From positions 434,001 through 498,000 of the forward strand of contig NZ_KZ319287.1 in NCBI RefSeq assembly GCF_002744755.1: a stretch of 64,000 bases of DNA, given 5' to 3'. Position numbers and translations under genes: made by a program. Shown one piece after another: positions 1 to 64,000 of the stretch; the first letter of the stretch is position 1; each line of letters starts with the position of its first letter. The notes under the pieces were generated by a model. It was not told where the DNA came from and ran no database searches. It worked only from the letters and a program-made list of their open reading frames with translations. The stretch is from Leeuwenhoekiella nanhaiensis. Its GTDB lineage: Bacteria; Bacteroidota; Bacteroidia; Flavobacteriales; Flavobacteriaceae.

Positions 1-726
1 CAGGGTTATGGTGTAGGTAATGCAATGCAGGCTTCTTTTGCTATAAGTAGCGCCATAACTGGTACCGGGGATGGTTATGGAGTGATAGGGCCAACAATTG
101 ATTTGCAGGAAGCTTATGAAGATGGTGATGAACGTAGAAAGGCAACTATAATGCTTGCCGGAGATTTTTATCCCAACATCAGGGCAGCTGATGGGGGCTA
201 CACAGTACCAGATGATATAAATGCTCAGAACACAAAAGCAGGTATTAAAAAATATGTGGTTGGTACACCAGCTGATAACAATGGTAATTCTGCAACGCAG
301 GCTGCATCTAACAATACCTACATAATGAGGTATGCCGATGTATTATTAATTAATGCCGAAGCAATTTTGGCAGGTGCTGCTTCAACAAGTGATGTTCAGG
401 CGCTTGAATCTTTTAATAGTGTACGTTTACGGGCAGGTCTGGGTAGTCTGCCTTCAATTACACTTGATGATATTTTACAAGAACGTAGAATTGAATTTGC
501 TATAGAGGGGGATTATTGGTTTGATTTAGGACGAATCGACCGTCAAACAGCCATTAATATTATAAGCAACCAGGAAAGAGGAACTTATAGTAATGAAGAA
601 CCACCTGAAATATTTACAGAGATGTATACTCCGGAAGCAGACGATTTCCTGTTGCCCTATCCTGCAACAGACGTGGCTTTAAATCCAAGACTGCTTGAAG
701 AACCAGTTCCTTATGAGTTTAATTAA
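1..726 (+). CDS. SusD-like outer-membrane glycan-binding lipoprotein (5' end cut by window edge)
   Basis: The reading frame is open from base 1 and ends at a TAA at 724-726, so about 241 C-terminal residues are visible; signal peptide and lipobox lie outside. SusD family proteins sit on the outer face of the outer membrane and pair with a SusC TonB-dependent channel to import oligosaccharides. The visible part has the conserved SusD C-terminal blocks: NTYIMRYADVLLINAEA, and ERRIEFAIEGDYWFDL, the usual ERR-EFA-EG-W-FDL signature. A surface glycan-binding protein and glycoside hydrolases follow on the same strand, which is normal order for a polysaccharide utilisation locus. The SusC partner is expected to the left of the window. 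Substrate (a mannan) is inferred only from the neighbouring enzymes. Confidence 0.93.
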   Translation, partial: QGYGVGNAMQASFAISSAITGTGDGYGVIGPTIDLQEAYEDGDERRKATIMLAGDFYPNIRAADGGYTVPDDINAQNTKAGIKKYVVGTPADNNGNSATQAASNNTYIMRYADVLLINAEAILAGAASTSDVQALESFNSVRLRAGLGSLPSITLDDILQERRIEFAIEGDYWFDLGRIDRQTAINIISNQERGTYSNEEPPEIFTEMYTPEADDFLLPYPATDVALNPRLLEEPVPYEFN

Positions 727-735
727 AAAACAGTG

Positions 736-1794
736 ATGATGAAGAAAATTAAATTTTTTAAACAGCAAATCAGTTGCGGCGGTATTCTAATACTAGCCCT
801 AATGTTAAGCCTGGGGTTAACCTCTTGTCAGCCCGATGATACAGGTGGTCTAGAAGCAACCGGCCCACCTAGTATAACAAGTGTGGCCCTTACAGCAAGA
901 GACTCTACCACTACAGTAGGACTTCGTCAAAATTCCTATACCATTTATGGAGAAAACTTAGCCACGACTCAAGAGGTTTATTTTAATGACACGGAAGCCT
1001 ATTTTAACCCAACATTGGTTACAAATAATGTTATTATTACAAGTATCCCTGAAGATGCACCCTACTTTGACGCCAGCGATGAGTTGCGTGTAGTTACATC
1101 AGAAGGTGTTGCGACAACTTTCTTTATGATTGAGCAACCAGCTCCTAGAATTACTTCATTTGCGCCATTGGCAGCAAGTGCCGGGGATATTGTTACCATT
1201 CAAGGTGAGATTTTTGAAGGTCTTGAATCCGTGCGATTTGGAGATGTTGAGGCTGAAATAGTTTCATCTACCACTACGGAAATACAGGTTGCAGTACCTG
1301 AAGGAATCGTACAGGCCTTTTTGTTTGTAGAAACAGCAGGGGGCATATCCCAGAGTACGCAATCCTTCGGATTTAAATTTGTGGTTTATGACGATGCATT
1401 AGCTCAAAGCTGGTGGATTGGGGGTTGGTCTGGTTCAGAAGATTTTGAAAGTACTGAGCGTGTAAAACGAGGTGATTTCTCGATCAAGAGAACCTATGAG
1501 GGAGGTTACTCAGGTTTTCAAATTGGCAATGGTGGTGCCACCATTGATCTTGCTGATAAGCAAGCCGTTAAAGTATCTATATATGGAGGAGAAGGAATCA
1601 ACGATGTAAAACTCGTATTAAACGGAAATTATGACGCAGGTGCAGTAATAACTATCAATCAGGGAGAATGGAACGATTTTACAATACCATTGTCACAATT
1701 GGGCTCTCCAGCTACACTTAACGAGATTGTCATTCAGGAATTTAGTGGTGCTGCCCCATCAGTAATTTATATAGATGACCTGGGATTGATTTAG
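736..1794 (+). CDS. Surface glycan-binding lipoprotein with two IPT/TIG domains (SGBP, SusE-position)
   Basis: A predicted outer-membrane lipoprotein: hydrophobic stretch ending in LGLTSC, then an acidic QPDDTGG linker. Two immunoglobulin-like IPT/TIG domains follow (about residues 45-135 and 137-215; the second begins PRITSFAPLAASAGDIVTI). The C-terminal third (from about 220) looks like a jelly-roll carbohydrate-binding domain, ending in the VIYIDDLGLI strand seen in surface glycan-binding proteins encoded after SusD. It starts 9 bases after the susD stop, so the two are co-transcribed. GTG at 733 and ATGs at 736 and 739 are all possible starts; ATG 736 was chosen. Role inferred: holding mannan-type chains at the cell surface. 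Confidence 0.85.
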   Translation: MMKKIKFFKQQISCGGILILALMLSLGLTSCQPDDTGGLEATGPPSITSVALTARDSTTTVGLRQNSYTIYGENLATTQEVYFNDTEAYFNPTLVTNNVIITSIPEDAPYFDASDELRVVTSEGVATTFFMIEQPAPRITSFAPLAASAGDIVTIQGEIFEGLESVRFGDVEAEIVSSTTTEIQVAVPEGIVQAFLFVETAGGISQSTQSFGFKFVVYDDALAQSWWIGGWSGSEDFESTERVKRGDFSIKRTYEGGYSGFQIGNGGATIDLADKQAVKVSIYGGEGINDVKLVLNGNYDAGAVITINQGEWNDFTIPLSQLGSPATLNEIVIQEFSGAAPSVIYIDDLGLI

Positions 1795-1821
1795 ACTTTT
1801 ATCCACTAATTATATTCAAAG

Positions 1822-1861
1822 TATTCCCTGTTTAAGCAATTTAAGCAGGGAATATTATTTT
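1822..1861 (+). terminator. Rho-independent terminator after the SGBP gene
   Basis: TATTCCCTG (1822-1830) pairs with CAGGGAATA (1846-1854); the stem continues inward to about 14 bp around a 5-base loop and is followed by TTATTTTAATTTTT. It separates the susD-SGBP transcript from the GH27 gene, so read-through or a separate promoter must feed the enzymes. Confidence 0.7.
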
Positions 1862-1873
1862 AATTTTTATACT

Positions 1874-3079
1874 ATGAAAAACCTTTTTTTTATTTTTTTT
1901 ATCACAGTGTTGAATTTTGAAAGCTATGCTCAGAAGTTTGATAATATTGCCGAAACGCCACCTATGGGTTGGAATAGTTGGAATAAATTTGCTTGTAATA
2001 TCAATGAACAAGTTATCAGAGCTGCTGCTGATGCAATGGTATCTAGCGGCATGAAAGATGCTGGTTATGAGTATATTGTAATAGATGACTGCTGGCACGG
2101 TGAGCGGGATGCTGATGGTTTTATTCATGCAGATAAGGAAAAATTTCCTTCCGGTATGAAAGCTTTAGCAGACTATATTCATAGCAAAGGCCTTAAGTTT
2201 GGGATATACTCAGACGCAGGGACTGAGACCTGTGGCGGTGAGCCTGGAAGCCGTGGTCACGAATATCAAGATGCCATTAAATATGCATCCTGGGGTGTCG
2301 ATTATTTAAAGTACGATTGGTGTAATACAGGAAAGCAAAACGCCGAAGCTTCTTACACAACAATGAGAAATGCTCTTTATAGCGCTGGTCGCCCAATTTT
2401 GTTTGCAATTTGCGAATGGGGTGATAACAAGCCTTGGGAATGGGCCCAGGATATTGGCCATATGTGGAGAACAACTGGGGATATTTATGCTTGCTGGGAT
2501 TGTGAAGAAGATCACGGAGACTGGTCATCTTGGGGCGTGCTTAAAATTTTAGATATGCAGGATGGCCTTAGAAAATATGCCGGTCCCGGGCACTGGAACG
2601 ATCCTGATATGATGGAAGTGGGAAATGGGATGTCTGTTGCTGAAGATCGCGCTCATTTTGCTATGTGGTGTATGCTCTCGGCTCCTTTAATAGCAGGAAA
2701 TGATTTAGCAGATATGAGCGCAGAAACAGTAGCTATCCTTACTAATAAAGATATGATCGCTATCAATCAGGATTCTCTAGGGATTCAAGGCTTCAAATAC
2801 AGTAGTAAAGAAGGACTTGAAACGTGGTTCAAGCCTCTCAAAAATGGAGACTGGGCTGTAACGTTTTTAAACCGGGCAGATCAAGAACATCAGGTAAATT
2901 TTAATTGGGAAGATCATCAAATAGAGGACCCTGATTTTGAATATCGCGTTGATTTTAAAAATACGTTATTTTCTGTAAGGGATATTTGGGCACAGAAAGA
3001 CTTAAAAACAACGAAACACGCTTTAAATGCACGAGTTGCACCACACGATGTGATTACGCTTCGCTTAGTTAAAAAATAA
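1874..3079 (+). CDS. GH27 alpha-galactosidase, secreted
   Basis: A 401-residue GH27 enzyme that removes alpha-1,6-galactose from galactomannan or galacto-oligosaccharides. An N-terminal signal peptide (about residues 1-19, ending SYAQ) predicts export. The family blocks are present: TPPMGWNSWN (about 28-37), DDCWH (71-75), the nucleophile Asp148 in YLKYDWC, and the acid/base block WNDPDMM (D243/D245). It ends with a short C-terminal beta domain. Length is normal for bacterial GH27. Together with the GH26 and epimerase genes this points to galactomannan or galactoglucomannan as substrate. Alternatives within clan GH-D (GH36, GH31) do not fit the motifs. Confidence 0.93.
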   Translation: MKNLFFIFFITVLNFESYAQKFDNIAETPPMGWNSWNKFACNINEQVIRAAADAMVSSGMKDAGYEYIVIDDCWHGERDADGFIHADKEKFPSGMKALADYIHSKGLKFGIYSDAGTETCGGEPGSRGHEYQDAIKYASWGVDYLKYDWCNTGKQNAEASYTTMRNALYSAGRPILFAICEWGDNKPWEWAQDIGHMWRTTGDIYACWDCEEDHGDWSSWGVLKILDMQDGLRKYAGPGHWNDPDMMEVGNGMSVAEDRAHFAMWCMLSAPLIAGNDLADMSAETVAILTNKDMIAINQDSLGIQGFKYSSKEGLETWFKPLKNGDWAVTFLNRADQEHQVNFNWEDHQIEDPDFEYRVDFKNTLFSVRDIWAQKDLKTTKHALNARVAPHDVITLRLVKK

Positions 3080-3094
3080 ATATATCTCATTAAA

Positions 3095-3176
3095 AAAAAG
3101 CGGCTGTTTAAAAGCAAATTCTAGAGTCAATTCGATCTCAGTTTAAGATTTAAAAACTTTTAGACAGCCTTTTCTT
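3095..3176. terminator. Bidirectional terminator between convergent GH27 and epimerase genes
   Basis: GGCTGTTTAAAAG (3102-3114) pairs with CTTTTAGACAGCC (3157-3169) with one G-T wobble, giving a 13-bp stem with a long loop. An A-run lies to the left and TTTTCTT to the right, so it can stop transcripts from both sides. Confidence 0.6.
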
Positions 3177-3189
3177 ATAAACTTTTATT

Positions 3190-4527
3190 CTACTCTTCTA
3201 AAAGTTTCAAGCAATTAATCAGCGCTCTAAAGTTGTGGTAATTAGCTTTCCAAACATGACCTTTAAGATTGTTTTTCGTTTCCGGTTTGCTGTCCTGGCC
3301 CCATTCATACCAGCCTCCATAGCGATCATCCATAAAAAAGGTGTTTACGTACTCCCATAAATGAATGAAGTAAACGCCGTAGTTATGGCTGTCATTTGGG
3401 AAATGGTGTTGCATGATCAGGAGAGTGTTTAAACCTTCAGCTTGTGACCACCAGTTTTTGTCTGAATTTACGATGGTGAGTGATTGATCTGCACCGAAAT
3501 AATATCCGCCGTCATAGAAGCCCCCAAATGCTTTGTCCCAACCATTTTCAATAGCATGGTCTACCATCATTTTCCCTTTTAGTAACGTTTCTTCAGTATC
3601 CTTACGCTTCAGGATTTCAGAAGCTTCCAGCATTAAATATGCGATTTCTACATCGTGACCAAACGAAACATGATCCAGATAATAGTGTTTTTTTATGATA
3701 TCTTTTGTCTCCTCATTAAAGGTTACTGGGGTCCAGTCTGGCTCAAAAAACAGATTCATATAATTTCTATCATTCACGATAGTATTTCTAATGAGTAACA
3801 GTAGTTCTTCAAGTCTCTCTGCTACAAGTTTTTCTGGCCACACTTTGTACAATTCGGTAAAAGCTTCCAGCAAATGTATAGAGCTGTTTTGATCTTTATA
3901 ACCTATTTCTGACGTAGAATCAAATGTTGAATCTCTAAGAATGGGAGAGCCGTCCCTATTTAAAGATTGGTAATATCCTTTATTAATGGGATCGTGACTA
4001 TGTTCTTCAAGCCACAAAAATGTTTTCTTTGCGAGTTCGAGGGCCTGCTCATCTTTAGAAACCCTATAATATGCCGCCAGCCCGTAAAGTGCAAAGGAGT
4101 TTCCATAGGCCGTTTTTTCTTCTCCTTTTTTGGCAATTGGTTTTCCCTCCTTAGACACAAGATTGTAAAAACCACCAAATTTTTGATCCCACATTACCTC
4201 TTTTAAAAATTTAAAGCCGTGTGCGGCATAGTTTAAATAGTCATCTCGATCTGAGAAAAACTCAGCAGTTAAAGAACACGTCCAAATGTGCCGCGCCTGA
4301 GTGACAATCATCTTATTATGCATTTCTCCTAATTTAAAGTCATAAGTGATTTCGCTAAAATAACCCCCATGTTCATAATCAAGAACTAAGGGGTACCACT
4401 TATCAATCATATTGTCTGTTACATCAATTCTCATTTGAGAACGTATAGCCTCGAGCGCATTGCTGTTTTGACAAAAACTGATTGAAACGGTAAAAAATAC
4501 CAGGCAAAAAAGAGTTAGGGTTTTCAT
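3190..4527 (-). CDS. N-acylglucosamine 2-epimerase family; probable cellobiose/mannobiose 2-epimerase, exported
   Basis: A 445-residue (alpha/alpha)6-barrel epimerase of the AGE superfamily. Cellobiose/mannobiose 2-epimerases convert the reducing-end sugar of beta-1,4 disaccharides (mannobiose to mannosylglucose), a known step in bacterial mannan use. Family features: DYEHGGYFSEI near residue 50, NKMIVTQARHIWT (about 71-83), HVSFGHDVEIAYL (about 287-299), and the late GGWYEWG and KGHVWKANYHN blocks that carry the catalytic histidines. It starts with MKTLTLFCLVFFTVSISFC, a clear signal peptide, so the enzyme is probably periplasmic; the characterised family members I know of are cytoplasmic. 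It is the only gene of the locus on the minus strand. Substrate is inferred from neighbours. Confidence 0.85.
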   Translation of the reverse strand: MKTLTLFCLVFFTVSISFCQNSNALEAIRSQMRIDVTDNMIDKWYPLVLDYEHGGYFSEITYDFKLGEMHNKMIVTQARHIWTCSLTAEFFSDRDDYLNYAAHGFKFLKEVMWDQKFGGFYNLVSKEGKPIAKKGEEKTAYGNSFALYGLAAYYRVSKDEQALELAKKTFLWLEEHSHDPINKGYYQSLNRDGSPILRDSTFDSTSEIGYKDQNSSIHLLEAFTELYKVWPEKLVAERLEELLLLIRNTIVNDRNYMNLFFEPDWTPVTFNEETKDIIKKHYYLDHVSFGHDVEIAYLMLEASEILKRKDTEETLLKGKMMVDHAIENGWDKAFGGFYDGGYYFGADQSLTIVNSDKNWWSQAEGLNTLLIMQHHFPNDSHNYGVYFIHLWEYVNTFFMDDRYGGWYEWGQDSKPETKNNLKGHVWKANYHNFRALINCLKLLEE

Positions 4528-4655
4528 TGGAAAGAAATTTTATGGATAAATATACTGGAATGAAAGCATCATCCATTAACTGTGAAAATATCCTATGAGG
4601 AATAGACAAAAAAGTATTAAGCAAGCCAAGGGGGAGCAAACTAACTTTAGAATTT

Positions 4656-7154
4656 ATGATTCGAATTAAATACTATCACATACTATTTTTCCTAACTACT
4701 ATAAACTTAAATAGTCAAAAAATTGCTGATTCTTTAAAGGGTTTTAAAATCAATGACTTAGAATATTTAGAAATGCGTGGTGCCAATGTTATGCTTGCCC
4801 ACGACTTTTATCCCGAAAGTCACCAAGGTGGCGTGGGCATTATTCAAAATGGCTTTCGGATAGCTACAAATGGAGACTTAAGACTTGAACCGGCACCAGG
4901 CCAATGGCAGCCGGTTCCAAAAGTTGGAGTGCGTCAGGTAGATCTAAAAAATCAAGTAATACAGGTGCGGATGAGTTATCCTGATCCTTCAAAAAATGGT
5001 AAAGGTTTTAACCCTATAGCGTATCCAGATCTTCAATTAGCATATGACCTTAAGGTTAAAGCAAACGGTAAATCTTTCATTTTAAGCATTGACCTTGAGG
5101 AACCGATACCGAAGGAATGGGAAGGGAAAATAGGGTTAAACCTAGAACTTTTCCCGGGTATTTTATTCGGAAAAACATATTATATGGATACAGATTTTGG
5201 CCTATTTAGCCGTCAGGCAAATGGACCGGGTTATTATACTAAAGATGGGGAATACAGGCTAGAACCTTTAGCAAAGGGTCAAAAGCTTGTAATTGCACCA
5301 GATTTTCCCGCACAAACCCTGGAAATCAACAATCGTGTACCTGAATCAAAATTAGAATTGTTGGACGGAAGGGCTATACACAGTAATGGCTGGTTTATAG
5401 TGAGATCTTTAGTACCATCTGGGAAAACTAAAAATGCCGTGGAGTGGGAAATTACTCCCAACGTACTCGATGGTTTTACTTATGATCCCATAATTCAACA
5501 TTCTCAGGTAGGGTATCATCCCAATCAAGATAAAATTGCCATAATTGAAACTGACCCCAATGCTATTGAAGTGGCATTTGCCAAATTATATCGTATCAAT
5601 CCCTTAGGGGAACATATAGAAGTTCTTACTAAAGAACCAAAAGTTTGGGGAAATTTTTTAAGATACAAGTATCTTCAATTTGATTTCAGTGAAATAAGAG
5701 ATTCCGGTTTATATGTACTGAAATACGGTAAAAGCCTTTCGCAGCCTTTTCAAATACATAAAAATGTATATAAGAGAGGTGTATGGCAACCCACTCTAGA
5801 GTATTTTCTTCCGGTACAAATGTGTCATATGCGTGTAAATGACCGCTATAAGGTCTGGCATGGACTTTGTCATCTAGATGATGCACGCATGGCTCCCGTA
5901 GCTTTAAATCATTTTGATGGTTACTTACAAGGATCTTCAACCTTAACAGCATTCAAACCAGGAGAACACGTACCCCAATTAAATCAGGGCGGCTGGCATG
6001 ATGCTGGGGATTTTGATCTGCGGGTTGAGTCACAGGCCTCTACAGTGCAGGGCTTGGCGCATATCTATGAAATTTTTGACTTAAACTATGACAATACAAG
6101 TGTTGATCAAAAATCGCGTATTGTTGAAATCCTGAAACCAGATGGTAAACCAGATGTATTACAGCAAGTAGAGCATGGAGTCCTTTCTATAATAGGTGGG
6201 TATAGTGCTCTGGGGCGTTTTTATCGGGGCATAATAGTACCTACCAAAAGACAGTATACCTTATTGGGGGACCCTGTAAATCATAGCGACAACACTATTT
6301 TTTCTAATTCCCTAGCAGATCAAAATATCCCGGTGGGATTAGCCGGTGCACCAGACGATCGCTGGGTTTTTACAGAAGAAAATCCCGCCCGGGAACTGTC
6401 TACTGCAGCTGCCTTAGCCGCGGCAGCACGGGTTTTAAAAAATTACAATCCAGATCTTGCTGCTAAGTGCCTGTCTATTGCAAAAGGTATTTGGACCTCA
6501 AATGATCAAGAAGCATTTATCCCTAAATTAGAATTGGCGGTAGAACTTTTAAGGACCACTCAGAACACAGAATACGCAAAATACCTTATTAAAAATACAG
6601 AAGGGATACTTGCAGATATAGAAAATACAGGCTGGATTGTAGGGCAGGCATTACCCTTAATTACCGAGCCTTTGTTTAAAAAACAATTGCATACCGCAGT
6701 AAGAGGGTATTTTCAGAAAGTAGTAGAATTAGGAAAAAAAACACCTTATGGTTTGCCCTACGAACCAAATATTTGGGGTGCTGGCTGGGGAATTCAAAAC
6801 TTTGGAATGAAGCAATATTATTTTCACAGAAGCTATCCCAAAATTTTTCCTAAAGACTATTTGCTAAGTGCTCTCAACTTTATTTTAGGTGTACACCCGG
6901 GGGTAAATACTTCTTCTTTTGCTTCAGGGGTGGGTGTGCGATCTTTAACTCAAGCCTATGGTATGAATCGTGGAGAGTTTTCTTATATACCCGGAGGTGT
7001 TGGTTCTGGAACTGCTTTAATAAGACCGGATTTTCCCGAGTTATTGGAGTGGCCGTTCCTTTGGCAACAAACCGAATACGTATTAGGGGGTGGAACCACA
7101 GATTACATTTTTCTGGTGCTTGCTGCAGATCAAATTTTAAATGATTTACCATGA
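4656..7154 (+). CDS. GH9 glycoside hydrolase (endoglucanase-type) with N-terminal Ig-like domain
   Basis: An 832-residue secreted enzyme. After a signal peptide (about 1-20) there is a long N-terminal region of about 260 residues with no obvious catalytic motif, then the CelD-type N-terminal Ig-like domain (HSQVGYHPNQDKIAIIE onward) and a GH9 (alpha/alpha)6 barrel. The GH9 signature GGWHDAGDFD gives the catalytic base pair D449/D452; the C-terminal proton donor is probably E807 in QQTEYVLGG. FILGVHPGVNTSSF matches the usual substrate-binding block. GH9 members cleave beta-1,4-glucan and some act on glucomannan, which fits this locus. The stop codon overlaps the next start (ATGA at 7151-7154), so it is translationally coupled to the GH26 gene. 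Confidence 0.87.
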   Translation: MIRIKYYHILFFLTTINLNSQKIADSLKGFKINDLEYLEMRGANVMLAHDFYPESHQGGVGIIQNGFRIATNGDLRLEPAPGQWQPVPKVGVRQVDLKNQVIQVRMSYPDPSKNGKGFNPIAYPDLQLAYDLKVKANGKSFILSIDLEEPIPKEWEGKIGLNLELFPGILFGKTYYMDTDFGLFSRQANGPGYYTKDGEYRLEPLAKGQKLVIAPDFPAQTLEINNRVPESKLELLDGRAIHSNGWFIVRSLVPSGKTKNAVEWEITPNVLDGFTYDPIIQHSQVGYHPNQDKIAIIETDPNAIEVAFAKLYRINPLGEHIEVLTKEPKVWGNFLRYKYLQFDFSEIRDSGLYVLKYGKSLSQPFQIHKNVYKRGVWQPTLEYFLPVQMCHMRVNDRYKVWHGLCHLDDARMAPVALNHFDGYLQGSSTLTAFKPGEHVPQLNQGGWHDAGDFDLRVESQASTVQGLAHIYEIFDLNYDNTSVDQKSRIVEILKPDGKPDVLQQVEHGVLSIIGGYSALGRFYRGIIVPTKRQYTLLGDPVNHSDNTIFSNSLADQNIPVGLAGAPDDRWVFTEENPARELSTAAALAAAARVLKNYNPDLAAKCLSIAKGIWTSNDQEAFIPKLELAVELLRTTQNTEYAKYLIKNTEGILADIENTGWIVGQALPLITEPLFKKQLHTAVRGYFQKVVELGKKTPYGLPYEPNIWGAGWGIQNFGMKQYYFHRSYPKIFPKDYLLSALNFILGVHPGVNTSSFASGVGVRSLTQAYGMNRGEFSYIPGGVGSGTALIRPDFPELLEWPFLWQQTEYVLGGGTTDYIFLVLAADQILNDLP

Positions 7155-8128
7155 AAAAAATAGCCTTGGTGCTGGGTGTTATGCTCTCTAATTTAAATTA
7201 TGCCCAAATACCGGTAAATGAGAATGCAACTCCCGAAGCGAAACAACTGTTGATTTATATAGCCTCTTTAGGAGATAGAATCTTATCTGGTCAGCACAGT
7301 TATAATGAAGATCCTGGTAAGTTTTATGAGTCGGTTTATAAAATTACCGGGGACTATCCTGCGGTTTGGGGAACAGATTTTTATTGGAACGGTCAAAACG
7401 ATCCCGGAGAGCGCGTTGTCAAGAGTGCAATTGAAAAAGCTAAGGAAGGCGCATTGGTGACCTTAATGTGGCACGTAGGCAGGCCTACAGACAGCCCACC
7501 TTATGATTGGAGCGAAAGCGTACAAAACAAGCTGAGTGATGAAAACTGGAAACAATTGCTTTCTCCTGGTACTGATCTTCATTCCAGATGGCTAAAGCAA
7601 GTTGATCATATAGCCTCATACCTTAAAGACTTGGAAAAAGCGCGAATACCGGTCTTATGGAGGCCTTATCATGAGATGAATGGGGTTTGGTTTTGGTGGG
7701 GAAATAAACCGGCAGCCTATAAAAAACTTTGGAAAATGCTCTACAACCGCTTAACAGAGTATCATCAATTAAATAACTTGATTTGGGTATGGAATGCAAA
7801 TGCACCGCGTGATATCCCCTTTGATGAGGCTTATGCTTATGAGGGCTTTTATCCGGGACCTGAATATGTAGATATACTTGCTACAGATGTTTATCACTAT
7901 GATTATGAGCAGCACGATTATGAGGCACTTTTAAAGCTTGCTGCCGGTAAGCCTATAGCGCTTGGGGAAGTGGGAGAATTACCGAAACCTAATATTCTTC
8001 AAAAACAACCTCAATGGTCTTGGTTTATGGTGTGGTCTAATTGGCTTGAGACTGCAAATACGGTCAATCGTGTTCAAGAAATCTATAATTACTCAAAAAC
8101 ACTATCAAAAGATGAAATTAAAAAATAA
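7151..8128 (+). CDS. GH26 beta-mannanase
   Basis: A 325-residue GH26 enzyme, clan GH-A, that cuts beta-1,4-mannan. Signal peptide MKKIALVLGVMLSNLNYAQ. Acid/base Glu175 lies in WRPYHEMNG and the nucleophile Glu273 in ALGEVGE; both are the family signatures. The conserved LSGQHSY and TLMWHVGRPTD blocks (about 45-51 and 104-113) are also present. The protein is single-domain with no carbohydrate-binding module, which suggests action on oligosaccharides, possibly in the periplasm. It overlaps GH9 by 4 bases upstream and the next hydrolase by 17 bases downstream, forming one translation-coupled block. It is the gene that most directly supports a mannan substrate. Confidence 0.93.
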   Translation: MKKIALVLGVMLSNLNYAQIPVNENATPEAKQLLIYIASLGDRILSGQHSYNEDPGKFYESVYKITGDYPAVWGTDFYWNGQNDPGERVVKSAIEKAKEGALVTLMWHVGRPTDSPPYDWSESVQNKLSDENWKQLLSPGTDLHSRWLKQVDHIASYLKDLEKARIPVLWRPYHEMNGVWFWWGNKPAAYKKLWKMLYNRLTEYHQLNNLIWVWNANAPRDIPFDEAYAYEGFYPGPEYVDILATDVYHYDYEQHDYEALLKLAAGKPIALGEVGELPKPNILQKQPQWSWFMVWSNWLETANTVNRVQEIYNYSKTLSKDEIKK

Positions 8129-10070
8129 GGTAATACTAACACTCTTAGTGGTTACAGGTTTTTTTCAAAAAATAACTGCCCAGACCGAATTTGAAACCTG
8201 GGGCAACCTTATCGGTATTCGTACAGATCAAGGTCTGCACGGTTTTAATACAAGCCTTCTGTTGGTCAATGAGCAAAAATACCAATGGCCCACACGAAAA
8301 GAAGGCCAGAAAACTGACTTTAAGAGAGACGATGAGACCAAAATTTTCAGTTATGAGATGAGGAATATCAGATGGACTCAAACTATTAAATCGTTAACTA
8401 CGCATTCCGTAAGAGTTCAAATTGACTTTAGCTCTCCAAAGGATACGTTAATTCAAGGTGCCTATTTTAGAATTAATTTACCACAGGAATTTAATAATGA
8501 GACTCGTTTTGAAATTACCAATCCAGAATCTTTAAGCGCTCTTGACATAAGTTCAGATTTTGATAATACTTCTTATAAAGCGCCGGTTCAAGCCGTCAGT
8601 ATGCTGACCAAAAAACGGGGAATCCATATTAAAGCCAAAGATCAAACCGAATTAATGATCACTATGGGAAAAGATTCTATAAACCCTGAATTTGGATTGA
8701 ATTTCGCCATCGCTACGGGTAGTCTTGCAGCAGGAAAAACCTATTCAAATACCTTTGATATTGAAGTTAGCGGCGAACCAGAAAATGCACCGGTAGCCCT
8801 AAAGCTGTTTCCAGAACAGGAAGGAAATCTTTTTGAAGGTATAGGAGGAAATTTTCGTTTACAAAACCCAAAAAACGATCCGCAGGTAATAGACTATAGT
8901 TTAGATAATCTTAATGTCACCTGGGGCAGAGTTGAGTTGCCTTGGAAATTATGGCATCCAGATCTTGATAAAAATCCAAAGCTTGAAGCTAAAAATGGAA
9001 ATTTACATCCCAAGGTTGAGGCCTCATTAGAAATGGCGAGACGCTTGGACAAAAGAGGTATTCCGGTAATCTTAGCAGCATGGTTTGCTCCTAACTGGGC
9101 CATTATCGGAGAAAGAGCGGAAGGCGTAAACCTTGACGGTAGCCGCGGCAATCAATTAGATCAATCTAAAAAAGAAGAAATTTATAGATCAATAACATCC
9201 TACGTTGAATTTTTAAAAGAAGAGTATGGCGTAGAAGCCTTTTTGTTTTCATTTAATGAATCTGACTTGGGAATCGATGTAAGGCAAACCCCAGAAGAAC
9301 ATGATCAATTGATACGCGAACTTGGTAGTCTCTTTAAAAACGCCGGGTTAAATACTAAACTATTACTTGGTGATACAGCCGATGCAAATGGCTGGGATTT
9401 CACAACAACAGCATCTTTAAACCCAGAATCAGTACCGTACATTGGCGGAGTATCATTTCATTCATGGCGAGGTTGGTCTCAAAAAAACCTTTTAGAATGG
9501 TATGATATTGCAAATCGTGTTGGCCAACCTCTATTTGTTGGTGAAGGCAGCATCGATGCCGGTGCATGGAGATATCCCCAAATCTTCGAAGAGCCCTCCT
9601 ATGCACTTGAAGAAATACGGATTTATCTTAAGATTTTGAAGTTTGCCCAGCCTTTAAGTATTCTTCAATGGCAATTAACTTCAGACTATTCCGTGCTTTC
9701 CGGAGGAGGTATTTACGGAAACGACGATAAACTTAAGCCAACCCAACGTTTTTTTAATCTCAAACAATTAGGCAAAACACCGTCTGGCTTGAGAAATATA
9801 CCAGTCACGTCAAATCAAGAAAGTGTGACGGCTGCGGCATTGGGAAGTAAAGAACGAGGACAATATGCCTTACATCTGGTTAATAAAGGTGGTAAGAGAT
9901 CAATTGAAGTTACTGGGATTCCTTCAAGCATATCAGCTTTTAATGTGTATGTAACAGATCAAAATAATTCTTTTAAAAGAATTAAAAAGGTTCAAGTAAG
10001 TAACGGTAAAATAAATCTATTCGCCGAGGGAGGATCTTTCATTTCACTATTCTCTGTTGACTTGAAGTAA
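8112..10070 (+). CDS. Clan GH-A glycoside hydrolase, GH30-like
   Basis: About 652 residues from the ATG at 8112; the frame is open further upstream but that would run deep into the GH26 gene, while MKLKNKVILTLLVVTG followed by ITAQ is a proper signal peptide. An N-terminal beta-rich domain (about 25-230) precedes a TIM barrel. Candidate catalytic residues are E383 in FSFNESDLG and E478 in FVGEGSI, spaced as in retaining clan GH-A enzymes. QWQLTSDY and PTQRFFNLKQLG, followed by a C-terminal beta-sandwich, resemble GH30 more than GH5 or GH39. Exact family and substrate cannot be settled by eye; a role on (gluco)mannan fragments is inferred from the operon. Confidence 0.7.
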   Translation: MKLKNKVILTLLVVTGFFQKITAQTEFETWGNLIGIRTDQGLHGFNTSLLLVNEQKYQWPTRKEGQKTDFKRDDETKIFSYEMRNIRWTQTIKSLTTHSVRVQIDFSSPKDTLIQGAYFRINLPQEFNNETRFEITNPESLSALDISSDFDNTSYKAPVQAVSMLTKKRGIHIKAKDQTELMITMGKDSINPEFGLNFAIATGSLAAGKTYSNTFDIEVSGEPENAPVALKLFPEQEGNLFEGIGGNFRLQNPKNDPQVIDYSLDNLNVTWGRVELPWKLWHPDLDKNPKLEAKNGNLHPKVEASLEMARRLDKRGIPVILAAWFAPNWAIIGERAEGVNLDGSRGNQLDQSKKEEIYRSITSYVEFLKEEYGVEAFLFSFNESDLGIDVRQTPEEHDQLIRELGSLFKNAGLNTKLLLGDTADANGWDFTTTASLNPESVPYIGGVSFHSWRGWSQKNLLEWYDIANRVGQPLFVGEGSIDAGAWRYPQIFEEPSYALEEIRIYLKILKFAQPLSILQWQLTSDYSVLSGGGIYGNDDKLKPTQRFFNLKQLGKTPSGLRNIPVTSNQESVTAAALGSKERGQYALHLVNKGGKRSIEVTGIPSSISAFNVYVTDQNNSFKRIKKVQVSNGKINLFAEGGSFISLFSVDLK

Positions 10071-10075
10071 ATTAT

Positions 10076-11290
10076 TTAAAAGTCAACAACACTTTCAAGA
10101 GCCTCATCTGCATCCTTGTGAATAAAATTAGATTGATAATTTATGGTAGTTGTTAAAGAAGAATGACGATATAACTTTTGTAACATTTGAATAGGAATTT
10201 TGTCTTCAGATATGTGTCCAAAGCTGTGACGTGCAATATGCATAGTCACTTTCTTTTTAATCTTAGATTTTTCAGCAACTTGTTTTAAATGAAAATTAAT
10301 ATTCTTTGTTGCGGTTTTGGTCTTGGCATATACATCTTCTGGACTACTGTAATCAGCCAGTTTCAACTCTGGGAATATAAAATCATCCATCTGCTTCTGA
10401 AATGGTTTGTAGTATTTAAGTATTGTACCTGCTTTTTTTGGCAATTTTAAAGATAAAACTTTAGAGTTTTTATTCATTGTATAGTGAAGCCTATCATCAA
10501 AAATGTCACTCCATCTAATCTTCAGTAAATCGGCAATTCTAATACCCGCAAAGTAGAAGCTAAAAAGCCAAACATTTTGAGCATGTTTTTCCTCTTTTGT
10601 TAGATTTTTTGCAGACTCAAAGGCCTTAATTTCATTAATTGTTAAGCCGATTTTTTGAGCTTCGGGAATTTTTATTCTGATTTTATCGGCTCCAAAAGGG
10701 TAAAGTTTACGGTCTACAATACCTATTTTTATTGCTCTGTTATAGATTGTTCTAATGACAATTAGATTATTAACTATAGACCTTTGAGATAGACTCAATT
10801 TATTTTTGAGGTAGACTTTAAAACCTCTTAAAAATAGCTCATCTATTTCCTCAAAGCTTAGCTGTTTAGATCTATGGAAGTTTATAACATGATTAACCCG
10901 AACTCTATCTGCTGATAGCTGAGCCATTTTTTTATTGAGCTCTAATTCCTTTAAATACTTTTGAGCAACTTCATAAAATGTTCTTGACTTTATATTAGAG
11001 TAAATTTCTTTTTTTATTTGATTTACAGATAAATCTAAATTATTAGACTGAAGCTGAAGCAAGTTTTTATTAGCTTCCTGTAATCGTGTATAAATAAGAT
11101 TGTTTAATTGTAAAAAATTAGGATTTGACTTCTTGACTCTGAGGTTCTTCTCATCCCAATCTTTCAGGGGTATATAGTGCCCAATATAATGATAGGTTGA
11201 TTTTCTATTTTTAGTGATCCTAATTGCTATGGGGTATAGACCATTCTTATTGGCCTTCTTTCGAAGTACTATTTTGGTATTTGAGGTCAT
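10076..11290 (-). CDS. Tyrosine recombinase / integrase
   Basis: A 404-residue phage-type integrase. It has an N-terminal Arm-DNA-binding domain (about 1-90, typical of Bacteroidota integrases: IVLRKKANKNGLYPIAIRI), a SAM-like core-binding domain (about 100-195) and a C-terminal catalytic domain. All catalytic positions are visible: R251 (AGIRIADLLKIRW), a beta-hairpin Lys around 277-286, H351 and R354 (HIARHSFGH), H376 (RHSSLTTT) and nucleophile Y385. It therefore looks active. Its start is only about 160 bases from the tRNA-Leu fragment that is its likely attachment site. No excisionase or transfer genes are visible, so mobility by conjugation cannot be judged. Confidence 0.95.
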   Translation of the reverse strand: MTSNTKIVLRKKANKNGLYPIAIRITKNRKSTYHYIGHYIPLKDWDEKNLRVKKSNPNFLQLNNLIYTRLQEANKNLLQLQSNNLDLSVNQIKKEIYSNIKSRTFYEVAQKYLKELELNKKMAQLSADRVRVNHVINFHRSKQLSFEEIDELFLRGFKVYLKNKLSLSQRSIVNNLIVIRTIYNRAIKIGIVDRKLYPFGADKIRIKIPEAQKIGLTINEIKAFESAKNLTKEEKHAQNVWLFSFYFAGIRIADLLKIRWSDIFDDRLHYTMNKNSKVLSLKLPKKAGTILKYYKPFQKQMDDFIFPELKLADYSSPEDVYAKTKTATKNINFHLKQVAEKSKIKKKVTMHIARHSFGHISEDKIPIQMLQKLYRHSSLTTTINYQSNFIHKDADEALESVVDF

Positions 11291-11451
11291 ATTCTTGTAT
11301 AATTTTCCATAAAGTTAAAACAAATAGGTACAACATAGGTACAACAAATCTTGCTTTTTAATAATGTTTAATAAAATTAAATTTTATTAAACAACTACAA
11401 ATCAATATTATATAACGTAGATTGATGTACGATGAACATAAATAGCTTGGA

Positions 11452-11499
11452 TTCAAAACCCAGTTCTTACGAGTGTGGGTTCGATTCCCACCCGGGGTA
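11452..11499 (+). other. Displaced 3' half of tRNA-Leu(CAA): integrase attachment site (attR-like)
   Basis: The sequence contains the anticodon loop TTCAAAA (anticodon CAA), the 3' anticodon strand CCCAG, an extended variable arm, a perfect T arm (GTGGG-TTCGATT-CCCAC) and a 3' acceptor strand CCGGGGT plus A. No D arm or 5' acceptor strand exists upstream. The bases that should form the 5' anticodon strand (TTGGA) mismatch CCCAG at two positions, so homology to the intact gene probably starts inside the anticodon loop, where integrases of this type often cross over. It is not a functional tRNA. Confidence 0.78.
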
Positions 11500-11501
11500 C
11501 A

Positions 11502-11530
11502 AAAGCTCAACAGTGATGTTGGGCTTTTTT
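11502..11530 (+). terminator. tRNA-Leu terminator retained behind the att fragment
   Basis: AAAGCTCAACA pairs with TGTTGGGCTTT (11 bp, one G-T) around a GTGA loop, followed by TTTTTT. It lies 3 bases after the tRNA fragment, as expected for the original tRNA terminator left in place by integration. Confidence 0.8.
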
Positions 11531-11536
11531 GTTTAG
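11522..11536 (+). repeat. 15-bp direct repeat, left copy (GGCTTTTTTGTTTAG)
   Basis: It covers the 3' side and T-run of the tRNA terminator. An identical copy lies at 13123-13137. Both copies follow a terminator-like hairpin whose left arm begins AAAGCTC. The two copies bracket the ApeA-like gene exactly, so this may be a second, nested insertion footprint. Confidence 0.7.
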
Positions 11537-11613
11537 CTACTTTTTTAGAAACGTATTTTATCAACTATTCAAGAAATGGATTTATTAGTATATGATTCTT
11601 ACTCTAAATTATT

Positions 11614-12948
11614 CTACTGATACGTTTCAACCCAGGGAACACTTTTGGTTCGATCAGTAAGATAATCGTTTCCTGAGCATCTGTCTTCGTATTCTCCGTT
11701 ATACCCTAGAATATAAAGTATTGATAATTCGATATATAATATGCTTAGTTGTAAAGCTTGATGTATTGTGTTAGAATTCAATTTTGACAGCTTTTTTCTT
11801 TTCTCAAATTGAGAATGAATTATTGAATTTCTTATCTGAACAATTGCTTCAGGGGCATCGTGTATTTCAGGATTTTCTGTTATGTAACTTTGAAGTTCAC
11901 GAAAGTTTAAAGGAGCTGCTTTGCTCATCTTTATTTGCGATAGTAGAAGGCGTATTTTATTTGAAGCGCTAATATTTTCACTGTCTCTTCCCAATAAAAG
12001 ATTTCCTTTTTCAATTATCAGCCAATTATAAAGAAGTTCTAGAGCGGTTTGAGCCATAACTATTGAGCCTTCAGCATAGCCACTATTGCTGTTTGATTCA
12101 TTATACCAATGAATTGCAGAAACTAAAAAATTCTGATCGTCATCATTTTTCCAGATTTCTAAAAATTTATTGAACAATTCTTTAAAACCGTCAATTGAAA
12201 ACATTGAAGACCAACCTGAATTATATTTGTATAGAGAGATATCATAATTGCTAAAATCTGACCATATTTTTTCGCCTTGATAAATACCTGAATAAAAAAT
12301 CGGAGCAATCTTTCTACCATTTAAAAAACTCAAAAATGTACCAAATGATCTAAGGATATTTTTAGTCGTTTCGTAATTTAAACTACCCTTTTTAAGTTTT
12401 AATTCCCCTGTGTACAGGCTTAAATATCCTCCTTTATTTTTTAGTTTTTTTAATCTATCCTTATAATCAATAGCTTTATCTATCACGATTGAAAAATCAT
12501 CATTCTCGAAATGAATTCTATTGCGAAAGGTTCCTCCATCTTTACTTACAATTGAACCAATATAATCCTTGAGATTTGGGATGTCAAATTTTACTAATTC
12601 GACAGTAATGGATTTATCTCCATAAATACATTCATGATTAAAAACGCCTTGAATTTCTATAAAACTTGACTCACTGCTATCAGTTAAATTCGTTAAAAAG
12701 ACTTTGCCTATTATGTTGTCTTCAACAATTATTGTGTAATAGCCAGCAAATTTTGGATGTTTTCCACGAGTTAATCTCCCTGTAAATCGAGAGCCAAGAT
12801 TTGGTAACCATTCAAAGAATATATTACCGTTACATTTGAAAGTTTGGCTTTCATTTTTCAGATAAAAGTCGCCTTCGTAGATGTCAATTCTTTGATTAGG
12901 ATGATCGGTTTCGAAGTTTAAATTTAAGATAGTAGGAAATTCCATCAT
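11614..12948 (-). CDS. ApeA-like HEPN-domain protein (probable anti-phage abortive-infection RNase)
   Basis: A 444-residue protein whose C-terminal half carries the HEPN RNase motif R-x4-H as R373-NSII-H378, inside AIVQIRNSIIHSQ. The following helix and ending (LSILYIELSILYILGYNGEY, then VPW) match the Apea-like HEPN family. Residues about 1-230 are beta-rich and fit the ApeA N-terminal domain. ApeA is a known single-gene HEPN anti-phage system; HEPN proteins of this kind cut RNA on infection. The gene stands alone, has no visible antitoxin, and sits between an integrase/tRNA hotspot and core genes, a usual place for defence genes. Codon use is AT-rich compared with genes to its right. Function is inferred from the motif and context; phage sensing is unknown. 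Confidence 0.75.
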   Translation of the reverse strand: MMEFPTILNLNFETDHPNQRIDIYEGDFYLKNESQTFKCNGNIFFEWLPNLGSRFTGRLTRGKHPKFAGYYTIIVEDNIIGKVFLTNLTDSSESSFIEIQGVFNHECIYGDKSITVELVKFDIPNLKDYIGSIVSKDGGTFRNRIHFENDDFSIVIDKAIDYKDRLKKLKNKGGYLSLYTGELKLKKGSLNYETTKNILRSFGTFLSFLNGRKIAPIFYSGIYQGEKIWSDFSNYDISLYKYNSGWSSMFSIDGFKELFNKFLEIWKNDDDQNFLVSAIHWYNESNSNSGYAEGSIVMAQTALELLYNWLIIEKGNLLLGRDSENISASNKIRLLLSQIKMSKAAPLNFRELQSYITENPEIHDAPEAIVQIRNSIIHSQFEKRKKLSKLNSNTIHQALQLSILYIELSILYILGYNGEYEDRCSGNDYLTDRTKSVPWVETYQ

Positions 12949-13122
12949 TTTATTGTTTATATCTTGTGGATGGTTCGTGTTTTTAAAATTTACAGACGCT
13001 AAACTTATAAACTAAACTTCTATTTAATTCATTATGTGAAATCTAAAGTAACTTTATCTGTTTCTAAGTAATATCAAAGATTATTATGAAAGCTCCTGCG
13101 TTATTACGGGAACAGTTGTAGC

Positions 13123-13137
13123 GGCTTTTTTGTTTAG
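13123..13137 (+). repeat. 15-bp direct repeat, right copy, on a weak terminator-like hairpin
   Basis: Identical to 11522-11536 over GGCTTTTTTGTTTAG. Upstream, AAAGC (13089-13093) can pair with GCTTT (13124-13128), and CTGC (13096-13099) with GTAG (13118-13121), giving an imperfect terminator stem for plus-strand transcripts. The repeat ends 35 bases before the DUF427 gene start. Confidence 0.65.
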
Positions 13138-13171
13138 ATCTCATACCTTTCAGAAAAAACAGTTTGTAGCT

Positions 13172-13732
13172 ATGTCAAAAGAAAGAAAGGTGCCGGAATG
13201 GTTAAAAAAGTCACGAGAAAGCTGGAGCAATACCGGGTCTAAACGACCGCCATTTGCCGAAATTCCCAAAGCCGGGCAGCGTTCAGTCTGGGATTTTCCA
13301 CGCACTCCGGTTATTGAAAAGGTAACTAAACCCGTTCTGGTCAAGCATCAGGATCACATTTTAGCCGAGTCTCAAAACGCTCTGGCAGTTCTGGAAACTG
13401 CAAGTCCACCTACTTATTACATTCCAAACTCTGATATCGACACCAGTTTATTAATAAAGATGGAAGGGAAGACTTCGATGTGCGAATGGAAAGGCAGCGC
13501 CACCTATTGGGCTTTGAAAGATAACCCCGGTAAACCGGTCGCCTGGTCATACCCGAGTCCTTTCCCGGTATTTGAAGCTTTAAAAGAGCATCTGGCTTTC
13601 TATCCGCAAAATTTGGAATGCTTTGTAGATGGGGAACAGGTAAAAGCACAGGACAGTGCATTCTATGCGGGTTGGATCACGCCAGATTTAACCGGTCCGT
13701 TTAAAGGGGAAAAGGGAACGGAGCATTGGTGA
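13172..13732 (+). CDS. DUF427 domain protein
   Basis: 186 residues from ATG 13172; an upstream TTG in frame is not needed and would overlap the direct repeat. The C-terminal half holds the DUF427 fold (TYYIPNSDIDTSLLIKMEG, CEWKGSATYWAL, VAWSYPSPFP). This family is small, cytoplasmic and of unknown biochemical function; members are sometimes labelled nucleotidyltransferase-like, without proof. The N-terminal about 70 residues (VPEWLKKSRESW, WDFPRTPVIE) form an extension seen in some members. It is the first gene right of the putative insertion footprint and has core-like base composition. Confidence 0.82.
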   Translation: MSKERKVPEWLKKSRESWSNTGSKRPPFAEIPKAGQRSVWDFPRTPVIEKVTKPVLVKHQDHILAESQNALAVLETASPPTYYIPNSDIDTSLLIKMEGKTSMCEWKGSATYWALKDNPGKPVAWSYPSPFPVFEALKEHLAFYPQNLECFVDGEQVKAQDSAFYAGWITPDLTGPFKGEKGTEHW

Positions 13733-13805
13733 ACCCCAACATTATGCTTTATTTAATACCCGTTACCTTTTAAAATACCTAGCTTTTAAACTTAGAACTT
13801 GAACT

Positions 13806-14312
13806 ATGAGCAGAGGATTTGTAAAAGAAGACGATCAGGAAGAAACGCCTATAATTCCGCCAAGGGCGGCTTTACCTGCGGGTGTCACCAATTATGTGAC
13901 TCCGGCCGGATTGCAGGCTTTAGAAGAAGAGCAGGAGGATTTACTTCGCGAAATATCAGAACTCGACGAATCCGATGAGCGGGAGCGCCGCAGATCTCTG
14001 GCCGTACTCAACGGAAAACTCAATTTACTTAAGGAGCGACTTACAAGTGCCCGATTGCTTGATAAAGTAGATACTGATGAGGTGCGTTTTGGTGCTCGGG
14101 TTACCTATACCATTTCGGGAAGTCCCAAGCCCATAACGCTACAAATCGTGGGTGTTGATGAGGCTGATGTTAAACAACAGAAAATTGCGTTCACAGCTCC
14201 CGTAGCCAAAGCATTGATGGGCAAAAAAGCCGGCGAGGAAACTATGCTTGAGCTGGGTGATAACAGGAGAAGCATTCAGATTCAGAACATTGAATATCCT
14301 GATAACAATTGA
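13806..14312 (+). CDS. GreA/GreB-family transcription elongation factor
   Basis: 168 residues. The N-terminal coiled coil (about 30-90, YVTPAGLQALEEEQEDLLRE to NLLKERLTSARLLD) has acidic residues near the helical tip, as Gre factors use to stimulate RNA cleavage by backtracked RNA polymerase. The C-terminal FKBP-like domain follows (VRFGARVTYTISG, then APVAKALMGKKAGEE). The first 25 residues are an acidic extension. A terminator follows. It may be the GreB-like paralogue common in Bacteroidota rather than the main GreA, which is normally about 158 residues with a stricter start. Confidence 0.88.
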   Translation: MSRGFVKEDDQEETPIIPPRAALPAGVTNYVTPAGLQALEEEQEDLLREISELDESDERERRRSLAVLNGKLNLLKERLTSARLLDKVDTDEVRFGARVTYTISGSPKPITLQIVGVDEADVKQQKIAFTAPVAKALMGKKAGEETMLELGDNRRSIQIQNIEYPDNN

Positions 14313-14357
14313 TTACAAATCGCTAAGCAGAAAACTTATTTTCATATAAAACGCAAT

Positions 14358-14390
14358 AAAGCCTCATTTATGGGGCTTTTAATTTTTTTA
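14358..14390 (+). terminator. Terminator after the Gre-factor gene
   Basis: AAAGCCTCA pairs with TGGGGCTTT around a short loop (14358-14379) and is followed by TAATTTTTTTA. Confidence 0.75.
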
Positions 14391-14559
14391 TTGTCGTTCA
14401 AAGGTAGTATCTTGGGTCGCTGTTAGCTTATAGTCCAAAAGAATATATGCTATCGTTCAGATTATTTTTTTGAAGAATAAATTAGATTTTACGCAATCGA
14501 TTTCCTTAAACGAGAGGTGATCGGTGATATCATTATAGAATTCATTTAGCCCGTTATCT

Positions 14560-16026
14560 ATGAGTACGCAATCCCAAAAATTATCCATAAAAGAAAAAAT
14601 TGGTTACAGTCTGGGCGATTTGTCTGCAAACCTGGTGTTTCAGACCCTGATGACTTACCTGGCCTATTTCTACACCGATATCTACGGTCTTAAGGCCAAT
14701 GATGCTTCGGTGATCATTTTTATAGTGGGTATGGTTGCGGCTTTTGGTTTCAATCCGGTCATCGGTGCGCTTGCAGATCGTACGCGTTCACGATACGGTA
14801 AATTCAGACCCTGGATTCTCTACACCGCTATTCCTCTGGGAGTAGTGGCCTTACTGGCTTTTACCACGCCTGATTTTGATTACAAAGGTAAAGTAATTTA
14901 TGCGGTCGTCACCTATACGCTGTTGCTGTTGCTTTATGCTGCAAACAACCTGCCCTATTCGGCATTAAGCGGTGTAATTACCGGTGATATGGGCGAGCGT
15001 AACAGCTTATCGTCGTATCGTTTTGTGGCGGTTATGTTCGCACAGTTTTTTGTTCAGGTTTTTATGCTGCCCATTATTGAGTCGGCAGGTGGCGGAGATC
15101 AGGCAGTAGGTATTGAGATTGTGATGACCTGGCTGGCGATAATAGGTACGGTAATGTTGATCATTACCTTTTTGACCACACGGGAGCGCATCGTACCTAC
15201 AATAGATCAGGAATCCAGCCTTAAAGAAGATCTGGGTGATCTCGTTAAAAATAAGCCCTGGGTGATTATGCTGGTTCTTACCACTTTAGTTTTTATCACG
15301 CTTGCTATGAAAGGTGGTTCGTATGTGTATTACTTCAAAAACTACGTAGACCCTGCCTCTCTTACGGCTTTTATAGAGCCAATTCTTAATGGTTTGGGGG
15401 CTATTGGGGTGAATTTCTTTGGTGAAAACCCGGTATCTGCTGGCTTCGGTTTGTTTAACGCCGGTGGAATCATTTTTATGATCGTAGGGATTACCTTTTC
15501 AAAAGGTTTTGCAGACAAATATGGAAAACGGGATGTTTTCGGCGTAGCCTTATTTATTTCAACGCTATTTATTCTGGCTTTTTACTTTTTCCCAAAAGAT
15601 GCTGTGATCCTGATGTTTGTATCTCAAATTTTACACGGGTTTTTCTACGGAATTACGATTCCACTGCTTTGGGCGATGATCGCAGATGTAGCTGATTATT
15701 CCGAATGGAAGAATAACCGAAGAGCTACTGCAATCATATTTTCGGCAATGATGGTGGGGCTTAAAGGAGGTCTGAGTATAGGTGGTGCGCTAGTCGCCTG
15801 GATTTTGGGTCTATACAATTACATCACCAAAGAGGCAGCTACAGTACCGGTTGAAGATATCATTCAGCCCGAAACAGCAATTGAAGGAACCAAACTTTTG
15901 GTGAGTATATACCCTGCAATTCCGTTTTTAATTGGGGCAGGCTTGCTTTTCTTTTATGAGATCAATAAGGCAAAAGAGAACCAGATCGAGAAAGACCTCA
16001 AAGAACGCAGATTAAGTAAGCAATAG
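14560..16026 (+). CDS. Sugar:cation symporter (GPH family, MelB-like MFS transporter)
   Basis: 488 residues with about 12 membrane segments. IKEKIGYSLGDLSANLVFQ at the start and ADRTRSRYGKFRPWIL in loop 2-3 are hallmarks of the glycoside-pentoside-hexuronide family, which imports sugars with Na+ or H+. IADVADYSEWKNNRRATAI in the second half is also diagnostic. The central region has extra hydrophobic loops but no break. The substrate cannot be told from sequence. It is a single-gene unit with its own 250-base upstream region. It lies outside the presumed island but could supply the cytoplasmic step for disaccharides released by the neighbouring glycan locus. Confidence 0.9.
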   Translation: MSTQSQKLSIKEKIGYSLGDLSANLVFQTLMTYLAYFYTDIYGLKANDASVIIFIVGMVAAFGFNPVIGALADRTRSRYGKFRPWILYTAIPLGVVALLAFTTPDFDYKGKVIYAVVTYTLLLLLYAANNLPYSALSGVITGDMGERNSLSSYRFVAVMFAQFFVQVFMLPIIESAGGGDQAVGIEIVMTWLAIIGTVMLIITFLTTRERIVPTIDQESSLKEDLGDLVKNKPWVIMLVLTTLVFITLAMKGGSYVYYFKNYVDPASLTAFIEPILNGLGAIGVNFFGENPVSAGFGLFNAGGIIFMIVGITFSKGFADKYGKRDVFGVALFISTLFILAFYFFPKDAVILMFVSQILHGFFYGITIPLLWAMIADVADYSEWKNNRRATAIIFSAMMVGLKGGLSIGGALVAWILGLYNYITKEAATVPVEDIIQPETAIEGTKLLVSIYPAIPFLIGAGLLFFYEINKAKENQIEKDLKERRLSKQ

Positions 16027-16035
16027 TCTCCCGGT

Positions 16036-16635
16036 TTAATTCAAAGGTTCAAGGTCAATATACCGGTAGTTTAAAACACCCAGATGTTCAATATCTAAAC
16101 AGCCTTTTTGAATCTCAGACCAGTTACAAATCTGAGCAAATGCATCTTCATCAAACTTGTTATAGACCTGTTCTGAAAATAGAATGTATTCATCAGTTGG
16201 GATATCATTCTTAAGCATACGATGCGCGGTGATCACATCTTCGCCCATTAATTTGATGCGATTTCCTATAGGCACCATTGCGATTTCCTCGCCATAATGC
16301 AAGATTATTTTCAGGCCAAGAATCTCAGAGATGCTGCGGGCGTCGTCTTCTTTCTTATGTTCCCGGTAAAGCTTATCCATACGTTTGTAGAAGTCTGTAT
16401 AAAAGGTTTTACACTGATCAATCAGTTCTTCAAGGCTTGGCAATTCGCCACTTCTAAAGAATAATACCGCATCACCTTCTATTTCAGAAACCTGAAGATT
16501 AATGGTGTTTGCATAGATGATCTCGTTGAGCAGGGCGGGGATGACCTGTGCGGTGAGATCGAAGTTGGCCTCCCGCATAAACTGGGTAAAACCGCTGATG
16601 TCCGGGATGCAAATTAAAGTGGGTTCTGCTTTCAT
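16036..16635 (-). CDS. DUF2652 family protein (nucleotide-cyclase-like fold)
   Basis: 199 residues. LICIPDISGFTQFMRE at the start and EIEGDAVLFF (about 55-64) resemble the start and core of class III adenylate/guanylate cyclase domains, and match the DUF2652 family. The family's enzymatic activity has not been shown to my knowledge. The protein is cytoplasmic with no extra domains. The gene is convergent with the symporter, 9 bases apart. Function beyond the family assignment is unknown. Confidence 0.75.
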   Translation of the reverse strand: MKAEPTLICIPDISGFTQFMREANFDLTAQVIPALLNEIIYANTINLQVSEIEGDAVLFFRSGELPSLEELIDQCKTFYTDFYKRMDKLYREHKKEDDARSISEILGLKIILHYGEEIAMVPIGNRIKLMGEDVITAHRMLKNDIPTDEYILFSEQVYNKFDEDAFAQICNWSEIQKGCLDIEHLGVLNYRYIDLEPLN

Positions 16636-16699
16636 AGCTGCAAATATCTATCATTCAGGATTATGCAAGATGATTTTTAATAAATATTTGGCTGAAATA

Positions 16700-16849
16700 T
16701 TAGTCTTTAGACTGCGCAGCCTTGATGATTTCTTTCAGCTTAAGAGCTCGGGCTTCCTTTTCCGCGCGCAGTTTGTCTTTTTTACGCTTGAGCAACTTGT
16801 TGTGTTTGTCTTTGTTTTTACCGTTTTTAGGAGTTCCTTTTTTAGCCAT
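16700..16849 (-). CDS. Small basic protein of 49 residues
   Basis: Reading the minus strand from ATG at 16849 gives 49 residues rich in Lys and Arg, beginning MAKKGTPKNGKNKDKHNK and ending IIKAAQSKD, then TAA. Over a third of the residues are basic and the C-terminal half can form an amphipathic helix. Its start overlaps the brnQ stop as TAATG, which supports real, coupled translation. No function is recognised; the composition suggests nucleic-acid or ribosome binding, but that is only inference. Confidence 0.6.
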   Translation of the reverse strand: MAKKGTPKNGKNKDKHNKLLKRKKDKLRAEKEARALKLKEIIKAAQSKD

Positions 16850-18141
16850 TAGTTTTCGGGTTTAGAAGTTTTTGACTCATCAATAAAATGTTCTATAATT
16901 TTTCCGATGATAAACGTGATTACAACCGGTAAAATCCAACCCACTCCGTAATCTGAAAAAGGAATCCAGCTAAAGCGACCCTGATAATTTTCAGCATTAA
17001 AGGACACTAAAAAGTCAGGAATACTAAATACGATAGTTACCAGCGCAACAAGCCTGAAAATAAGACTGGAAACAAAGCGATCTGAAAATAAATTCAAAAG
17101 GATCAGAACAATGACTAAAGGATAGATAAAACTCAATGCCGGTACGGCCACAGCAATGATATAGGCAACGCCGGTCTGACCAATGAGTACACCGAGAGCG
17201 CTGGCTAAAATGGCTGTTATAATGTATGCGCGTTGTGAATTTTTAAAAAGCCCCTTGATAAAGTCTGAAGTTCCGGTTACGATTCCCACTGCGGTGGTAA
17301 AACAGGCCAGACTTACCAATATGGACAAGAGAATACGTCCGCCCGAACCCAGGGTATCGTAACTTAAAAACGAAAGCAAATCCGTTCGGGAGTCGGTCAC
17401 CGTTTGGTTTACATACAGCGATCCCACATAGATCAGACCCAGGTATATGGTGAGCAGGCCAAGGCCCGCAAGGCTTCCGGCTTTGATCATGAGGTTTCTT
17501 TTAATCTGGTGACTTTCGGTGTTTACCAGATTTAAGGAGATAATCACCACGGCACCAATAACAATCGCGCCAATCGCATCAAAAGTCTGATAGCCTTCTA
17601 AAAGGCCGCTAGTCAACGGACTTTCTAACTGCGATGCTGTCGCGGGCGGGAGTTCGGCAAAAATGGCGATGCAAATAATTGTTGTTAATATTAAAAGCAG
17701 GAGCGGCGTAAGGTATTTCCCCAATGCATTGAGCAGTCTCGAGCGGTTAAGTGCAAACAAAAGCACCAGCCCAAAATATACCGCGCTTGAGGTAAGCGAG
17801 CTCACTTCAAAATAAGGTTGGATGGCCATCTCGTAGGTTACTGAAGCAGTGCGCGGTGCAGGCAGAGTAATGGCTACAAGATAAACGAGCACGCAAAAGA
17901 TAATACTGAAAACGGGGTGTATTTTGTTTCCAAAATCGAGCATACTGCCCTGCAAGCGGGCGTGGGCAAAAATTCCCAGTAACGGAATCAGAACCGCCGA
18001 AAGACAAAATCCCAAACTAACCCAAAGCCAGTTAGTGCCGGCCAGATAGCCCAGGTAAGGTGGCAAAATCAGATTTCCGGCTCCAAAAAAAAGTGAAAAT
18101 ATGGCGAAACCTGTAATCAGTGTTTCTTTAGAAAATCGCAT
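16849..18141 (-). CDS. brnQ: Branched-chain amino acid:cation symporter BrnQ
   Basis: 430 residues with about 12 membrane segments. FAIFSLFFGAGNLILPPYLGY near the N-terminus and the later LPAPRTASVTYEMA are LIV-II (BrnQ) family signatures. It imports leucine, isoleucine and valine with Na+ or H+. Length is normal. It is divergent from the hydrolase gene with only 35 bases between the starts, so the two promoters overlap. A small basic protein is coupled to its stop codon. Confidence 0.92.
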   Translation of the reverse strand: MRFSKETLITGFAIFSLFFGAGNLILPPYLGYLAGTNWLWVSLGFCLSAVLIPLLGIFAHARLQGSMLDFGNKIHPVFSIIFCVLVYLVAITLPAPRTASVTYEMAIQPYFEVSSLTSSAVYFGLVLLFALNRSRLLNALGKYLTPLLLLILTTIICIAIFAELPPATASQLESPLTSGLLEGYQTFDAIGAIVIGAVVIISLNLVNTESHQIKRNLMIKAGSLAGLGLLTIYLGLIYVGSLYVNQTVTDSRTDLLSFLSYDTLGSGGRILLSILVSLACFTTAVGIVTGTSDFIKGLFKNSQRAYIITAILASALGVLIGQTGVAYIIAVAVPALSFIYPLVIVLILLNLFSDRFVSSLIFRLVALVTIVFSIPDFLVSFNAENYQGRFSWIPFSDYGVGWILPVVITFIIGKIIEHFIDESKTSKPEN

Positions 18142-18148
18142 AGCGTCG

Positions 18149-18169
18149 TATCTTTCGGGCCGAAAGTTA
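18149..18169. promoter_or_regulatory. Face-to-face promoters inside an inverted repeat (brnQ / hydrolase)
   Basis: CTTTCGG-G-CCGAAAG (18152-18166) is an inverted repeat. Extended, it contains TATCTTTCG toward the hydrolase and TAACTTTCG toward brnQ, both close to the Bacteroidota -7 box TAnnTTTG. The symmetry may just reflect two opposed -7 boxes, or a repressor site over both. Confidence 0.4.
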
Positions 18170-18176
18170 AACTAAA

Positions 18177-18944
18177 ATGGGCGTACAGAAAGACGACAAA
18201 CAATTATTTTATAAAGAGTACGGCAGCGGAGAAACGCTGTGCCTGCTTCACGGATTTTTAGAAAATCTGGAGATGTGGAACGGGATGCTGGAAAGCCTGT
18301 CTCAAAAATACCGGGTGATCCTGATTGATCTTCCCGGTCACGGCAAATCACCCTTATTGGCGCAGGATAACGGTATGAAAGCTATGGCGCACGCGGTTAA
18401 TGATATTTTTGAAACGCTGAATGTGGAAACGGTAAAACTTGTGGGGCATTCTATGGGTGGCTATGTGGCGCTTGCCTTTGCAGAAGCCTTTCCACAGAAA
18501 ACAAAAGGGTTGCTTTTGCTGAATTCTACCCCCGAAGCCGATACCGCAGAGCGGAAGAAGATGCGAAATCATGCAATAGACATGGCCGGACGTAATTACG
18601 AAGCCTTGGTATCAATGTCTGTAGCCAATTTGTTTTCGGCTAAAAGGAGTTCCGAGTTTGAACAGGAAATCCGGCAGACAAAAACAGAAGCTTTACAGGT
18701 AACGCCTGAAGCATACATTACCTGCCAGAGAGCGATGCGAGAACGCCCTGACTATTCAAACCTTTGGAAGACTGCAGATTTTAAAAAACAAATGATTTTG
18801 GGAAGTGACGACGGCTTAATCGACGCAGAAAAAATGAAACATAAGTTTAGCGAAGCCGAAGTCAAAATTGACGTTTTAACGGGTGGTCATATGCTTCATA
18901 TTGAGAATTTTAGAGAGGTAGCAGGCCTAATCGCAAATTTTTAA
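18177..18944 (+). CDS. Alpha/beta hydrolase
   Basis: 255 residues, cytoplasmic. It has the oxyanion-hole block LLHGFLENLEMW, the DLPGHGKS turn, the nucleophile elbow GHSMGG (Ser about residue 91), an acid in the ILGSDDGLID strand, and a late His in GGHMLHIENF. The complete triad indicates an active esterase or lipase-like enzyme. The substrate is not recognisable; BioH-like and MenH-like enzymes share this layout. It stands alone on its strand. Confidence 0.88.
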   Translation: MGVQKDDKQLFYKEYGSGETLCLLHGFLENLEMWNGMLESLSQKYRVILIDLPGHGKSPLLAQDNGMKAMAHAVNDIFETLNVETVKLVGHSMGGYVALAFAEAFPQKTKGLLLLNSTPEADTAERKKMRNHAIDMAGRNYEALVSMSVANLFSAKRSSEFEQEIRQTKTEALQVTPEAYITCQRAMRERPDYSNLWKTADFKKQMILGSDDGLIDAEKMKHKFSEAEVKIDVLTGGHMLHIENFREVAGLIANF

Positions 18945-19145
18945 CCGTTTTTCCGAGAAAAAAGTTTTCAACATTTGTTGATAACCTGGCTTTTTGATGT
19001 GATTCTTTCAGGAAAAGGTTCGAAATACTACAATATCTTCAAAAATGTGCGTTAGTCTGAAAAAATGCGCATTTTAGCGGTTTTATTTTTCCTTTTAACG
19101 AATAATTCTGTTAATTTTAACTACCTAATTTCAAAAACCCCTAAA

Positions 19146-19388
19146 ATGAACTATTCATTCTTCTCCAAAAATCCCTATCACATGATTCTATGTAAGCTCT
19201 TTGGTCACAAGTATCAGGTTCTTCGTTCGTATCAAACTAACAAAAAGGAATACGAGTGCTGCAAATGCCGTCAGCAATTTACTGAAAACGATTACGGTGA
19301 GTTACAGCCCTTAACCCCAAAACTGCGTCGCATAAACGAAGTGATGGAGAAATTCTACATTTTCAGGCACGCCCGCCAGTCGGCATAA
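19146..19388 (+). CDS. Small protein with a zinc-ribbon-like cysteine cluster
   Basis: 80 residues from ATG 19146 (an upstream in-frame ATG at 19065 would add a hydrophobic stretch and seems less likely). MILCKLFGHKY followed by YECCKCRQQF gives Cys/His residues arranged like a short zinc ribbon, as in DUF1660-type proteins. No function is known. It runs up to the convergent thiL gene. Confidence 0.55.
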   Translation: MNYSFFSKNPYHMILCKLFGHKYQVLRSYQTNKKEYECCKCRQQFTENDYGELQPLTPKLRRINEVMEKFYIFRHARQSA

Positions 19389-20441
19389 TTAATCTTCGTT
19401 TTGAAGTGCATTCCACCCACGGGCAACTATGGGTATTGATGTATTTGCGCGGGTGATTAAATTCATTCCGTCTTGTGAAGCCGTCATATGGCCAATAACG
19501 GTAAGATTAGGATTGCCTTTAATTTTCTCATAGTCATCCTGCTTAACGGTAAACAGCAACTCATAATCTTCTCCGCCGCTTAAGGCAACCGTCGTGCTGT
19601 CCAGTTCAAACTCCTCACATACATTGATCAGCTGAGGATCTAACGGAATTTTTTCTTCATAAAGCCGGCAACCCACATCAGATTTTTTACACAAATGAAT
19701 GATCTCGGAAGACAGGCCGTCGCTAATGTCAATCATAGCCGTAGGTTTTACTTCCAGAGATTTTAATAACTCAACGATATCTTTTCGTGCTTCCGGCTTT
19801 AGTTGACGCTCTATGAGGTAGGAGTAGGGCTCAAGGTCTGGCTGCGCATGAGGATTTACCTGGTGCACTTGTTTTTCGCGTTCCAACACCTGAAGGCCCA
19901 TATACGAAGCGCCCAAATCACCGGAAACAACCAGCAAATCTCCTTCCTGAGCGGTATCACGGGTCACGATTTCATCAGCTTCGGCAACACCTAAAGCCGT
20001 TATGCTTATCAGTAAACCTTTGGTACTTGAAGTGGTGTCACCTCCTACAAGGTCCACTTTATAGAGCTCGCAGGCCAGTTCAATTCCGGCATACAATTCT
20101 TCAAGTGCTTCAAGCGGAAAACGGTTTGATACCGCCAGTGAAACGGTTATTTGAGTTGCACGGGCATTCATCGCGTAGATGTCTGAAAGGTTGACCATCA
20201 CTGCTTTGTAACCCAAATGTTTCAGCGGCATGAATGCCAAATCAAAGTGTACACCTTCAATTAACAAATCTGTCGAAACCAAAAGTTGCTTACCTTTCGT
20301 ATCTATAACAGCGGCATCATCTCCTATTCCTTTAACGGTTTCAGCATGCTGAATGGCAAAATTGTTGGTAAGGTGATCTATGAGTCCAAACTCTCCTAAT
20401 GCACTTAATGAGGTGCGGCTTTGGTCTTTGTTTTCAAACAT
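19389..20441 (-). CDS. thiL: Thiamine-monophosphate kinase
   Basis: 350 residues. ThiL phosphorylates thiamine monophosphate to the active cofactor thiamine diphosphate. The start at 20441 was chosen because LGEFGLIDHL about 15 residues in is the conserved family beginning, and a -7 box lies just upstream. Visible blocks: GIGDDAAVID, STDLLIEGVHFDL, KAVMVNLSDIYAMNA, VDLVGGDTTSS, MIDISDGLSSEI and LSGGEDYELLFT, all conserved ATP- and substrate-binding motifs of the PurM-like fold. It is convergent with the small zinc-ribbon gene. No TPP riboswitch is seen in the short upstream region. Confidence 0.95.
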   Translation of the reverse strand: MFENKDQSRTSLSALGEFGLIDHLTNNFAIQHAETVKGIGDDAAVIDTKGKQLLVSTDLLIEGVHFDLAFMPLKHLGYKAVMVNLSDIYAMNARATQITVSLAVSNRFPLEALEELYAGIELACELYKVDLVGGDTTSSTKGLLISITALGVAEADEIVTRDTAQEGDLLVVSGDLGASYMGLQVLEREKQVHQVNPHAQPDLEPYSYLIERQLKPEARKDIVELLKSLEVKPTAMIDISDGLSSEIIHLCKKSDVGCRLYEEKIPLDPQLINVCEEFELDSTTVALSGGEDYELLFTVKQDDYEKIKGNPNLTVIGHMTASQDGMNLITRANTSIPIVARGWNALQNED

Positions 20442-20459
20442 AACGCGCGTATTTTGCCG

Positions 20460-20467
20460 CAAAGTTA
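20460..20467 (-). promoter_or_regulatory. -7 promoter box for thiL
   Basis: The minus strand reads TAACTTTG, matching the Bacteroidota -7 consensus TAnnTTTG, about 19 bases before the chosen thiL start. No clear -33 box was identified. Confidence 0.5.
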
Positions 20468-20566
20468 ACGGGAATAACTTGAAATACTTACCGGTTTTTG
20501 ACGTTTAACCTATTTTGCGTCCCCTGAATTAAAAATTGAAGCGCAATGCTTTTTAAATAATTAGTT

Positions 20567-21799
20567 ATGAAATACAGTAATCTGTTCCTCGCCTCCCTAT
20601 CTGTCGTATTGCTTACGGCCTGTTCGCGTACTGATGATAATGATCTGCCTCCGGCACTAGACGATACAGATGAAGTGGTCGCCGATGGAGAAGTGGTCCC
20701 CTGCGAAAATGGTTTTGCAGGAATATACCCCTGTTCGGGATATGATCTGGTAGGTCAGGTTACGCTACGCGAAATGCAGGCCGGCAGTGGTAATGATTGC
20801 TGGGGCTGGACAGACCCTGCCACAGGAAACGAATATGCCCTGATGGGCCTTGACAACGGGGTGGCTTTTATAGAGATTTCCGATGCTTTAAATCCGCTTT
20901 ATTTAGGGAAATTATCCAGCCGTACTGCGTCTTCGCCATGGCGTGACGTTAAGGTTTTTGGTAATCACGCGTTTGTGGTGAGTGAGGCAGACAATCACGG
21001 CTTGCAGGTTTTTGACCTTACGCGATTGCGGGGTTTGGAAGAGGCTCAAAATTTTACGGCAGATGCGGTTAATTTAGAATTTGGCAGTGCTCACAACATT
21101 GTTATCAATGAGGAAGAATCCCGTGTATATGTGGTGGGAGCAGCAACCTTTGATGGGGGACTTCACATATTTGATGTTTCAAATCCGGAAGCTCCGGTTT
21201 CTATTGGGGGTTTTGATGGCGACGGTTATACACATGATGCTCAGGTGGTGACCTATTCGGGGCCTGATACGGATTATACCGGCAGGCAGATTTGTGTAGC
21301 CAGCAATGAAGACAGTATCACGCTGGTAGATGTTACCGATGCCGCAAACCCGGTTTTCATTTCAAAAATCACCTATTCCAATCCATTTTACACGCATCAG
21401 GGTTGGTTTACAGAAGATCAGCGCTATTTTATAGGAAATGACGAACTCGATGAATTGCAAGTGGGCTTTAATACCCGCAGTCTGATATTTGATTTTTCAG
21501 ATTTGGACAATCCCGTTGAGGTGGGCACCTACTCGGGACCTACCCGTGCCATTGATCACAACTACTACGTCAAGGCTAACACACTTTTTCTTACCAATTA
21601 TACTGCCGGGTTACGCGTGTTGGATATCACTGATGTTGCCAATGCAAACTTTACCGAAACCGGTTTCTTTGATACCTACCCGGCTTCAAATGTGACTGAT
21701 TTTGAAGGGGCTTGGAGTAACTATCCGTATTTCGCAAGCGGAAAAATCATCATAAGCGACATTGAGCGCGGTTTGTTTATCATTAAAAAATCTCAATAA
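20567..21799 (+). CDS. Choice-of-anchor-B / LVIVD-repeat lipoprotein
   Basis: 410 residues. Lipobox VLLTAC at about residue 19 followed by an acidic SRTDDND linker predicts an exported, possibly surface-exposed lipoprotein. The body holds LVIVD-type repeats (AFIEISDALNPLYLGKL, HIFDVSNPEAPVSIG, ITLVDVTDAANPVFI, LIFDFSDLDNPVEVG), which form a beta-propeller; the DCWGWTDPATGNEYALMG and AHNIVINEE blocks are typical of the choice-of-anchor-B family. Function unknown. A second propeller lipoprotein follows after 3 bases, so the two are one transcript. Confidence 0.8.
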   Translation: MKYSNLFLASLSVVLLTACSRTDDNDLPPALDDTDEVVADGEVVPCENGFAGIYPCSGYDLVGQVTLREMQAGSGNDCWGWTDPATGNEYALMGLDNGVAFIEISDALNPLYLGKLSSRTASSPWRDVKVFGNHAFVVSEADNHGLQVFDLTRLRGLEEAQNFTADAVNLEFGSAHNIVINEEESRVYVVGAATFDGGLHIFDVSNPEAPVSIGGFDGDGYTHDAQVVTYSGPDTDYTGRQICVASNEDSITLVDVTDAANPVFISKITYSNPFYTHQGWFTEDQRYFIGNDELDELQVGFNTRSLIFDFSDLDNPVEVGTYSGPTRAIDHNYYVKANTLFLTNYTAGLRVLDITDVANANFTETGFFDTYPASNVTDFEGAWSNYPYFASGKIIISDIERGLFIIKKSQ

Positions 21800-21802
21800 C
21801 AT

Positions 21803-23134
21803 ATGCGATCGGGTTATTTGTTTATTGTTGGTTTGACCTTTCTCTTTTCGGCCTGTTCTGGAGAGACTGAAGAGTCTGCGGTATTGGAGACCAAAACATT
21901 CCGGGGAGACCTGGTGATGGCAACTCGTTTGGGTGGAAGTCTTCATGACAAAGCTGCAGCCATCATTGAATTTAATGGAGGAGAGCTGGGCGTATTGGCA
22001 ACTTCAGAAAGTACAGACGGAATGCTTTCAGGAAAAACCCGTGATGGCGAAGACTATTGGTTTTTGCATCTGGATCAGGAGACCAATTTCATCGCTTCTA
22101 AAACCTACGGCGGCAGTGGGGGTGACGTGGCAACAGATCTTATTGCGACCCGTGATGGCGGCTTCCTGTTTAGCGGCTACAGTATGAGCAAAGACGGTGA
22201 CGCGAGTAAAAACGAAGGCTATCACGATACCTGGTTTGTAAAAACCAATGCTTCAGGTGGGATTGAATGGGAAAAGAGCTACGGTTTTGCCGGTCACGAT
22301 CACTCGTATTCTATTCTGGAAACAGCAGACGGCGGCTACTTTAGTGCCGGTTTTCTGGATGTGACCGCTTCCGGCGGCGCCGGAAACGAAAATGCAAAGC
22401 ACGGTGTGGGTGAATTTTGGGGGCAAAAACTGGACGCTTCCGGAAACCTGCAATGGCGTAATTATTTCGGTGGAAGTAATAATGACCGTTCGTATAAGGC
22501 ACTTCAAACTCCTGATGGTGGCTTTGTGCTCGTAGGCTTTACCGAAAGTGATGACTTTGATGTGTCAACACCCAGAGGCAGTTACGATATTTGGCTGGTA
22601 AAACTCAACAGCACCGGAAGCCTGATTTGGGAACGCTCTTTCGGTGGTTCGGGTATTGATATTGCTCACGATGCGTTGATGTTACCTAATGGCGATTTTA
22701 TTATCGTGGGACAGACTAACAGTTTAGATGGGGATATATCAGATCCCAACGGAGATTTTGATGCCTTTGCAATGCGTATTAGTCCACAGGGTGCGCTGAT
22801 CTGGCAGCAGAATTACGGCAGCAGTGATTTTGAGTTCGTGCAAAGCATAATTCCTGGGCCCGAAAACACCTTCTTTTTGACTGGAAACACGCGCAGTGCA
22901 GATTTGACGGCTTCGGGCAACGCGGGTGATAATGATATCTGGGCTTTTCAAATTACAGAGAGCGGATCGCTTATCTGGCAAGAAACCTGGGGCGGAACCG
23001 GAATTGATCTGGGTATTGATGCCGTTTTTTCTTCAACCCATTCGCTGTATATTTTAGGTTCTACAGATAGTCCTTCGCTGGAAACTACAACTGCTCTGGG
23101 TAAAGATGATCTCATCATCCTGCAGGTAAACTAA
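21803..23134 (+). CDS. Lipoprotein with tandem GGSGxD-type beta-propeller repeats
   Basis: 443 residues, lipobox TFLFSAC near residue 17. The body is about six or seven repeats of roughly 55 residues, each running from a W-x-x-x-YGGSGxDxA start, through a T-x-DGGF turn and a G-T-S-D patch, to a DIWLVKL strand. This repeat is common in secreted Bacteroidota proteins and forms a blade-like fold. No catalytic motif is visible. It is paired with the LVIVD lipoprotein just upstream. Function unknown; binding or scaffolding at the cell surface is the simplest guess. Confidence 0.75.
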   Translation: MRSGYLFIVGLTFLFSACSGETEESAVLETKTFRGDLVMATRLGGSLHDKAAAIIEFNGGELGVLATSESTDGMLSGKTRDGEDYWFLHLDQETNFIASKTYGGSGGDVATDLIATRDGGFLFSGYSMSKDGDASKNEGYHDTWFVKTNASGGIEWEKSYGFAGHDHSYSILETADGGYFSAGFLDVTASGGAGNENAKHGVGEFWGQKLDASGNLQWRNYFGGSNNDRSYKALQTPDGGFVLVGFTESDDFDVSTPRGSYDIWLVKLNSTGSLIWERSFGGSGIDIAHDALMLPNGDFIIVGQTNSLDGDISDPNGDFDAFAMRISPQGALIWQQNYGSSDFEFVQSIIPGPENTFFLTGNTRSADLTASGNAGDNDIWAFQITESGSLIWQETWGGTGIDLGIDAVFSSTHSLYILGSTDSPSLETTTALGKDDLIILQVN

Positions 23135-23253
23135 ATTTCATCTGCATTCGGCTATTTCCCTTTCTTATTATTACTGCTATTCATATTGGCTAAGCCTATT
23201 AGTTGATAAGATAGTTTAATGTAAGGAAGTATGGTAAAACCCTACTTAAATGG

Positions 23254-23261
23254 TATATTTG
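23254..23261 (+). promoter_or_regulatory. -7 promoter box for the suf operon
   Basis: TATATTTG matches TAnnTTTG exactly and lies about 19 bases before the sufA-like start. No obvious IscR- or Fur-type palindrome was seen beside it. Confidence 0.5.
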
Positions 23262-23279
23262 CACCAATTTAGAATTAGT

Positions 23280-23609
23280 ATGATTAAAGTAAGTGAAGAC
23301 GCGAAAAAGAAGATAACTGTCCTTATGACTGAGGAGGGTTACGACGCCGTGGCTGACTACGTGAGAGTAGGGGTCAAGAGTGGTGGTTGCAGTGGGTTGT
23401 CTTATGAACTTAAGTTTGATAAAAACAAAGAAGAAGAAGACAAACTCTTTGAAGACAATGGGGTGAAACTTATTGTTGATAAACGCAGTTTCCTTTATTT
23501 GATAGGCACCACACTTGAATATAGTGGTGGTCTTAACGGGAAAGGTTTTGTTTTCAACAATCCCAATGCACAGCGTACCTGCGGCTGTGGTGAAAGTTTT
23601 TCACTTTAA
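23280..23609 (+). CDS. sufA: A-type iron-sulfur carrier (SufA/IscA family)
   Basis: 109 residues from ATG 23280; the longer frame starting at 23250 would begin upstream of the -7 box. A-type carriers hold and pass [Fe-S] clusters. The three ligand cysteines are present: one in SGGCSGLSY and a C-x-C pair in RTCGCGESF at the C-terminus. It is the first gene of the suf operon, 40 bases before sufB. HesB/ErpA naming would also be possible. Confidence 0.92.
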   Translation: MIKVSEDAKKKITVLMTEEGYDAVADYVRVGVKSGGCSGLSYELKFDKNKEEEDKLFEDNGVKLIVDKRSFLYLIGTTLEYSGGLNGKGFVFNNPNAQRTCGCGESFSL

Positions 23610-23649
23610 TACAGATTTTAAACTGTTTCCAACAGATTAGAAAGAATAT

Positions 23650-25095
23650 ATGGCGTATACAGAAGACGATTTAGAAAAAGAATTAGCGACCAAAGAATAC
23701 AAGTACGGTTTTTACACAGATATTGAGTCAGATACCTTTCCGGTAGGACTTAATGAAGATATTGTGCGCGCTATTTCTATGAAAAAGGAAGAGCCAGAGT
23801 GGATGACGGAGTGGCGTCTTGAGGCTTTTAGACACTGGCAGACGATGGAAGAACCGGAGTGGGCCAATGTGCATTATGCAAAGCCTAATTTTCAGGATAT
23901 TTCCTACTATTCCGCACCTTCAAAAAAACCAAAGTACGACAGTCTTGATGAGGTAGATCCAGAATTGCTGGATACCTTCAAACGATTGGGTATTTCACTC
24001 GACGAGCAAAAAAAGCTTGCCGGTGTGGCGGTTGATGTGGTGATGGACTCGGTTTCGGTAACAACAACATTTAAGAAAACTCTGGCTGAAAAAGGAATTA
24101 TATTCTGCTCCATTTCTGAGGCGATTAAGGAACACCCGGAGTTGGTGAAAAAATACATCGGCTCAGTAGTTCCGAAGAAAGACAATTTCTATGCAGCTTT
24201 AAACAGTGCTGTATTCAGTGATGGTTCGTTCTGCTACATCCCAAAAGGAGTGCGTTGCCCAATGGAACTTTCGACCTACTTCCGAATCAATCAGGCCGGT
24301 ACTGGTCAGTTTGAGCGTACGCTTGTTGTAGCTGATGAAGGAAGTTACGTGAGCTATCTGGAAGGGTGCACAGCACCATCTCGTGATGAGAATCAGTTGC
24401 ACGCTGCAGTAGTTGAGCTTATCGCACTTGATGATGCCGAAATCAAATATTCTACCGTTCAAAACTGGTATCCCGGTAATGATGAAGGTAAAGGAGGGGT
24501 TTACAACTTTGTAACCAAACGCGGACTTTGTGAAAAGAACGCTAAGATTTCGTGGACTCAGGTAGAGACCGGTAGTGCCGTAACCTGGAAATACCCCAGC
24601 TGTATTCTGAAAGGGGATAATTCAATTGGTGAATTTTATTCCATTGCGGTTACTAACAACTTTCAGCAAGCCGATACCGGAACAAAAATGGTGCATTTAG
24701 GTAAAAACACCAGAAGTACCATCATTTCTAAAGGTATTTCAGCAGGACAAAGCCAAAACAGTTACCGTGGTTTGGTTCAGATCAACAGCCGTGCGCAGAA
24801 TGCCCGTAACTTTTCGCAGTGTGACTCGTTACTGATGGGTAATAAATGTGGGGCGCATACCTTCCCCTACATCGAAGCCAATAATAAAACAGCACGCGTA
24901 GAGCACGAGGCAACTACCAGTAAGATAGGTGAAGACCAGATCTTTTACTGCAACCAGCGGGGTATTGATACCGAAAAAGCAATTGCCCTGATTGTAAATG
25001 GTTTCAGTAAAGAAGTGCTTAATAAATTACCGATGGAATTTGCGGTGGAAGCCCAGAAGTTACTGGAGATTTCACTGGAAGGCTCTGTAGGATAA
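23650..25095 (+). CDS. sufB: Fe-S cluster assembly scaffold SufB
   Basis: 481 residues, the usual SufB length. SufB with SufC and SufD forms the SufBC2D scaffold on which clusters are built. Recognisable blocks are [39 protein letters not shown], the [13 protein letters not shown] strand, and the C-terminal [13 protein letters not shown] and [12 protein letters not shown]. The residue in the last block corresponds to the Cys region that meets SufD. It is separated from sufC by two unrelated lipoprotein genes, which is unusual. Confidence 0.97.
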
Positions 25096-25123
25096 AGACT
25101 AATTAACCCTAAACAAAAAAGAT

Positions 25124-26008
25124 ATGCTTATCAAGAAAATTACATTTTTTGCGCTGGCAGCCTTGTTATTTGCCGGCTGTAAAGAAACCAAGAAAGAAGA
25201 AAATACGGAAGAAGTAGTGGTTGAAGAACCCGCTAAACCTGCTGTTGAGCTTTATGCTTTTGACGGTGGAAGCATTATGGCAAACAACCTGAATCTTTTT
25301 GCTCAGGGAGATACTTATAAAGGTGAAAGCAAGCAGCTTGCAGATGCCTTTTACGTGATCAAACACCCTAACGGAATCCTGTTATGGGATACCGGTCTTC
25401 CGGAAATGTTAGTCGGTCAGGGAGATTATACTCCTGAAGGAGGTGCTTTTACCATTTCGCGTAAAGACAGTATCACTACTCAGCTTAAGAGTATTGGTTT
25501 GACTCCCGCAGATGTAGATATGATTGCGTTTTCTCATATTCATTTTGATCATACCGGTGCCGCTAATCATTTCGCAGATGCGAAATGGCTTATTCAGCAA
25601 AGTGAAGATGATTTCCTGAATAGCGAAGAAATCAAAGGAAACACGTTTTACAATCCCGATACATTTTCGGCTTTAAACAATAAAGAGATCATTGCCAATA
25701 AAGACTATGATGTTTTTGGAGACGGAAGTGTAGTAATCAAATATATGCCGGGTCACACTGCGGGTCACAACGCTTTGTTTGTTGACTTGCCTGAAGCAGG
25801 ACCTTTGGTTTTAACAGGGGATACTTATCATTTTGAGCAGAATCGTGAAGATGCTATCGTGCCTCAGTTTAACTACGATATCCCACAGTCTGAAGAGACG
25901 ATTAAGGCTTTTGAAGCTTTTGTTAGCGAGAAAAATGCTAAGGTGTGGATTCAGCATGATCTGGATGATTTTAACGCAATGACCACAGCTCCAACGGCGC
26001 TTAAATAG
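25124..26008 (+). CDS. MBL-fold metallo-hydrolase lipoprotein (AHL-lactonase-like)
   Basis: 294 residues. Lipobox LLFAGC near residue 19, then a charged KETKKEENTEEVVVEE linker, so the enzyme is probably membrane-anchored outside the cytoplasm. The metallo-beta-lactamase motifs are complete: HIHFDH, PGHTAGH, LTGDTYHF and a final His in VWIQHD, giving a two-metal site. The layout is closest to the N-acyl-homoserine-lactonase group, but real substrates of such lipoproteins are unknown and lactones are only one option. It sits between sufB and sufC, sharing their transcript. Confidence 0.85.
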   Translation: MLIKKITFFALAALLFAGCKETKKEENTEEVVVEEPAKPAVELYAFDGGSIMANNLNLFAQGDTYKGESKQLADAFYVIKHPNGILLWDTGLPEMLVGQGDYTPEGGAFTISRKDSITTQLKSIGLTPADVDMIAFSHIHFDHTGAANHFADAKWLIQQSEDDFLNSEEIKGNTFYNPDTFSALNNKEIIANKDYDVFGDGSVVIKYMPGHTAGHNALFVDLPEAGPLVLTGDTYHFEQNREDAIVPQFNYDIPQSEETIKAFEAFVSEKNAKVWIQHDLDDFNAMTTAPTALK

Positions 26009-26010
26009 TG

Positions 26011-26361
26011 ATGAAATCGATACTGGTAACGCTGCTGACCATTCTGTTTTTGAGTTGCGACTCAGAAACACAGTCAGTACAGGTTTCCGGTGAATTTATT
26101 TATTACGCAGATGCAGCGGTCTTACAAGTCGACGAATCCGTTTATGGGGTTGTGTTAGATGAAAAGGCAAACGAACTGATCAGACAGGCATCTGGCTATA
26201 AAACAAATCCTGAAGATTTTGTTCAGGTAATTTTAGAAGTGGTAAAAAGGCCAAAGCCTCCTAAAGAAGAAGGTTGGGACACACTTGTAAGAATAAAGAA
26301 TATACTGGCAGTAAGCTATCCCAAAGAAAACGATAGGTTACGGCTACAACTAACGAAGTAA
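26011..26361 (+). CDS. Small lipoprotein with NlpE-like OB motif
   Basis: 116 residues. A short signal peptide ends in LFLSC. GEFIYYADAAVLQ, followed by YGVVL, resembles the start of the OB-fold part of NlpE-type lipoproteins; this is a weak pattern match. A GTG at 26008 overlaps the previous stop, but ATG 26011 follows directly and was chosen. It is probably translated together with the upstream MBL lipoprotein. Function unknown. Confidence 0.6.
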   Translation: MKSILVTLLTILFLSCDSETQSVQVSGEFIYYADAAVLQVDESVYGVVLDEKANELIRQASGYKTNPEDFVQVILEVVKRPKPPKEEGWDTLVRIKNILAVSYPKENDRLRLQLTK

Positions 26362-26395
26362 ATAATGTGGGTTTAAAACCCGAAGAATCGAGAAT

Positions 26396-27148
26396 ATGTT
26401 AGAGATAAACAATCTAAACGCAGGTATAGAAGATAAAGAAATCCTTAGAGGAATTGACCTTAAAGTCAATGCCGGTGAGGTTCACGCTATTATGGGACCT
26501 AACGGGTCTGGTAAGAGTACTCTGTCATCGGTTATTGCCGGTAAGGAAGAGTATGAAGTTTCGGGAGGAGACATTCTTTTTGAAGGGGAGTCTATTCTTG
26601 AAATGGATGCAGACGAGCGCGCGCATAAAGGTGTATTTCTTTCCTTTCAATATCCGGTAGAGATTCCCGGGGTGTCGGTGACTAATTTCATCAAGACCGC
26701 GATTAATCAAACCCGCAAGGCTAAAGGTCTTGAAGATATGCCCGCAAGCGAAATGCTGAAGAAAATCAGAGAGAAATCTGAGCTTTTAGAGATTGATCGC
26801 AAATTTTTATCACGTTCCTTAAACGAAGGTTTTTCCGGAGGTGAGAAAAAGCGTAACGAGATTTTTCAAATGGCGATGCTTGAGCCTAAACTGGCAATTC
26901 TTGATGAGACCGATTCCGGTTTGGATATCGATGCTCTGCGTATCGTTTCTAACGGAGTGAATAAGTTACGCAGTAGCGATAATGCAGTAATCGTGATCAC
27001 CCACTACCAGCGTTTACTGGAGTATATCGTACCTGATTTTGTACACGTTTTGGTTAACGGAAAAATCGTTAAATCTGGCGGTAAAGAACTAGCCCTTGAA
27101 CTTGAAGAAAAAGGTTACGACTGGGTAAAAGCGGAAACCGCTGTCTAA
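26396..27148 (+). CDS. sufC: Fe-S assembly ATPase SufC
   Basis: 250 residues, ABC-type ATPase of the SufBC2D complex. Walker [10 protein letters not shown], signature [11 protein letters not shown], Walker [17 protein letters not shown], and the switch His in [14 protein letters not shown]. The SGGEKKRNE variant is typical of SufC rather than transport ABC proteins. It is followed by sufD after 71 bases. Confidence 0.97.
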
Positions 27149-27219
27149 CGAGTTAGTAGTTATAAGTTATGAGTTAAAAGTGTTTTCCACTTAACCATTA
27201 ACCGAGAACATAAAAAAAC

Positions 27220-28533
27220 ATGAGTTTAAAAGATAAATTACTTTCATCCTACCTGACTTTTCAGGAAAATCAGGATTTTGATAACAGCATTCACGATATA
27301 AAAGATGCTGCGATCAAGATTTTTGAAGAAAAGGGTTTTCCTACCAAAAAGGATGAAAACTGGAAATATACTTCATTAAACAGCCTGGTAAAAGGAGACT
27401 TTTCACTTGTGGGCCGCAATGAAGATGCGATTGAGTTTAGAGATGTTAAGAAGTATTTCCTAAATGATATAGACACCTATAAAATTGTATTTATAGATGG
27501 TAAATACAGTTCGTATTTATCTGAAACCACACACGACGGGGTAGATGTATGTTTGTTAAGCGCAGCGCTTACCAAGCCTAAGTACAAGCCGGTAATCGAT
27601 AAATACTTCGACAAAATTGTCAAAAAGGATAGTCTTACTTCGTTGAATACGGCTTTTGCCCGTGAAGGTGCATATATCTATGTGCCAAAGGGTAAAACGG
27701 TAAGTAAGCCTATTCAGATCGTACATTTTGCGACTGGTCTTGAGTCCAGCTTAATGCTTCAACCGCGCAACCTGGTTGTTGTTGAAGAAAACGCTGAAGT
27801 TCAAATCATTGAGCGTCACCAAAGCCTAAACAGCAATGCGGTATTTACCAATTCGGTAACCGAGATTTATGCGGCAGATCACGCTCGTGTAGATTATTAC
27901 AAGATCCAAAACGATAAGGAAGCAGCCTCGTTGATAGACAATACACATATTGATCAGCAAACATCTTCTGAAGTTGCAGTACATACCTTTTCGTTTGGAG
28001 GAAAGCTTACCCGTAATAACCTGAATTTTTATCAGAACGGAGAGCATAACAATTCGATCTTAAAAGGGGTTACCATTATTGAAGATAAGCAGCACGTAGA
28101 TCACAATACCTTGGTTCACCATAAGCAACCCAACTGCGAAAGTCATCAGGATTATAAGGGAATTTTTGACGATCGCGCAACCGGTGTTTTTAACGGTAAA
28201 GTAGTAGTTGATTCAGTCGCCCAAAAGATCAATGCGTATCAGTCTAACAACAATATTTTGGTTAGCGACAAGGCTTCGATCAACTCTAAGCCGCAGCTTG
28301 AGATTTTTGCGGATGACGTACGTTGCTCGCACGGATGTACCATCGGTCAGCTTGATGAAGACGCACTTTTCTATATGAAAACACGGGGAATTGGTGAGAA
28401 AGAAGGTCGTGCCCTATTGATGTATGCCTTTGCCAATAACGTATTAGAAAGCGTTAAAATCCCTCAGCTTAAGTCGCGCATCACCAAACTTATCGCCAAC
28501 AAACTTGGAGTAAATCTGGGGTTTGAAGTTTAG
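27220..28533 (+). CDS. sufD: Fe-S cluster assembly protein SufD
   Basis: 437 residues. It has the low-similarity N-terminal helical region (about 1-110) followed by the SufB/D beta-helix: NTAFAREGAYIYVPKGKTV, QNLNFYQNG-like turns, VDHNTLVHH, and the C-terminal DDVRCSHGCTIGQLDEDALFY with the conserved CSHGCTIG motif and SufB-contact His. Needed with SufB and SufC for iron entry into the scaffold. Confidence 0.96.
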   Translation: MSLKDKLLSSYLTFQENQDFDNSIHDIKDAAIKIFEEKGFPTKKDENWKYTSLNSLVKGDFSLVGRNEDAIEFRDVKKYFLNDIDTYKIVFIDGKYSSYLSETTHDGVDVCLLSAALTKPKYKPVIDKYFDKIVKKDSLTSLNTAFAREGAYIYVPKGKTVSKPIQIVHFATGLESSLMLQPRNLVVVEENAEVQIIERHQSLNSNAVFTNSVTEIYAADHARVDYYKIQNDKEAASLIDNTHIDQQTSSEVAVHTFSFGGKLTRNNLNFYQNGEHNNSILKGVTIIEDKQHVDHNTLVHHKQPNCESHQDYKGIFDDRATGVFNGKVVVDSVAQKINAYQSNNNILVSDKASINSKPQLEIFADDVRCSHGCTIGQLDEDALFYMKTRGIGEKEGRALLMYAFANNVLESVKIPQLKSRITKLIANKLGVNLGFEV

Positions 28534-28576
28534 AACACAAAGCTTCATTTTTCTTTAACGATCAAAAATTACTCAA

Positions 28577-29815
28577 ATGGCTTCTGTAGACAGCTCTTTA
28601 ACTCTTGATGTGGAACAAATCCGAAACGATTTTCCCATTCTAAAGCGAAAGGTTAACGACAAGCCTTTGGTGTATTTTGACAATGCGGCAACATCCCAAA
28701 CGCCTCAGCAGGTTATTGATGTTATTGTTGACTATTACAGCCGCTACAATGCAAACATTCACCGTGGCGTGCACGCGCTTTCTCAGGAAGCAACTGATGC
28801 CTATGAACAGGCGCGAATCAAGATTCAGAAGCACTTCAATATTCCGAATGCCTATCAAACGCTTTTTACAGCCGGAACCACGCATGGGATTAACATCGTA
28901 GCTTCCGGATTTGCTTCGATATTAGAAGCTGGAGACGAAGTAATCGTTTCGGCATTAGAGCACCATTCTAATATTGTGCCCTGGCAAATGCTTTGCGAGA
29001 AGACCGGAGCGATGCTCAAGGTTATTCCAATGCTTGATAACGGAACGCTCGATATGCAGGCTTTTGATGCCTTACTTTCAGATAAGACCAAACTGGTTTT
29101 TGTCAATCACGTGAGTAATGCATTGGGAACTGTAAATCCCATTGAAGAAATAATTAAAAAGACCCACGCCGTAGGCGGAGCCGTTTTGGTTGACGGGGCT
29201 CAGGCAGCACCACACATCAAGGCAGATGTGCAGGCGCTTGACGTAGACTTTTATGTGGTTTCAGCTCATAAAATGTGCGGACCCACCGGAGTAGGAATGC
29301 TCTATGGTAAAGAAAAATGGCTTGAGAAACTACCCCCATATCAGGGTGGTGGTGAGATGATCGATCAGGTGACTTTTGAAAAAACCACCTACGCCGGTTT
29401 ACCTCATAAGTTTGAAGCCGGAACTCCAAATATTTGCGGTGGAATTGCCTTTGGCGCAGCTTTAGACTATATGAACGCCATCGGTTTTGAACGTATAGCC
29501 GCGTATGAGCACGAGCTGCTCGAGTATGCTACAGCAAAACTGAAGAGCATTGAAGGTTTACGTATTTACGGAGAATCTTCAAAAAAGACAGCGGTCGTTT
29601 CTTTCAATATTGAAGGCGTACACCCTTACGATATGGGGACCATTCTCGATAAACTGGGAATTGCAGTTCGTACCGGGCATCATTGCGCGCAACCCATTAT
29701 GGATTTTTATAAAATTCCGGGGACGGTGCGGGCTTCTTTTGCTTTCTATAATACTAAAGAAGAAATTGACAGCCTTGTTGCCGGCGTGGAGCGTGCCCGC
29801 AATATGTTGATATAA
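28577..29815 (+). CDS. sufS: Cysteine desulfurase SufS
   Basis: 412 residues, PLP-dependent group II cysteine desulfurase that takes sulfur from cysteine for Fe-S clusters. YFDNAATSQTP at the start, NIHRGVHALSQEA, the PLP lysine in VVSAHKMCGPTG, and the active-site cysteine in VRTGHHCAQP. The short loop around this cysteine is the SufS form that needs SufE, and a sufE gene follows two genes later. Confidence 0.97.
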   Translation: MASVDSSLTLDVEQIRNDFPILKRKVNDKPLVYFDNAATSQTPQQVIDVIVDYYSRYNANIHRGVHALSQEATDAYEQARIKIQKHFNIPNAYQTLFTAGTTHGINIVASGFASILEAGDEVIVSALEHHSNIVPWQMLCEKTGAMLKVIPMLDNGTLDMQAFDALLSDKTKLVFVNHVSNALGTVNPIEEIIKKTHAVGGAVLVDGAQAAPHIKADVQALDVDFYVVSAHKMCGPTGVGMLYGKEKWLEKLPPYQGGGEMIDQVTFEKTTYAGLPHKFEAGTPNICGGIAFGAALDYMNAIGFERIAAYEHELLEYATAKLKSIEGLRIYGESSKKTAVVSFNIEGVHPYDMGTILDKLGIAVRTGHHCAQPIMDFYKIPGTVRASFAFYNTKEEIDSLVAGVERARNMLI

Positions 29816-29916
29816 TTTTAAGTGTTCTCAGTCTGCTATTTCGATGATTACGAGTAATTTCGTAGTAAGTCGTGAGGATGGTATTACCTTGAGGAGTTTC
29901 AATAAAACAAAATAAT

Positions 29917-30318
29917 ATGAAGGCAATTTGGGCGGTATTGACTGTATTACTGGTGTTTACAGTCTCTTGCAAATCAACCGATAAAAACAGTTTAGGTCCT
30001 CAGGGTAGTTTTGAGGTTCAATCCATAAAAAAGGATTCGGTTGCAGATAAAGAAATGACTATTAATTTTAATGCCGAAAATGGTCAGATTAACGGTAAGG
30101 GTGTTTGCAACAGCTACAGCTCTACCTACGTGGTAAGCGGCACTAACATTAAGTTTTCGCCGGCTATGTCAACCAAAATGATGTGCCCGGAAGGAACGAC
30201 TTTAGAGTATAATTTTTTTCAGGCATTACTCAATGCCAGTAGTTATAAACTAAAGCGCGGTAAACTCACATTGTTTGATGCAGACGAAGCCGTTTTACTA
30301 ACCGCAAGCGAGAATTAA
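29917..30318 (+). CDS. META-domain lipoprotein (HslJ-like)
   Basis: 133 residues. Signal peptide with a lipobox near VFTVSC, then a META/DUF306 domain: GSFEVQSI, INFNAENGQINGKGVCNSY and the AMSTKMMCPEG block with the family's usual conserved Met and Cys. META domains are found in small secreted or envelope proteins linked to stress or heat-shock responses. It lies between sufS and sufE in the same direction. Confidence 0.8.
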   Translation: MKAIWAVLTVLLVFTVSCKSTDKNSLGPQGSFEVQSIKKDSVADKEMTINFNAENGQINGKGVCNSYSSTYVVSGTNIKFSPAMSTKMMCPEGTTLEYNFFQALLNASSYKLKRGKLTLFDADEAVLLTASEN

Positions 30319-30354
30319 AATACTGCTGTATTGCAGATTTAAAATTGAAATTTG

Positions 30355-30786
30355 ATGAAAAGTATTCCCGAAATACAACAGGAAATAGTAGAAGAGTTTG
30401 AGATGTTTGACGACTGGATGCAGCGTTATGAGTATATGATTGAGTTGGGAAAATCGCTGCCACTCATTGACGAGAAGTACAAAACCGAAGAATACATCAT
30501 TAAAGGTTGTCAGAGTAAGGTTTGGGTTCATGCAGATCTCAACGAGGATAAAATCGAGTTTACGGCAGATAGCGATGCGATTATAACCAAAGGAATTATC
30601 GCGATTTTGATCCGTTCTTTTTCTGGTCAACCCCCGCAGGAAATATTAGATGCAGATACCTCATTTATTGATAAAATCGGTTTGAAGGAGCATTTATCAC
30701 CTACCCGTGCAAACGGTTTGGTGAGTATGATCAAACAAATCAAACTATATGCAGTGGCTTATAAAGCCAAAGCCGAAAATAATTAG
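30355..30786 (+). CDS. sufE: Sulfur-acceptor protein SufE
   Basis: 143 residues from ATG 30355 (a TTG one codon upstream is not needed). SufE takes persulfide sulfur from SufS. EEFEMFDDWMQRYEYMIELG is the family's N-terminal helix, and the acceptor cysteine is in YIIKGCQSKVWV. Late block RANGLVSMI is also conserved. Next gene starts 3 bases later. Confidence 0.95.
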   Translation: MKSIPEIQQEIVEEFEMFDDWMQRYEYMIELGKSLPLIDEKYKTEEYIIKGCQSKVWVHADLNEDKIEFTADSDAIITKGIIAILIRSFSGQPPQEILDADTSFIDKIGLKEHLSPTRANGLVSMIKQIKLYAVAYKAKAENN

Positions 30787-30789
30787 GAA

Positions 30790-31146
30790 ATGCAATGGGA
30801 TAACGGTTTTACACTTACTACAGGTCTTTGTGGACTCGTATTTGTTATAACAGCCGTTGTTTTATACCGGTTTCCGCCTAAAAATATCAACTATTTTTAC
30901 GGCTACCGAACCGCAAAGTCTATGAAAAGTCAGGAACGCTGGGATTTTGCCCAGAAATTTTCGGCTTTACGAATGCTTGAGGTGGGTATTTTTTTGATTA
31001 TTTTGACAGGAATTTCAGCTTTTACCGGGATTTTTAATACTAACGGAAAAACAGCTGTTTTTGCTGGTTTGGTTTTAATAGTGCTGGCTGTAGTTTACCT
31101 TTTTGTAAGGACTCAAAAAGCAATCGACAAAAAATTTAAAGATTAA
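30790..31146 (+). CDS. SdpI-like membrane protein
   Basis: 118 residues with three predicted membrane segments. KNINYFYGYRTAKSMKSQERWDFA carries the SdpI/YhfL family signature (YGYRTxxSM...W..A). SdpI itself is an immunity protein in Bacillus, but most homologues have no known role. It is packed between sufE and sufT within the suf transcript. Confidence 0.75.
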   Translation: MQWDNGFTLTTGLCGLVFVITAVVLYRFPPKNINYFYGYRTAKSMKSQERWDFAQKFSALRMLEVGIFLIILTGISAFTGIFNTNGKTAVFAGLVLIVLAVVYLFVRTQKAIDKKFKD

Positions 31147-31150
31147 CGTT

Positions 31151-31480
31151 ATGAGCGAAACTAAAGAAATAGATACTCAGGAACTCGGCGAAAAAGTCGT
31201 GCGTGTACTTAAAACCATCTACGATCCGGAGATCCCGGTTGACATTTACGAGTTGGGATTGATTTACGATGTTTTTGTAAACGAAGATTATGAGACCAAA
31301 ATCCTGATGACCCTTACCACGCCTAACTGTCCGGTTGCAGAAACCCTTCCGGTTGAAGTAGAGGAGAAGGTTAAAACCATTGATATGGTTAAGGACTGTG
31401 AGGTCGAAATCACTTTTGACCCACCATGGAGCCAGGATTTGATGAGCGACGAGGCCAAGTTGGAACTGGGCTTGTTGTAA
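31151..31480 (+). CDS. sufT: SUF-associated MIP18/DUF59 protein (SufT-like)
   Basis: 109 residues. The DUF59 domain covers most of the protein: VLKTIYDPEIPVDIYELGLIYDV, then TTPNCPVAETLP and TFDPPWSQDLM. SufT-type proteins assist Fe-S maturation. The cysteine in PNCPVA is the family's reactive residue. It ends in TAATG, overlapping the start of the next gene. Confidence 0.92.
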   Translation: MSETKEIDTQELGEKVVRVLKTIYDPEIPVDIYELGLIYDVFVNEDYETKILMTLTTPNCPVAETLPVEVEEKVKTIDMVKDCEVEITFDPPWSQDLMSDEAKLELGLL

Positions 31481-31917
31481 TGAACAAAGTATTTGTTTTT
31501 TTATTGTTTTGTTTCTCTGGATTTTCAAGCTTAGCACAGCTAAGCTGCGATGATTTTAAAGAAGGAGTTTTCATAACTGAGCAAGAGAGCCCTGTTCAAT
31601 TTAAAATCGAGATTGTTAGAACGGCCACGTCTCAAACTGAACGAATTATTGAGCCATCCAGAGAATTAATAGAGTCGGGCTATCCCTACCAAAAAGTTTC
31701 GCATATCACTTTGAAATGGATTGATGACTGTAGTTATCGTATGATGTATGATAAAGAAAAGGGATCTTTATCTGAAATAGAGCAATTTATTAATGACTCA
31801 GGAGGCGCTCTTGTACAATTTACCGATATCGATGGATCCTGTATTTTTTATAAATCTTCCATGAAAATCAATGGAGAATTGGAGTGGATTAGTGGTAAAA
31901 TGTGTAAGATAAAATAA
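31480..31917 (+). CDS. Secreted protein of unknown function
   Basis: 145 residues from the ATG at 31480 that overlaps the sufT stop (TAATG); a longer frame would start inside sufT. Signal peptide MNKVFVFLLFCFSGFSSLAQ. The mature part has cysteines in LSCDDFKEG, DDCSYRMMY, GSCIFY and KMCKIK, which could form disulfides. No family is recognised with confidence. It is co-transcribed with sufT and DUF2480. Confidence 0.65.
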   Translation: MNKVFVFLLFCFSGFSSLAQLSCDDFKEGVFITEQESPVQFKIEIVRTATSQTERIIEPSRELIESGYPYQKVSHITLKWIDDCSYRMMYDKEKGSLSEIEQFINDSGGALVQFTDIDGSCIFYKSSMKINGELEWISGKMCKIK

Positions 31918-31921
31918 GGAT

Positions 31922-32425
31922 ATGGAAGAAATTGTAAACCGCGTAGCCAATAGCAAGCTTAAAACCTTCAATTTGGAGGATTTATACCCTGCCGGCAAAC
32001 GCGAACAAATCGACATTTCCCAATGGTTGACCGAAGGTTTTATTTTACGGGAAAAAGACTTTCGCGATAGCTTAAAAAATCACGACTGGTCTGCTTACAG
32101 CGACGCTTACGTTGCCTTGCATTGCAGTACCAATGCCATAGTGCCTGCCTGGGCCTATATGCTGGTGACCACTTATTTGCAGCCTGTGGCAAAAAAGGTC
32201 GTGGTAGGAAATCTTACCGATTTAGAAACCGTTTTGTATACCGAAAAAATTGAAACACTAGACGTATCGGTTTACCAGGATGAGTATGTGATCGTCAAGG
32301 GCTGTTCTAACAGGCCTGTACCTCAAAACGCATATATTTTACTTACCCAAAAGCTTCAGTCTGTTGTAAAAAGTCTGATGTTTGGCGAGGCCTGCTCTTC
32401 GGTACCGCTCTATAAATCTAAATAG
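31922..32425 (+). CDS. DUF2480 family protein
   Basis: 167 residues, cytoplasmic. The blocks NLEDLYPAGKREQIDISQWL, LHCSTNAIVPAWAYMLV and VKGCSNRPVPQNAY mark DUF2480, a family found mostly in Bacteroidota near suf genes. Conserved cysteines at CS motifs suggest metal or cluster chemistry, but no activity is known. It is the last gene before a terminator. Confidence 0.85.
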   Translation: MEEIVNRVANSKLKTFNLEDLYPAGKREQIDISQWLTEGFILREKDFRDSLKNHDWSAYSDAYVALHCSTNAIVPAWAYMLVTTYLQPVAKKVVVGNLTDLETVLYTEKIETLDVSVYQDEYVIVKGCSNRPVPQNAYILLTQKLQSVVKSLMFGEACSSVPLYKSK

Positions 32426-32438
32426 CACTAATGCAAAT

Positions 32439-32465
32439 GCCCCATAATTTATGGGGCTTATTTAT
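32439..32465 (+). terminator. Terminator ending the suf transcript
   Basis: GCCCCATA pairs with TATGGGGC (7-8 bp, short loop) at 32439-32457, followed by TTATTTAT. Confidence 0.75.
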
Positions 32466-32494
32466 ATTTACTTCTTTAACCAACATCTTAAACA

Positions 32495-33442
32495 ATGAAA
32501 AAACTAGTTCTATTCGCTTTGGCGATATTGAGCTTTGGCTATGCTCAGGCTCAGGAAAAAACCGAAGAGGAGCTGCGGGAAGAAATGAAGCCTAAAAAGG
32601 CCGAGATCTCAAGGCTTCAAAAAGAAGTCAGCGCGCTGCAGTCACAAATTGATAACCTTCCAGGGTGGAAATTTGGTGCGTTTGGTACTGTGGGAGCTAA
32701 TTTCAGCCGTTTTAACAGCTGGTATTCTCAGGGAACACCTAATGTGTCTTCAGCTAATATTGCTGCGACCATGAACGCGTTTGCTAACAAAAAGGAAGCA
32801 AAGTATTTTTGGAGAAATGCCTTAAACCTCAATCTGGGCTGGGTAAAATACGACGACCGCGATGATCCGGATGACGATGACGGCTTCCGCAATGCGACCG
32901 ATGTGTTTAACATTACTTCGCTTTACGGGTACAAGTTAAGCGAAAAGCTCGCGGTTTCTACTTTAGGCGAATACCGAACAACCATTCTCGATAATTTTAA
33001 CGATCCCGGCTATCTCGATCTGGGGCTGGGTATGACCTGGACGCCAATAAATAATCTTACGGTTGTGGTACATCCATTAAACTACAACTTTGTGTTTAGT
33101 AGTGGTGAAACGGTATACGAGTCTTCTCTGGGTGCTAAAATCGTAGCCGACTATACCCGTCAGATCGGTAAAATTGCTTTTAAATCCAATCTTTCGGCCT
33201 TTCAAAGCTATAAAAGCAGCGATTACTCAAACTTTACCTGGATTAATAGTTTTAACTACAAACTGTTCAATCAGATTGGGGTAGGTTTTGAAGTAGGTCT
33301 GCGTGGCAACAAGCAGGAAAATCTTGAAAATGCTATTGATGAGTATGAAGCAGATGGTATGGTGGGAACCGAACCAACGTTTGACTCCATTGACAATCAG
33401 TTGCAATCCTACTATTTGCTGGGACTCACCTATTCCTTCTAA
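32495..33442 (+). CDS. DUF3078 outer-membrane protein
   Basis: 315 residues. Signal peptide ending SFGYAQAQ, a short coiled coil (about 25-52, EISRLQKEVSALQSQ), then a beta-barrel-like region with GWKFGAFGTVGANFSRFNSW and alternating aromatic strands to the C-terminal YYLLGLTYSF. The C-terminal Phe is typical of outer-membrane barrels. DUF3078 has no known function. Confidence 0.82.
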   Translation: MKKLVLFALAILSFGYAQAQEKTEEELREEMKPKKAEISRLQKEVSALQSQIDNLPGWKFGAFGTVGANFSRFNSWYSQGTPNVSSANIAATMNAFANKKEAKYFWRNALNLNLGWVKYDDRDDPDDDDGFRNATDVFNITSLYGYKLSEKLAVSTLGEYRTTILDNFNDPGYLDLGLGMTWTPINNLTVVVHPLNYNFVFSSGETVYESSLGAKIVADYTRQIGKIAFKSNLSAFQSYKSSDYSNFTWINSFNYKLFNQIGVGFEVGLRGNKQENLENAIDEYEADGMVGTEPTFDSIDNQLQSYYLLGLTYSF

Positions 33443-33461
33443 AAGAAGTGATATAAAAATG

Positions 33462-33498
33462 AAAAAGCCCGATAGTCAAATACTATCGGGCTTTTTTT
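33462..33498. terminator. Bidirectional terminator between DUF3078 gene and hflX
   Basis: AAAAAGCCCGATAGT (33462-33476) and ACTATCGGGCTTTTT (33482-33496) form a perfect 15-bp stem with a 5-base loop, with A and T runs on each side, serving both convergent genes. Confidence 0.92.
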
Positions 33499-33511
33499 GG
33501 ATTTTGTGTTT

Positions 33512-34738
33512 CTATTCCTGCTCTTCGCCGGTATACAAATCGTATTCCGGGTACAGGAAATTATTGTACGGAAATCGCGTGATGTGTATCTCCCGAACCC
33601 GCTCGTAGACCTTCTTGCGAAAAGCCTCCATATTGTCTTTGTTTAATGCCGAAATAAAAATGGCATCGCCGTTCGCACGCGACATCCAGGTTTGTTTCCA
33701 GTCTTCAAGTGTGAAATGCTCTTCGGTACGCTCGGTTACCAGATCATCGTCATCAATGGTTTTGTGCGTAAAGGCATCAATTTTATTGAAGACCATAAGC
33801 GTAGGCTTGTCTGCACCTTCGATCTCGTCCATAATTTGATTTACCGAAGCGATATGATCTTCAAACTGCGGATGTGAAATGTCTACCACGTGTAACAGTA
33901 AATCAGCCTCACGTACTTCGTCTAGCGTACTTTTAAAGGATTCTACCAGTTGCGTGGGCAACTTGCGTATAAATCCTACCGTGTCGCTCAAGAGGAACGG
34001 CAAGTTGCGTATCACCACTTTTCTAACGGTTGTATCAAGCGTTGCAAAGAGTTTGTTTTCGGCAAATACTTCACTCTTACTTATGGTATTCATCAGGGTA
34101 GATTTACCCACGTTGGTATAACCTACCAGAGCCACACGTACCAAAGCTCCGCGATTACCGCGTTGTATGGCCTGCTGCTTATCTATTTTTTCGAGTTTCT
34201 TCTTCAAAAGCGAGATACGGTCGCGTACGATACGGCGGTCAGTTTCAATCTCGGTTTCACCAGGACCACGCATCCCGATACCCCCACGCTGGCGCTCTAA
34301 GTGCGTCCACATCCCGGCCAGTCGAGGCAGCAGGTATTCATATTGCGCCAATTCTACCTGTGTGCGTGCGTAGCTGGTTTGCGCCCGCTGCGCGAAAATA
34401 TCAAGGATCAGATTAGTACGGTCAATAACCTTACACTTGAGGATCTTTTCGATATTCTTCTGCTGCGCAGGACTCAATTCGTCATCAAAAATCGCTGTGC
34501 CCACTTCGTATTGATCTACATACGCACGCACTTCTTCCATCTTACCTGTACCAATAAAAGTCTTGGGATTAGGCGTGTCTAATTTCTGAGTAAAGCGTTT
34601 AAGCACTTCCCCGCCCGCAGTGTAAGCCAAAAATTCAAGTTCGTCGAGGTATTCTTTAGATTTTTCCTCGTCCTGATATTGGGTAATGAGACCTATGAGA
34701 ACGGTCTTTTCGTATTCTATATTCGTTTCTTCAATCAT
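33512..34738 (-). CDS. hflX: GTPase HflX
   Basis: 408 residues. HflX is a ribosome-associated GTPase that splits stalled 70S ribosomes. The N-terminal HflX domain holds the GTGKMEEV and ERQRGGIGMRGPGETEIE signatures. The G domain has G1 GYTNVGKST, G3 DTVGF, G4 NKID. The start at 34738 follows a good -7 box. Length and order are normal. Confidence 0.96.
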   Translation of the reverse strand: MIEETNIEYEKTVLIGLITQYQDEEKSKEYLDELEFLAYTAGGEVLKRFTQKLDTPNPKTFIGTGKMEEVRAYVDQYEVGTAIFDDELSPAQQKNIEKILKCKVIDRTNLILDIFAQRAQTSYARTQVELAQYEYLLPRLAGMWTHLERQRGGIGMRGPGETEIETDRRIVRDRISLLKKKLEKIDKQQAIQRGNRGALVRVALVGYTNVGKSTLMNTISKSEVFAENKLFATLDTTVRKVVIRNLPFLLSDTVGFIRKLPTQLVESFKSTLDEVREADLLLHVVDISHPQFEDHIASVNQIMDEIEGADKPTLMVFNKIDAFTHKTIDDDDLVTERTEEHFTLEDWKQTWMSRANGDAIFISALNKDNMEAFRKKVYERVREIHITRFPYNNFLYPEYDLYTGEEQE

Positions 34739-34754
34739 ATATGCAAGTAAGTTG

Positions 34755-34762
34755 CAAAGGTA
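34755..34762 (-). promoter_or_regulatory. -7 promoter box for hflX
   Basis: The minus strand reads TACCTTTG (TAnnTTTG consensus) about 17 bases before the hflX start. Confidence 0.5.
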
Positions 34763-34814
34763 CGGATTTAGAAGCTAAGGGTTTCTTAAATTAAGCCATT
34801 CAAAAAAGAACCGA

Positions 34815-35759
34815 ATGCCTCAAAATAATCTCAGTATCGCTTTTTACAACCTCGAAAACCTGTTTGATACCATTAACGATCCCAATATTCTGGATGATGC
34901 GTTTACTCCAGATGGAGAATTGGGCTGGAATGCTTCGCGCTACGCGGAAAAGCTTACTAAGTTGTCTCGGGTTATTGCTAAAATCGGAAAGGCTGAAACC
35001 GGCACTGCGCCCGCTATTCTGGGTGTGGCAGAGGTCGAAAATAAAAAAGTACTGCGCGATCTCGTTACAACCGAAGCTTTAGAGCATCTGAATTATGATT
35101 TTGTACATCACAATTCGCCGGACGAGCGGGGTATAGATACGGCCCTTTTGTACCGGAAGGATGTTTTTGAAGTTTTTGAAAGCCGAAGCTATAGCCTCCA
35201 TATCAAGAATGACGAAGGCCTTCGTGATTTTACCCGTGATATTTTATACGTTCACGGAAAGCTGGATGGAATCGAAGTTTTTGTTTTGGTCAATCACTGG
35301 CCGTCCCGACGGGAAGGTGTTGAACTTTCTAATCCCAAACGCATCGCGGCTGCAAAACGCAACCGGGAAATTATAGCCGAAATCAAAGCCCGGCATCCTG
35401 AAGCCCGAATTCTGATTATGGGTGATTTTAATGATGATCCGCAAAGTGAAGCAGTGCGCGAGCACTTGGTATCAACTGATTTTTACAATCCGATGATTTT
35501 TTTGCTCACCCGCTATGCCGGGTCGCTTACCCATCGCGGAGACTGGTATTTGTTTGACCAGATTATCCTTTCGCCCAACTGGATGAAAGCGTACGACAAC
35601 CCTTTGGAATATGTAAAATCGGTCATCTACAACCCCGAATATTTAAAGGAACCGGAGGGCCGCTTTAAAGGCAATCCCTTGCGCACCTTTGCCGGTGATA
35701 ATTATCTGGGCGGCGCAAGCGATCACTTTCCGGTATATGTGGTGTTTAAGAAGTCTTAG
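34815..35759 (+). CDS. Endonuclease/exonuclease/phosphatase (EEP) family protein, no signal peptide
   Basis: 314 residues of EEP fold with IAFYNLENLFDT, GVAEVENKKVLRDLV, NHWPSRREG, MGDFNDDPQSE and the late SDHFPVYVVF motif; these hold the metal and catalytic residues (Glu, Asn/His, Asp-Asn, Asp-His). It starts directly with MPQNNLSIAFYN and has no export signal. A clear paralogue with a signal peptide lies at 46338-47399. It overlaps the convergent RDD gene by 4 bases. The substrate (DNA, phospholipid or other phosphodiester) cannot be told. Confidence 0.9.
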   Translation: MPQNNLSIAFYNLENLFDTINDPNILDDAFTPDGELGWNASRYAEKLTKLSRVIAKIGKAETGTAPAILGVAEVENKKVLRDLVTTEALEHLNYDFVHHNSPDERGIDTALLYRKDVFEVFESRSYSLHIKNDEGLRDFTRDILYVHGKLDGIEVFVLVNHWPSRREGVELSNPKRIAAAKRNREIIAEIKARHPEARILIMGDFNDDPQSEAVREHLVSTDFYNPMIFLLTRYAGSLTHRGDWYLFDQIILSPNWMKAYDNPLEYVKSVIYNPEYLKEPEGRFKGNPLRTFAGDNYLGGASDHFPVYVVFKKS

Positions 35760-36187
35760 ACTTCCTTTTTAAAGAAGATCACAACCGAATCAGCCAGCAA
35801 ATCGTGAATGGCTCGTCTTTCGGGATTTCCCGAAATTGTAAGTAATGATATCCAGCCTAAAAGTGATTTTAGTACAAAACGCAGCACTGCCAGAAAGATG
35901 TTGAGATTCTTCGACGGATTTGAATGTCGCTTAACCCTTAGATCGTTTAGAAAGTGCCCGAGGCTAAAACCAAATACACTGACCATTACAGGCTCGTAAG
36001 CCAGAAAGATAAAAACAAAGGCTACTATTTTATAGTAATCAGGAACGCTTTCAAACCTTGAGAATACATCCGTAAACAAGAGCATTAAAAGAATGATAAC
36101 CACGGCGTCTACAAAGGCTGCCTTAACGCGGTTAGATATATGAGGATATACCTGAATACTCATTTTATCCTGAGGTGCTGCATCCAT
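35756..36187 (-). CDS. RDD family membrane protein
   Basis: 143 residues with three membrane segments. The N-terminal NRVKAAFVDAVVIILLMLL holds the Arg and Asp of RDD proteins, and the middle GFSLGHFLNDLRV fits the family. Some RDD proteins are ion antiporters; most are unstudied. It starts 3 bases after the DUF1456 stop; a second Met at residue 9 is an alternative start. Confidence 0.78.
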   Translation of the reverse strand: MDAAPQDKMSIQVYPHISNRVKAAFVDAVVIILLMLLFTDVFSRFESVPDYYKIVAFVFIFLAYEPVMVSVFGFSLGHFLNDLRVKRHSNPSKNLNIFLAVLRFVLKSLLGWISLLTISGNPERRAIHDLLADSVVIFFKKEV

Positions 36188-36189
36188 AC

Positions 36190-36492
36190 TTAATTGGTTT
36201 TAGGAGGATTTTTCTTTTTGCCCCCGTCTTTTTTAAGGGTCGGTTTATCGGCTTTTGGTTTTTTTTCGGGCATCGGGCCACGCATATGAATGACGAGACC
36301 ATTAAGGAAATTACGTAAAAACTGATCGCCGCATTCCACGTATTTCGGGTGGTTTTCGTTCCTGAAAATAGCACCCAACTCGCTTTTGGTTACTGCAAAA
36401 TCAACCAGGGCGCAAATTTTCACAATATCATCATCCCGCAATTTAAGGGCGACACGTAGTTTTTTAAAAATATCATTATTAGATAAGGCCAT
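36190..36492 (-). CDS. DUF1456 family protein (YehS-like)
   Basis: 100 residues. NNDIFKKLRVALKLRDDDIVKI and ELGAIFRNENHPKYVECGDQFLRNFLNGL are the DUF1456 signature; the family has two similar helical repeats. The last 25 residues are a Lys/Pro-rich tail. Function unknown. Co-transcribed with the RDD gene. Confidence 0.85.
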   Translation of the reverse strand: MALSNNDIFKKLRVALKLRDDDIVKICALVDFAVTKSELGAIFRNENHPKYVECGDQFLRNFLNGLVIHMRGPMPEKKPKADKPTLKKDGGKKKNPPKTN

Positions 36493-36549
36493 GGCTTAAT
36501 GTATTTAGCTCGTATTATCGATTTCAAATTACCCGGTAAAGGTAGAAAT

Positions 36550-36578
36550 AAAAACTCCTCATTTTCAGAGGAGTTTTT
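36550..36578. terminator. Strong hairpin upstream of the DUF1456 gene, serving as a terminator
   Basis: AAAAACTCCTC pairs with GAGGAGTTTTT (11 bp, 7-base loop). In minus-strand sense it lies after the DUF5723 gene (stop at 36625), whose transcript it ends; T-runs exist on both strands. Confidence 0.82.
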
Positions 36579-36624
36579 AGGTTGGCTAATAAATACGGGT
36601 TGTTTGAAGAGGCGCTGATTGAGA

Positions 36625-37953
36625 TTATCTGCTTCGTTGATATATAGGCACTTTAAGGCCTATATATACATCTGCTCCTTTAGAGCTTTCAGAAATCAAA
36701 TTTGTAAGAATCGTACTTGAGCCTAAAGTCAAAGGCCCTGCTCTAAGTCCAAATCCCCAGGCAAAACCATCATACTGTCTCATACTTAATGGCATATAAG
36801 CACTAAACCATTTACTTTCAAAACGAGGCGAAAGAGTTGCTATATTGGCAATTCTGCTGGCTTGTTGGGATTCAGGTGAAACCAATGATAGTGATGTTTG
36901 CAGGTTCAAATAAAATTTATTTTTGAGATGGTAATCTGCTGCAATATGCAAGGCTGTGGGTAAACTGATTTGTGAAGTTTCTACGGTCTCCTGACCATCA
37001 AAATTGTCCTGTAATATTTCATCAATATCTTTCTCATTAAACTCAGCTTCAGTAATGACTGTATTGGTAGCAGAATACTTGCCGATAGTGCTTTCATCAT
37101 AATTTATAGAACCTAAATCTGTAACCGAAAGCCCTAATTTAAGTTTGTACTTATTGAGACCACGATTGCCCAGATTAGCGTTTTCGGGTCGCCATTCATA
37201 AACCACTCCAAAGTCTGCCCCAAAACCTGATGATGTATCGGTAAAGTCAAAATCCTCTTCATCTGTTGTCTGCCCGTAGTTTACGTTTCCGTTTACCGTA
37301 ACATTTGCATTAGTGGAGGAGTACTGGCCTGTAAGATTTGAAGAATTAAAAAATGCACCACCACCACCGGCTAAATACTTTAACGTTGCTCCTCCTTTAA
37401 GAAAGTGGGATTCTTTGTCCATTAATACTCTTCCGTAGACTAAACCTACTTCAGCATAGGCGTGTAATGTTCCGTTAAGGTTGTTAAGGTCAAAAGTAAA
37501 ATCTTCTTCAGAATCAAAATCGTCTGCGATGCGTTGAAAAAGTTCACCGTTTACATTATGTAAATTGTAAATACCACGTACACGTGTGATAAGGCCTATG
37601 CTACTTTTTGGATTCAGATTAAACATAAACGAAGGTCCCATTACGTCTACATTTGAATAGAAATTGTTAGAATTTGTAGGATTTAAATCAGCATCTTCTT
37701 CAAAATCAAATCCATCGTCGTCGGCATTAAGGCTGCTTGAACTGATGCCCGCATAATCATTGCCAAAGCTGACCCCGGCCGAAACTAAATTGATATCTGC
37801 ACGCATTCTGGAGTCAAAAACATTTGCAGGGTTATACATGACCCCGTGAATCCCGGAATAGTTATCTATGCGGTGGCCTATATAATTTTGCGCTCTGAGG
37901 TTTATAGATAAAGAAATACTAAAAATCGCCAGAAAAAGTAATTTTTGTTTCAT
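36625..37953 (-). CDS. DUF5723 family outer-membrane protein
   Basis: 442 residues from ATG 37953, where MKQKLLFLAIFSISLSINLRAQ is a proper signal peptide; an ATG 7 codons upstream is less likely. NPANVFDSRMRADINLVS near the N-terminus is the family start, followed by a predicted beta-barrel (alternating strands to the C-terminus, VYIGLKVPIY). Resembles PorP/SprF-like and FadL-like barrels but the role is unknown. It stands alone between a terminator and the response regulator. Confidence 0.8.
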   Translation of the reverse strand: MKQKLLFLAIFSISLSINLRAQNYIGHRIDNYSGIHGVMYNPANVFDSRMRADINLVSAGVSFGNDYAGISSSSLNADDDGFDFEEDADLNPTNSNNFYSNVDVMGPSFMFNLNPKSSIGLITRVRGIYNLHNVNGELFQRIADDFDSEEDFTFDLNNLNGTLHAYAEVGLVYGRVLMDKESHFLKGGATLKYLAGGGGAFFNSSNLTGQYSSTNANVTVNGNVNYGQTTDEEDFDFTDTSSGFGADFGVVYEWRPENANLGNRGLNKYKLKLGLSVTDLGSINYDESTIGKYSATNTVITEAEFNEKDIDEILQDNFDGQETVETSQISLPTALHIAADYHLKNKFYLNLQTSLSLVSPESQQASRIANIATLSPRFESKWFSAYMPLSMRQYDGFAWGFGLRAGPLTLGSSTILTNLISESSKGADVYIGLKVPIYQRSR

Positions 37954-38040
37954 AAGCTTAAGTATGTAATTCAAAATTAAAGGTTTGTATCTGAGCTAAA
38001 AATACCCAATATCTGGTATTTTAAGATAATCTTAAGAATT

Positions 38041-38667
38041 TTAAAAGTCATACTTGCGCTCTAGCGCATAACGCAAAAGTTCGCCCTTGCCCTTTAGCTC
38101 CAGAATGCGCATCATATTTTTACGATGCGTATCTACAGTGTGTACACCTATAAAAAGTTCGTCTGCAATTTCCCGGGAAGTTTTACCCAGGGCGATGTGC
38201 CGCAGAATTTCAACCTGACGTTTGGTAAGCAGCCCGCCTTTTTCGGAAGCGTTGTTTTCAGCCTCAATAAGACTTAAGTCGATTTGAGAATCAAAAAAGG
38301 TTTCTCCTGAAGCTACTCTTTGAATGGCCTGTTTTAGGGTTTCAAGGCTTGAATTTTTAAGTACATAGCCCGAAGCGCCGGCATCCAGCATTTGCTTAAT
38401 GGCTTCGGTCTGATCAAACATGCTAAAGGCGATCACACCGGTATCCGGAAGTTGATTTTTAATATGTTTTGTGGCTTCAATGCCGTCCATTTTTGGCATT
38501 CGGATATCGGTTATGACCACATCTGGCTGGTATTTAAGTACCTGAGTAACCAGATCCTCCCCGTCATTTGCGGTGCAAACCAACTTAATTTCTTCCTGCT
38601 CGGCCAGTAGTAAGCTGATGCCGTCTATTAGAGATTGATGATCTTCTCCTATTGCTAATTTAATCAT
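38041..38667 (-). CDS. NarL/FixJ-family response regulator
   Basis: 208 residues. Receiver domain (about 1-120) with acidic pocket (GEDH, residues 7-10) and phospho-acceptor D54 in VVITDIRMPKMDG, plus the KNSSLE lysine region. LuxR-type HTH (about 140-205): LTKRQVEILRHIALGKTSREIADELFIGV. It overlaps the upstream kinase gene by 4 bases (ATGA), so they form a two-component pair. Target genes are unknown. Confidence 0.94.
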   Translation of the reverse strand: MIKLAIGEDHQSLIDGISLLLAEQEEIKLVCTANDGEDLVTQVLKYQPDVVITDIRMPKMDGIEATKHIKNQLPDTGVIAFSMFDQTEAIKQMLDAGASGYVLKNSSLETLKQAIQRVASGETFFDSQIDLSLIEAENNASEKGGLLTKRQVEILRHIALGKTSREIADELFIGVHTVDTHRKNMMRILELKGKGELLRYALERKYDF

Positions 38668-40526
38668 AAGGGTAAGTCTATAATTACAGAAGTTCCTTGA
38701 CCGGGTTCAGATTCTATTTCTAAAGTTCCGTTGAGATGGGCTACGCGTTTATCAATGGCGTTTATACCCATACCTTCACTGCGTTTGCTGATGTGTCTGG
38801 GATCAAAGCCCACGCCATCATCTTCAACCATAATATTGAGTGAGTCGCCATGGTTTACCAGATGTATGGTGAGTGTTTTGGCCTGAGCGTGTTTGATCAC
38901 GTTAGTTATAAGTTCCTGGATGATGCGAAAGAGGCTTAATTCAAGACTGTTTTCGAGGCGGGTGTCCATTCCGTGGGCCTGTACATCTATTTGCAGCCCG
39001 TTTAACTGCGAGATTTTGTGCGCCAAATCTTTAAGGGCTTTAAGTAATCCCTGATTGGCAATCACCCCACTGTTCTTGGCGTGTGCAATGGTGCGTACTT
39101 TAGCATAAGCCTCATCAAGCAGGGTATTGGTTTTTTGATACAGATCTTCTGAAGGAGCGTTTTTAAGCGCTTCAAAATGCATACGTACATTCGTCATTAA
39201 AGCCCCAAGATCATCGTGAAGTTCCCCAGCTATACGAGTACGTTCTTTTTCCTGACCTTCAATCATAGCGTCTATACTGGCAAGTTCCTGATCTTTCAAC
39301 AGGTTGGCAACTTTTTGGCGTTCCAGGTTTTTTTGCTGTTCTGCCAGTTTGCGCTTCTTTTGACTGTTTTTATAAACGAGAAAACCAATCGTACTGATTA
39401 TCAGTACGGAAAGAATAAGAACTATTAAGAGGGTTCGCTTTTCTTGTTGTAGCTCCTGATTTTTTCGCTCTTTTTCTTTGGTTTGATACTTTACATTCAG
39501 TCTTGAGATTTGCTGCATATTTTCCTCATAATCCAAAAGACTTTTGAGGCGAACTGCTTTTTGTAGTGTCTGGTAGGCTTTGTCATTTTCTCCAAGAAGA
39601 TTGTAGTTTTTTGAAGAGTAATAATTGATATAATAATTTGCTCGTGTGGTATCTTTACTGTTTTTGTAATAAGTAGAACTATCTATAAATTTTAGAGCAG
39701 TTGAATAACGCTCTTCTCGCCGCGCGATTTCAGCTTTGTGTATAAACGATCTAAAAACGATAAACCGAAGAAAGGGTTTTGACCTGCTCAGGTTTATCGC
39801 TCGGTCATATAACTCGTCAGCATAATCCAAATCCCCTTCAAATTCAAAATAAACCGCTTTTGAGGATAGGTAATTGGGCTCCAGATTGGGAAAATCTGCC
39901 AGACGGGAAATGAGTTTGTCAAAATCACTAAAAAATTCATTTTTAAGAGGCAAACTTAACGATACGTGTTTAAGATTATAGTTGAGCTGATGCATCTTAA
40001 GGTAATAGCGGTCCAGATCATCTGAAATCAGATTTTGGTAGGTGTCAAGGTATTCCAGATACTGCTCATTGCTTTGTTCGACCTGAACATTAAAAACTTC
40101 AAGAATTGAAATTAAAGCGAATTTCTGCAAGTATAAGATTGAATTTTCCTTGGAGTACAGATATACTGAGTTGAAAAATTCAAAAGACTGTGCAGTATTA
40201 GGGTTGCTGTAGATCTTTTGATAGCCTAAAGCTAAATTTACCAAAGCCTCATTAACAGACGATACCTCTTTAGTTCCCTGATCATTAGAAGCAGGTTGAT
40301 TTTCAGCATAGTACAAGGTTTGTGCTAATTGCTGTGCGGGGCCAACCAAATCATCACGTAATAAGAAAGCATTTTTAGCGGCTTCTTGATATTCCATTTG
40401 GAATAAGCTTGAAAAATAGTTTTCCAAAGCGTCATTTCCATAACTCCAGGAACCGCTTAAAAGAATAAGTATACAAAAAAACTTTTTTAAATAAATCAGA
40501 TGATAAAGTTTTTTGAATTGGGACAT
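38664..40526 (-). CDS. Sensor histidine kinase with periplasmic TPR-like domain
   Basis: 620 residues. Signal peptide/anchor (about 8-30), a periplasmic region of about 330 residues rich in paired helices of TPR type (for example DLDYADELYDRAINLSRS), a coiled coil (344-365), a membrane segment (about 364-385), a HisKA_3 dimerisation helix with phospho-acceptor His437 in RIAGELHDDLGA, and a HATPase domain (ELITNVIKHAQA; VEDDGVGFD; EGMGINAI). This is the Bacteroidota class of NarL-type kinases that sense unknown signals. The start lies 31 bases inside the previous gene. Confidence 0.9.
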   Translation of the reverse strand: MSQFKKLYHLIYLKKFFCILILLSGSWSYGNDALENYFSSLFQMEYQEAAKNAFLLRDDLVGPAQQLAQTLYYAENQPASNDQGTKEVSSVNEALVNLALGYQKIYSNPNTAQSFEFFNSVYLYSKENSILYLQKFALISILEVFNVQVEQSNEQYLEYLDTYQNLISDDLDRYYLKMHQLNYNLKHVSLSLPLKNEFFSDFDKLISRLADFPNLEPNYLSSKAVYFEFEGDLDYADELYDRAINLSRSKPFLRFIVFRSFIHKAEIARREERYSTALKFIDSSTYYKNSKDTTRANYYINYYSSKNYNLLGENDKAYQTLQKAVRLKSLLDYEENMQQISRLNVKYQTKEKERKNQELQQEKRTLLIVLILSVLIISTIGFLVYKNSQKKRKLAEQQKNLERQKVANLLKDQELASIDAMIEGQEKERTRIAGELHDDLGALMTNVRMHFEALKNAPSEDLYQKTNTLLDEAYAKVRTIAHAKNSGVIANQGLLKALKDLAHKISQLNGLQIDVQAHGMDTRLENSLELSLFRIIQELITNVIKHAQAKTLTIHLVNHGDSLNIMVEDDGVGFDPRHISKRSEGMGINAIDKRVAHLNGTLEIESEPGQGTSVIIDLPL

Positions 40527-41083
40527 CTTTTGCCACCTATAAGACTCTCTTCATCATCAGGCAATGAAGAAGGATTGATTACCCTGTCATGTATTTTTTG
40601 TTCGATTTTGATATCATCTTCGTATTCTGTGATTGTAAAACCTTCGCGGTAGTAGTATTCATTATCAAAAATGCCGGTTTCATTCATTTCCTGTTTACTC
40701 ATAGCCTTTACCTCACGTTTTACGTATAAATAGTTTTTAGGGTATTTTGTAAGATTGAGCTCAGGGAAATTTGTGACATCATATTCATAGCCACCGCCCA
40801 TAATGCCTACTTTGATTTTAAGCAAGGCACCATCCTTTTCAACATAGTTTTCAGTTTTAAGATCAAGCAGTTGTGCATCCTGAATTTTGAGATCTACGGG
40901 GCCTTTGTAATTGAGAATACGAAGTTTTAAGCTTTGAATATGGTAAGCGTTAGAATTCTCCTGACTCTTTTTTGCTTTAAACTTTCCATAAACCATGAAA
41001 AAGGTACCATAGAGCTGACTTGAATACAGGGCTTGATAATCTTTATCATTTTCTAAGTTGATGTTATTTATTAATTCTGCCAT
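40496..41083 (-). CDS. Hypothetical protein preceding a two-component system
   Basis: 195 residues, cytoplasmic by lack of signal peptide. No family is recognised. It shows a beta-rich middle with two YGKFKAKK/KLRILNYKGPVDLKIQ-like strands and Glu/Asp-rich ending, YYYREGFTITEYEDDIKIEQK. It overlaps the histidine kinase start by 31 bases, so translation is coupled and the product probably works with that kinase. The C-terminal PSSLPDDEESLIGGKRCP is polar and may be disordered. Confidence 0.6.
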   Translation of the reverse strand: MAELINNINLENDKDYQALYSSQLYGTFFMVYGKFKAKKSQENSNAYHIQSLKLRILNYKGPVDLKIQDAQLLDLKTENYVEKDGALLKIKVGIMGGGYEYDVTNFPELNLTKYPKNYLYVKREVKAMSKQEMNETGIFDNEYYYREGFTITEYEDDIKIEQKIHDRVINPSSLPDDEESLIGGKRCPNSKNFII

Positions 41084-41153
41084 AATCTGATTTTTGTTAG
41101 CTATAATGTTAATAGTTAATACCGTTCTTTAAAATACCCAATACCCGGTATAT

Positions 41154-41813
41154 TTAATGTTGCAGCGTATCTATAGTCATCAATCCCTGAGCCTCTTTGA
41201 CCTCCTGTTTTAAGTGATCGAGGTAGAGGATGCCGTTTAGATGATCTATTTCGTGCTGAAAAACCACCGCGGTAAAATCTTCAACCATTTCAATCTCGTG
41301 CGTGGCATCAGGCTTGTCGTATTCTACCAGAATGGCATAGGCGCGGCTTGAAAGCGTATCGCGCCTGCCGGGAATAGAAAGACAACCTTCGGGGCAATCC
41401 TGTTTTTTCTTGGAGTATTGTTTAATTACTGGGTTGATGATGACTTCAAATGGAAATCCCTCTTTGTCAAAACGCTGCACCCACGCGATATTTTTGAGAA
41501 TACCCACTTGTGGCGCGGCAATGCCGGCACCCAGAGACAGGCTGTCGCGTACCGTGGCGTACATGCGGGCGATGAGGTTTTGAAGCACCGTGTCTTTGGG
41601 ATCTACCTTTACATATTCGCTGGGGGTGCGCAGCAAAAGGGAATCACTTTCGTTAGTGATTTTAAACACACGCATAGGCGTAAGCGAATCGGCAGCCATA
41701 ATCAGGTCAATCTGTTCGGCACTGAATTGAGCAGGAATTTCAGGCTGCTGCTTTTTAGTATCACAGGCGAAAAAGCAAACAACAAGCAAGGCAAAAAGTA
41801 TAGTTTTAGTCAA
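41154..41813 (-). CDS. def: Peptide deformylase with N-terminal lipoprotein-like signal
   Basis: 219 residues. The three deformylase motifs are complete: GAGIAAPQVG (95-104), PEGCLSIPG (141-149, Cys144) and FQHEIDHLNG (185-194, His187, Glu188, His191), forming the metal site. The N-terminus, MTKTILFALLVVCFFAC followed by DTKKQQ, is a hydrophobic signal with a lipobox-like Cys17, so the enzyme may be anchored outside the cytoplasm, unlike ordinary Def. The best start is TTG at 41813; no ATG in frame fits. A normal cytoplasmic def is expected elsewhere in the genome. Function outside the cytoplasm is unknown. Confidence 0.85.
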   Translation of the reverse strand: MTKTILFALLVVCFFACDTKKQQPEIPAQFSAEQIDLIMAADSLTPMRVFKITNESDSLLLRTPSEYVKVDPKDTVLQNLIARMYATVRDSLSLGAGIAAPQVGILKNIAWVQRFDKEGFPFEVIINPVIKQYSKKKQDCPEGCLSIPGRRDTLSSRAYAILVEYDKPDATHEIEMVEDFTAVVFQHEIDHLNGILYLDHLKQEVKEAQGLMTIDTLQH

Positions 41814-41865
41814 AATCAGGGAGTTTTAGTTTCTTAAAAGTACCACTTTTACTCCGTATCAGATT

Positions 41866-43269
41866 TTAATCTGCCGTAATGCTAATATTGTCAAGCTGAT
41901 AGGTGCCATCTGAAGCCTCAGCACCGCTGCCGGTATATTTAAAAGCGACATAGCCCGTATCTCCGTTTGCGCACGAAAGCTTTACAATCCCCGAACTGTA
42001 CCAGTCGCCAAAAAAATCCTGATCGCGTATCACAAAGGCATCTCCCAATACAAGCCAGGTTGCCTGCGTAATCCCCTCAGGAGTGCCGTCCCAATCGGTG
42101 CTAAACAGTACGTCGAGCTCACTGTTATCGGCAAAACTGCTGCTCGTTTCAAACCGGATTTGCACTTCAGAATAGCTAGTAAGATCAATAGGCGGAGTGA
42201 TTAGCCAGCCCACACTCAAGGGGTTACCCGATTGATAGGAATCGATTTGTGCTGAAATCCCCTGCGAGGCATTCGTTCCCGTTGCAGTATATGCTTCCCA
42301 GGCCTGCGTGCCGTATTCGATAAAGTTCGTCCACCCGTTGCCCGTGATAGACGTATTGCGGGTTTGCGTCTGAAAGTTGTCTTTAAAGATCACCGTACCG
42401 CCTTCGGTTTCAGCGAGACCGCACTGCAACTCCGCCGGGTCGCAGCGGTTGGTGCTGGAAAACGAAAGCGCCTCCACGGTATTGATGCGCAAAATGTAAA
42501 AATCATCGTAAAAATCGCGGGACAGAATGCCGCTGATGCTGCCGCGACCTTCCGGAAGGGCGACCGATTTGAATTTGGCAAAGGTGCTGGTGCTGACTAA
42601 AGTCGTGCCGCGAGGCTCACAGGTTTCAAGCAGGCGTATGCCGTCAAATTCATCAGTAGCTTCACCGGCAAAGGTTTTAGGGCTTTCGCCCAAAACTTCC
42701 CGGCGGTTAAACTGCGCATCTTCAAGACTTATGTACAGATTTTCCAGCTCGGGAGAAAAGTTTGCAATTGTAACGGGCAACGGAATTAATTCGGCAACTT
42801 CGGTACTTCTAAAAAGCTTTTTAGGAATCAGCGAAGCCGGAATTTCAGTAATCCCGTTCCCGTCACGAATGCCCAGTTGTACCACCCCATTTTCTTCGGC
42901 TACCGCCAGACCATCCAGCTTTACGTAGACTTTTCGCCCCGCCTCATAAACGGTATACAAGGCATTTTGATTCAGTTGAAGCGTAATGCCGGCAGTTGGA
43001 TTTTCAGGAGCATCCTGAATGATGAGTTCGCGGAAAAAATTTCCCGCCACATCGCTGCTCGTGACATAGCCTGTGATGTAAGCATCCGTATCCCGATAGC
43101 TGATGACCGGTTCGCTGCTTTGCGCCAGATTGCCTAAAACGGAGGCAATACTCACCGCTGTACCATCCGGTACGATTTCATTTTCGTTAGATTCGGGCAC
43201 TTCAAACTCGGTTTCCACACAAGCCGTAAAAGCAAGTAGCGTGATGAGCTGGTAAAATATAGGTTTCAT
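41866..43269 (-). CDS. DUF5689 lipoprotein with C-terminal choice-of-anchor-J-like domain
   Basis: 467 residues. Lipobox LLAFTAC near residue 17, acidic linker, then DUF5689 (SYRDTDAYITGYVTSSDVAGNFFRELIIQDA and the DGLAVAEENGVVQLG block), an OB-like fold also seen in bacterial extracellular nucleases. The last about 170 residues (from about 290) form a beta-sandwich: NGWTNFIEYGTQAWEA, VGWLITPPIDLTSY, typical of choice-of-anchor-J domains. It is encoded behind a TonB-dependent receptor in the same direction, a common pairing. Surface location inferred. Confidence 0.82.
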   Translation of the reverse strand: MKPIFYQLITLLAFTACVETEFEVPESNENEIVPDGTAVSIASVLGNLAQSSEPVISYRDTDAYITGYVTSSDVAGNFFRELIIQDAPENPTAGITLQLNQNALYTVYEAGRKVYVKLDGLAVAEENGVVQLGIRDGNGITEIPASLIPKKLFRSTEVAELIPLPVTIANFSPELENLYISLEDAQFNRREVLGESPKTFAGEATDEFDGIRLLETCEPRGTTLVSTSTFAKFKSVALPEGRGSISGILSRDFYDDFYILRINTVEALSFSSTNRCDPAELQCGLAETEGGTVIFKDNFQTQTRNTSITGNGWTNFIEYGTQAWEAYTATGTNASQGISAQIDSYQSGNPLSVGWLITPPIDLTSYSEVQIRFETSSSFADNSELDVLFSTDWDGTPEGITQATWLVLGDAFVIRDQDFFGDWYSSGIVKLSCANGDTGYVAFKYTGSGAEASDGTYQLDNISITAD

Positions 43270-43340
43270 CTAGTTAAATTTTATCAGGAATTAGGGTTCA
43301 GTTATTTAATTATTTAGGCGGGTAATGACCCTTATTTGCC

Positions 43341-43360
43341 AAATGCCCATTATGGGCTTT
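43341..43360. repeat. Terminator-like hairpin, copy 1 of a dispersed 20-mer
   Basis: AAATGCCCATTATGGGCTTT contains GCCCAT and ATGGGC arms. An 18/20 identical copy lies at 52256-52275. It lies between the TonB receptor and DUF5689 genes (both minus). The loop is small, so function as a terminator is uncertain. Confidence 0.4.
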
Positions 43361-43414
43361 CATAGCTGGTATTATTTTTTAGTTTGTTTGTTAGGCTTTC
43401 GCAAAAGCAAAATC

Positions 43415-46252
43415 TCAAAAGCGTACATATACATTGACATAAAAAGTGGTCCCGTAGCCTGTAAAATAGCGGTTGCCAAAAAGCGGCAACTCCCGGTTGG
43501 ATTCCTCAAGCAGACTTCGGTAATCGCCCACACGCGAATCTTCAAAACCACCGGTTTTATAACTCGTATTTAAAAGATTATTGACCAGACCAAAAAACCC
43601 GATGGTGTAATCCTTTACCCGCCAGGATTTACCACCCACCAGATTTACCAAATTGTACGGTGGTATTTTTTCCTGCTGAAGCAAAACACGGGCTTGTGCG
43701 GGATCGTAATCGTTAAAAGGCAGCCCGTCAAAATCGGTACTAAAGGCGCCCGAACGCCGTAAATAGCTCACGTCAATATAGGCTTGTGCAAAGCGGTTGA
43801 AACTGGCGCCCAGCCACCAAAAGTCGGGATCGCGATAGTCAAACCCCAGTTGATAGGCCTGCTCCGGGCCGCCGGCAACGTGGTAATTTTTCAGTTTGAC
43901 GTTGCCATCGCCGAAAACGATGGGTTGCTGCGCAAGCGTTGTGGTATAATAGACCTGAGGGTCTGAGGTGTATTGATAGTTTCCGTAAGCGGCTACGGCT
44001 TTAAAAGTTAGCGTGGGTAAAGCTTTGAACTCCACTCCGAACTCTGCTCCCAGATTGCGGCGGTTGATGCCGCTCGTAATTTCCTGAACGAGGGCATTTC
44101 CCTGCTCGATTTGCGGAGATTGCAACGAACCGGTGTAGAAAAAAGACAATTCGCTTCCCTGTTTAAAATCGACAAGGTAACCGGTGAGCCTGAGCTTGAG
44201 AGACGGACTTCGGTAGATGTAGCTTAGGTCGAGATTGGTGATTTGCTCTGCGGAAGGCTCATCGAGTATGTCGTTGTTTTGCCGGGCATTGGTAAACACG
44301 GTAGCGTAGGGCAGTGGTTGGGTGAGCAAACCGGCGTTGAGCAAGGCAAAGTGCTTACCACTGAATTTATAGGTGAGTCCGCCCTTGGCACTTGGCGTGG
44401 AAAAATCAACAGCATCGCTTTTGCCTAAAGACCGCTTGCCCGGATAGTATCCGTTTTCATACAAGCCTTCGCGTTGATACCGGGTTTGTTGCAGCTCGAT
44501 AGCGGCATAGGCGTCTATTCGTTTTAGGGTGGCCTGCAGTTGCACAAAAGCCTGAAGTTCGCTGGCCAGTATCCTGTAATTATACTTGTAGCGGTCGCCT
44601 TCCTGCACGAGACGGTTTCGGTTTTGTAGGTCGCTTTGTGCCAGATCTCCACCGGTTGTGGCATCATCTTCGGCAAAACTGTCGATATCCAGCCATACGC
44701 TTCCGCCCAGAAGATCGTCGAGCTCGGCGTAGTTTTCACTCTTTAATCGCGTAGCCGAAAGCCGCGCGGTGAGTTTCAGCTTTTGTGATAAATCAGTATT
44801 TAAAATCGAAGCGATTTGCAGCATTTGATCCTGATTTACATCATTCTGAATGGCATAAACAGCATTAAGACCGGTTTCTGAAGCGACACGATTTGCGTGA
44901 TACAAAGCGCCCCAGTCAAGCTGACCATCCCCTACAAATGCCTCGCGGGCGAGATAGGCATTCTGGTAATTGGCCGCAGTGGGATTGGGAAAGCGCAGGA
45001 AATAGCCCGGCAAATTCTGATAGTAATTAGGCGCCGGGTTGCGGGCACCTCCCAAAAAAGTTTCTGTGCCATCTTCGGTTTTGACGAGGGTGCTTCCGGT
45101 GTTGTCAATACGTGAATTGCTTGTTTTTCCCCATTGATACGCCACACTGGTGGTGAGTGTGTTGCGTGAACTGAACTTCCAATGGTGCGAAAGGATCACG
45201 AGGGGTTCGTCAATTTCGCGCAGGCGGGCATTGCGTAGTTTTCCATCCTGATAACCCCAGTTGGGATTGTATTGATTGCCTTTGAGGTCAAGCACTTCCT
45301 GAGTGAGCGCAGTGCTTCGACCCCTGCGATTTGGGGTGTAGATGGCAGTCAGGTTAAGGCTGTGCTTTTCGGAAAGCTGTTTTTCAACCGCTGTAAAAAG
45401 AGAATTGGCGTCATAAAGCGTTCCCTCAATATACCCTTCATTACCAAATCGGCGCGATGCCAAAATGGAATACGCCCAGCCGTTTTGCGACAAACCGCTG
45501 TTGTAACTGGCCATTATACGCCCGGTGTAGCTGCGGTTGGCCTGGGCATAGGAGATACGGCCTCCGCGACCTAAAGCAGTGGCGTTCATATCAAAATGTA
45601 AAGTACCTGCCGGACCGCCAAAACTGTAATCGCCGGGCGCGATGCCGGGAGTAAACTCGCGGTTGCGCATCACATCGTTAAGGCCGCCCCAATTGCTCCA
45701 CTGCGGTCTGCCGGTGCTCAATTTGTTGAGCTTGATCCCGTTGATGAGCACACTGCTATACTGACTGTCGATGCCACGCGGTCTGAAAAAGGTACTGCTA
45801 AAATCAAAAGCGGCGGCATTGCCAAAGGCATCATTGGTCGCGCTAAGCAGGGGCGAAAGAATATCGTCGCGCTGCTCTTCGTTGTTGAGTTGCAGGTCTG
45901 ATAAACTGATTAAGGTAAGGTTTTGATTGGCTTCGGCTAGGTCGATCTCTAACGGAATGTAATCGAGTTCGATACTGCTTCCGGGATTGAGCGCTACCGG
46001 TAACTGAAGACTGAGATAACCCGAAGCGCTAAAGTTTAAGTTGTAATCTCCCGCCGGCAATTCGCCCGTAAGTTCAAAACTGCCGGAAGCATCGGTTGTG
46101 GTCTCAATCGATGTGCCGTTAAGCTGCACACGTACTTCAGGAATTCCCGCAGCGGTGGTTGCATCTTTCACACTTCCGCGAATGCGAAATTCCTGCCCCT
46201 GAGCGAATGAAACGCCCAACAGATACAGGCCAAAAGCCCAAAATTTGTACAC
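43415..46252 (-). CDS. TonB-dependent outer-membrane receptor with carboxypeptidase-like regulatory domain
   Basis: 945 residues. Signal peptide (about 1-19), a carboxypeptidase-regulatory-like domain (about 22-105: IRGSVKDATTAAGIPEVRVQLNG), a plug (about 140-230: RPRGIDSQYSSVLINGIKL) and a 22-strand barrel to the terminal FYVNVYVRF. It is shorter than SusC (about 1000) and has no SusD neighbour; it is the single-receptor type that imports small ligands. The start codon is GTG at 46252. Downstream DUF5689 and the divergent secreted EEP enzyme suggest import of products of phosphodiester or nucleic-acid breakdown, which is inference. Confidence 0.9.
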   Translation of the reverse strand: MYKFWAFGLYLLGVSFAQGQEFRIRGSVKDATTAAGIPEVRVQLNGTSIETTTDASGSFELTGELPAGDYNLNFSASGYLSLQLPVALNPGSSIELDYIPLEIDLAEANQNLTLISLSDLQLNNEEQRDDILSPLLSATNDAFGNAAAFDFSSTFFRPRGIDSQYSSVLINGIKLNKLSTGRPQWSNWGGLNDVMRNREFTPGIAPGDYSFGGPAGTLHFDMNATALGRGGRISYAQANRSYTGRIMASYNSGLSQNGWAYSILASRRFGNEGYIEGTLYDANSLFTAVEKQLSEKHSLNLTAIYTPNRRGRSTALTQEVLDLKGNQYNPNWGYQDGKLRNARLREIDEPLVILSHHWKFSSRNTLTTSVAYQWGKTSNSRIDNTGSTLVKTEDGTETFLGGARNPAPNYYQNLPGYFLRFPNPTAANYQNAYLAREAFVGDGQLDWGALYHANRVASETGLNAVYAIQNDVNQDQMLQIASILNTDLSQKLKLTARLSATRLKSENYAELDDLLGGSVWLDIDSFAEDDATTGGDLAQSDLQNRNRLVQEGDRYKYNYRILASELQAFVQLQATLKRIDAYAAIELQQTRYQREGLYENGYYPGKRSLGKSDAVDFSTPSAKGGLTYKFSGKHFALLNAGLLTQPLPYATVFTNARQNNDILDEPSAEQITNLDLSYIYRSPSLKLRLTGYLVDFKQGSELSFFYTGSLQSPQIEQGNALVQEITSGINRRNLGAEFGVEFKALPTLTFKAVAAYGNYQYTSDPQVYYTTTLAQQPIVFGDGNVKLKNYHVAGGPEQAYQLGFDYRDPDFWWLGASFNRFAQAYIDVSYLRRSGAFSTDFDGLPFNDYDPAQARVLLQQEKIPPYNLVNLVGGKSWRVKDYTIGFFGLVNNLLNTSYKTGGFEDSRVGDYRSLLEESNRELPLFGNRYFTGYGTTFYVNVYVRF

Positions 46253-46337
46253 ACTGAAAAAATTAAATTTTCAAAGGGGGCGTACCGTATCTAAAGTAGA
46301 AATTAATGTAACTTCATCAGGCTTATTTAGTTAGAAA

Positions 46338-47399
46338 ATGCAAAAAATTCGATTAAGTGTTTCGGCCCTGCTTTGCTGTATCATGTTTGAGGTGCTTTAC
46401 GCTCAGGAAAAGCGGGATTTTCAACTGGTCACGATTGCTTTTTACAATCTGGAAAACCTTTTTGATACCGAAAACGACCTGATCACCTTTGACGATGACC
46501 GTACCCCTGACGGGAAAGATCACTGGACACCCGAAATCTACGCCGATAAACTCGCTAAAATGGCCGAAGTCCTGCGGCAAATAGGTCCGGATGAGACTAC
46601 AGACCCTCCCGCGCTTATTGGCGTTGCCGAAATTGAAAACCGAAAAGTGCTGGAGGCGCTGGTCACTCAAAACACCCTGACAGCCTTTGATTACGGGATT
46701 GTGCACTACGATTCGCCCGATCGGCGTGGAGTTGATGTGGCTTTGCTGTATCGAAAAAGTCTTTTTAAGCCCTTAAGCAGTAAAGCTTTTGAGTTGCCGC
46801 TTTACGATCCTGAAGAAAATAATAAACGTATTTATACACGCGACCAACTTTTGGTTAGCGGAGATTTGGCTGGCGAACGCGTTCATATTCTGGTGAATCA
46901 CTGGCCTTCGCGAAGTGGCGGCGAGGAGCGCACCCGGCCCAGACGGGAGGCTGCTGCAGCTTTAAACCGAAAAATCATCGATTCAATTTTGATTATAGAG
47001 CCTTATGCGAAGCTTGTGAGTATGGGTGATTTAAACGACGATCCAAAAGACGCCAGCCTTAAAAAGGTGTTGAAAACCAAAGGCAAAATCAAGCAAACCG
47101 GATTACTTGATCTCTATAATCCGATGGAAGAACTGGCCAAACAAGGTCTGGGCAGTCTGGCCTACCGCGACAGCTGGAATTTATTTGATCAGATCATTCT
47201 GAGCGCGGCCTGGCTGGGGCGGGATTATTCCGGGTTTAGTTTTTACAAAGCGGGTATTTTCAACAGGAAATTTTTGCAAACCCCATCGGGAACTTATAAA
47301 GGTTATCCCTTTCGCAGTTTCGCCAACGGAAGCTATACCGGCGGATACAGCGATCATTTTCCGGTTTATGCGTGTTTTGTGAGGGAGGTTAGGGAGTAG
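46338..47399 (+). CDS. Secreted endonuclease/exonuclease/phosphatase (EEP) family protein
   Basis: 353 residues with a signal peptide (about 1-22, ending VLYAQ). The EEP motifs are AFYNLENLFDTEND, GVAEIENRKVLEALV, NHWPSRSGG, SMGDLNDDPKD and SDHFPVYACF. It is a paralogue of the protein at 34815-35759, sharing most of these blocks with the same spacing, but exported. It is divergent from the TonB receptor, 85 bases apart, and overlaps the YihY gene at the 3' end by 11 bases. Likely a periplasmic or surface phosphodiesterase or nuclease. Confidence 0.88.
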   Translation: MQKIRLSVSALLCCIMFEVLYAQEKRDFQLVTIAFYNLENLFDTENDLITFDDDRTPDGKDHWTPEIYADKLAKMAEVLRQIGPDETTDPPALIGVAEIENRKVLEALVTQNTLTAFDYGIVHYDSPDRRGVDVALLYRKSLFKPLSSKAFELPLYDPEENNKRIYTRDQLLVSGDLAGERVHILVNHWPSRSGGEERTRPRREAAAALNRKIIDSILIIEPYAKLVSMGDLNDDPKDASLKKVLKTKGKIKQTGLLDLYNPMEELAKQGLGSLAYRDSWNLFDQIILSAAWLGRDYSGFSFYKAGIFNRKFLQTPSGTYKGYPFRSFANGSYTGGYSDHFPVYACFVREVRE

Positions 47400-48405
47400 C
47401 GTTAGTGTCCTCTTCTTCAGGATTGGTCGCTAATTCGAGCGCTTTTTTTTTATCGGCCTCCAGTTGCTTTTCTTTTTCGCGTAAAGCTTCCATCTCTTCG
47501 GTATGGGCGAGTTTAGCGTGCGAACTGGGAACGATTCGATGTTTTTTAACGATGGCATACTGCACGGTAATTTCGGCACCAAAAAACAAAATGAGACAGG
47601 TATAATTTACCCAAAGCAGCACTAAAACTATAGAAGCCGCACCGCCGTATACAGATGCGGGATTGCTGCTCGAAAAATAAATGCCTAACAATTGCTCACC
47701 GATTAAGAACAGGATTGCGGTAATGCTCGCGCCCAGGATGGTGGTTTTGTATCCCATTTTTACATCGGGCAAAATTTTAAACATCGCGGCAAAGAGTGCG
47801 GCGATGAAAAGGAACGATACCAAAAACCGCAGAATATCAGCAAAAATTACGGTCACCTGAGGGGCGAAATTGCTGAGGTATTCGGTAAGAATGTTGAGCA
47901 GTACGGTGACCACAAATGCGACCAGCAACATAAAGCCGAGAACGAGCACCATCCCAAAAGCAATAGCCCGGTTGATGAGCATACGTTTGAAGTTTTGCTT
48001 TTTTTCGGTCACATTCCAGATGGTATTCATGGTCTTTTTCATCTGGAAGAACACTCCGGTAGCACCATAAATCAGTGCGGCAATGCTGATGATGAGCGTT
48101 ACCCAGTTGTCGTTTTGCAGGGTTACGTTGCTTATCATCTCTTCAATAGATTTTGCGACTTCGGGCGAGATAAAACGTGCAATCTCGTCGTGAATGCGGC
48201 CCTGTACGGCTTCGGCACCTATAAAAGCGCTTGCGATTGAGGTCACGATCATCAAGAGAGAGGGTAGTGAAAACAGCGTGTAGTAGGCAATTATGGCGCT
48301 TTGGGCAAAAGGATCATTACGGTCCCAGGCCATATAGGTCTCCTTAAGAAACTTAAAAAGGTCTTTTGCGTTTTTGGTAATACGACCGGTTAAACTACTC
48401 ATCAC
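47389..48405 (-). CDS. YihY/BrkB family membrane protein
   Basis: 338 residues with six membrane segments. AYYTLFSLPSLLMIV, AALIYGATGVFFQMKKTMNTIWNV and the late GAAASIVLVLLWVNYTCLILFFGAEI blocks fit the YihY (once called ribonuclease BN) family of unknown transport function. The last 45 residues form a charged, soluble helix (EEMEALREKEKQLEADKK). It starts 11 bases inside the preceding lipoprotein gene. Confidence 0.9.
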   Translation of the reverse strand: MMSSLTGRITKNAKDLFKFLKETYMAWDRNDPFAQSAIIAYYTLFSLPSLLMIVTSIASAFIGAEAVQGRIHDEIARFISPEVAKSIEEMISNVTLQNDNWVTLIISIAALIYGATGVFFQMKKTMNTIWNVTEKKQNFKRMLINRAIAFGMVLVLGFMLLVAFVVTVLLNILTEYLSNFAPQVTVIFADILRFLVSFLFIAALFAAMFKILPDVKMGYKTTILGASITAILFLIGEQLLGIYFSSSNPASVYGGAASIVLVLLWVNYTCLILFFGAEITVQYAIVKKHRIVPSSHAKLAHTEEMEALREKEKQLEADKKKALELATNPEEEDTNATP

Positions 48406-48841
48406 CCAGGTAAGGTATTAAGATGTAATCCAGCTCGTCAACACCTTCGATGCTTAACGTAAGTTCGTCTGTACGGTCAGGATATCTGCGTAACAGTGTT
48501 GGGATCACATTGCCGTTGTAATTGGCAGGAAGTTCTTTTTGGGTTTCCTGAAACTGCCGATCACAGGCCGCCGCGATTTTAGCATAATCATTCAGGCTGA
48601 TATTGATTTCCTGATGATAACCTTCATCATCAATACCGTCAATGGTATCATCTTCAGAAACCGGATCGTAAATAAATTTGTTTTGGCTGATGGAATAGGT
48701 GTTGCCTTTCGTGTCGATATAGGTGTACGTAGGAGCGTTAGGCAAAGTTTTTTTGGTAGTGGTAAGGCCGGGTGTAGCTCCACAGCCGGTAAGAAAAACC
48801 AGAATAAAAAAACCGAAATAAAATTTTGCTGCAGTACTCAC
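48395..48841 (-). CDS. Putative lipoprotein of unknown function
   Basis: 148 residues. Signal peptide with lipobox VFLTGC near residue 20. TYIDTKGNTYSISQNKFIYDPV is a short repeat-like strand pattern. GTG at 48841 is the best start. No family recognised. Translation is coupled to the downstream YihY gene by an 11-base overlap. Confidence 0.65.
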   Translation of the reverse strand: MSTAAKFYFGFFILVFLTGCGATPGLTTTKKTLPNAPTYTYIDTKGNTYSISQNKFIYDPVSEDDTIDGIDDEGYHQEINISLNDYAKIAAACDRQFQETQKELPANYNGNVIPTLLRRYPDRTDELTLSIEGVDELDYILIPYLGDE

Positions 48842-48943
48842 GTTGTCTAGGGCTTAAGTGTCGAAATTACGAAAGCAGCCGCAGCAAATTCGGGCGTTTA
48901 GGCTTAGTTTAACGTTTTTGGAGTCAACTTTCAGAAATAATTG

Positions 48944-48951
48944 TAGTTTTG
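48944..48951 (+). promoter_or_regulatory. -7 promoter box upstream of the HupE/UreJ gene
   Basis: TAGTTTTG matches TAnnTTTG, 25 bases before the start; TTTG at 48917-48920 could be part of a -33 box, though the spacing is a little long. Confidence 0.45.
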
Positions 48952-48976
48952 ACAAATTTGAAAAAATACCCCTTAA

Positions 48977-49561
48977 ATGTCAGACTTTTGGTTCTACTTC
49001 AAAATTGGTCTTGAGCACGTGCTCGACTATAAAGCTTACGATCACGTTCTTTTCCTCATTGTACTAACCGTTCCTTATGTATTTAAAGACTGGAAGCGTG
49101 TATTTTTACTGGTAACGCTGTTTACCCTGGGTCATACGGTATCCTTACTATTGGCTACTTACGGTGTGGTGAGCGTAAACCGAAGCGTTATTGAATTCCT
49201 CATACCGGTCACCATTTTTGTAGCGGCATTGTATAATGTGTTTACCGCCGGGAAGGGTGCCAATAAAGACAAGTTGGGCGTATTGCTGATTACCGCACTA
49301 TTCTTCGGTCTTATTCACGGTTTGGGATTCTCTTCGTTTTTTATACAACTTACGGCGCATTTATCAAGCCGATTGCTTCCGCTAGCCGAGTTTGCACTGG
49401 GTATTGAAGCGGCTCAGATCATTATCGTACTCATTGTACTCATTTTGGGTTTCCTGGGGCAGACCATTTTTCGGTTTTCAAGACGCGACTGGATGCTTTT
49501 CATTTCAGCGGTGGTAATTGGGATGGTAATACCTATGTTAATAGCGAATTATCCGTGGTAA
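48977..49561 (+). CDS. HupE/UreJ family membrane protein
   Basis: 194 residues, six membrane segments. FKIGLEHVLDYKAYDHVLFL at the start, LFTLGHTVSLLLA, and LIHGLGFSSFF carry the conserved His/Asp/Glu set (GxxH-x-DH-type, GHT, HGLGF) of the HupE/UreJ family, some of which are nickel or cobalt permeases. No hydrogenase or urease gene is visible here, so metal transport is not supported by context. Confidence 0.85.
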   Translation: MSDFWFYFKIGLEHVLDYKAYDHVLFLIVLTVPYVFKDWKRVFLLVTLFTLGHTVSLLLATYGVVSVNRSVIEFLIPVTIFVAALYNVFTAGKGANKDKLGVLLITALFFGLIHGLGFSSFFIQLTAHLSSRLLPLAEFALGIEAAQIIIVLIVLILGFLGQTIFRFSRRDWMLFISAVVIGMVIPMLIANYPW

Positions 49562-49652
49562 ACCCTGTTTTTTGGGATGAGAAGCAGACTAAGTTTTTTA
49601 TCTTCGCAAACTCAAAGAATCGCACACATGTAGTGCCGGTATCTTAAACTCT

Positions 49653-50093
49653 ATGCCTTCAATCACAAAAGACAAACAGCTCAAATACGATATTGCTTAC
49701 TTACGTATGGCGCGCGAATGGGCGAAGCTTTCCTATTGTCAGCGTAAGCAGGTTGGGGCATTGATTGTGAAAGATAAAATGATTATTTCAGACGGGTACA
49801 ACGGTACGCCTACCGGTTTTGAAAACATCTGTGAAGATGACGAAGGCTATACCAAGTGGTATGTGCTTCACGCTGAAGCTAATGCGATTTTAAAAGTCGC
49901 ATCATCTACCCAGTCCTGTAATGGTGCAACCCTGTACATTACGCTTTCGCCGTGTACCGAATGCAGCAAACTGGTGCATCAGGCCGGGATCAAACGGGTG
50001 GTCTATAATGTAGGTTACAAAGATCCCAGTGGGATTGATTTTTTACGAAAAGCGGGAGTTGAAGTGGTGTGTATAGAAAACATTGACACCTAA
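49653..50093 (+). CDS. dCMP/cytidine deaminase-family protein (deoxycytidylate deaminase)
   Basis: 146 residues. Zinc site His-Ala-Glu in LHAEANAIL and the Cys pair in PCTECSKL. AYLRMAREWAKLSYCQRKQVGALIVKDKMI is the typical start of deoxycytidylate deaminases, which make dUMP from dCMP. Overlaps the S41 protease start (TAATG at 50091-50095), so the two are coupled. Confidence 0.9.
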   Translation: MPSITKDKQLKYDIAYLRMAREWAKLSYCQRKQVGALIVKDKMIISDGYNGTPTGFENICEDDEGYTKWYVLHAEANAILKVASSTQSCNGATLYITLSPCTECSKLVHQAGIKRVVYNVGYKDPSGIDFLRKAGVEVVCIENIDT

Positions 50094-51679
50094 TGGGAGG
50101 TTATCAAAAAAAATACCTGCCCATATTTTTCTGCATCGCGGTAGTGATAGGTATTGCTATAGGCAGTAAACTCAATTATGGCGCTGCATCTTCCACGATT
50201 TTAGGGGGAAATTCAAAAAAGGAAAAACTCAACCGCCTCATTGACTACATCGATTATGAGTATGTAGACCCCATTAATACAGACAGTATTGTTGACGTTA
50301 CCGTAAACGGAATATTAGAAAATCTCGATCCGCATTCGGTATATATTCCCCCAAGTGAACTTCAGGAAATCACCGAAAGTATGAAGGGTGATTTTGTAGG
50401 CATAGGGGTGAGTTTTTACGATTATAAAGATACTATTACCGTAACGCGTGCTTTACCCGGCGGTCCCAGCGAAAAGGTGGGCATACGAGGCGGAGACCGT
50501 ATCATTGCTGCTGACGGCAAGTCACTTACCGGTCGCACGGTTTTAGGGGATACCGTTGTGAGTCAGTTAAAAGGTAAAGCAGGCACTGTGGTTAATCTTA
50601 CGGTGCGCAGACCGGGGAATGACAATTTGCTCAATTTTAAAGTAAAACGGGATGTGGTGCCGCTTAAAAGTGTAGATGCATCGTATATGCTCACCGATAC
50701 CCTGGGTTATATTAAGATCAATCGCTTCGCGGAAAGTACTCCGGATGAATTTCATACCGCATTGCAGAATTTAAAACGAAAGGGCGCCAGAGAACTGGTT
50801 TTAGATTTACGCGGAAATCCGGGCGGGTATATTTCGGCTGCAGAAAAAGTAGCTGATGAATTTCTGGAAGAAGACAAACTCATTTTATTCACCAAAAATA
50901 AAACCGGAAAGATCGAAAATACCTTTGCTACAGACGACGGCGATTTCGAAAACGGTCAGGTCTATGTGCTGATTAATGAGAACTCGGCTTCTGCCAGTGA
51001 GATTGTAGCCGGAGCTCTGCAAGATAACGACCGCGGAGTGATTGTGGGAAGAAGGTCTTTTGGCAAGGGACTCGTACAGCGTGAGATGGATTTAGGTGAC
51101 GGTAGTGCCGTGCGTCTTACGATTGCCCGTTATTACACGCCTACCGGAAGAAGCATACAGCGCCCTTATGATGAGGGTAATCAGGCGTATTATGAAGATT
51201 ACCTGAAGCGCTATAAAAATGGGGAAATGCAAAGTGTAGACAGCATCAGCACAGCCGATAGTCTTCGCTATGTCACTCCCAAAGGCAAGGTGGTTTACGG
51301 CGGTGGCGGTATCATCCCAGATGTATTCATTCCGAAGGATACTAATTACGAAAAGGAAGCCATTATTTATGCCTTACGCTCAGGGGCTATGTCACGCTTT
51401 GTGTTTGAATTGCTAGAGAAGCGCCGCGTGTATTACAACAGCTTATCTTACGAGAGTTTTGAGCAGGAAGTGGAGATTAGCGATGCGGATATCAACGCGT
51501 TTGTAGGATATCTTAACGCCCGAAATCTAAAAATCAGGATAAAAGACTATAAAAACGATTTAAAGCGTTATCTTAAAGCCGTGATGGCGCAACAGCTTTT
51601 TGGAAATACTATTTTTGAAAAGCTCATTAATGAGGAAGATCCTGCCATCGCAAAAATTAAGGAGTTAAGCCGTAGTTGA
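50093..51679 (+). CDS. S41 family C-terminal processing peptidase
   Basis: 528 residues. N-terminal membrane anchor (about 9-25), a PDZ domain (about 90-175: GDFVGIGVSFYDYKDTITVTRALPGGPSEKVGI), then the S41 catalytic core with Ser in NENSASASEIVAGAL and Lys in RSFGKGLVQRE. The last 110 residues form a helical C-terminal extension as in CtpA-type proteases. Periplasmic, anchored. Confidence 0.93.
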   Translation: MGGYQKKYLPIFFCIAVVIGIAIGSKLNYGAASSTILGGNSKKEKLNRLIDYIDYEYVDPINTDSIVDVTVNGILENLDPHSVYIPPSELQEITESMKGDFVGIGVSFYDYKDTITVTRALPGGPSEKVGIRGGDRIIAADGKSLTGRTVLGDTVVSQLKGKAGTVVNLTVRRPGNDNLLNFKVKRDVVPLKSVDASYMLTDTLGYIKINRFAESTPDEFHTALQNLKRKGARELVLDLRGNPGGYISAAEKVADEFLEEDKLILFTKNKTGKIENTFATDDGDFENGQVYVLINENSASASEIVAGALQDNDRGVIVGRRSFGKGLVQREMDLGDGSAVRLTIARYYTPTGRSIQRPYDEGNQAYYEDYLKRYKNGEMQSVDSISTADSLRYVTPKGKVVYGGGGIIPDVFIPKDTNYEKEAIIYALRSGAMSRFVFELLEKRRVYYNSLSYESFEQEVEISDADINAFVGYLNARNLKIRIKDYKNDLKRYLKAVMAQQLFGNTIFEKLINEEDPAIAKIKELSRS

Positions 51680-51680
51680 T

Positions 51681-51974
51681 ATGATCATCATCGCATCTAT
51701 TTTCGTTTTTTGCATCGCTGCAGTATTTCGATTGCTTGATAACAGTGCGGGCATTCTCATCTCAAACGGAATTTCGGTAAGTCCGTTTTACCTTTCGCGA
51801 AAGGAGATTAAAGAGCAGATGAAAAAAATTCGCGATAAGCCTCTACGGAGAAAGCTGAAGCGTACCTTGCTCTTTCAGCGACTTCATAAGCTGTTTCTTT
51901 TGCTTGCCCTGGCTACTTTTATTGCGGGTATTGTCTACGAATTTATCAACCCTACGCTGGTTTCCCTCTTATAA
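51681..51974 (+). CDS. Small membrane protein of unknown function
   Basis: 97 residues with membrane segments at about 1-20 and 70-90, a basic loop between them (REIKEQMKKIRDKPLRRKLKR region). No family recognised. It starts 1 base after the S41 stop, in the same transcript. Confidence 0.65.
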   Translation: MIIIASIFVFCIAAVFRLLDNSAGILISNGISVSPFYLSRKEIKEQMKKIRDKPLRRKLKRTLLFQRLHKLFLLLALATFIAGIVYEFINPTLVSLL

Positions 51975-51975
51975 A

Positions 51976-52191
51976 TTACGATTTCCCGGAACGGGCCTTA
52001 CGACTTTTTTCAGCGATTTTACGGGAGATCATCAGGATAAGAACGAGTAATGCTGCACAAAGACAGGCGATCACCGAAATTACGGCGACCATACTGTTTC
52101 CCTCAAAAGGTGCTGCGTAGTCAATTTTGGTAAGGTTAAAAATCATCAGTGCACTGGCAAGTCCCAGAAAAATATAAAGCGCTATTTTCAT
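51976..52191 (-). CDS. Small two-segment membrane protein
   Basis: 71 residues: two hydrophobic segments (about 3-22 and 35-56) and a basic tail SRKIAEKSRKARSGKS. No family recognised. Convergent with the upstream small membrane protein, 1 base apart. Confidence 0.55.
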   Translation of the reverse strand: MKIALYIFLGLASALMIFNLTKIDYAAPFEGNSMVAVISVIACLCAALLVLILMISRKIAEKSRKARSGKS

Positions 52192-52255
52192 CTGTTTAAA
52201 ATTTTGTCATCCGCAGATAATCACATTTTGTATTATCTGGTCGGATCTGGTTTCT

Positions 52256-52275
52256 AAATGCCCATTGCGGGCTTT
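52256..52275. repeat. Terminator-like hairpin, copy 2 of a dispersed 20-mer
   Basis: AAATGCCCATTGCGGGCTTT: GCCC and GGGC arms, followed by TATAATTT on the plus strand. It differs from 43341-43360 at two positions inside the loop region. Confidence 0.4.
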
Positions 52276-52314
52276 ATAATTTAGCCTGAATTACAACCGG
52301 AAGATACAGGAGGC

Positions 52315-52887
52315 TTAGAACAATCCCTGAATATTGGTTGTAAACAGCTTTACAGCCATCGCCAGCAAAATTACGCCAAAGATTTTGCGTATAATGCTAA
52401 TTCCCTGTTTTCCCAGAATTTTCCCAATTTTACCCGAAGCTTTCAGTACGAGATACACAAACAGAATGTTGATGATGATCGCAACAATAATGTTTTCAAC
52501 TTCATATTCTGCGCGTAGCGAAAGCAGAGAGGTCATCGTCCCGGCACCTGCTACCAGCGGAAAAGCCAGAGGTACCACACTGGCGGTTTTGGGGGCATCG
52601 TCCTTATAGAGTTGAATACCTAGAATCATTTCGAGGGCGATGAAAAAGATGATAAAGGCACCCGCAACTGCAAACGAGTTCACGTCTATACCTATCAGAT
52701 TCAGGATTTCTTTACCAATAAACAGAAACATGACCATCAGAGCCGCCGCCACAATAGATGCTTTTTCACTCTGAATATGGCCTACTTTTTCGCGTAAGCC
52801 AATGATAATAGGGATACTGCCTATGATGTCAATAATGGCAAACAAAATCATGGTTGCCGTTGCGATTTCTTTAATGTCGAAGTTCAT
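52315..52887 (-). CDS. MarC family membrane protein
   Basis: 190 residues with six membrane segments. DIIGSIPIIIGLREKVG, AFIIFFIALEMILGIQ and PLAFPLVAGAGTMTSLL are MarC family signatures; the PLAxPxxAGPG-type block is diagnostic. Function unknown in spite of its old link to multidrug resistance. A -7 box lies about 26 bases upstream. Confidence 0.93.
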   Translation of the reverse strand: MNFDIKEIATATMILFAIIDIIGSIPIIIGLREKVGHIQSEKASIVAAALMVMFLFIGKEILNLIGIDVNSFAVAGAFIIFFIALEMILGIQLYKDDAPKTASVVPLAFPLVAGAGTMTSLLSLRAEYEVENIIVAIIINILFVYLVLKASGKIGKILGKQGISIIRKIFGVILLAMAVKLFTTNIQGLF

Positions 52888-52912
52888 ACTTGTGCTTCTT
52901 TTTTTGAGGGCG

Positions 52913-52920
52913 CAAAATTA
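52913..52920 (-). promoter_or_regulatory. -7 promoter box for marC
   Basis: The minus strand reads TAATTTTG, matching TAnnTTTG, about 26 bases before the start. Confidence 0.45.
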
Positions 52921-53081
52921 CAGCTATTTCTTTGAATATTAATCAGTTTTGGGTCTAGATTTAACATAGACTTAATGTGGTGATTTTATACCTGAGCACT
53001 TATAGTTGCAGCCGGTAAAATGCTCTTTTAGGATGGTGCAGACTTAAGCCCTAAGTCTTAGAGGTATTCTCGCCTAAAACG

Positions 53082-53089
53082 TATCTTTG
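53082..53089 (+). promoter_or_regulatory. -7 promoter box very close to the DUF3109 start
   Basis: TATCTTTG matches TAnnTTTG. It ends only 4 bases before the ATG at 53094, so transcription would begin at or next to the start codon. Confidence 0.5.
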
Positions 53090-53093
53090 TCGC

Positions 53094-53675
53094 ATGTTTC
53101 AGATAGATAAAACCATAGTTTCAGAAGAGGTTATACAGAAGGATTTTGTGTGTAATCTTTCAGCCTGTAAAGGTGAATGTTGTATTGCGGGGGAAGCAGG
53201 AGCGCCTCTGGAGCCCGATGAGGTCGCTATTTTAAAGGATATTTATCCTAAGGTGAAGCCTTTTTTAAGACCCGAAGGGATTAAAGCCATTGAAGAACAG
53301 GGCACGCACATCAAAACCGATCTTGACGAACTCGAAACTCCGCTGGTAAACGGGGCAGAGTGCGCCTACGTTACCTTTACTAAAGATGGCGTGGCTTCCT
53401 GCGGTATCGAAGATGCGTATAATGCCGGTGAGGTAGATTTTAGAAAACCCATTTCCTGTCATTTATATCCCGTGCGTTTGCAGGAGTATTCCAAATTTAC
53501 CGCGGTAAATTACCACAAATGGCCTATCTGCGACGATGCATGCACACTGGGTAAAGAATTGCAGGTGCCGGTTTATAAGTTTACTAAAGATGCTCTGATC
53601 CGTAAGTTTGGCGAAGCATGGTACGAGGAACTGGAAGCGGTGGCTGAACATTTCAGAAAAGAAGATGCAGAGTAA
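53094..53675 (+). CDS. DUF3109 family cysteine-rich protein
   Basis: 193 residues. FVCNLSACKGECCIAGEAGAPL, PISCHLYPVR and CDDACTLGKEL provide cysteines likely to bind zinc or an Fe-S cluster, as in related YkgJ-type proteins. No function is established. The conserved N-terminus starts at this ATG, so the start is secure even though the promoter sits next to it. It overlaps the aminotransferase gene by 11 bases. Confidence 0.88.
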   Translation: MFQIDKTIVSEEVIQKDFVCNLSACKGECCIAGEAGAPLEPDEVAILKDIYPKVKPFLRPEGIKAIEEQGTHIKTDLDELETPLVNGAECAYVTFTKDGVASCGIEDAYNAGEVDFRKPISCHLYPVRLQEYSKFTAVNYHKWPICDDACTLGKELQVPVYKFTKDALIRKFGEAWYEELEAVAEHFRKEDAE

Positions 53676-54801
53676 ACTTCCGGGCGATCAGGCTTCCATA
53701 TTTGCTGAAATGACCGGCCTTGCTGTTGAGCATAACGCGCTCAACCTGTCTCAGGGCTTTCCCGGCTTCTCACCAGATACAAAATTGATTGATTTGGTAA
53801 GCCAGGCTATGCGAGACGGCCACAATCAATACGCCCCGCCTGCGGGTCATTTACGCTTACGCGAAAAGATTAGCGAACTTATAGCTGATTTACGTGGGAA
53901 GACTTACGATCCCGAAAATGAAATCAACCTGACTGTAGGTGCTTCGGAAGCGCTTTATGTTGCGATTACAGCATTTGTACATCCCGGAGATGAAGTCATC
54001 GTGCTCAAACCTGCTTTTGACAGTTATGAGCCTACCATCAAGTTGCAGGGAGCCACTCCGGTTACCGTGCAACTGGAAGCGCCTTACCTACAAATCGATT
54101 GGAATGCCGTTGCCAATGCTGTCACCTCAAAAACCCGAATGATCATCATCAACAATCCGCATAACCCAAGCGGAATGGTCTTTAAAGACTCTGACTTAAA
54201 GCAGTTGGAAGCGATTGTTAGGGATACTGACATTTTGATTTTAAGCGACGAGGTGTATGAGCATATGGTTTTTGACGGAAGAGTTTACCGGAGTGCAGCT
54301 TACTATCCCGGCATTGCCGAGCGGGCGTTGATCACGGCCTCTTTTGGAAAAACCTTTCATACTACTGGTTGGAAAATGGGGTATTGTCTGGCGCCAAAAG
54401 ACTTGATGCGGGAATTTAGAAAAGTGCATCAGAATCTGGTTTTCAGCATTCACCATCCCACCCAAATCGCCTTAGCGCAATACCTGGAAGAACCAAAGCA
54501 TTATTTGGGCTTATCAAAGTTTTATCAGACTAAGCGGGATACGTTTCTAAATGCATTAAATCAAAGCCGCTTTACCTGGACTCCGGCAGAAGGAGCGTAC
54601 TTTCAAATTATGGACTACAGCGCGATTACCGATGAACCCGCAGTGGATTTTGCCAAACGCCTAACTCGCGAACATAAACTGGCGAGTATACCGGTTTCGG
54701 TATTTAATGTTAATCACCGGGACGATCATCTACTTCGTTTTTGTTTTGCCAAAAAGGAAAAAGACTTGCTAAAAGCCGCAGAAATTTTAAATTCGATCTA
54801 G
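53665..54801 (+). CDS. Class I/II PLP aminotransferase, methionine-aminotransferase type
   Basis: 378 residues from ATG 53665, inside the 3' end of the DUF3109 gene; the longer upstream frame is a shadow of it. NLSQGFPGF (about 28-36), NNPHNPSGMVF, LSDEVYEHMVF and the PLP lysine in SFGKTFHTTGWKMGY are aminotransferase class I blocks. The set is close to YbdL-type methionine or kynurenine aminotransferases. Cytoplasmic. Confidence 0.9.
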   Translation: MQSKLPGDQASIFAEMTGLAVEHNALNLSQGFPGFSPDTKLIDLVSQAMRDGHNQYAPPAGHLRLREKISELIADLRGKTYDPENEINLTVGASEALYVAITAFVHPGDEVIVLKPAFDSYEPTIKLQGATPVTVQLEAPYLQIDWNAVANAVTSKTRMIIINNPHNPSGMVFKDSDLKQLEAIVRDTDILILSDEVYEHMVFDGRVYRSAAYYPGIAERALITASFGKTFHTTGWKMGYCLAPKDLMREFRKVHQNLVFSIHHPTQIALAQYLEEPKHYLGLSKFYQTKRDTFLNALNQSRFTWTPAEGAYFQIMDYSAITDEPAVDFAKRLTREHKLASIPVSVFNVNHRDDHLLRFCFAKKEKDLLKAAEILNSI

Positions 54802-54848
54802 CAAACGGTCTCCTGATCCAAATGATAGCATAGCCCGAAGCGTCGGGG

Positions 54849-54861
54849 TCCTAAACTTTAG
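54849..54861 (+). repeat. Partial copy of the tRNA-Arg anticodon arm upstream
   Basis: TCCTAAACTTTAG is identical to 54924-54936 inside tRNA-Arg. It is also part of a short hairpin (CCTAA-ACT-TTAGG) followed by TTTTT, so it may instead be the terminator of the aminotransferase gene. Confidence 0.5.
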
Positions 54862-54891
54862 GTTTTTAGAGAAATAATGTAAATACAAATT

Positions 54892-54963
54892 GGCCTCATA
54901 GTTCAACGGATAGAATAGAAGTTTCCTAAACTTTAGATCCAGGTTCGATTCCTGGTGAGGCTA
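54892..54963 (+). tRNA. tRNA-Arg (anticodon CCT)
   Basis: Cloverleaf: acceptor GGCCTCA/TGAGGCT (first pair G-T), D arm GTTC...GAAT, anticodon stem GAAGT/ACTTT with loop TTCCTAA (anticodon CCT), T arm CCAGG-TTCGATT-CCTGG, discriminator A; CCA is not encoded. It reads AGG codons. Confidence 0.93.
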
Positions 54964-55005
54964 CAACGATCCAGATTCCCCTCCCTACGCTTCGGGATTT
55001 CGGGG

Positions 55006-55016
55006 CTGGTGAGGCT
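55006..55016 (+). repeat. Partial copy of the tRNA-Arg 3' end downstream
   Basis: CTGGTGAGGCT repeats 54952-54962 (T-stem and acceptor end of tRNA-Arg) 54 bases further on. The rest of 54964-55121 holds no gene that I can support. Confidence 0.5.
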
Positions 55017-55121
55017 GCAATAACTTCTCTTAAAATGACTCATCCTGATTGATGCCGGATATATGAAGCTTCAATCAGAACGAATAAAAAACAACTCCTG
55101 TCTCATGAAGAGATGAAGGTT

Positions 55122-56396
55122 TTAGTTTTTAAAACTGTGTTTAAATAATTCCGGATTAATTACCAGCATCGCCCAGCCCCAGTTGTTGGTATTATCGGCA
55201 GTCGTTCCACCTTTAATGAGGCTCATGCTTTCTGAAGCAAACATGTGTGAATACCCCAATTGCAGCTTTACGTTTTTAAGAAGCGGTTGGGTGTAAACCA
55301 GATCAATTTCGGTCCCCAGATACGAATCGGCATCATTAGCAAGCGTTGCATTAGCGGCAAAATAATGACCGGCGAGTATCAGATTAGACTGTTCTCCGGT
55401 TTGAAAGGTAGCACTCGCGTGCAAATCGTTTAAACCTACCGAATTGGCATGATTGCCCACATAAAAGTAGTCCATCAGACCATTAAATTTGTGGTTGGTA
55501 CCATACAGCGGGAAGAAAGAACGACGGTCGGTACTGCCCTGATCTGAGCCACTCAGCAATTCGGCACCTATCCCAAGAGTCGTTTTTCCGGTCTTATAAG
55601 CTGCATCAAGTGCAAGCTGATAGGCAGACAGGCTTTGATCCATGGGATAGGCATCACCAAATTGATAGTAAGCACTTCCGGTTATAGCCAACGCTTGTAT
55701 AGGAAAACTGAAATAGGTACCCAGGGTATGGGTATAGTAAACGCCATCGGGCTGGGTGCGATCGGTATCACTAAACCCCTGAAAACCGGTGTTAAGAGCC
55801 AGAATGCTTAAGCTCGATTTTTCCCAGCTTTTCTTAAAATAGGCGTATTGAAGACTTTTGTAGGTAAAGTAACCGGGAACATCATAGACGTTGCCCAGAA
55901 AAGGTTCGCCCTGCTGACTAAAGGCAAAGCCCAGATCAAGCATAAGACCATCTTTTTTATACTTTAATAATGCGGCATCGTGAAAACGTCCCTGCATCGC
56001 CCAGTCGAGTCCGCCAAAAATGCGCTGGTCGTCATAAGAAATTACCTGCCGGCCCAGTTTAGTCGACCAGTTGGTCCCCAGTTTTAGTTCTGCCCAGGCC
56101 TGAAAAAGCATAAAGGAGTCGTTGCCGTCTGATGGCAAAATCTGGCGGGTATCGCCCCAGGTGCTCACATCCTGAAAAGCCACAAAGAGTTTAAGGGCTT
56201 CTGCGTCATAGCTGAAGTTAAGCCGCGCACGTTGTCTTACAAAAGCTGCGGGCTCGGCATCGTCTGGAAAAAGGCTTCCAAAACCATGTCGGTATTCAAA
56301 GCGCTGCCTCAAATCGGCGTCCAGTTTAAATTCCTGTGCAGTCAGGCTTATGGGGCTTAGACATAAAAAGAAGAATACAAGTTTTAATGTTCTCAT
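55122..56396 (-). CDS. Alginate-export-like outer-membrane porin
   Basis: 424 residues from ATG 56396 (MRTLKLVFFFLCLSPISLTAQ signal peptide; upstream ATG not needed). FKLDADLRQRFEYRHGF, AFVRQRARLNFSYDAE, and WSTKLGRQVISYDDQRIFGGLDW match the 18-strand alginate-export (AlgE/OprD-like) porin family. It lies next to and divergent from cobA, with nitrate genes beyond, and a perfect palindrome in between. A role as an entry channel for nitrate or nitrite is inferred from position; the family itself passes many anions. Confidence 0.82.
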   Translation of the reverse strand: MRTLKLVFFFLCLSPISLTAQEFKLDADLRQRFEYRHGFGSLFPDDAEPAAFVRQRARLNFSYDAEALKLFVAFQDVSTWGDTRQILPSDGNDSFMLFQAWAELKLGTNWSTKLGRQVISYDDQRIFGGLDWAMQGRFHDAALLKYKKDGLMLDLGFAFSQQGEPFLGNVYDVPGYFTYKSLQYAYFKKSWEKSSLSILALNTGFQGFSDTDRTQPDGVYYTHTLGTYFSFPIQALAITGSAYYQFGDAYPMDQSLSAYQLALDAAYKTGKTTLGIGAELLSGSDQGSTDRRSFFPLYGTNHKFNGLMDYFYVGNHANSVGLNDLHASATFQTGEQSNLILAGHYFAANATLANDADSYLGTEIDLVYTQPLLKNVKLQLGYSHMFASESMSLIKGGTTADNTNNWGWAMLVINPELFKHSFKN

Positions 56397-56442
56397 GGCT
56401 TTCAGGTGTTTTTGTGCGACCAAAGATATTCAAGAAATCAAA

Positions 56443-56464
56443 TATTAAGTATATATACTTAATA
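56443..56464. promoter_or_regulatory. 22-bp perfect palindrome, probable operator of porin/cobA
   Basis: Core ATTAAGTATATATACTTAAT (56444-56463) is its own reverse complement; the palindrome extends one more base on each side. It lies 47 bases before the porin start, in the porin/cobA divergent region. A closely similar site lies directly before narK (63934-63953, 17/20 matches). Confidence 0.6.
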
Positions 56465-56530
56465 AAATGTTCTATCAAACCGTATTTTTATGAAAACACC
56501 TAAATAAAGACTAATTGATTACGTATATAA

Positions 56531-56544
56531 ACGTATTAATACGT
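56531..56544. promoter_or_regulatory. Second palindrome in the porin/cobA region (ACGTATTAATACGT)
   Basis: A 14-bp perfect palindrome 44 bases before cobA. Its right half continues as TAATACGTAGT (56537-56547), an 11-mer also found upstream of narK (63978-63988). Both elements are candidates for regulators of nitrate use. Confidence 0.5.
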
Positions 56545-56587
56545 AGTTTTTTATATATTTACAATATAACTTTTAAGTAGTATCGTC

Positions 56588-57352
56588 ATGAAGATTCCCA
56601 AACTTGTATTAATTGGTGCCGGTCCCGGTGATCCCGAACTCATTACCTTAAAAGCCGTTAAGGCGCTCAAAGAGGCAGCAGTGATCCTCTACGATGCCCT
56701 GGTAAATCCGGAGCTTTTAGACTATGCAAAACCCGAAGCCGAACTCATTTTTGTAGGTAAACGCAAGGGATGTTATGCCTATGCTCAGGATCAGATACAC
56801 GAACTTATTGTGCAACGCGCTTATGCCAAAGGGCTGGTGGTGCGCTTAAAAGGAGGTGATCCTTTTGTATTTGGAAGAGGTTCTGAGGAGCAGGAGTTTG
56901 CTTTACAACACAAGTTAGAGGTCGAAGTTATACCTGGCATATCTTCAAGTATGGCGGTACCGGCGCTTCAGAATATTCCGCTTACGCAACGCGGGCAGGC
57001 CGAAAGCTTCTGGGTAATTACCGGAACCACGCGGGACCATCGGCTTTCTGACGATATCAGGCTGGCCGCAAAAAGCAATGCCACGGTAATTGTGCTTATG
57101 GGCACAGCCAAACTCGATGAGATTGTTACGGTTTTTAAAGCGGAAGGCAAGCATGATCTGCCGGTTGCCATCATTCAAAACGGAACCCGAAAAGACGAAC
57201 GGGTGGGTATAGGAACTGTACAAACCATCGCCGAAGTTTATCAAAATCTAAAGTTGGGTAATCCTGCAATCATTGTTTTGGGGCATGTAGTTGCCCACCG
57301 GGCTAAACTTCAAAACCTGCTTCAGGAGCAGGAGTTGAGCGTGCAGGTTTAG
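56588..57352 (+). CDS. cobA: Uroporphyrinogen-III C-methyltransferase
   Basis: 254 residues, SUMT, makes precorrin-2 for siroheme from uroporphyrinogen III with SAM. LVLIGAGPGDPELITLKAVKAL, YDALVNPELLDYA, VVRLKGGDPFVFGRGSEE, PGISSSMAVPAL and PLTQRG are complete signatures. Siroheme is the cofactor of nitrite and sulfite reductases, which fits the nitrate context. It overlaps the convergent rubredoxin-protein gene by 4 bases. Confidence 0.95.
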   Translation: MKIPKLVLIGAGPGDPELITLKAVKALKEAAVILYDALVNPELLDYAKPEAELIFVGKRKGCYAYAQDQIHELIVQRAYAKGLVVRLKGGDPFVFGRGSEEQEFALQHKLEVEVIPGISSSMAVPALQNIPLTQRGQAESFWVITGTTRDHRLSDDIRLAAKSNATVIVLMGTAKLDEIVTVFKAEGKHDLPVAIIQNGTRKDERVGIGTVQTIAEVYQNLKLGNPAIIVLGHVVAHRAKLQNLLQEQELSVQV

Positions 57353-58788
57353 AGAGCTTCGGTCAGCTGGGTGATTTTTACAAAACCATCCTTTGGCCCT
57401 TCACATAGCGAACACCGGTAATCTTCGGGCAACGACTCAAATGCTACGCCGGGCTTTATATTTTGCAACGCATCTCCATAGCGCACATCGTAAAGCGTCA
57501 TACACGCATTGCACTGGTAAACCTCGACTTCAGTTTTAGGCTTTTCATCTGTAATTTCAGGTTTTTCGGTACGTGTGGTGTTGCCCAGATTTTCAAAGTA
57601 AAGCCGGCTCAGTTCCATAAGCAAACCAGGCAATTCTGCCTGATCCACATCCTGAACGTAAACGACGTATTCACGGGTATTGGGATCAAAATCCCGCGCA
57701 TAGGTGATGTTAAAGGTATCGCGGTAGGCAAAGTCTGCCGGGATGTTTTCAGCTTTATTGACTTCAATAACAATCGAGGTAAAGTAGTATTTACTACTTA
57801 GGTATTCGGTTATGCCAAAGGTCAATCCGTAGGTGCTGATGTCATTTTTGTTGAATTCGTTGACCAAAAATTCCTTCAGCCGAAGGGCTTTATCATTGGC
57901 CACAGGCACATGCCAGTTAAGCTCAAGCATACTGTGGCGTACATTTATACCGAAAAGACCCAGAAATTTTTCCCATTTCAGCTTATCCTCTGCAGGAATT
58001 CCTTTTACAATAAAGGATTTAAAGGGAGTAAGCGAGATTTTACCTATTTGAGATTCGGTACATAAATCGCAAAGGGCTTTTAAAAAAGCGATATCATAGC
58101 GGTTATTTCTCCAGTACAAACCCAGCCAGTAATTGCCCGAAGCCAGGCGGTTCATTCCCTCGTAATAGGGAAAGGGCTGAAAGTCTACCTGCAGCGCCTG
58201 AGAGATGGTCCTGCTGTTTAGGCTTATCGAATCGATCACCAGATCAAATACCATGGTGGCGTTACCGGGTTCTTCGCGCAGCAGTTTTTCTATAGTCAGA
58301 GCTATGCGGGCCAGATCCCAGCTGTAAATCAAAACCGGGTATAGTTGCTGTTCTTCCCAGTGCGGTAACCTGAGATACAGGTACCAATAATCTTCGTGTT
58401 CTGAAGCTATAAAATTAAGATGCCCCGTAAACAGCGGAACGAGCCTTTGCCTGGCGTCGGTGATATTGATCTTAAGTTTTGGGGTGTCCTGAAACTGCTC
58501 CAGAATATACAAATACCGGTCTGCGGTAAGCCAGGCTGTGCTGCCAAAAATTCCGCTTGAGACATACGAAGACACAATGTTTTCAACACCTTCACTGTGT
58601 GCGGGTACGACTTCCAGATTTTCAGTTTTGAAATCTTTTTTTTGATCTTCGCTCAGAAACAGAATGTCCTGCCGAGAGCCAAAGGCAATTGTAGATAAGC
58701 CGTTGCGCTCTGCCACTTCAAGAATGCTTTTCAATTCACCCGGGGCAAGCACCCCGCCTTTTACGATGACTCTGGAATAGTTTTTCAT
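57349..58788 (-). CDS. Nitrite/sulfite-reductase-fold protein without cluster cysteines, fused to rubredoxin
   Basis: 479 residues from ATG 58788, which overlaps the nitrate reductase stop (ATGA); the longer frame is a shadow. VIVKGGVLAPGELKSILEVAE with SRQDILFL (about 8-45), and LKALCDLCTESQIGKISLTP with FIVKGIP (236-265), are the two ferredoxin-like half-domains of nitrite/sulfite reductases. KLKINITDARQRL...HLNFIA (104-128) matches the first siroheme-fold half, which normally lacks Cys. In the second half, where the family has C-x5-C and C-x3-C for [4Fe-4S]/siroheme, there is no Cys from 244 to 425. A rubredoxin domain closes the chain: YQCNAC (C426, C429) and YRCSLC (C459, C462). Role unknown; electron delivery to nitrate or nitrite reductase is inferred from the operon. 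Confidence 0.75.
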   Translation of the reverse strand: MKNYSRVIVKGGVLAPGELKSILEVAERNGLSTIAFGSRQDILFLSEDQKKDFKTENLEVVPAHSEGVENIVSSYVSSGIFGSTAWLTADRYLYILEQFQDTPKLKINITDARQRLVPLFTGHLNFIASEHEDYWYLYLRLPHWEEQQLYPVLIYSWDLARIALTIEKLLREEPGNATMVFDLVIDSISLNSRTISQALQVDFQPFPYYEGMNRLASGNYWLGLYWRNNRYDIAFLKALCDLCTESQIGKISLTPFKSFIVKGIPAEDKLKWEKFLGLFGINVRHSMLELNWHVPVANDKALRLKEFLVNEFNKNDISTYGLTFGITEYLSSKYYFTSIVIEVNKAENIPADFAYRDTFNITYARDFDPNTREYVVYVQDVDQAELPGLLMELSRLYFENLGNTTRTEKPEITDEKPKTEVEVYQCNACMTLYDVRYGDALQNIKPGVAFESLPEDYRCSLCEGPKDGFVKITQLTEAL

Positions 58789-61700
58789 GACACAGATTGG
58801 GTTGATTCGGTTAAGAGTTCGCGAACTTCTGTCTTGCAGCTTCCGCAGCCCAGACCGGCGCCGGTTTTGTTGCAAAGTGCCGTAAAATCGGTACAGCCGC
58901 CTGCGATGGCATCGGCGATATTGCCGGCTCCCACCTGACTGCACGAGCACACCAGGCGACCCAGAACGGGAGCTTGTTTGGCACTGCCGCGCAGCAATTG
59001 ATCGCGTTTTTCAGCAAGTTCAATTTTGCTGTCAATCAGGTTTTTAAATTCGGCAAATTCTTTCTTATCCCCCATAAGCACAGCACCTACCAGCAAATCG
59101 TCTTTGATAATGCACTTTTTGTAATAATTGCGGGCCACATCCATAAAAATCACCTCCTCATAATCGGGGTCGTTTTTAGGGATGCTGATATTGCCAATGC
59201 TGCAGAGATCAAGATCTTCAAATTTCAGTATGTTCATAGGCACCGAACCTTCATAGGAAGTGCTGATATCACCGGATAAGTAATTGGCCAGGATTGCTGC
59301 CTGCTCTTCGGCAGCAGCGGTGATCCCAAAAGTCTGATTGCGAAACTCGGCTATTTCGCCCAGTGCAAAAACCGAAGGATCTGAGGTTTGCAAAAATTCA
59401 TTGACCTTCACGCCCCGTCCCATAACAAGACCGGCTTTGCGGGCAATCTCAATATTGGGCTGGGTGCCAATGGCATAGACAATGGCGTGTGCTTCGATCA
59501 ACTTACCGCTCTTTAGGGTAACCTCGATGGTTTTGGGTTCGTCACCCGGAAAAACGGTGCTTACCTCGTTGTCAAAATAGACCGATATACCGCGCCGCTG
59601 CACATCAATCGCCAACAAGCGACTGGCAACGGTGTCAAGCTGGCGTTCCATCAGGTAGGAGGAGCGTTGCACGATGGTAATGTTTACCTGTTTATGTCTT
59701 AATGAGGCTGCTAGTTCGAGCCCAAGGAGGCCGCCTCCTACAATGACCACACGCTGCTGCTCCGGAGGAATGCCCGTTTGTGCCAGATAATCCTTAAAAC
59801 GGTCGGCATCTTCCTTATCGCGCATCGTAAAGCGACCTTCCAGATCCAAGCGTGCGTCAGGCGGAACAAAAGCACGGCTTCCGGTAGCCAGGATAAGTTT
59901 GTCATAGGTGTGGTAAATGCCGCGACTGTCTTTTAGGGTTCGGGATTTCCGGTCAATGTGTACGACCGGGTTTCCGGAATGGATTTTAATGTTCAGGGCT
60001 TTGAGCTGATGACTTTTGGCCTTGAGGAGTTTTTCCCAATTGAGTGCTTCGGTGATATATTCGGGCAGTAAAACACGGTTGTAAAACGGATGCTCTTCCT
60101 TCGAAAAAACACTGATTTGATCGTCTTTATTCAGGTCGCGGTAATTCTGTACAAACCGAAACGCTGCGGCTCCCGAGCCCACCACCACAATTTTCTCCGG
60201 TTTCTTTTGGTGCCTGGCAACCTTAACCGCTGTAAACTTAAAATCGGGTTCCTTGCTCTGTGGGTCAACCATATTCTGAGTCAGGTTGTTGGTGCGGTTG
60301 AGGCTCGAGTTGAGCTTTTTACCCCAATGCATTGGTAAAAATACAACTCCCTTACGTATGCTGTCGGTAAGCCAGGCGGTCACCCGTACGTTACCGTTCT
60401 CGCTGCTCACTTCGCAGAGATTGCCTTCGCGTATGTTGAGGGCGAAAGCATCAGCGGGATGAATTTCAAGCACGGGTTTGGGATAATGGGTACGTAAGCG
60501 GGAAACCTTGCCCGTTTTGGTCATCGTATGCCATTGATCGCGCACCCTTCCGGTGGTAAGTATAAACGGAAAAGCCGCGCTGGGTTTTATCGAACGGTTC
60601 GTTACCGTTGCCGGAATATTAAAAACGGCCTTCTGTGAAGGGGTGTAAAACTTGCGGTCTTCAAAAAGGCGCGGAGTCCCGGGATGGCGGTATTCATTTA
60701 CGGGCCACTGAAAGCTGCCTTCGGTTTTAAGACGGTCGTAATTGAGATACGAAATGTCGATACTGGTACCACGGGTCATGGTGCAGTATTCCTGGTAAAT
60801 CTCTTCGGTATTGTAAAAATTAAAACCTCTGAAGCCCATTTTTTGGGCGAAATCACATAAGATTTCTACATCAGGACGGGCTTCTCCCGGCGCATTGACT
60901 GCTTTGGGTAAATAGGTGATGCGCCGTTCAGAATTGGTCATGGTGCCTTCTTTTTCGAGCCAGCCTGCCGCCGGAAGCACCAGGTCTGCATAGGCCAGCG
61001 TATCAGAACGGTTAGAGATATCCTGAACGACTACAAAGCGGGCATTTTTCAGGGCTTTTTCTACCCGGTTTACATCGGGCAGGCTTACTGCAGGATTGGT
61101 GCAGATGATCCAAATAGCTTTGAGTTTTCCCGTTTCGAGCTCTTCAAACATTTGAGTAGCGGTGTAGCCGGGTTTGGGTGAGATAGACTCTACTCCCCAA
61201 AATTGTGCGACCTCACTCCGGTGCTCGGGGTTCATAAGGTCTTTGTGTACCGCCAGCAGATTGGCCATTCCGCCCACTTCACGGCCACCCATGGCGTTGG
61301 GTTGCCCGGTTAGGGAAAAAGGTCCGCAACCGGGTTTTCCTACCTGTCCGGTGATGAGGGAGAGGTTAAGCAAAGCGAAATTTTTATTGGTTCCTACCAC
61401 GCTTTGGTTAAGGCCCATCGCCCACATACTGATGAATCCTTTGGAGATTCCAATCCAGTCTGCGGCTTTTTTAATGTCTGCCATAGGAACGCCACAGAGT
61501 TTTGAGGCTTCCCGAAGCGACAACTTGTTTACCTGCTCTTTGTATTGATTAAAGCCTTCGGTATGGTTGTTTATAAAGTCTTTGTCAATCAGTCCCTGCT
61601 GAAGCAGGCGCCTGCCTATCGCATTGTATAAAATGATGTCTGTGCCCGGTATGAGCTGCAGGTGCAAATCTGCGGCTGCAGCCGTATCGGTACGTCGCGG

Positions 61701-62309
61701 GTCTACTGCGATAACCCGCACATCGGGATTTTTCTCTTTGTGCTGCTCAAGCCTGCGGTAGAGAATGGGATGGCAATAAGCCGGGTTAGCACCGGTTATC
61801 AAAAAGCAATCGGCCAGTTCAATATCTGCATACGAAATAGGTACAGAATCTTCCCCGAAGGTTTTTTTATAGCCCACAACCGCGCTGCTCATACACAGCC
61901 TGGAGTTAGTGTCAATATTGTTTGTGCCCAGAAATCCCTTGACTAATTTGTTTGCGATGTAATATTCTTCGGTAAGGCACTGTCCCGAAACGTAGAAGCC
62001 CACACTATCGGGCCCGTGTTTTTCGATAATGCTTTTAAAAACCTGAGCGGCACGGTCCAGAGCGGTGTCCCAGTCTACGCGCTCCAGCGGGTGTGAGCGG
62101 CTCCAGCGCATCTGTGGGTACAGCAACCGGTCTGAAGTATCATTTACCACATAATGCAGGTTGCGGCCTTTAGAGCAAAGCATCCCGCGGTTTACAGGAT
62201 GATCGGGATCACCGTCTACCTGAATGCGGTTTTTGGCGTCTTTGGTGATGAGCAGACCGCAGCCCACGCCGCAATACGAACAGGTAGATTTTAAGACTTT
62301 TTCGGGCAT
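58785..62309 (-). CDS. nasA: Assimilatory nitrate reductase fused to NAD(P)H:FAD oxidoreductase and BFD domain
   Basis: 1174 residues, cytoplasmic. (1) Residues 1-690: molybdopterin oxidoreductase of NasA type, with N-terminal [4Fe-4S] Cys10, 13, 17, 45, the Mo-ligand Cys139 (SRLCMSS), and the C-terminal MoCo-binding domain (TTGRVRDQWHTMTKTG; VFLPMHWG). (2) About 705-1100: NirB/NasC-like FAD and NAD(P)H domains (VVVGSGAAAFRF, LILATGSRAFVP, VVIVGGGLLGLE, FALGEIAEF). (3) 1118-1165: BFD-type [2Fe-2S] domain (C1121, C1123, C1155, C1158). Reduces nitrate to nitrite using NAD(P)H in one chain, instead of separate NasA and NasC. It is followed directly by the rubredoxin-tailed protein. No break or frameshift seen. 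Confidence 0.93.
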   Translation of the reverse strand: MPEKVLKSTCSYCGVGCGLLITKDAKNRIQVDGDPDHPVNRGMLCSKGRNLHYVVNDTSDRLLYPQMRWSRSHPLERVDWDTALDRAAQVFKSIIEKHGPDSVGFYVSGQCLTEEYYIANKLVKGFLGTNNIDTNSRLCMSSAVVGYKKTFGEDSVPISYADIELADCFLITGANPAYCHPILYRRLEQHKEKNPDVRVIAVDPRRTDTAAAADLHLQLIPGTDIILYNAIGRRLLQQGLIDKDFINNHTEGFNQYKEQVNKLSLREASKLCGVPMADIKKAADWIGISKGFISMWAMGLNQSVVGTNKNFALLNLSLITGQVGKPGCGPFSLTGQPNAMGGREVGGMANLLAVHKDLMNPEHRSEVAQFWGVESISPKPGYTATQMFEELETGKLKAIWIICTNPAVSLPDVNRVEKALKNARFVVVQDISNRSDTLAYADLVLPAAGWLEKEGTMTNSERRITYLPKAVNAPGEARPDVEILCDFAQKMGFRGFNFYNTEEIYQEYCTMTRGTSIDISYLNYDRLKTEGSFQWPVNEYRHPGTPRLFEDRKFYTPSQKAVFNIPATVTNRSIKPSAAFPFILTTGRVRDQWHTMTKTGKVSRLRTHYPKPVLEIHPADAFALNIREGNLCEVSSENGNVRVTAWLTDSIRKGVVFLPMHWGKKLNSSLNRTNNLTQNMVDPQSKEPDFKFTAVKVARHQKKPEKIVVVGSGAAAFRFVQNYRDLNKDDQISVFSKEEHPFYNRVLLPEYITEALNWEKLLKAKSHQLKALNIKIHSGNPVVHIDRKSRTLKDSRGIYHTYDKLILATGSRAFVPPDARLDLEGRFTMRDKEDADRFKDYLAQTGIPPEQQRVVIVGGGLLGLELAASLRHKQVNITIVQRSSYLMERQLDTVASRLLAIDVQRRGISVYFDNEVSTVFPGDEPKTIEVTLKSGKLIEAHAIVYAIGTQPNIEIARKAGLVMGRGVKVNEFLQTSDPSVFALGEIAEFRNQTFGITAAAEEQAAILANYLSGDISTSYEGSVPMNILKFEDLDLCSIGNISIPKNDPDYEEVIFMDVARNYYKKCIIKDDLLVGAVLMGDKKEFAEFKNLIDSKIELAEKRDQLLRGSAKQAPVLGRLVCSCSQVGAGNIADAIAGGCTDFTALCNKTGAGLGCGSCKTEVRELLTESTQSVS

Positions 62310-62345
62310 GGTTTGTGTACTTACAGGATATTTATAGAGCCTGAA

Positions 62346-62383
62346 GGCTTCAGCAGCAGCTTTTCGCTTTGCCTGCTGAAGCC
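62346..62383 (-). promoter_or_regulatory. Stable hairpin in the narK-nasA gap
   Basis: GGCTTCAGCAG (62346-62356) pairs perfectly with CTGCTGAAGCC (62373-62383), 11 bp with a 16-base loop. It lies 37 bases before nasA in the nasA 5' leader. No T-run follows on the minus strand, so it is not a simple terminator; it could stabilise or process the mRNA, or take part in leader control. Confidence 0.5.
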
Positions 62384-62501
62384 CCCGGCCAACTCTAAGT
62401 TTATTGTTTTTTCCAGATAATCAAAGCAGCAGATTGTGATTTACGAAAAATGGAATCTGATTCAGAAAAAATGCAGAAAACGGATTTTAAGCAGGTGAAT
62501 T

Positions 62502-63932
62502 TTATGCATTTGATGGCACTAACTGCTCGGGTAAATCGTAGCTGAGATCTTCGGCTGCAGATTTTTCGTCAGCGGTTGAAAAGCGTATGGCAAGTGCCAA
62601 AACTCCGGCTAGAAATACTAAAATACCAATGAGAAAGTAACCGCTTGATACGGCTGTGGCTGCTGCTTCTGCCTGAGCCAGTTTTACCACTTCTTCAGCT
62701 GCACCGGCATTGGCATTTATGGCTGCCTGCTCAGCCACGGCGGCTTTCGATTTTAAGAGCAGGGCGGCGAGAAATGCACCTACGTTACCCCCGGAACCAA
62801 CAATACCTGAAATAGAACCTATAGCTTTTTTGTTGATAAACGGAACTACCGAGAAGGTTGCTCCTTCAGCCATTTGTACCGAAAGACTAAAGGCTACCAA
62901 AAAGACAATACCCACAATTAAACTTGTGATGGCCGAAAAGGTAACCAGCATAACTCCCTCCAGGGCAAGAATAGCAACCAAAAAGAGCACCCGGCCGCGC
63001 AATCCCTTCAGCTTACCAAATTTATCTCCAAAATAGCCTCCCAACGTACGGGCAAATAAATTCATCAGAGCAAAGGAAAGCACGATATTACCGGCGGTGA
63101 TACGATCAAGGCTGAAGGTGTTTTGAAGGTAGTCATCCATAGTCCCGTAAACGGTTAATTCGATGCCAAAACAGGCGGCATAAACCACAAAGAGAATCCA
63201 CACCCGGTAATCTTTTAAAGCTTCCATAAAGCCTACTTCGTCCTTTTTACCGGCTTTTACTTTTTTACCGGCTGCGCGGAGTTCGCTAAAATTACCTTCG
63301 GGCGTATCCTGAGTAAAGAAATAATACACAATGCCCATCAGGAAGCAGATAATTCCTGCGATGATAAGCGAGTACCTCCAGGCATCTGCTTCAGCAACAC
63401 CCATACCGATCACGGCAGCTGCAATAAGCGGCATCCCCAGACGGTTTGCACCACCACCCAGATTACCCCAGCCTGCCGAAGTGGCGTTGGCGGTTCCTAC
63501 GATGTTAGAGGCAAACATAAGCGAGGTATGTACCTGTGTGATTACAAAGCTGGCGCCGATAAAGCCTATAAATAACCGGCAGATTAAAAACTGAAGCGGA
63601 GTTTGTACCAGCCCGCACAGGATAACGGGTATTGAACCCAGCAGGAGCAACCATGTATAGCACAATCTAGGGCCGTATTTGTCGCAAAGTTTACCTATTA
63701 GCAAACGGGCAAATACAGTACCTGCAACGGCCAGAATCACAGAATTCCATTTTTGATTGGGAGAAAGCCCCAGATCCCGCACGACATCGGGCATAAAAGG
63801 AACAATACCAAACCATGCGAAGAAGCATAAAAAGAATGCCACCGAAGTAATCCAAAACGTTCGCATAGGAACGCTGGTAAAATCTTTCAAATTAAGGCGG
63901 GTTGCCTTTGCGGAAGTGAATGTACGTGTCAT
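62502..63932 (-). CDS. narK: Nitrate/nitrite MFS transporter NarK
   Basis: 476 residues, 12 membrane segments. The nitrate signature NATSAGWGNLGGGANRLG and FFLCFFAWFGIVPFMPDVV at the start mark the NarK/NasA nitrate-nitrite porter family. A large loop between segments 6 and 7 (about 210-235) is charged. The C-terminal segments are separated by an alanine-rich stretch (AAVAEQAAINANAGAAEEVVK). It stands upstream of nasA in the same direction, 190 bases away, probably in one transcript. Confidence 0.93.
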   Translation of the reverse strand: MTRTFTSAKATRLNLKDFTSVPMRTFWITSVAFFLCFFAWFGIVPFMPDVVRDLGLSPNQKWNSVILAVAGTVFARLLIGKLCDKYGPRLCYTWLLLLGSIPVILCGLVQTPLQFLICRLFIGFIGASFVITQVHTSLMFASNIVGTANATSAGWGNLGGGANRLGMPLIAAAVIGMGVAEADAWRYSLIIAGIICFLMGIVYYFFTQDTPEGNFSELRAAGKKVKAGKKDEVGFMEALKDYRVWILFVVYAACFGIELTVYGTMDDYLQNTFSLDRITAGNIVLSFALMNLFARTLGGYFGDKFGKLKGLRGRVLFLVAILALEGVMLVTFSAITSLIVGIVFLVAFSLSVQMAEGATFSVVPFINKKAIGSISGIVGSGGNVGAFLAALLLKSKAAVAEQAAINANAGAAEEVVKLAQAEAAATAVSSGYFLIGILVFLAGVLALAIRFSTADEKSAAEDLSYDLPEQLVPSNA

Positions 63933-63933
63933 A

Positions 63934-63988
63934 ATTAAGTGTTTATACTTACAAAAGTAAGTAGTAATACTTAATTATAATACGTAGT
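63934..63988. promoter_or_regulatory. Palindromic operator cluster in front of narK
   Basis: Starting 2 bases before the narK ATG: site 1, 63934-63953, ATTAAGTGTTTATACTTACA; site 2, 63956-63975, AGTAAGTAGTAATACTTAAT; and TACTTACAAAAGTAAGTA (63946-63963), a palindrome that spans both. Sites 1 and 2 match the porin/cobA palindrome at 17/20 and 16/20. TAATACGTAGT (63978-63988) is the second element shared with the cobA region. The position, over the start and promoter, fits repression. Confidence 0.6.
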
Positions 63989-64000
63989 CTTGAAGAAATA

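Follow-up and report, generated by a model that had tools for sequence, protein, structure and literature searches.

The gene at 57349-58788 of the window (the whole stretch of 64,000 nucleotides analysed here) encodes a member of a conserved family that is widespread in Bacteroidota, and not a one-off. We call the protein RdNiR, for rubredoxin-tailed pseudo-nitrite reductase. As judged from profile alignments and from comparison of a predicted model, the two-fold repeated fold of nitrite and sulfite reductases (NiR/SiR) spans its whole body, with the siroheme-type halves present. In the explanation that we favour, and that we consider as a whole to be evenly poised between right and wrong, this body goes back to a nitrite/sulfite reductase that has lost its [4Fe-4S]/siroheme ligands, and RdNiR would act as a dedicated accessory subunit, a pseudo-NiR with a redox or docking role, of the NasA-NirB(N)-BFD fusion nitrate reductase. 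With an assimilatory nitrate reductase, Bacteroidota of the sea and of soils can use nitrate, and RdNiR is a conserved gene of the cluster that encodes this enzyme. The features of the gene and its product are as follows.

57349-58788, minus strand: RdNiR, 479 residues (protein P0001), with its ATG at 58788
58785-58788, minus strand: ATGA start-stop overlap of RdNiR with the NasA fusion, seen in the sequence
58672-58674, minus strand: R39, aligned to the T-x-R-Q arginine of NiR/SiR (R117 of the E. coli SiR hemoprotein)
58471-58473, minus strand: K106, aligned to the second lysine (K217) of E. coli SiR, which is asparagine in NirA
58060-58071, minus strand: C240-x-x-C243, on a helix of the second ferredoxin-like half domain, conserved in close and diverse members
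57787-57942, minus strand: residues 283-334, the former [4Fe-4S]/siroheme cysteine region by a low-posterior alignment, with a shortened loop and no cysteine
57382-57519, minus strand: rubredoxin domain, residues 424-469, with C426, C429, C459 and C462

The initial annotation had claimed NiR/SiR homology over the body, and this is borne out by structure search and by profile-profile alignment. Pfam finds PF03460 (NIR_SIR_ferr) in two stretches of P0001 (2.2e-10), and PF01077, the 4Fe-4S/siroheme domain, is absent from its matches at E up to 10. The same pattern holds for the 31 family members of set A2, with PF03460 in 31/31, the rubredoxin domain PF00301 in 30/31, and PF01077 in 0/31 at E up to 1. 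When the AlphaFold2 model of P0001, which is of low confidence (pLDDT 60.9, pTM 0.43), was compared with the PDB by Foldseek, the 31 best matches were all SiR or NiR (E 1.7e-10 to 4.2e-7, over 455-530 columns). Because of these scores and an rmsd of about 14-15 A, the global superposition is unfit for placing individual residues. Alignment of the family by hhalign with 20 diverse NiR/SiR sequences gives probabilities of 95.6-97.5 over 390-471 columns; with only five close NirA sequences, the A2 profile yields a probability of 8.2 over 68 columns and no full-length match. The 20-sequence set consists of 15 of the 18 fetched regions, the organism's own SiR and four of the five NirA sequences, leaving out the NirB regions L178-L180 and the NirA L146. 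The siroheme-type halves are judged present on the Foldseek matches of this low-confidence model taken together with the profile-profile alignment.

Within this fold the catalytic cluster site has been erased. In the hhalign alignment, the first NiR/SiR cluster cysteine falls on a gap and the other three on L290, Y329 and K333, with posteriors of 0.06-0.28 that are typical of the low values throughout the former cluster region. The absence of the four ligands, as well as of any cysteine between residues 244 and 425, had been noted initially and is correct for the window protein, which has six cysteines in total: C240, C243 and the four of the rubredoxin. C240 and C243 were considered as possible substitute ligands. 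They pair with A/A, A/I or K/F of three NiR/SiR references in the profile alignment, none of which are cluster ligands, and a cluster supplied by them was rejected on account of their helix position. The pair is nonetheless well kept, being found in 81/81 close sequences and, among 67 diverse members, in 62 (C240) and 65 (C243). Stray cysteines do occur in the former cluster region of divergent relatives, numbering four or more in 8/67, and reading these segments by eye revealed no C-x5-C ... C-x3-C motif.

Several residues of the presumed substrate and siroheme pocket are retained and others are lost. E. coli SiR residues are numbered here by counting on the alignment by hand. The T-x-R-Q arginine (R117) corresponds to R39 with a posterior of 1.00 and is R in 67/67 members; Q396 corresponds to K257, also with a posterior of 1.00, and K257 is invariant in 67/67. 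We take R117 and Q396 to contact siroheme in E. coli SiR. Of the residues that we take to be the basic ones of its distal pocket, namely R83, R153, K215 and K217, the last aligns to K106 (posterior 0.92-0.93), which is K or R in 64/67. The R83 site falls by hand alignment on residue 6, which is R or K in 53/67. K215 aligns to K104 (posterior 0.67-0.75), a position that varies across the 67 members, and R153, the arginine of the RN motif, is lost, its place being taken by E69 in P0001 (posterior 0.97) and mostly by P, E, Q or N elsewhere. In all, 17 positions are invariant across the 67 members, including R39, Q40, Q114, N125, E210, W221, Y225, R227, K257, E289 and K305, which are kept with or without the rubredoxin; among the invariant residues, a firm alignment to the pocket exists only for R39 and K257.

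The added rubredoxin at C426/C429 and C459/C462, as proposed initially, is confirmed by PF00301 (4.9e-13; 49.3 bits against a cut-off of 23) with its two C-x-x-C metal knuckles, and residues 421-470 are predicted by AlphaFold2 with a mean pLDDT of 92-95. The four cysteines are present in 81/81 close sequences and in 59/59 tailed members of the diverse set, and the linker that joins the domain to the body (about 403-420) is variable. Rubredoxin CxxC motifs are usually followed by glycine. This glycine is replaced after the first motif in 59/59 tailed members and after the second in 53/59, which counts against the accessory-subunit reading.

The neighbouring genes place RdNiR in a nitrate assimilation operon.

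58785-62309, minus strand: NasA fusion, 1174 residues, with molybdopterin oxidoreductase, NirB-like and BFD domains
NasA fusion, residues about 1-698: molybdopterin nitrate reductase part, from domain matches
NasA fusion, residues 706-1096: NirB-like FAD/NAD(P)H module with a Rubredoxin_C domain (2.1e-24)
NasA fusion, residues 1119-1168: BFD [2Fe-2S] part, from a domain match
62502-63932, minus strand: MFS transporter, 476 residues (PF07690), which we take to be of NarK type from its context and from general knowledge
56588-57352, plus strand: tetrapyrrole methylase (PF00590, 2.5e-49), of the SUMT type of the siroheme route by context

The ATGA overlap with the NasA fusion proved to be real, and so did the fusion's own NAD(P)H module. 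The Rubredoxin_C domain in this reductase module was counted in favour of the accessory-subunit reading. The fusion scores below the NCBIfam equivalog cut-offs for both NasC (545.7 against 1100 bits) and the formate dehydrogenase alpha subunit (582.1 against 666.25), and similarity plus context suggest that it is a nitrate reductase. On the other side of RdNiR, the convergent tetrapyrrole methylase gene overlaps its end by 4 nt. Read in operon direction across the window end, the order is nirB, nirD, a DUF4202 gene, a PilJ-domain histidine kinase, a LuxR-type response regulator, the NarK-type transporter, the NasA fusion and RdNiR. A true nitrite reductase, for which the initial annotation had advised looking just outside the window, indeed lies there: nirB (C1:501539-504037, the window ending at C1:498000) and nirD are found 3.1-3.5 kb past the window, the former encoding 833 residues with PF01077 and the latter a Rieske protein. 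A SiR of 697 residues is encoded on another contig of the same genome. Since the organism has a real nitrite reductase, RdNiR is not needed as one, and the idea that it replaces a missing NiR was rejected. The RdNiR body would be a former active NiR made redundant by NirB.

The family was collected from 481 stretches encoding an RdNiR relative at E up to 1e-3, not all of established full length, of which 80 were kept with 59-99% identity to RdNiR over most of the protein; a Leeuwenhoekiella parthenopeia contig encodes a protein 99% identical to it. Of the 81 close sequences, subset A1 took 30 and subset A3 took 56, and set A2 comprises 14 of the 81 plus 17 sequences from other genomes. RdNiR is under purifying selection, with dN/dS of 0.026-0.050 in the 7/10 pairs whose dS is unsaturated (dS is saturated in the other three). 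Given these values and 80 orthologous loci, a sequencing or ORF artefact and a decaying pseudogene were rejected.

Whether this architecture always stands beside a nasA fusion, a point raised by the initial annotation, could be followed both in the kept loci and in whole genomes. RdNiR lies directly behind the fusion in 80/80 loci, including L049, where the contig cuts the Mo part and the reductase part remains. The two genes overlap by 4 or 1 nt in 64/80 relatives and are at most 60 nt apart in 74/80, the largest gap being 207 nt. In a sample of 296 genomes from the phylum, 23 have the RdNiR body (22 with rubredoxin and G126 without), 27 have the fusion and 22 have both; this search matched 55 genomes, of which 32 with the rubredoxin part only were dropped from the body count. 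Among 396 genomes of the class, the body is found in 30, the fusion in 29 and both in 28. The two samples overlap, and their union, counted by hand, holds the body in 37 genomes, the fusion in 41 and both in 35. In 35/35 genomes with both genes, RdNiR is downstream of the fusion, on the same strand and within 1 kb, with an intervening gene in G091 (Nitr_red_assoc) and in G190 (269 residues, no Pfam match). Outside these 35, six genomes have a fusion, five of them with NirA-type operons and the sixth, G619, with a contig that ends inside the BFD domain of the fusion, and two genomes, G126 and G626, have rubredoxin-less bodies and no fusion. Two genomes carry a further tailed copy: that of G640 (L223) has no NasA within 18 kb, and that of G731 is a close relative of it. 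These extra copies and the rubredoxin-less clade described below were counted as exceptions to the linkage and weigh against the accessory-subunit reading.

The distribution also follows the type of nitrite reductase. NirB (E up to 1e-150) is present in 22/296 genomes, the same 22 that hold the NasA fusion and RdNiR. The five genomes with a fusion and no RdNiR (G219, G050, G008, G155 and G179) have no NirB at that threshold, and each of their fusion operons carries a NirA with all four cluster cysteines in an open frame of 595-678 residues, next to a flavodoxin-type protein and an FAD/NAD-binding flavoprotein in 5/5. The fusion of G179, whose first part lies in another frame and is perhaps broken or misread, was counted here. 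In our sample, RdNiR therefore goes with the form of the pathway that uses NADH-NirB. All five RdNiR-less fusions keep the BFD cysteines and the GGGLLG nucleotide-binding motif, implying that RdNiR does not mend the fusion's own chain.

A separate line of evidence comes from bodies that have no rubredoxin. In a sample of Chitinophagaceae type (the family of G626, presumably so named), 31 of 147 genomes have matches, at 35 places, and the contexts of 20 of these were obtained. Eight of the 35 are bodies of 419-432 residues that stop before the rubredoxin, and 27 have the rubredoxin. In a tree of 67 rows (64 distinct), rooted at the midpoint only, these eight bodies group into a single clade (100/100) that lies within the tailed members, and the simplest reading is therefore that the rubredoxin was lost once. 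NasA is absent from 6/6 of the rubredoxin-less loci whose context extends for several kilobases to either side, and genomes G722 and G762 carry a rubredoxin-less body in addition to a tailed, NasA-linked copy. In G626, a clean 431-residue ORF ending before the rubredoxin lies between genes that read as ALAS-, hemCD-, hemB- and siroheme-dehydrogenase-like and a SiR gene; in the other five such loci the queries for haem, siroheme and SiR genes matched nothing, and no shared context was seen. All eight members retain C240, C243, R39, K106 and K257. Since this clade keeps the invariant residues and the CxxC, the body does more than hold a rubredoxin near NasA and has a function of its own, perhaps binding a tetrapyrrole or an anion. 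The clade is the chief evidence for this and speaks against a pure docking role.

We suppose that the RdNiR body docks on the NasA fusion, and that the rubredoxin on its variable linker would serve as a one-electron arm beside the FAD, [2Fe-2S] and Mo centres of the fusion, carrying electrons to or from it. Against this, the fusion has its own NAD(P)H-FAD-BFD chain, whose BFD cysteines and GGGLLG motif are kept where RdNiR is missing, so that there is no evident need for another carrier. The initial annotation had described a dead NiR paralogue re-used as a docking or electron-transfer subunit. The re-use is still the simplest reading, but 'dead' fits the cluster only, as the invariant residues kept in the rubredoxin-less, NasA-free clade speak against a passive scaffold. 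A wider version of the accessory-subunit proposal, which we regard as tentative and somewhat doubtful, runs as follows: a siroheme reductase without its catalytic cluster would have kept a ligand pocket and become a rubredoxin-armed subunit of nitrate reductase, the enzyme that acts one step earlier in the same pathway. Besides electrons, it might direct nitrite or a tetrapyrrole. In one Chitinophagaceae lineage the body would then have shed the rubredoxin and its tie to NasA and become a pocket protein in its own right.

The pocket could instead be the main point. RdNiR would then be a pseudo-NiR whose emptied pocket, though it has no cluster, still takes up siroheme, another tetrapyrrole or an oxyanion. 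It would carry, insert or sense this ligand for the siroheme enzymes NirB and SiR, and in the nitrate system the rubredoxin would be an extra. The invariance of the eleven named body residues in 67/67 members regardless of the rubredoxin, the firm alignment of R39 and K257 to the pocket positions R117 and Q396, the setting of the G626 body, and a SUMT gene near RdNiR in 15/80 loci all point this way. However, R153 is lost and the K215 site is variable, five of the six rubredoxin-less contexts lack haem, siroheme or SiR matches, and the five NasA/NirA genomes own siroheme-type enzymes and have no RdNiR. We consider this reading unlikely, though the strongest of the rivals; a general siroheme factor was rejected by the absence of RdNiR from the NirA-type genomes. 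If RdNiR still acted as a nitrite or sulfite reductase with its cluster held by C240/C243 and other residues, the presence of this pair in 81/81 close sequences would be accounted for, but the window protein has only these two cysteines outside the rubredoxin, on a helix of the ferredoxin-like half, and NirB is present, so that such activity is very improbable.

Two further readings are both improbable in our view. RdNiR might be a scaffold that links the NasA fusion to NirB and lets nitrite move from one to the other before it can leak away. Its derivation from a nitrite-binding fold and the restriction of the tailed form to genomes where NirB and the fusion co-occur (22/22 in the 296-genome sample) are in keeping with such a hand-off, but wherever nirB is visible, in 57 of the 80 loci, the distance upstream from RdNiR is 7 kb or more, and nirB is on another contig in G154 and G190 and on the other strand in G021, G088 and G182. 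Redox-enzyme maturation genes also show strict one-gene-downstream linkage of the kind seen between RdNiR and the fusion, and RdNiR might be a dedicated chaperone of the fusion for loading the Mo cofactor or FeS clusters. MobA, MoaA or MoeA type genes, named from ORF starts, follow in several Chitinophagaceae loci. A rubredoxin would be unexpected in a chaperone, however, and the five NirA-type genomes keep the fusion without RdNiR.

If the accessory-subunit reading is true, a cluster-less protein of the NiR/SiR fold with a redox job would represent the remains of an enzyme taken over by the step that comes before it in the same pathway, and surveys of the nitrogen cycle should count RdNiR genes neither as rubredoxins nor as nitrite reductases. 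On plasmids, two of the four gene-bearing records annotate the gene, both as 'rubredoxin'. In searches of the open-access part of PMC, none of the titles and abstract openings listed described RdNiR.

Among known systems, RdNiR shares with NirA/CysI of the NiR/SiR superfamily the two-fold repeated fold over the whole body and the T-x-R-Q arginine, and differs from them in having no four [4Fe-4S]/siroheme cysteines, no R153 equivalent and no detectable PF01077, and in the added rubredoxin. Similarity to the precorrin-3B synthase CobG is weak, appearing by NCBIfam in 24/31 members with a best value of 8.3e-6, and P0001 scores 10.1 bits, far below the cut-off of 234.8. A covalently attached rubredoxin is also found in the flavorubredoxin NorV and, as a stretch of the 506-residue chains, in the 'hydroxylamine reductase' 7e0l; the bodies of NorV and of the 7e0l type are active metalloenzymes of other folds. 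Operon-encoded redox partners of Nas nitrate reductases, such as the flavoprotein Flp and the Rieske protein NasG of Paracoccus, resemble RdNiR as redox proteins encoded with an assimilatory nitrate reductase. The operon-encoded Flp of Bradyrhizobium is needed for growth on nitrate and not on nitrite and is proposed as an electron donor to NasC (PMC4724949, which also names NasG). By analogy, Flp may serve as a precedent for an operon-encoded donor and would lend support to an accessory role of RdNiR, which differs from both in being a pseudo-NiR with a rubredoxin, next to a reductase that is itself equipped with an NAD(P)H module.

The rubredoxin-tailed pseudo-nitrite reductase (RdNiR) is not always tied to the same tail or to the NasA fusion, a nitrate reductase joined to a NirB-like FAD/NAD(P)H module and BFD.

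L181:5825-7120, minus strand: rubredoxin-less body (also L214, L215, L216, L217, L219, L221 and L153)
L150:8469-9848, plus strand: divergent RdNiR of genome G190 (also L106)
L223:8385-9866, minus strand: second tailed RdNiR copy of genome G640

The rubredoxin-less, NiR-like bodies form a clade occurring in the Chitinophagaceae-type family of G626; they retain the CxxC (C240/C243 of RdNiR) and the invariant body residues, and NasA does not adjoin them in members with flanking context. In the G190 protein all four rubredoxin cysteines remain, but the long loop that normally separates one CxxC knuckle from the other has been lost. No NasA was found in 18 kb of sequence holding the second G640 copy; this genome also carries a NasA-linked RdNiR (L222).

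Two further loci concern the fusion and its spacing from RdNiR.

L149:6398-10053, plus strand: NasA fusion of G179
L151:6796-7299, minus strand: Nitr_red_assoc (PF09655) gene of G091, by family match

The N-terminal part of the G179 fusion and its remainder lie in different frames, apparently through a frameshift or sequencing error. The G091 gene separates the fusion from RdNiR; L227, L228 and L231 each have a gene of comparable size at the same spot.

Further genes accompany the cluster in the source organism, whose nas locus is L004.

Window 55122-56423, minus strand: Alginate_exp-type outer membrane protein, adjoining the nas cluster
L004:8069-10546, minus strand: PilJ-domain histidine kinase and LuxR-type regulator, nas operon
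L004:10550-11128, minus strand: DUF4202 protein (family match, 8.2e-78)

The outer membrane protein is perhaps a nitrate porin. ORFs resembling its gene in size and start neighbour narK in several relatives. The DUF4202 gene, part of the nas operon and flanked there by nirD and the kinase gene, has matches in 63 of the 80 related loci. The kinase is matched in 67/80 and the regulator in 73/80, weak matches among the latter; together they likely constitute a nitrate sensor pair.
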